In this document: piece after piece, positions 1 to 13,608 of the stretch
How positions within the stretch are numbered: the stretch's first letter is position 1
Layout: the number at the start of each line of letters is the position of its first letter
NCBI GenBank assembly: GCA_018067055.1
Contig: JAGPVK010000214.1
Location: forward strand, 1 to 13,608
Direction: 5' to 3'
DNA: 13,608 nucleotides
From: Sphingomonadales bacterium
GTDB lineage: Bacteria; Pseudomonadota; Alphaproteobacteria; Sphingomonadales; Sphingomonadaceae
Program-made: the position numbers and the translations under genes
The notes under the pieces: generated by a model
What the model was told of the DNA's origin: nothing
The model's database searches: none
What the model saw: only the letters and a program-made list of their open reading frames with translations

Positions 1-84
1 TTCAAAAACAGAGCTGGCATCGCTGCCGGCAAGCAGTTGATCGAGAAGTTCATGCGGGATCACAGGTTCTTTGCGTCGTGACAT
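1..84 (-). CDS. IS256-family transposase, N-terminal 28 codons (partial)
   Basis: Only the first 28 codons are visible, and the gene runs off the left edge in frame. The start MSRRKEPVIPHELLDQLLAG followed by SDA is characteristic of IS256-family (mutator-like DDE) transposases, which typically open with a short basic stretch and then a conserved leader around LLDQLLAGSD. The catalytic DDE residues would lie far outside the window. A strong Shine-Dalgarno sequence (AAGGAGA, within 91-99) lies a few bases before the ATG at 84. Family assignment comes from the N-terminal motif only, so confidence is moderate to good. Confidence 0.75.
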   Translation of the reverse strand, partial: MSRRKEPVIPHELLDQLLAGSDASSVFE

Positions 85-119
85 AGTGAGTCTCCTTCTT
101 ACCCATTATGCCCGCCCGC

Positions 120-139
120 ACACGAAATTACTGACACTC
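120..139 (-). repeat. Candidate terminal inverted repeat of the IS256-like element
   Basis: On the minus strand this reads GAGTGTCAGTAATTTCGTGT, about 35 bp upstream of the transposase start. It resembles the end sequences of many IS256-family elements. The partner repeat is outside the window, so the assignment rests on position and resemblance alone. Confidence 0.45.
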
Positions 140-161
140 CCGGTCCACACCGTCAGATTAG

Positions 162-524
162 GACGAGCCCTCTGCTGTATCCGTCAAGGCAAAGCTGGTA
201 AGCAAAGGCTTCGACCTAAAACTTGCTATCGCGCCCGATCAAGGCCCCCTCAAACGTGACCCCGATCCAGTGCTTCTGCGACTGATCGCTCGTGCATTTG
301 CAGCACAGGATCTTCTGCTCTCCGGAAACCCGTCGCCGATGATTGCAGAATATAGTCCGCGCCATCTCCAACAGCTTGCCCGGCTGAGTTACCTAGCTCC
401 CGACATTATCTCCGCGATTATCGATGGCACGCAGCCGGTTGATCTGACAGGCCGCAAGATCCTGCGGATCGGGAATGTTCCACTCTGCTGGAGAGCCCAA
501 CGTAAGCTATTCGGCTTTAACTGA
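162..524 (+). pseudogene. C-terminal remnant of a large serine recombinase
   Basis: Read in one frame from 162 to the stop at 522-524, about 120 codons resemble the C-terminal end of large serine recombinases (resolvase family with a recombinase/zinc-ribbon region). Features include an opening with KAKLVSKGFDLKL, a middle with DPVLLRLIARAFAAQDLL, and an end with LSYLAPDIISAIIDGTQP, then LTGRKILRIGNVPL and a terminal RKLFGF. The resolvase catalytic domain with its serine is absent. An in-frame stop lies just upstream (159-161), followed immediately by the IS256-like end, so the gene is 5'-truncated and cannot make an active enzyme. A GTG at 270 would permit an 84-residue fragment, but this has no domain of its own. 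The orientation is opposite to the transposase. The most likely history is a degraded island integrase cut by IS insertion or a linked deletion. Confidence 0.75.
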
Positions 525-732
525 AGCCCAAAACCACTTAAATCCAATAGTGCATCTGGTGCCAGCATTTTGGGCCATGGAGATAAATGGGCATTGTTGC
601 CCACTATTGCCGCTGCCAAATGGTCTCTGGTCACCGGAACTCCCAAATGGCGCGAGCTAACCCTCTAAGAACTGGGTATTAAATGTGCACACGGTAGCGG
701 TGCCGCGAGACATTGAAAATTAAGAAAAAAGG
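525..732. other. Intergenic stretch, no gene recognised
   Basis: Short frames exist on both strands but none resembles a known family or has a ribosome-binding site. A 5-bp stem (GGCTT/AAGCC, 513-528) overlaps the recombinase stop. The stretch probably belongs to the decayed island between the recombinase remnant and tRNA-Phe. No partial copy of the tRNA 3' end was seen that would mark an attachment-site duplication. Confidence 0.5.
723..732 (-). terminator. T-tract directly after tRNA-Phe
   Basis: Immediately after the encoded CCA the minus strand reads CC then TTTTTTCTT. No hairpin other than the tRNA itself precedes it. It may assist termination or 3' processing, but this is weak support. 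Confidence 0.3.
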
Positions 733-808
733 TGGTGCCCGAGGGCGGATTCGAACCACCGACACAGCGATTTTCAGTCGCTTGCTCTACCAACTGAGCT
801 ACTCGGGC
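733..808 (-). tRNA. tRNA-Phe (anticodon GAA)
   Basis: The 76-nt gene folds as a full cloverleaf. It has a 7-bp acceptor stem GCCCGAG/CTCGGGC, a D arm with AGTTGGTA, anticodon stem AGCGA/TCGCT enclosing the loop CTGAAAA (anticodon GAA), a variable GTGTC, a T arm GGTGG-TTCGAAT-CCGCC, discriminator A and an encoded CCA. All stems pair perfectly, so it is functional by sequence. It lies downstream of yacG on the same strand, with a promoter-like element between the two. tRNA genes are frequent island attachment sites, which may explain the recombinase remnant nearby. Confidence 0.97.
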
Positions 809-849
809 ATCTGCGCCTGCGCGATGCGCTGGCGGCGTTAGGAAGCGAC

Positions 850-879
850 GCTATAGGCGGGGGGATTGCTGCTTGTCCA
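850..879 (-). promoter_or_regulatory. Probable sigma-70-type promoter of tRNA-Phe
   Basis: The minus strand has TGGACA (874-879, five of six bases of TTGACA), an 18-bp spacer and TATAGC (850-855). Transcription would start near 843, about 35 nt before the mature tRNA 5' end at 808, a normal leader length for RNase P processing. Seen by eye only. Confidence 0.45.
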
Positions 880-909
880 GCCTAAAAATGGCGGTTTCGT
901 TGCGCCAGT

Positions 910-1113
910 TCAGTCCTCCCCGTCGCGACCGGATTCACCGGCAAAATGATCGGCCAGCTGGTCTGGCGAAACCGCCGGTCCGGGGATTTTATAGCCATCG
1001 CCCAGCCATTGCAGCAGATCGCGATCCTTGCATCCGGCGCTGCAGAAAGGGGCAAATTCTGCGGTTGCCGCTTGCCGGCACACCGGGCATTTCGGAGCTC
1101 TTCCGCCAGCCAC
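910..1113 (-). CDS. yacG: YacG-type DNA gyrase inhibitor, small zinc-finger protein
   Basis: The gene encodes a 67-residue protein with the YacG zinc ribbon: Cys9-X2-Cys12, then Cys24-X3-Cys28, followed by the family block KDRDLLQWLGDGYKIPG. In Escherichia coli, YacG binds the GyrB subunit of DNA gyrase and inhibits its activity. The acidic C-terminus (ESGRDGED) is poorly conserved in the family. The only available start is GTG at 1113, because an in-frame stop lies two codons upstream. It begins 3 nt after the symporter stop, which implies cotranscription and probably translational coupling. In E. coli yacG sits with coaE and yacF; that context is absent here. The family call is firm; the physiological role here is inferred. 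Confidence 0.9.
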   Translation of the reverse strand: MAGGRAPKCPVCRQAATAEFAPFCSAGCKDRDLLQWLGDGYKIPGPAVSPDQLADHFAGESGRDGED

Positions 1114-1116
1114 TAG

Positions 1117-2550
1117 CTATCCCTGCCCAATCAGATTCGGGAAGACCGCGAAAACAAATATCAGCGCCACTCCGATTGGCGAGAGCCACGCCACCAGAAA
1201 GCGCCACAGACCAAACATCGAGCCTTCAAGTCCGGTCTCCGCTTCGATCAGCTTGCGGTCAGCGCGCCAGCCGATGAAAACAGCGGTCAGAAATGCGGTG
1301 ATCGGCAACAGTATCTTGGACACAAAGTCATCAATCGTGTCGAAAATATTCTTGTCCTCGAACAGCGACCAGAATCCCAGCGGATGGACATCGCTCCAGA
1401 CATTGAGAGAAAGCGCGCAAGCAACGCCGATCAGGAAGATGATTCCGCCAATCAGCCAGGCGGTGAAGGCACGGCCCCATTGGAATCGCCGCATCGCCCA
1501 GGCAACGACGCCTTCCAGCAAAGATATCGAACTGGTCAAGGCGGCAAAGAAGATCAGCACGAAGAATAAAAGTCCGACCAGCGACCCGGCTGGCATGGTG
1601 TGAAAAGCAATCGGCAGCGACTGGAACACCAAGGTCGGTCCGGCGGCAGCATCAAGCCCGACAGCGAAGACGATCGGGAAAATCATCAGACCAGCCAATA
1701 TGGCAACACCGGTATCGGCAAAGGCTATCATCGCAGAGGTCGGGGCGAGATTGGTTTCCTTGGACACATAGCCGCCATATGTGATCAGGGCGGCCGAAGC
1801 GACGCTCATCGAGAACAGCGCCTGTCCGAGCGCATTATTGATCACCGCCGGCGTCAGCTTGCTGAAATCCGGGGTGAAGAGAAAGGCAACGGCCTTGGCA
1901 AATTCTCCGGTGAACGCGCCGTAAATCGTGATCAGCACGAGCAGCACGAAGAAGGTCGGCATCAGATAAAATGCCGCCTTTTCAATTCCGTCCGTAACAC
2001 CGCGAGCGACAATCCAGATGGTCATGACCATGAACAATGTGTGCATGCCGAGCAGCATAGGCACATTGCCAAAAAGGCTGGTCATCCGGCCGGGAATGGT
2101 TTCCGGGCTTTCCGACGCCAGCGCGCTGGCGAATGGGTTGCCGGAAGCAACCGCACCAAGGAAGTCAGCGCCCATCACGCCGATATAATATAGCACCCAG
2201 CCAGCCACCACGCTGTAGAAAGTGAGGATCAGGAAAGCGTTGAGAATGCCGATCCCGCCGAAAATTCCCCAATGTCGACTGACATTGGAATCTTCTGCCA
2301 CCTTGACCACACTGTGGAAAGCATCGCTGCGGCCATGGCGACCGATAACGATTTCGGACAATACCATCGGCAAGCCGATCAGAAGAATGCAACCGATATA
2401 GACCAGAACGAAAGCACCGCCGCCATTTTCACCGGCTAGCGTCGGAAAACGCCAGATATTGCCGAGACCAACCGCCGCACCAATTGCTGCCAATATGAAT
2501 GCGGTTCGCGAGGACCAACCCTCGCTACCCGGTGCTGTTGCGCCTGCCAT
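1117..2550 (-). CDS. Sodium-dependent amino-acid symporter, NSS (SNF) family
   Basis: This 477-residue integral membrane protein belongs to the neurotransmitter:sodium symporter family (LeuT/MhsT type), which couples Na+ entry to uptake of amino acids or related amines. The family signature covers TM1 and the following segment: AAVGLGNIWRFPTLAGENGG (about residues 20-39), containing the unwound TM1 residues that contribute to Na+ and substrate sites. Around a dozen hydrophobic segments follow, consistent with the 11-12 TM bacterial members. The ATG at 2550 is preceded by a good Shine-Dalgarno sequence (GGGGAGA). It follows the HIT gene by 52 bp on the same strand and is closely followed by yacG. 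The substrate cannot be deduced from sequence alone. Confidence 0.92.
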   Translation of the reverse strand: MAGATAPGSEGWSSRTAFILAAIGAAVGLGNIWRFPTLAGENGGGAFVLVYIGCILLIGLPMVLSEIVIGRHGRSDAFHSVVKVAEDSNVSRHWGIFGGIGILNAFLILTFYSVVAGWVLYYIGVMGADFLGAVASGNPFASALASESPETIPGRMTSLFGNVPMLLGMHTLFMVMTIWIVARGVTDGIEKAAFYLMPTFFVLLVLITIYGAFTGEFAKAVAFLFTPDFSKLTPAVINNALGQALFSMSVASAALITYGGYVSKETNLAPTSAMIAFADTGVAILAGLMIFPIVFAVGLDAAAGPTLVFQSLPIAFHTMPAGSLVGLLFFVLIFFAALTSSISLLEGVVAWAMRRFQWGRAFTAWLIGGIIFLIGVACALSLNVWSDVHPLGFWSLFEDKNIFDTIDDFVSKILLPITAFLTAVFIGWRADRKLIEAETGLEGSMFGLWRFLVAWLSPIGVALIFVFAVFPNLIGQG

Positions 2551-2572
2551 CTATTATTCTCCCCGATATTCC

Positions 2573-2588
2573 AGACCAGTTGTGGTCT
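2573..2588. repeat. Small perfect hairpin between HIT and symporter genes
   Basis: AGACCA and TGGTCT flank a 4-nt loop (GTTG) in the 52-bp gap. No T-tract follows on the minus strand, so it is not a convincing intrinsic terminator. It may be an mRNA processing or stability element, or chance. Confidence 0.3.
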
Positions 2589-2602
2589 TGTTACCCCTGT
2601 TA

Positions 2603-2983
2603 CTAGCTGCGCATCAGCATCGGGCCAAGGGGTTTTCCGGCAAAAATATGGACATGCAGATGGGCGACCTCCTGATGGCCGTGCTGGCCGATATTCGCGA
2701 GCAGGCGATAGCCGGGCTCGACCATCCCGGCTTGCCGAGCAACATGACCGACGCCGCGCACGAAACCGGCGATTTCCGCCTCGCTTGCCGATGCGGAAAA
2801 ATCGTCCCAACTGACATAGCGGCCCTTCGGGATCACCAATATATGATCGGGTGCCTGCGGATTGATATCGTGAAAGGCGAGCACCCACTCGTCCTCATAG
2901 ACCGTCTTGTTCGGAATTTCGCCGCGCAGGATTTTCGCGAAAATATTATCGTCATCATAGGGCTGGGTCGGGTCAATCGCCAT
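2603..2983 (-). CDS. HIT (histidine triad) family nucleotide hydrolase
   Basis: The 126-residue protein has the family pattern. NIFAKILRGEIP near the N-terminus is followed by a mid-protein APDHILVIPKGRY segment and the C-terminal triad His108-Leu-His110-Val-His112 (HLHVHIF). The middle histidine is the nucleophile in HINT/HIT enzymes. Family members hydrolyse nucleoside phosphoramidates, AMP-lysine-type adducts or dinucleoside polyphosphates; the exact substrate is not deducible. The ATG at 2983 overlaps the hisE stop by one base (TGATG) and has a Shine-Dalgarno sequence (GAGGAG) 7 nt upstream. A HIT gene directly after hisE is a recurring alphaproteobacterial arrangement. A specific role in histidine or nucleotide metabolism is only suggestive. 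Confidence 0.93.
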   Translation of the reverse strand: MAIDPTQPYDDDNIFAKILRGEIPNKTVYEDEWVLAFHDINPQAPDHILVIPKGRYVSWDDFSASASEAEIAGFVRGVGHVARQAGMVEPGYRLLANIGQHGHQEVAHLHVHIFAGKPLGPMLMRS

Positions 2984-3303
2984 CAGCTTGCTCCTCTTGC
3001 CGCTTTTTCATCCAATCCCGACAGACCTTCCCGGCGCGCCAGTTCGGCGATTACGTCATCCAGCGACAGGTCCATATCGGCGAGCAGGACCATCAGGTGA
3101 AACAGCAGATCGGCAACTTCTCCGGTCATCGCCGCCTTGTCGTCCTGGACCGCAGCAATCACCGCTTCGATCGCCTCTTCGCCCAGCTTTTCGGCCATTT
3201 TGGCACGACCTTTGGCGCGGAGGCTGGCCACATAGCTGGTTTCGGGGTCCGCAGCGCGGCGCGCCAAAATCGTCTGTTCGAGAGATTTGAGAATATCGTT
3301 CAT
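2983..3303 (-). CDS. hisE: Phosphoribosyl-ATP pyrophosphatase HisE
   Basis: The 106-residue all-alpha MazG-like enzyme hydrolyses phosphoribosyl-ATP to phosphoribosyl-AMP and pyrophosphate, the second step of histidine synthesis. The diagnostic stretch AEKLGEEAIEAVIAA, followed by GEVADLLFHLMVLL, supplies the conserved acidic residues that bind Mg2+. It is a stand-alone HisE, not the HisIE fusion, so a separate hisI is expected elsewhere. No Shine-Dalgarno sequence precedes the ATG at 3303, but a TTGACG hexamer ends 31 nt upstream, suggesting a leaderless transcript. It is cut off from hisF by the PEP-CTERM unit and its terminator. It overlaps the HIT gene by one base. Confidence 0.95.
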   Translation of the reverse strand: MNDILKSLEQTILARRAADPETSYVASLRAKGRAKMAEKLGEEAIEAVIAAVQDDKAAMTGEVADLLFHLMVLLADMDLSLDDVIAELARREGLSGLDEKAARGAS

Positions 3304-3311
3304 CGCTGGCG

Positions 3312-3340
3312 GTTTGCGCGACCGATCGCCTGTTCGTCAA
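3312..3340 (-). promoter_or_regulatory. Candidate hisE promoter (leaderless geometry)
   Basis: TTGACG (3335-3340) is a near-consensus -35. At 17 bp spacing the -10 would be GCAAAC (3312-3317), which is weak. The predicted start point falls within a few bases of the hisE ATG. Its position just after the hairpin terminator makes a separate promoter for hisE-HIT sensible. Confidence 0.3.
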
Positions 3341-3372
3341 GCCCTAGCGGCAGAAGATTGCGTTACCCATGG

Positions 3373-3403
3373 AAAAGGGCCGCCAGATACTGGCGACCCT
3401 TTT
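3373..3403 (-). terminator. Strong hairpin terminator of the PEP-CTERM gene
   Basis: AAAAGGG-c-CGCCAG, a 3-nt loop, then CTGGCG-a-CCCTTTT form a nearly perfect 14-position stem with one C/A mismatch, 48 bp downstream of the PEP-CTERM stop codon. The flanking A/T runs make it look like an intrinsic, possibly bidirectional terminator. It would block read-through from the PEP-CTERM gene, and from hisF, into hisE. Confidence 0.75.
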
Positions 3404-3450
3404 CGTTGCGTATCGCTGCTGGATAGCAAACGCTACTCTAATCCTGATGA

Positions 3451-3771
3451 TCAGTTCTTCTTACGGCGCTTGGCTGCCACACGACCAGCAACAAGACCGC
3501 TCAGGCCAAAGCCGAGCATCAACATGCTGGAAGGTTCCGGAACGGGAGTTCCACCGCTGGATCCAGTGCCACCGCCGCTGGAACCGGTGCCACCACCAGT
3601 GGAACCAGTGTTACCACCACCCGATGAGCCCCAACCCGAGCTACCCCAGCCCGAGCTGCCCCAACCCGAACTACCCCAGCCGGAGCTGCCCCAGGTTGCT
3701 TGCGCGGGTGCGCCTACGGCAAAGGCCATCGCTGCCACACCAGTCAAAACTGCACATTTCATCGGTTTCAA
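3451..3771 (-). CDS. Small PEP-CTERM surface protein with WGSSG repeats
   Basis: This 106-residue precursor has three parts. A Sec signal peptide (residues 1-25) ends APAQA. A mature region of about 50 residues is made almost only of Gly, Ser, Thr and Trp, including five perfect tandem WGSSG units (27-51) followed by GGGTGSS-type units. The C-terminal PEP-CTERM sorting signal has VPEPSS (77-82), a hydrophobic segment and a basic tail RVAAKRRKKN. PEP-CTERM signals are known to be recognised by exosortase (EpsH) and are linked to exopolysaccharide and floc or biofilm formation; no exosortase gene is in this window. TTG at 3771 is 7 nt from a GGATGGAG Shine-Dalgarno sequence; ATG at 3762 is the alternative, but its spacing of 16 nt is poor. 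The gene has its own sigma-54-like promoter and terminator. The function of the mature peptide is unknown; an adhesive or matrix role is inference. Confidence 0.9.
   Translation of the reverse strand: MKPMKCAVLTGVAAMAFAVGAPAQATWGSSGWGSSGWGSSGWGSSGWGSSGGGNTGSTGGGTGSSGGGTGSSGGTPVPEPSSMLMLGFGLSGLVAGRVAAKRRKKN
3619..3693 (-). repeat. Five 15-bp tandem repeats encoding WGSSG
   Basis: Five consecutive 15-bp units encode residues 27-51 of the PEP-CTERM protein. The units differ at synonymous third positions (for example TGGGGC/TGGGGT and AGCTCG/AGTTCG), while the amino-acid repeat is perfect. This pattern suggests selection on the peptide rather than very recent slippage. Confidence 0.9.
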
Positions 3772-3813
3772 AATCTATCTCCATCCTAAGTTCAAAAAGA
3801 CTATGGATAGTAA

Positions 3814-3830
3814 AGCAACATCTTTGCCAA
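3814..3830 (-). promoter_or_regulatory. Probable sigma-54 (RpoN) promoter of the PEP-CTERM gene
   Basis: The minus strand reads TTGGCAAAGATGTTGCT. It contains TGGCA and TTGCT at the exact distance of the consensus TGGCACG-N4-TTGCW, with the invariant GG (3827-3828) and GC (3815-3816) separated by 10 bp. The start point would be near 3803, giving a leader of about 32 nt that contains the GGATGGAG Shine-Dalgarno sequence before TTG 3771. PEP-CTERM genes are known in other bacteria to be associated with RpoN and PrsK/PrsR-type regulators, which fits. Confidence 0.7.
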
Positions 3831-3899
3831 TTCGCCGAATATCGCTTTTTTAAGGGGATAGAATAGTTAATGCTGTTTCAGAAATATCGGGAATTGTAA

Positions 3900-3917
3900 G
3901 GTAAACCGACATTTACC
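3900..3917. promoter_or_regulatory. Candidate upstream activator dyad for the sigma-54 promoter
   Basis: GGTAAA-ccgaca-TTTACC is a perfect 6-bp inverted repeat centred about 105 bp upstream of the predicted sigma-54 start point. This is the usual distance range for binding sites of sigma-54 enhancer-binding proteins. The sequence between it and the promoter is AT-rich (roughly 3840-3900). Which regulator binds is unknown; a PrsR-type activator is inference. Confidence 0.4.
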
Positions 3918-3975
3918 ATCGATCTCGGGGACCGTATCGTGAACAAACAAAACGCCTTTATCGGATCGGACGGGA

Positions 3976-4737
3976 TCAGGTCCGGGCCGGAAGCCCCGCG
4001 GCTCGCAGAGCGTCATGGGCATCGGATATACTATGTTCGCCAAAGTGGAAAATAGAAGCGGCAAGGACCGCATTGGCATGACCTTCGGTCACGCCTTCGA
4101 CCAGATGATCCAGCTTCCCGACGCCGCCGCTCGCCACGACCGGAATCGATACGGCGTCGGCAATGGTGCGAGTCAGTTCCAGATCATAGCCGTCCCGGGT
4201 GCCGTCGCGGTCCATTGAGGTCACCAGCAATTCCCCTGCCCCCAGTTCGGCCATGCGCAGCGCATGTTCCAGCGCATCGATCCCGGTCGGCGTGCGCCCG
4301 CCATGGGTGAAGATTTCCCAGCGGCCTTCGGCCACGCGCCGGGCATCGATCGAGGCCACCATACACTGACTGCCGAAACGGGTGGCGATATCGCTGATCA
4401 CTTCGGGCCGGGCCACAGCGGCGCTGTTGACCGCAACCTTGTCCGCCCCCGCCATCAGCAGCGCCCGCGCATCATCGGCAGTACGCACGCCGCCGCCAAC
4501 CGTCACCGGCATGAAACAGACTTCTGCGGTGCGCCGGACGACATCGATGATCGTGTCGCGCTTCTCATGGGATGCAGTGATATCGAGGAAGCATAGTTCG
4601 TCGGCCCCGGCCGCATCATAGGCCTGCGCCTGCTCGACCGGATCACCGGCATCCTGCAGATCAACGAAATTGACACCCTTGACCACCCGGCCATTGGCGA
4701 CATCGAGGCAGGGTATGACGCGGATACGGACGGTCAT
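3976..4737 (-). CDS. hisF: Imidazole glycerol phosphate synthase, cyclase subunit HisF
   Basis: The 253-residue (beta/alpha)8 barrel condenses PRFAR with ammonia supplied by HisH to give imidazole glycerol phosphate and AICAR, linking histidine and purine synthesis. It starts [18 protein letters not shown] with catalytic Asp12. The second catalytic Asp131 lies in VASIDARRV. Phosphate-binding glycines are seen in TVGGGVRT and [12 protein letters not shown]. Length is normal and start ATG 4737 has an AGGT Shine-Dalgarno-like sequence upstream. It is separated from hisA by 118 bp holding a composite palindrome. Downstream, instead of continuing into hisE, comes the PEP-CTERM unit. Confidence 0.97.
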
Positions 4738-4757
4738 TTCAGAAACCTAATAATAGC

Positions 4758-4835
4758 TGTGCTCCGCACTTGATGCGGAACCCTGGAGGCAAAACTCTGC
4801 AGACGCCAGGGCTCCGGCTCGGGGGCCGGAGCACA
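4758..4835. repeat. 78-bp composite palindromic intergenic repeat between hisA and hisF
   Basis: The outer arms TGTGCTCCG (4758-4766) and CGGAGCACA (4827-4835) pair. Within them lie three smaller dyads: CCGCA-cttga-TGCGG, CCCTGG/CCAGGG (4781-4810), and an 8-bp GCTCCGGC/GCCGGAGC stem (4811-4832). It can thus fold as one multi-armed structure in DNA or RNA. It resembles the CCGGA-containing palindromic intergenic repeats common in sphingomonads and other alphaproteobacteria. Only one copy is in this window. It could act as an mRNA stability or attenuation element within the his operon, or be a passive REP/MITE-like insertion. Confidence 0.7.
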
Positions 4836-4855
4836 ATATCTATCGGGCGACAATT

Positions 4856-5581
4856 TCATCGATTGGCCATCGCAATTGCGGTCGCCAGATCCAGCCGCCC
4901 GTCATACAGCGCCCGCCCGGTAATCACGCCTTCAATCCCGTCCTTGGCAAACTGGCTGAGCATATGGATATCGTCCAGGCCCTTGACCCCGCCGCTGGCG
5001 ATCACCGGAATATCGACGCCGCGCGCCAGATCGACCGTGGCTTCGATATTGCAACCGGTGAGCATGCCGTCGCGGCCGACATCGGTGAACAGGATCGAGG
5101 CGACCCCGGCATCTTCAAACCGGCGCGCAAGGTCCCGGACGCTGACGTCCGAGACATCGGCCCAGCCCTCGGTTGCGACCATGCCGTCCCTCGCATCGAC
5201 GGCCACAACAATCCCGCCTTCATATTCCTTCGCCATATCCTTGACGAAATTCGGGTCTTTGAGCGCCGCCGTACCGATCACCAGCCGGGCGACCCCCAGT
5301 TCGAACCAGCGTTCGACCGTCTCGCGATTGCGGATACCACCACCGAGTTGCACATAGCCCGGAAAACTGGCGATAATCGCTTCCACCGCTTCCGCATTGC
5401 GAGGCGAACCGGCAAAGGCACCATCGAGATCGACGACATGGATATGCCCGGCTCCCGCCGCAGCAAACAAGCCGGCCTGTTCCGCCGGATTGTCTCCGTA
5501 AACCGTCGCCCGGTCCATATCGCCTTCGGCCAGCCGTACGACTTCGCCGGACTTCAGATCAATGGCAGGAAATACGATCAT
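4856..5581 (-). CDS. hisA: Phosphoribosylformimino-AICAR-phosphate isomerase HisA
   Basis: The 241-residue (beta/alpha)8 isomerase converts ProFAR to PRFAR, the Amadori rearrangement preceding HisF/HisH. The barrel starts [12 protein letters not shown] with catalytic Asp8. The second catalytic Asp129 is in VVAVDARDG, and phosphate-binding glycines are in QLGGGIR and VIASGGVKGL. The ATG at 5581 is preferred over GTG 5590 because it overlaps the hisH stop as ATGA and has GGAG 8 nt upstream. This 4-nt overlap implies translational coupling to hisH. Paralogy with HisF is evident, but the sequence is clearly HisA. Confidence 0.97.
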   Translation of the reverse strand: MIVFPAIDLKSGEVVRLAEGDMDRATVYGDNPAEQAGLFAAAGAGHIHVVDLDGAFAGSPRNAEAVEAIIASFPGYVQLGGGIRNRETVERWFELGVARLVIGTAALKDPNFVKDMAKEYEGGIVVAVDARDGMVATEGWADVSDVSVRDLARRFEDAGVASILFTDVGRDGMLTGCNIEATVDLARGVDIPVIASGGVKGLDDIHMLSQFAKDGIEGVITGRALYDGRLDLATAIAMANR

Positions 5582-6198
5582 GGTTTCCACTCCAGAAAAC
5601 GATTGAGAAATGCCAGTCCATAGGCCTGGCTTTTCTCCGGATGAAATTGCACGCCAACGATATTATCGCGACCGACAGCCGACACCAGCGGTACACCATG
5701 GCTGGTCTTGGCCAATATGTCGGCTTCCTTCGCGGCATCAAAATGATAGCCGTGCAGATAATAGGCTTCACCGGACTCCAGCAGATCATGCCCCTCGGTC
5801 GGGGTCACGTCATTCCAGCCCATATGCGGAATCTTGATCGTGTCGTCGGCGGGTTCGATCGCCTTCACCGTACCGCCTATCCAGCCGAGACCGTCATGCG
5901 CGCCAAATTCTATGCCTTTGTCCGCCAGCATCTGCATCCCGACACAAATGCCGAGAAAGGGTATTCCTTCGGCACGCACTCGCTGCTCAAGAGCATCAAT
6001 CATACCGTCGATAGCAAATAACGCATCGCGGCAGGCGCCGAAAGCACCAACACCGGGCAATATGATGCGGTCCGCCCGCACAACCATTTCCGGGTCAGCG
6101 GTGACCGCCACATCACCAGCCCCTGCGGCAATCAGAGCATTGTGAACACTGTGCAGGTTACCGGCGCCAAAATCGATCAGCGCGATTGTCTCAGCCAC
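5578..6198 (-). CDS. hisH: Imidazole glycerol phosphate synthase, glutaminase subunit HisH
   Basis: The 206-residue class I glutamine amidotransferase provides ammonia to HisF. The nucleophile Cys85 is in FLGICVGMQ, with His186 and Glu188 in VQFHPEKS completing the catalytic triad. The N-terminal [14 protein letters not shown] is typical. The start chosen is GTG 6198, which overlaps the 3' end of hisB by 8 nt, sits behind an AAGGGG Shine-Dalgarno sequence and gives the usual N-terminus. A longer reading to 6231 would add residues from another frame of hisB. It is coupled to hisA through an ATGA overlap. Confidence 0.96.
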
Positions 6199-6784
6199 CC
6201 AGCTGCCCCTTGGTCGAGGGAATCGCATCACCCTTGCGCGGATCGCGGTCTACCGCCTGGCGCATCGCGCGGGCAAAGCCCTTGAAAATGCTTTCCGCGA
6301 TATGATGATTATTCTCGCCATAGAGCAACTCGATGTGGAGAGTGATCCCGGCAGCATCCGCGACGCTGTGGAACCAGTGTTTGAACAATTCGGTGTCCAT
6401 CTCGCCGAGCCGCTCCTGCGTAAACCCTGCATTCCAGACAAAATAGGGGCGACCGGAGATATCGAGCGCGACCCGGCTCAAGGTCTCGTCCATCGGTGAA
6501 TAGGCGCTGCCGTAGCGCACGATCCCGGCCTTGTCGCCAAGCGCCTGGTTGATCGCCTGTCCCAGCGCGATGGCGCTGTCTTCGGTGGTATGGTGCTGGT
6601 CGACGTGCAGATCACCCTTGATCCGCAAGGTCAGATCGATCAGCGAATGGCGTGAGAATTGTTCGATCATGTGATCGAGAAAACCAATGCCGGTGGACAC
6701 GTCATATTGACCGGTCCCGTCGAGGTTCAACTCGACAAAAATCTCGGTTTCCTTGGTATTTCGCTCTATTGTCGCTGTTCTCAT
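6191..6784 (-). CDS. hisB: Imidazoleglycerol-phosphate dehydratase HisB
   Basis: The 197-residue Mn2+-dependent enzyme dehydrates imidazole glycerol phosphate to imidazole acetol phosphate. Family motifs are all present: [14 protein letters not shown] (about residue 34), [14 protein letters not shown] (about 62) and the C-terminal [17 protein letters not shown], holding the metal-binding His and Glu residues. It is monofunctional, lacking the histidinol-phosphatase domain found in E. coli HisB. It is the first gene of the minus-strand his cluster. No Shine-Dalgarno sequence precedes the ATG, but a promoter places the start point almost on it. Confidence 0.97.
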
Positions 6785-6792
6785 GCACCAGC

Positions 6793-6820
6793 CCTATAAT
6801 GGCTTGGACAAATCAGGCAA
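6793..6820 (-). promoter_or_regulatory. Probable hisB promoter, leaderless geometry
   Basis: TTGCCT (6815-6820), a 16-bp spacer and TATAGG (6793-6798) lie directly upstream of hisB, with only 8 nt between the -10 and the ATG. The -35 ends 30 nt before the start codon. Initiation would fall at or within a few bases of the AUG, and no Shine-Dalgarno sequence is present. Confidence 0.45.
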
Positions 6821-6863
6821 GAATTTCGCGGCCTTTGTCCGGTGCGAAATTCATTTTACGCCC

Positions 6864-6892
6864 TTGACCCGATGCCCGCTTCGCGCCACCTA
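6864..6892 (+). promoter_or_regulatory. Candidate sspB-fumC promoter, leaderless geometry
   Basis: TTGACC (6864-6869) ends 29 nt before the ATG at 6899. The -10 at 17 bp spacing (CACCTA) is weak; CCTAGT at 19 bp is marginally better. There is no Shine-Dalgarno sequence before 6899. The strong -35 and distance suggest a leaderless transcript starting near the ATG. Confidence 0.35.
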
Positions 6893-6898
6893 GTGCAA

Positions 6899-7384
6899 AT
6901 GAGCAATGATGCCCCCGATAGCCTGATTCCTTACGACGAGATCGTACAGGAGGCCCTGCGCGCAGTGGTGGGCCGCGTGTTGGGTGAAGTCGTCACCGGC
7001 GGCCTGCCTGGCGAGCATCATTTCTACATCACCTTCAAGACCCGCGCGCCCGGAGTCGATATCCCCGATCACCTGATCGCCAGATTCCCGGACGAGATGA
7101 CGATCGTCATTCAGAACCGTTATTGGGACCTGAAAGTCGACAAAGACCGGTTCGAAGTCGGTCTGAGCTTCAACCAGATCAGCTCGATGCTGCATATCCC
7201 GTTCGCGGCGATCACCTCCTTCGTCGATCCGGCGGTTGATTTTGCACTGCAATTCCACGTCGACGAGGTGGAAGGCGATATCAATGGCCATGACGCTGCG
7301 GAAAATGACGGCGAAACGGATGCGATCGAGATAGTCGATGATGGCTCCAACGTGGTGACGGTGGACTTCGGCAAGAAAAAGTGA
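6899..7384 (+). CDS. sspB: SspB-family ClpXP proteolysis adaptor
   Basis: The 161-residue protein is an alphaproteobacterial SspB, which tethers ssrA-tagged and other substrates to the ClpXP protease. The folded domain runs from [19 protein letters not shown] to about DFALQF, with the family features [29 protein letters not shown] and FEVGLSFN. A flexible acidic linker follows. The C-terminal tail [11 protein letters not shown] matches the hydrophobic-plus-basic motif that docks on the ClpX N-domain. ATG 6899 is chosen because the sequence before it (from 6842) is not family-like and because of the -35 position. The stop overlaps the fumC start as GTGA, so the two are coupled. Confidence 0.9.
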
Positions 7385-8775
7385 GCGGGACCCGCACCGA
7401 AACCGACTCTCTCGGCGAGATAGAAGTACCCTCAGAAGCCTATTGGGGCGCCCAGACCCAGCGCAGCATCGAGAATTTCCCCTTTCCCCGCCAGGAACGC
7501 ATGCCGATCCGGCTGATCCACGCGCTGGCCGCGGTCAAGCAGGCTGCAGCGCGGGTCAATGGCATCCATGGCCTGGATCCGGAAATTGCCGCGGCGATTG
7601 AAAAGGCCGCCAATGCCGTGCGCACCGGCGCCTATGACAATCAGTTCCCGCTGAGCATCTGGCAGACCGGCTCCGGAACCCAGACCAACATGAACGTCAA
7701 TGAAGTGATCGCCGGCGTCGCCAACGAGGCGATCTACGGCACCCGCGGCGGCAAATATCCGGTCCATCCGAACGATCATGTCAACCGCGGGCAATCGTCC
7801 AATGACAGTTTCCCGACCGCGATGCATGTCGCGGCAGCCCGGGCGCTGGAAGTCGAGCTGTTCCCGGCGCTGGAACAATTGCACGACGCGCTCGCCGAAA
7901 AGGCGCACCAATGGAAATCGATCGTCAAGATCGGTCGCACCCATCTCCAGGACGCCACACCGCTGACCCTGGGACAGGAATTTTCCGGCTATGCGGCGCA
8001 ACTGGTCGCCGCGCGCGACCGGATCGAAACCGTATTGCCCCGGCTGCACAAGCTGGCACAAGGCGGCACGGCGGTCGGCACCGGCCTCAATGCACCGGAA
8101 AATTTTGGCGAGCATATCGCCAAGGAACTATCCAAGATCACCGGCCTGAAATTCACCTCGGCTGCCAATAAATTCGCCGAACTGGCGGCGCATGACACGA
8201 TGGTCGAATTGTCCGGTGCGCTGAATACGCTGGCGGTGTCCGTGACCAAGATCGCCAACGATATCCGGCTGCTCGGCTCCGGACCGCGATCCGGCCTTGG
8301 CGAGCTCGACTTGCCCGCCAATGAACCGGGCAGCTCGATCATGCCGGGCAAGGTCAATCCGACCCAGTGCGAGATGCTGACCATGGTCGCCGCTCAGGTG
8401 ATCGGCAATCATCAGGCGGTGACCGTCGGCGGGCTGCAGGGGCATCTCGAGCTCAATGTCTTCAAACCGCTGATCGGTGCCAATGTACTGCGCTCGATCG
8501 AGATTATTTCCATCGGCATGTCGAGCTTTTCCGAACGCTGCGTGGAAGGTTTGGAGGCTAATGAAGCGCGGATCAGGGAGCTGGTCGATAACAGCCTGAT
8601 GCTGGTGACCGCGCTCGCCCCGGTGATCGGCTATGACAAGGCTGCGGCGATTGCCAAATATGCCCATAAAACCGGCCAGACCCTGCGCGCATCCGCGCTG
8701 GAGCTGGGTCTGGTTGACGCAGACACCTACGATAGCCATGTTAGACCTGAGAATATGGTCGGCAAACATGGCTGA
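7381..8775 (+). CDS. fumC: Class II fumarate hydratase FumC
   Basis: The 464-residue tetrameric, oxygen-stable, iron-independent fumarase interconverts fumarate and malate in the TCA cycle. Superfamily motifs occur in order: [13 protein letters not shown] (about residue 98), [11 protein letters not shown], the catalytic histidine region [15 protein letters not shown] (about 184) and the signature [13 protein letters not shown] (about 319), whose Ser acts in catalysis. The length is standard. The start is GTG, overlapping the sspB stop by 4 nt, with no strong Shine-Dalgarno sequence, so coupling to sspB is expected. Distinction from aspartase or argininosuccinate lyase is clear from the N-terminal half and the [11 protein letters not shown] block. 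Confidence 0.97.
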
Positions 8776-8793
8776 TCCGGGAACAAAAACAAC

Positions 8794-9090
8794 ATGTCGA
8801 TAATCAGAAATATATTCACTACGATGGTCGGTTACGAAGCGCGCAAGCACACCCAGGGTCACGGATTGCGGAATTTCGGCCTCGGCATGATCGCCGCCCG
8901 TATCGCCACCCGGTCGGTGCCCGGTGCGCTGCTGGTCGGTGGGGTGTTGATCGCCAAAAAAATCTATGATGACTCGAAAGAGGCAGAAGCGCTTCCTGCT
9001 TCCGAAGCGGTTATCGAAATTGAGGGTCGGCCGGTTCCAGCAGACAGCGATCCGGCTAAAAAACCGCCTGCTTTACGGCTTCCCCGTTAG
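8794..9090 (+). CDS. Small protein of unknown function downstream of fumC
   Basis: The gene encodes a 98-residue protein not assigned to any family. Its N-terminal half ([20 protein letters not shown]) is basic. A Gly/Ala-rich hydrophobic segment around residues 27-52 ([12 protein letters not shown] to [14 protein letters not shown]) could be one membrane span or an amphipathic pair. The C-terminus is Pro-, Ala- and Asp/Glu-rich and probably disordered. It begins 18 nt after fumC on the same strand without a clear Shine-Dalgarno sequence, so it is likely the third gene of the sspB-fumC transcript. Its last 18 nt overlap the convergent DUF2585 gene. Coding is supported by fumC-like codon use and the compact arrangement. 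Confidence 0.7.
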
Positions 9091-9684
9091 CCAATAGCCG
9101 GTACCTGCGGCCTGCCAATCCTTGACCGCTTCGATCGGTACCGTCAGCATCAGGATATTGAGCGCCAGATTGTCACGAATCAGATAGCCGGTAACAAGCT
9201 CGAAGATCACCGCGATCGTCAGCGTCACCTTCCACGGCAGGCGCGCAGCGAGGAAAAAGCCGAATATCATCCAGGCAATATCGGCCATCGAATTGATGAT
9301 GCTGTCCCCTTCATAGCCATAAGAAATGGTTGCTTCGCGATAGCGGTCGATGATGATCGGCGAATTTTCCAACACTTCCCACGCTCCCTCGACCAGAATC
9401 GAGAGGCACAGGATCACGCCCAGCGGCAACAGCTTGGCGAAGTGCCGGCGCAAAAGATGGCCGAGACCGAAGAAGAGAAAACCGTGAATGACATGACTCA
9501 ACGAGTACCAGTCGGCGAGATGCTGGCTGTTTTCCGAAGATTGAACAACGCCGTGCCACAGCTTGACGGTACCGCAGGTGCAGATCGGAGGACGGCCCAT
9601 TTCAAGCAGAATCAGCGCAAAACCGACAAATAGAATGACGGCGGCAAACGCGCTATATTTGCTGATCCGGAGCGGCCAAACCAT
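9073..9684 (-). CDS. UPF0314/DUF2585 integral membrane protein
   Basis: The 203-residue protein belongs to the UPF0314 (DUF2585) family of alphaproteobacterial membrane proteins with no known function. The recognisable block is [18 protein letters not shown] followed by [20 protein letters not shown] (about residues 30-68). It also has [35 protein letters not shown] and the C-terminal [20 protein letters not shown]. About five or six hydrophobic segments are visible. The conserved Cys-Thr-Cys, His, Glu and Asp residues could form a metal or cofactor site; that is speculation. ATG 9684 has a GGAAACGGA region upstream. It is convergent with the small fumC-linked gene and divergent from the MFS gene. 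Confidence 0.9.
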
Positions 9685-9700
9685 TTGTATTTCCGTTTCC

Positions 9701-9730
9701 TAAATAGGGATTGAGAACAGCTTTTCCCAA
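9701..9730 (-). promoter_or_regulatory. Weak candidate promoter for the DUF2585 gene
   Basis: TTGGGA (9725-9730), an 18-bp spacer and TATTTA (9701-9706) precede the gene in the 125-bp AT-rich divergent region. No convincing promoter was found for the MFS gene on the other strand. Low confidence. Confidence 0.25.
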
Positions 9731-9809
9731 TTATTGCAATATTGATTGTAACTGACATTGCTGTAAGCTTGGTAAAAGCCGCTGGTATCAAGCGGGACAG
9801 GAGAGCATA

Positions 9810-11090
9810 TTGGCAACGACCGTACAGCCGGGGCACCCCCCCCGCAAATTCTATGGCTGGACCAATGTCGGTCTGTTCTTCTTCATCCAGTTTGCCGCTT
9901 CCGGCTTCGTCTATTTCGCTTATTCCGTTGTCTTCCCGGTGATGGTCGAAACGATGGCCTGGAACCGCGGCACGGCATCCCTGGCGCAAACGGTCGCGCT
10001 GATCATGCTGGGCCTGGCCTACCCATTGACAGGCTATCTTATCCACCGCTTCGGAGTGCGCCAGACGGTCACGATCGGGCTGCTGGTGATGCTGTCCGGT
10101 CTCGTGCTGCTGGTTTTCGCCGTGACCGCCATCTGGCAATGGATCATGGTTTGGGGAGTCGTCATGGGCCTGTCCTTTGCCCTGACCGGACCGATCTGCT
10201 CGCAATCCGCGATGATCAGCTGGTTCAGCATCAGACGGTCGACCACCATCGGAATTGTCATGACCGGCGGTGCTCTGGGCGGTGCTCTGGCGCAGCCGGT
10301 GCTGTCGAGCATGATGGATCAGTTCGACAGCTGGCGGGCGGCCTGGCTGATCGCTGCCGCCATGGTCGTCATCTCACTGATTGCCGCGCAATTTGTCATC
10401 AACCGCCCGCAGGATATCGGACAGCATCCCGACAATGTCGATCCAGCCCTGGTCTCGGACGATCCGCTTGCCGGCAATCTGCGTCCCAAAACCCATCGGA
10501 CCGGGTATGACTGGACGATGAAGCAGATCTTGCGAACGCCGACTCTCTATATGTTGATGCTGGTCACGCTCGGCTATCTCGGCACGTTCTTCTTTCTGCT
10601 CAACCATGGGGTTTTGCACCTGACCGATAATGGACTCTCCGGTCTGCAGGCCGCCTCGATCATGGGTTTGGCGATCCTCGGCAGCGGTCTGGCGCGCATT
10701 CCAGCCGGTTGGCTGGGAGACCAGTTCGAATTGCGCTGGACCCTGTTCGGTTCGATTTTGCTTATGGCTCTGGGCCTGTCAGGTTTCTGGCTCGGTCACG
10801 GAATTGTTCTGCTTTCGGCGATGGGCATGTTGTTCGGTGCGGGCTATGGCAGTTTGCTGGTGCTGGGACCGGTGGTGATCGGCAATTATTATGGTGAGCG
10901 CGCTTTTCCGATCATCAATTCCGTGCTGGCTCCGGTGATGTTGCCGTTTGCTGCGGCCGCGCCAGCCGGAGCCGGCTATATTTTCGAAGCCACCGGCAGC
11001 TATGATCTGGCTTTTGCCGGTGCGATCCTGTTGCTGACCGCGGGCATGATCGCGGCCTTTTTCATGAAACCGCCGCTCGCGCCCGGCTAG
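9810..11090 (+). CDS. MFS transporter (OFA/monocarboxylate-type)
   Basis: The 426-residue major facilitator has 12 predicted TM segments. TM1 begins around YGWTNVGLFFFIQFAASGF. A motif-A-like loop GYLIHRFGVRQT lies between TM2 and TM3, and its counterpart GWLGDQFELRWT lies in the second half. The central loop is hydrophilic (about residues 200-235, RPQDIGQHPDN to DWTMKQILRTP). The overall form, with the short RKFYGW start and the ICSQSAMISWFSIRRSTTIGI segment, recalls the oxalate/formate antiporter and monocarboxylate-type MFS groups; the substrate is unknown. The start is TTG 9810 with Shine-Dalgarno AGGAGAG just upstream. It ends 9 bp from the convergent AI-2E gene. Confidence 0.88.
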   Translation: MATTVQPGHPPRKFYGWTNVGLFFFIQFAASGFVYFAYSVVFPVMVETMAWNRGTASLAQTVALIMLGLAYPLTGYLIHRFGVRQTVTIGLLVMLSGLVLLVFAVTAIWQWIMVWGVVMGLSFALTGPICSQSAMISWFSIRRSTTIGIVMTGGALGGALAQPVLSSMMDQFDSWRAAWLIAAAMVVISLIAAQFVINRPQDIGQHPDNVDPALVSDDPLAGNLRPKTHRTGYDWTMKQILRTPTLYMLMLVTLGYLGTFFFLLNHGVLHLTDNGLSGLQAASIMGLAILGSGLARIPAGWLGDQFELRWTLFGSILLMALGLSGFWLGHGIVLLSAMGMLFGAGYGSLLVLGPVVIGNYYGERAFPIINSVLAPVMLPFAAAAPAGAGYIFEATGSYDLAFAGAILLLTAGMIAAFFMKPPLAPG

Positions 11091-11099
11091 GCCCTGAAC

Positions 11100-12218
11100 C
11101 TAGACATTTCCATCGCTGGACAGCAGCGCCGCAATCGACCGGGTGCCGGGCCGACGCGCCAAGACGATCATCAGGATGGTCGTGAACGGCACCGCCAATA
11201 TCGCGCCCGGAATACCCCACAGGCTGCTCCAGATGGCGAGCGAAACCAGCACCACCATCGGGCTGAGATTAACCGACTTGCTGAGCATCTTGGGTTCGAC
11301 AACATTGCCGATAATCACCTGCGCAGTCGTCATCAGCCCGGTCGCGATCAGCGGGATTGTCAGACTACCGAATTGGGCCACGGCAAAAAGCGCCGGAAAC
11401 GCGACCCCGACAAAGGAGCCGATATAGGGAATATAGTTGAGCAGGCCGATGATGATCGCCCACAGGGCTGCATATTCGACGCCCAGGATCAGCAATATCG
11501 CCCAGCAGATAAGGCCGAGCATGATATTGATCAGCGTCTTGGTCGCCAGATAGCTGCCAATATCATGGTTGATCCGGGTGATCATGTTGAGCGTATCGGT
11601 GGACTCGCGATCAGAGCCAAAGGCCCGGCGCACCTTTTCCGGAAAGCCGGTGATCTCGCTGAGCAGGAAGGAGGCGTACAAGATGGTGATGAAGATGAAT
11701 CCGCCAAAGCTGGTCAGCGAGGAGAGCGCGCTTTGGGCCACCGCCGCGATGTCTATCTCGGTGAAGAACCTTGTTGCAAATTCGCTGATCGCGTGCGCAA
11801 CGGCCTCCGTTCCCCGGTCAAATATCGCAGCCGGCGAACCCATCAGTTCGGAAATCTTTGGTCGACCGGCCCCCTCTTCCACCGGCAGCGGAAACCAGGT
11901 TACGAACAGATTTTCCAGATTGCGCTGATAGACTGGCAGCGAGGGTACCAGATTCTGCAAGCTGGCCACCAGCATCCGGGTCATCGCAAACAGCAATGCC
12001 AACACCCCGATCAGGGCAAGCGTCGCGCGCAGCCATAGCGGGGTTCGGCCCAGTCCCGGAATACGGGCAACCGTCGCGCTGGCGGCATAGAGAATCTGCA
12101 GCAATATGACCGCGGTCACGATCGGCAATATGATGTCCTTGCCGACGTAAAACAGCCAGCCGACCATGATCGTAATGCCGATCGCATAAAATATAGTGCT
12201 GACGCGCCCCTGGATCAT
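11100..12218 (-). CDS. AI-2E/PerM-family membrane transporter
   Basis: The 372-residue protein belongs to the AI-2E transporter (PerM/YdiK/TqsA) family of multi-pass membrane proteins. Some members export small molecules such as autoinducer-2 or act as Na+/H+ antiporters; the substrate here is unknown. N-terminal TM segments (ILPIVTAVILLQILYAASAT) are followed by a periplasmic or coiled region (about 90-165). The C-terminal half carries the family block LINIMLGLICWAILLILGVE, LLNYIPYIGSFVGVAFPALF and VEPKMLSKSVNLSPMVVLVSL, then WSSLWGIPGAILAVP. ATG 12218 is chosen because upstream ATGs would extend into gmk, giving a non-family N-terminus, and because of promoter geometry. It is divergent from gmk. 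Confidence 0.9.
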   Translation of the reverse strand: MIQGRVSTIFYAIGITIMVGWLFYVGKDIILPIVTAVILLQILYAASATVARIPGLGRTPLWLRATLALIGVLALLFAMTRMLVASLQNLVPSLPVYQRNLENLFVTWFPLPVEEGAGRPKISELMGSPAAIFDRGTEAVAHAISEFATRFFTEIDIAAVAQSALSSLTSFGGFIFITILYASFLLSEITGFPEKVRRAFGSDRESTDTLNMITRINHDIGSYLATKTLINIMLGLICWAILLILGVEYAALWAIIIGLLNYIPYIGSFVGVAFPALFAVAQFGSLTIPLIATGLMTTAQVIIGNVVEPKMLSKSVNLSPMVVLVSLAIWSSLWGIPGAILAVPFTTILMIVLARRPGTRSIAALLSSDGNV

Positions 12219-12224
12219 GATTTT

Positions 12225-12253
12225 GGGATAGCCTGATTCAACAAGACTGTCAT
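12225..12253 (-). promoter_or_regulatory. Probable promoter of the AI-2E gene, leaderless geometry
   Basis: ATGACA (12248-12253, five of six bases of TTGACA), a 17-bp spacer and TATCCC (12225-12230) sit 6 nt from ATG 12218. The -35 ends 29 nt before the start codon, and no Shine-Dalgarno sequence is seen. Confidence 0.42.
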
Positions 12254-12303
12254 CAGGATGATTGCACCGGCAAGCCATATCGCGAAACATCCGGACAAGC
12301 ATC

Positions 12304-12332
12304 TTGACGCGATGCGTTCTTCTCGGCCAATA
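12304..12332 (+). promoter_or_regulatory. Candidate gmk promoter, leaderless geometry
   Basis: TTGACG (12304-12309) ends 29 nt before ATG 12339. The -10 at 17-18 bp spacing (CCAATA/CAATAG) is weak. No Shine-Dalgarno sequence precedes the ATG. Confidence 0.35.
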
Positions 12333-12338
12333 GCCGCT

Positions 12339-13007
12339 ATGGCCGACAATATCTCTTCCCAGAATATCGACAATGACCACCGCGAATTGAACCGCCGGGG
12401 GCTGTTATTCGTGCTGTCTTCCCCGTCCGGTGCCGGCAAATCGACGCTCGCGCATATGTTGCTGAAAGCGGATGAGGAGATCGCCATGTCGGTCTCCGTT
12501 ACCACGCGCCCGAAACGGCCCGGCGAAGAACATGGCAAGGATTATTATTTTGTCAGTGGCGACGAATTTGAAGAAATGGTCGCCGATCACAGCTTCCTCG
12601 AATATGCCACGGTTTTCGGCAACCGCTATGCCACGCCAGCCGCGCCGGTGAACCAGAGTCTGGAAGCGGGACAGGATGTGTTGTTCGATATCGACTGGCA
12701 GGGCACCCAGCAGCTATACCAGCGTGCCGGACAAGATGTCGTGCGGGTGTTCATTCTGCCGCCTTCGCTGGATGAATTACGCAATCGGCTGGAAAGCCGC
12801 AACACCGACGCGCCCGAGATTATCGAGAGCCGGATGCAGCGGGCGGCCAGCGAGATCAGCCATTGGGACGGCTATGACTATGTCCTGATCAATGATGATC
12901 TCGACGCCTGCTTTGCCAAGGTGAAGCAAATCCTCGCCACCGAACGGATGCGGCGGTCACGACAGACGGGCCTGATCGGATTTGTCCGCGATTTAATGGC
13001 CGAGTAG
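12339..13007 (+). CDS. gmk: Guanylate kinase
   Basis: The 222-residue enzyme phosphorylates GMP to GDP with ATP, an essential step of guanine nucleotide and (p)ppGpp metabolism. The P-loop SSPSGAGKST lies at residues 27-36. The GMP-binding region SVSVTTRPKRPGEEHGKDYYFV follows, then FLEYATVFGNRYATP, the DIDWQGTQQ switch block and the RNTDAPEIIESRM lid. A 20-residue N-terminal extension precedes the core, as often seen in alphaproteobacteria. ATG 12339 is chosen over upstream in-frame ATGs (from 12258) because those would add a non-family N-terminus reaching toward the divergent AI-2E promoter, and because TTGACG lies 29 nt upstream. Confidence 0.96.
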   Translation: MADNISSQNIDNDHRELNRRGLLFVLSSPSGAGKSTLAHMLLKADEEIAMSVSVTTRPKRPGEEHGKDYYFVSGDEFEEMVADHSFLEYATVFGNRYATPAAPVNQSLEAGQDVLFDIDWQGTQQLYQRAGQDVVRVFILPPSLDELRNRLESRNTDAPEIIESRMQRAASEISHWDGYDYVLINDDLDACFAKVKQILATERMRRSRQTGLIGFVRDLMAE

Positions 13008-13041
13008 CAAAGCGCAGGCGAAGGTTTCAGGCATCTGTCCT

Positions 13042-13608
13042 TTAAAATCGCAATGAACAATATCGGATTTCACCGGCGTTGCAGCGTTTGACCGCATCCC
13101 GCCATTCGTCCATTTTTATCTCATAAGCGGCCTGGCGGTCAGCATCGGCCTTCTGGTCTGCGGCGATCTTTTGCTGGTTCAGTTTCAGTTTCTCGGCATA
13201 TTGCGCTTCTGACTCTTCGTTCACGCGATTCAGATATTCGGCGCGCAGCGCATGGGACTGGTTGCGGATGCACGAAGTCAGAAGTTCGGATTTTTGCTGC
13301 TCGGCTCTGAATTTCTCGGAAGCTCCGGACCAGCGTTTTTCGACGATCGGTTCGCATAGGGCGGGAATTTTGGCCAATCGCGTGTCATAATCCTGACTGC
13401 GGCTTCTGATCAGCTGTTCGTTCGATTTTATGCCCGGATCAACGGACAATTCAGCGTTTTTTCGAGCCTGCACGCATTGCGGGCTCGACCAGATATTGTA
13501 ATATTTTTCATTATTTGCGGGATCAGACCGACTATATTGCTGGACCAGATATTGTTTGGCGCCCTCACAATCCAGACTGGGTTCCTGCGCCATCGCGGTG
13601 CCATTGAA
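13042..13608 (-). CDS. Probable exported Cys-containing protein of unknown function (5' end missing)
   Basis: The reading frame stays open to the window edge. The residues before the internal ATG at 13593 read FNGTAMAQEPSLDC, which looks like the end of a Sec signal peptide (cleavage after AMA). The true start therefore probably lies outside the window and 13593 is not the start. The visible mature part (about 183 residues) has six or so cysteines (in LDCEG, SPQCVQ, PALCEP, LTSCIRN, KRCNAG and RYCSLRF), compatible with periplasmic disulfides. It also has a long charged, Gln/Lys/Ala-rich helical stretch likely to be a coiled coil (about residues 115-165). No family recognised. It is convergent with gmk, whose stop lies 34 bp away. 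Confidence 0.65.
   Translation of the reverse strand, partial: FNGTAMAQEPSLDCEGAKQYLVQQYSRSDPANNEKYYNIWSSPQCVQARKNAELSVDPGIKSNEQLIRSRSQDYDTRLAKIPALCEPIVEKRWSGASEKFRAEQQKSELLTSCIRNQSHALRAEYLNRVNEESEAQYAEKLKLNQQKIAADQKADADRQAAYEIKMDEWRDAVKRCNAGEIRYCSLRF

Follow-up and report, generated by a model that had tools for sequence, protein, structure and literature searches.

A probable PrsR-type sigma-54 promoter with an additional CtrA-like site at a PEP-CTERM gene of a sphingomonad

The PEP-CTERM gene and its surroundings

The stretch of DNA analysed here, referred to as the window, spans 13,608 nucleotides and carries between positions 2983 and 6784 a his cluster that includes a small PEP-CTERM gene, in the order hisB-H-A-F, PEP-CTERM gene, hisE, HIT-like. 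The immediate neighbours of the gene, named by eye like the rest of the cluster, are hisF and hisE. Among the loci of 25 relatives (L003-L027), whose length is limited, 24 contain hisE-like words and 12 hisF-like ones, and both are present in G033, a genome from another genus of the family. A tRNA gene lies on the minus strand of the window at 736-808. Judging from the names of protein matches, the host is a sphingomonad of the genus Parasphingorhabdus, which agrees with the sphingomonad origin proposed in a preliminary description of this DNA; its assembly comprises 2,699,819 bases and is 80% complete.

The product of the gene displays GWGSS-type repeats, an N-terminus that resembles a signal peptide when judged by eye, and a tail running from VPEPSSM to LVAGRVAAKRRKKN that constitutes the sorting signal. 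With a PF07589 score of 26-28.9 bits against a Pfam cut-off of 20.7 and an exosortase encoded in the same genome, it is a PEP-CTERM protein, as the preliminary description had stated; nothing else in the assembly matches PF07589. The TTG start is supported by several relatives, which keep ATG or GTG at that place. On the 3' side, the region 3360-3420 folds at -36.1 kcal/mol (z -8.2), and the hairpin concerned is absent from the output of a pattern scan. The features of the locus are collected in Table 1.

Table 1. Features of the PEP-CTERM gene and its upstream region, in window coordinates
Feature	Position	Strand	Basis or remark
Terminator-like hairpin 3' of the gene; single-gene unit	3373..3407	-	Fold of 3360-3420
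PEP-CTERM gene	3451..3771	-	106 aa, TTG start; PF07589 match, translation
Shine-Dalgarno GGAG	3779..3782	-	Sequence
Predicted transcription start, +1	3803	-	12 nt after the C of -12; inferred from core position
Sigma-54 -24/-12 core, TTGGCAAAGATGTTGCT	3814..3830	-	GG-N10-GC; TGGCA and TTGC blocks
CtrA-like half-site, TTAACTAT, -67 to -60	3863..3870	-	41 bp upstream of TGGCA
PrsR (motif 1) box, TGTCGGTTTACCTTACA, -108 to -92	3895..3911	-	64 nt before the 17-nt core
Dyad GGTAAA-N6-TTTACC	3900..3917		Letter-perfect; not conserved, probably incidental
Possible second, inverted CtrA-like half-site, TTTACCAT	3912..3919	+	On the minus strand, relatives most often have ATGGTTAA

The sigma-54 core and the PrsR box

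The invariant GG-N10-GC and both conserved blocks identify TTGGCAAAGATGTTGCT as a sigma-54 sequence of the -24/-12 type. On both strands of the window it is the sole 17-mer without mismatch to TTGGCAN6TTGCW; no other has one mismatch and 14 have two. Exact matches number three in the 2.7 Mb assembly, TTGGCAAAGATGTTGCT included. The preliminary description had already placed a sigma-54 element here, about 43 bp from the coding start with a Shine-Dalgarno sequence in between, and had expected transcription to begin at 3803. These statements hold well, with a measured distance of 42 bp to the TTG, GGAG in the interval, and the same start position predicted from the -12 of the core. The sigma factor itself is encoded in the genome (RpoN, 425.6 bits against a cut-off of 277).

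A protein search of 60 relatives, the own genome included, gave a match in 32 and provided 30 loci, of which 26, one per genome, belong to the same genus. The core occupies this place in 25 of the 26. At the exception, L007 (G008:C4), neither core, box nor the third element described below was found in the 700-1000 bp upstream; that gene lies roughly 100 bp behind another PEP-CTERM gene, with which it may share a transcript. From these loci, 24 promoters with a clear core, the window's among them, were put into an ungapped alignment anchored at the core. L027, left outside the alignment, has the core, the box and TTAACCA at 41 bp. A sequence-only model, R1, recovered the promoter at E < 1e-11 in 27 of the 32 genomes of the genus. 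The aligned set accounts for 24 of these 27, and 21 of its sequences had trained the model.

A chance string, with some other promoter driving the gene, could be imagined in a genome that holds 136 sites with at most one mismatch to the pattern (44 for the reversed control). It is hardly credible here: the core persists in all but one of the same-genus loci, yet the DNA farther upstream is only about 32% identical; a pattern scan of 3300-4000 found no sigma-70-like site; and a linked box stands at the published spacing. The window gene is almost certainly under a sigma-54 promoter.

The box in question is TGTCGGTTTACCTTACA. The pattern TGTCG-N7-TTACA occurs in 23 of the 24 aligned promoters, 64-66 nt before TGGCA, and pairwise identity in the aligned set amounts to 79% in the 17-nt core and 60% around the box, against the low value farther upstream given above. 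Haft et al. 2006 (PMC1569441) described a 17-nt motif 1 ending TTTACA, separated by a spacer of 32-92 nt (mean 62.8) from a sigma-54 motif 2. Compared with the published text rather than the logo, the window presents the same PEP-CTERM cis-regulatory region, with TGTCGGTTTACCTTACA, 64 nt and the 17-mer core; its box terminates in CTTACA, which departs from the published ending by one letter.

The prsR homologue that the preliminary description had proposed to look for was recovered. PrsR scores 608 bits against a curated cut-off of 502.6, on a contig that starts inside prsR; a TPR gene directly 3' of it matches PrsT at 208.6 bits, below the cut-off of 312.2. The exosortase is XrtA (336 bits against 208), its gene lying among glycosyltransferase- and asparagine-synthase-like frames recognized by eye. 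On the strength of box, spacing and gene content, PrsR is very likely the activator of the window promoter.

The same description was right in kind about sigma-54/PrsR control, for which the agreement with Haft et al. speaks and which places the promoter in an already known class, but it chose the wrong operator. It had taken the perfect GGTAAA-N6-TTTACC dyad, at about -105, as the binding site of the activator, and its position and perfection are indeed what makes the idea attractive. The conserved letters TGTCG and TTACA of the 17-nt box, however, sit 5-6 bp off the dyad, and the exact dyad is found in one of the 24 aligned promoters, namely the window's own. The genome scan that had been suggested, once run, returned a sole exact copy, again that of the window, and four places with at most one mismatch against nine for a control. 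In this window, perfect 6-bp dyads with gaps of 0-20 average about 2.1 per 300 bp, so that this one is no more than chance would provide. We therefore discarded the dyad as operator, a role that is very improbable, and regard it as probably incidental.

A third element at a fixed distance from the core

Between box and core lies the less expected part of the promoter, overlooked in the preliminary description. The sequence TTAA[CT][CT]A is found in all 24 aligned promoters, 41 bp before TGGCA in 22 and 42 bp in the other two. In the window it reads TTAACTAT, identical in seven of eight letters to the CtrA consensus TTAACCAT, which is also the commonest form of the element in the relatives. According to the passages cited from PMC3692519 and PMC6180460, TTAACCAT is a CtrA half-site and TTAA-N7-TTAAC the full site. 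A full TTAA-N7-TTAAC overlaps the PrsR box in 10 of the 24 promoters.

To look beyond the genus, genome contigs were scanned blindly, with a pattern made up of the box and the core alone (TGTCGN7TTACA, 56-68 nt, TGGCAN6TTGCW). At least 120 loci were obtained, with 124 sites listed: 14 sphingomonad, 2 ambiguous, 30 from other alphaproteobacteria and 78 from the rest, assigned by hand, the rest including a few labelled 'Pseudomonadota bacterium' or 'Proteobacteria bacterium' that could be alphaproteobacterial. Their spacers range from 59 to 66 nt, with a mode of 63. Among the matches listed, TTAAC[CT]AT falls within the spacer of 6 of the 14 sphingomonad sites (the other 8 have no occurrence) and of one of the 2 ambiguous ones, and in none of the 30 other alphaproteobacterial or 78 remaining sites, that is in 0 of 108 non-sphingomonad promoters of the same layout. 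These seven sites, again among the matches listed, place it at exactly 41 bp in five cases, at 44 bp in one and at 18 bp in one; one of the five, L245, already belonged to the 24, leaving four new. The looser TTAAC is found, among the matches listed, in 6 of 30 other alphaproteobacterial and 9 of 78 remaining sites (15 of 108), mostly at scattered places. Three of these alphaproteobacterial cases, L196 and L250 twice, have it at 40-42 bp, so that the element may extend beyond the strict count.

The 41-bp register is also kept in some Sphingosinicella promoters. None of five parsed PrsR-box PEP-CTERM promoters from other families of the order has the element; in one promoter from family f8 (L125), TTAA-N7-TTAACCAT stands at 33 bp instead, counted by eye. 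Four of eight other-promoter regions remained unparsed and were dropped from the count. Two further places were noted by eye. In G033 (L126/L109), TTAACCAT lies 41 bp before the core, here TGGCC, of a further promoter adjacent to hisF, and in G022 (L121) 41 bp before the core at another PEP-CTERM-like gene.

Two further promoters of this genome, unrelated to the first, keep the register as well. One precedes a protein of 76 amino acids (beginning MWKKIRRLF; C360:1909-2139, L112), behind a PrsR-box/sigma-54 promoter and with a tmRNA nearby. This protein has no Pfam or NCBIfam match. Searching with it gave 520 matches; Parasphingorhabdus accounts for most names among the 120 listed, and Blastomonas and Citromicrobium for one each. 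The protein follows the promoter in all 16 loci read, L323 being cut by a contig end. The box lies 42-43 nt from TGGCA in 16 of 16, and T[TA][AT]AC[CT]A at 41 bp in 15 and 42 bp in one, the copy in the own genome reading TTTACCAT. This count is not blind, since the element is part of R1, the model used to find these loci.

The other promoter, composed of a PrsR box, a CtrA-like TTAA-N7-TAAACCAT and a sigma-54 core, leads to a structured candidate small RNA with no evident ORF at C167:6452-6551 of the own genome (L113:2453-2552; L285). In one relative (L120) the RNA lies between blaI-like and glutaredoxin-like frames, identified by eye, and in some relatives a hairpin with the anti-Shine-Dalgarno-like CCTCCTTTCAGGAGG is found upstream of it. 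Its own hairpin exposes a ACUGGUCUC-type loop, in which GGUCU is invariant across 20 aligned sequences; L314, outside that alignment, has GGUCC. In one parsing run, 20 of 27 loci were resolved. Four folded sequences gave z values of -3.1 to -5.5. In the alignment, standard pairs fill 86% of the pair cells and 14 cells have changes in both partners, where shuffles give 4.7, and sliding the partners by 1-3 columns yields up to 12 such cells; the covariation score is 0.181 against at most 0.150 when slid, and the paired share then drops to 43-56%. A search with Rfam returned zero matches at gathering score.

Searching with R2, a model of the RNA, gave one copy and no more in each of 30 genomes out of the 32 of the genus, and one in G033; 18 of the 30 had contributed to its training alignment. 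Of the 30 loci, 29 could be parsed: the PrsR box is present in 28, exactly 64 nt before TGGCA in 27, and TTAA-N7 with a degenerate second half starting 41 bp before TGGCA in 26. Eight genomes (G002, G006, G010, G013, G016, G019, G020 and G027) have a small-RNA promoter that entered neither the R1 nor the R2 alignment. In all eight of these the CtrA-like element is in place, and seven have the box. The conserved third element and the candidate small-RNA promoter, as sequence features, are the new parts of the finding.

Candidate factors, proposed mechanism and comparison with known systems

Which factor would occupy such a site? The 41-bp register is maintained even where the box is displaced by some two turns, which suggests a factor that contacts the polymerase or shapes the adjacent DNA rather than one that contacts the activator. 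This behaviour would suit an UP-like contact for the alpha subunits of RNA polymerase or, with no extra regulator either, a secondary PrsR half-site: the register is tied to the core and not to the box, which in the 76-aa promoters stands 21-24 nt closer while the element stays at 41 bp. Alpha contacts and PrsR would nevertheless be common to all promoters of this layout, and the lack of TTAAC[CT]AT in the 108 non-sphingomonad promoters listed counts against both; the same 8-mer also occurs upstream of ccrM and ctrA. We thus hold these explanations to be unlikely.

IHF offers another possibility, with TTAAC[CT]AT as a shifted or degenerate site for a plain DNA bend between enhancer and core. 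The IHF consensus-like motif is YAAN4TTGA, and 31 of the 108 non-sphingomonad promoters listed carry it 30-32 bp before TGGCA, where shuffles give about 1.4; we found no description of this motif in PrsR-box promoters in the open-licence literature searched. The CtrA-like element, however, lies 9-11 bp farther upstream and does not fit the consensus, and both can occur in the small-RNA promoters, where the IHF-like motif stands at 32 bp in 9 of 29 and the CtrA-like one in 26. In the form used here, the IHF consensus is found in the spacer of 0 of the 24 aligned PEP-CTERM promoters, the window's included, so that the window promoter does not fit the IHF-assisted sigma-54 type. A degenerate IHF site appears improbable, somewhat more so than the polymerase or PrsR contact.

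CtrA remains the most plausible occupant of TTAACTAT, and we favour it with modest confidence. An orthologue is encoded in the genome (422 bits against a curated cut-off of 350), the region upstream of ctrA carries ATGGTTAA, and one GTTAACCAT site lies 99 bp upstream of a ccrM gene, whose match of 613.6 bits is under the Caulobacter model cut-off of 830; CtrA owes its plausibility to these sites in front of ccrM and ctrA. Two other GTTAACCAT sites lie 120 bp upstream of a diguanylate cyclase gene and 133 bp from an FtsN-like gene, the latter but within the preceding reading frame. Genome-wide, neither this 9-mer (six in the assembly, four for the control) nor TTAAN7TTAACYAT (one in the own genome and two in G022, one and one for the control) is enriched, all of these being small counts. 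An ORF near the L136 site was considered as an flbD case and dropped, as it fell below cut-off for all 25 named regulators matched.

With the elements, their register and the rpoN, prsR, ctrA and xrtA genes observed, the locus can be read with considerable confidence as a sigma-54 promoter of the PrsK/PrsR regulon bearing an extra CtrA-like site, binding and regulation being predicted from these. Phosphorylated PrsR, an NtrC-type activator, would bind the 17-bp box and remodel the sigma-54 polymerase at the core by the standard enhancer mechanism. A short single-gene mRNA would start near 3803 and end at the hairpin. Its product would be small, secreted and rich in Gly, Ser and Trp, and XrtA is the enzyme expected to process it and hand it on to the exopolysaccharide layer. 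TTAACTAT, fixed relative to the core, would be occupied by an additional protein, CtrA being the likeliest; that protein might help to recruit polymerase or gate the promoter, tying expression of the matrix protein to the CtrA motility and cell-cycle circuit. The cited source for the link between sphingomonad CtrA, exopolysaccharide and motility is reportedly Francez-Charlot 2015. Such a link is reported in the part cited of PMC8921679.

More tentatively, the PrsR/sigma-54 module may have been rewired in Parasphingorhabdus and some related sphingomonads, with CtrA binding at one fixed place, about -63, in the promoters of PEP-CTERM genes, small proteins and small RNAs; in other Proteobacteria an IHF-like site is frequent there. 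Matrix output would then be under joint PrsR and cell-cycle or motility control, in a regulon including a new sigma-54-dependent small RNA with a strongly conserved CUGGUCU loop. If true, biofilm-matrix export would be connected, through a clade-specific CtrA-like site at an exact spacing, with the regulator of cell cycle and motility in Alphaproteobacteria, and an OmpR-type regulator would act at a sigma-54 promoter from a place similar to that used in class I activation. The single-copy small RNA and the 76-aa protein, to which this module also leads, become candidate members of the regulon.

The promoter class has been known since 2006 and the finding is mostly known in kind; an account of what lies between a PEP-CTERM enhancer and its core was not found in the open-licence literature searched. 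Haft et al. 2006 reported their layout ahead of 99 of 167 PEP-CTERM genes from Proteobacteria (PMC1569441). The window resembles it in the 17-nt box ending TTACA, the spacer of about 63 nt, the sigma-54 core, the single-gene unit and the association with PrsR and an exosortase. It differs by the addition of TTAAC[CT]AT 41 bp before TGGCA, the text of section 7 of that paper mentioning no third element.

Experimental precedents exist in other lineages. Aquincola tertiaricarbonis is a betaproteobacterium. Its pepA gene requires RpoN1, and primer extension placed its transcription start at a -24/-12 site (PMC9850573, in the part cited); it likewise combines a PEP-CTERM gene, a -24/-12 promoter and a predicted upstream enhancer; pepA, however, adjoins prsT whereas the window gene lies in a his cluster, and the passages cited mention no CtrA-like element. 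In Desulfovibrio vulgaris, the response regulator DVUA0057 was predicted to control PEP-CTERM genes and bound upstream of them, five predicted targets being bound in vitro (PMC3333781); according to the excerpt cited, none of its binding motifs was validated, and the system has no CtrA context. With the CtrA-bound promoters of Alphaproteobacteria, the window shares the TTAACCAT half-site and the TTAA-N7-TTAAC full site. In the passages cited from PMC3692519 and PMC6180460, activating sites lie near -35 and repressing sites at -10, whereas the site described here is at about -63 of a sigma-54 promoter.
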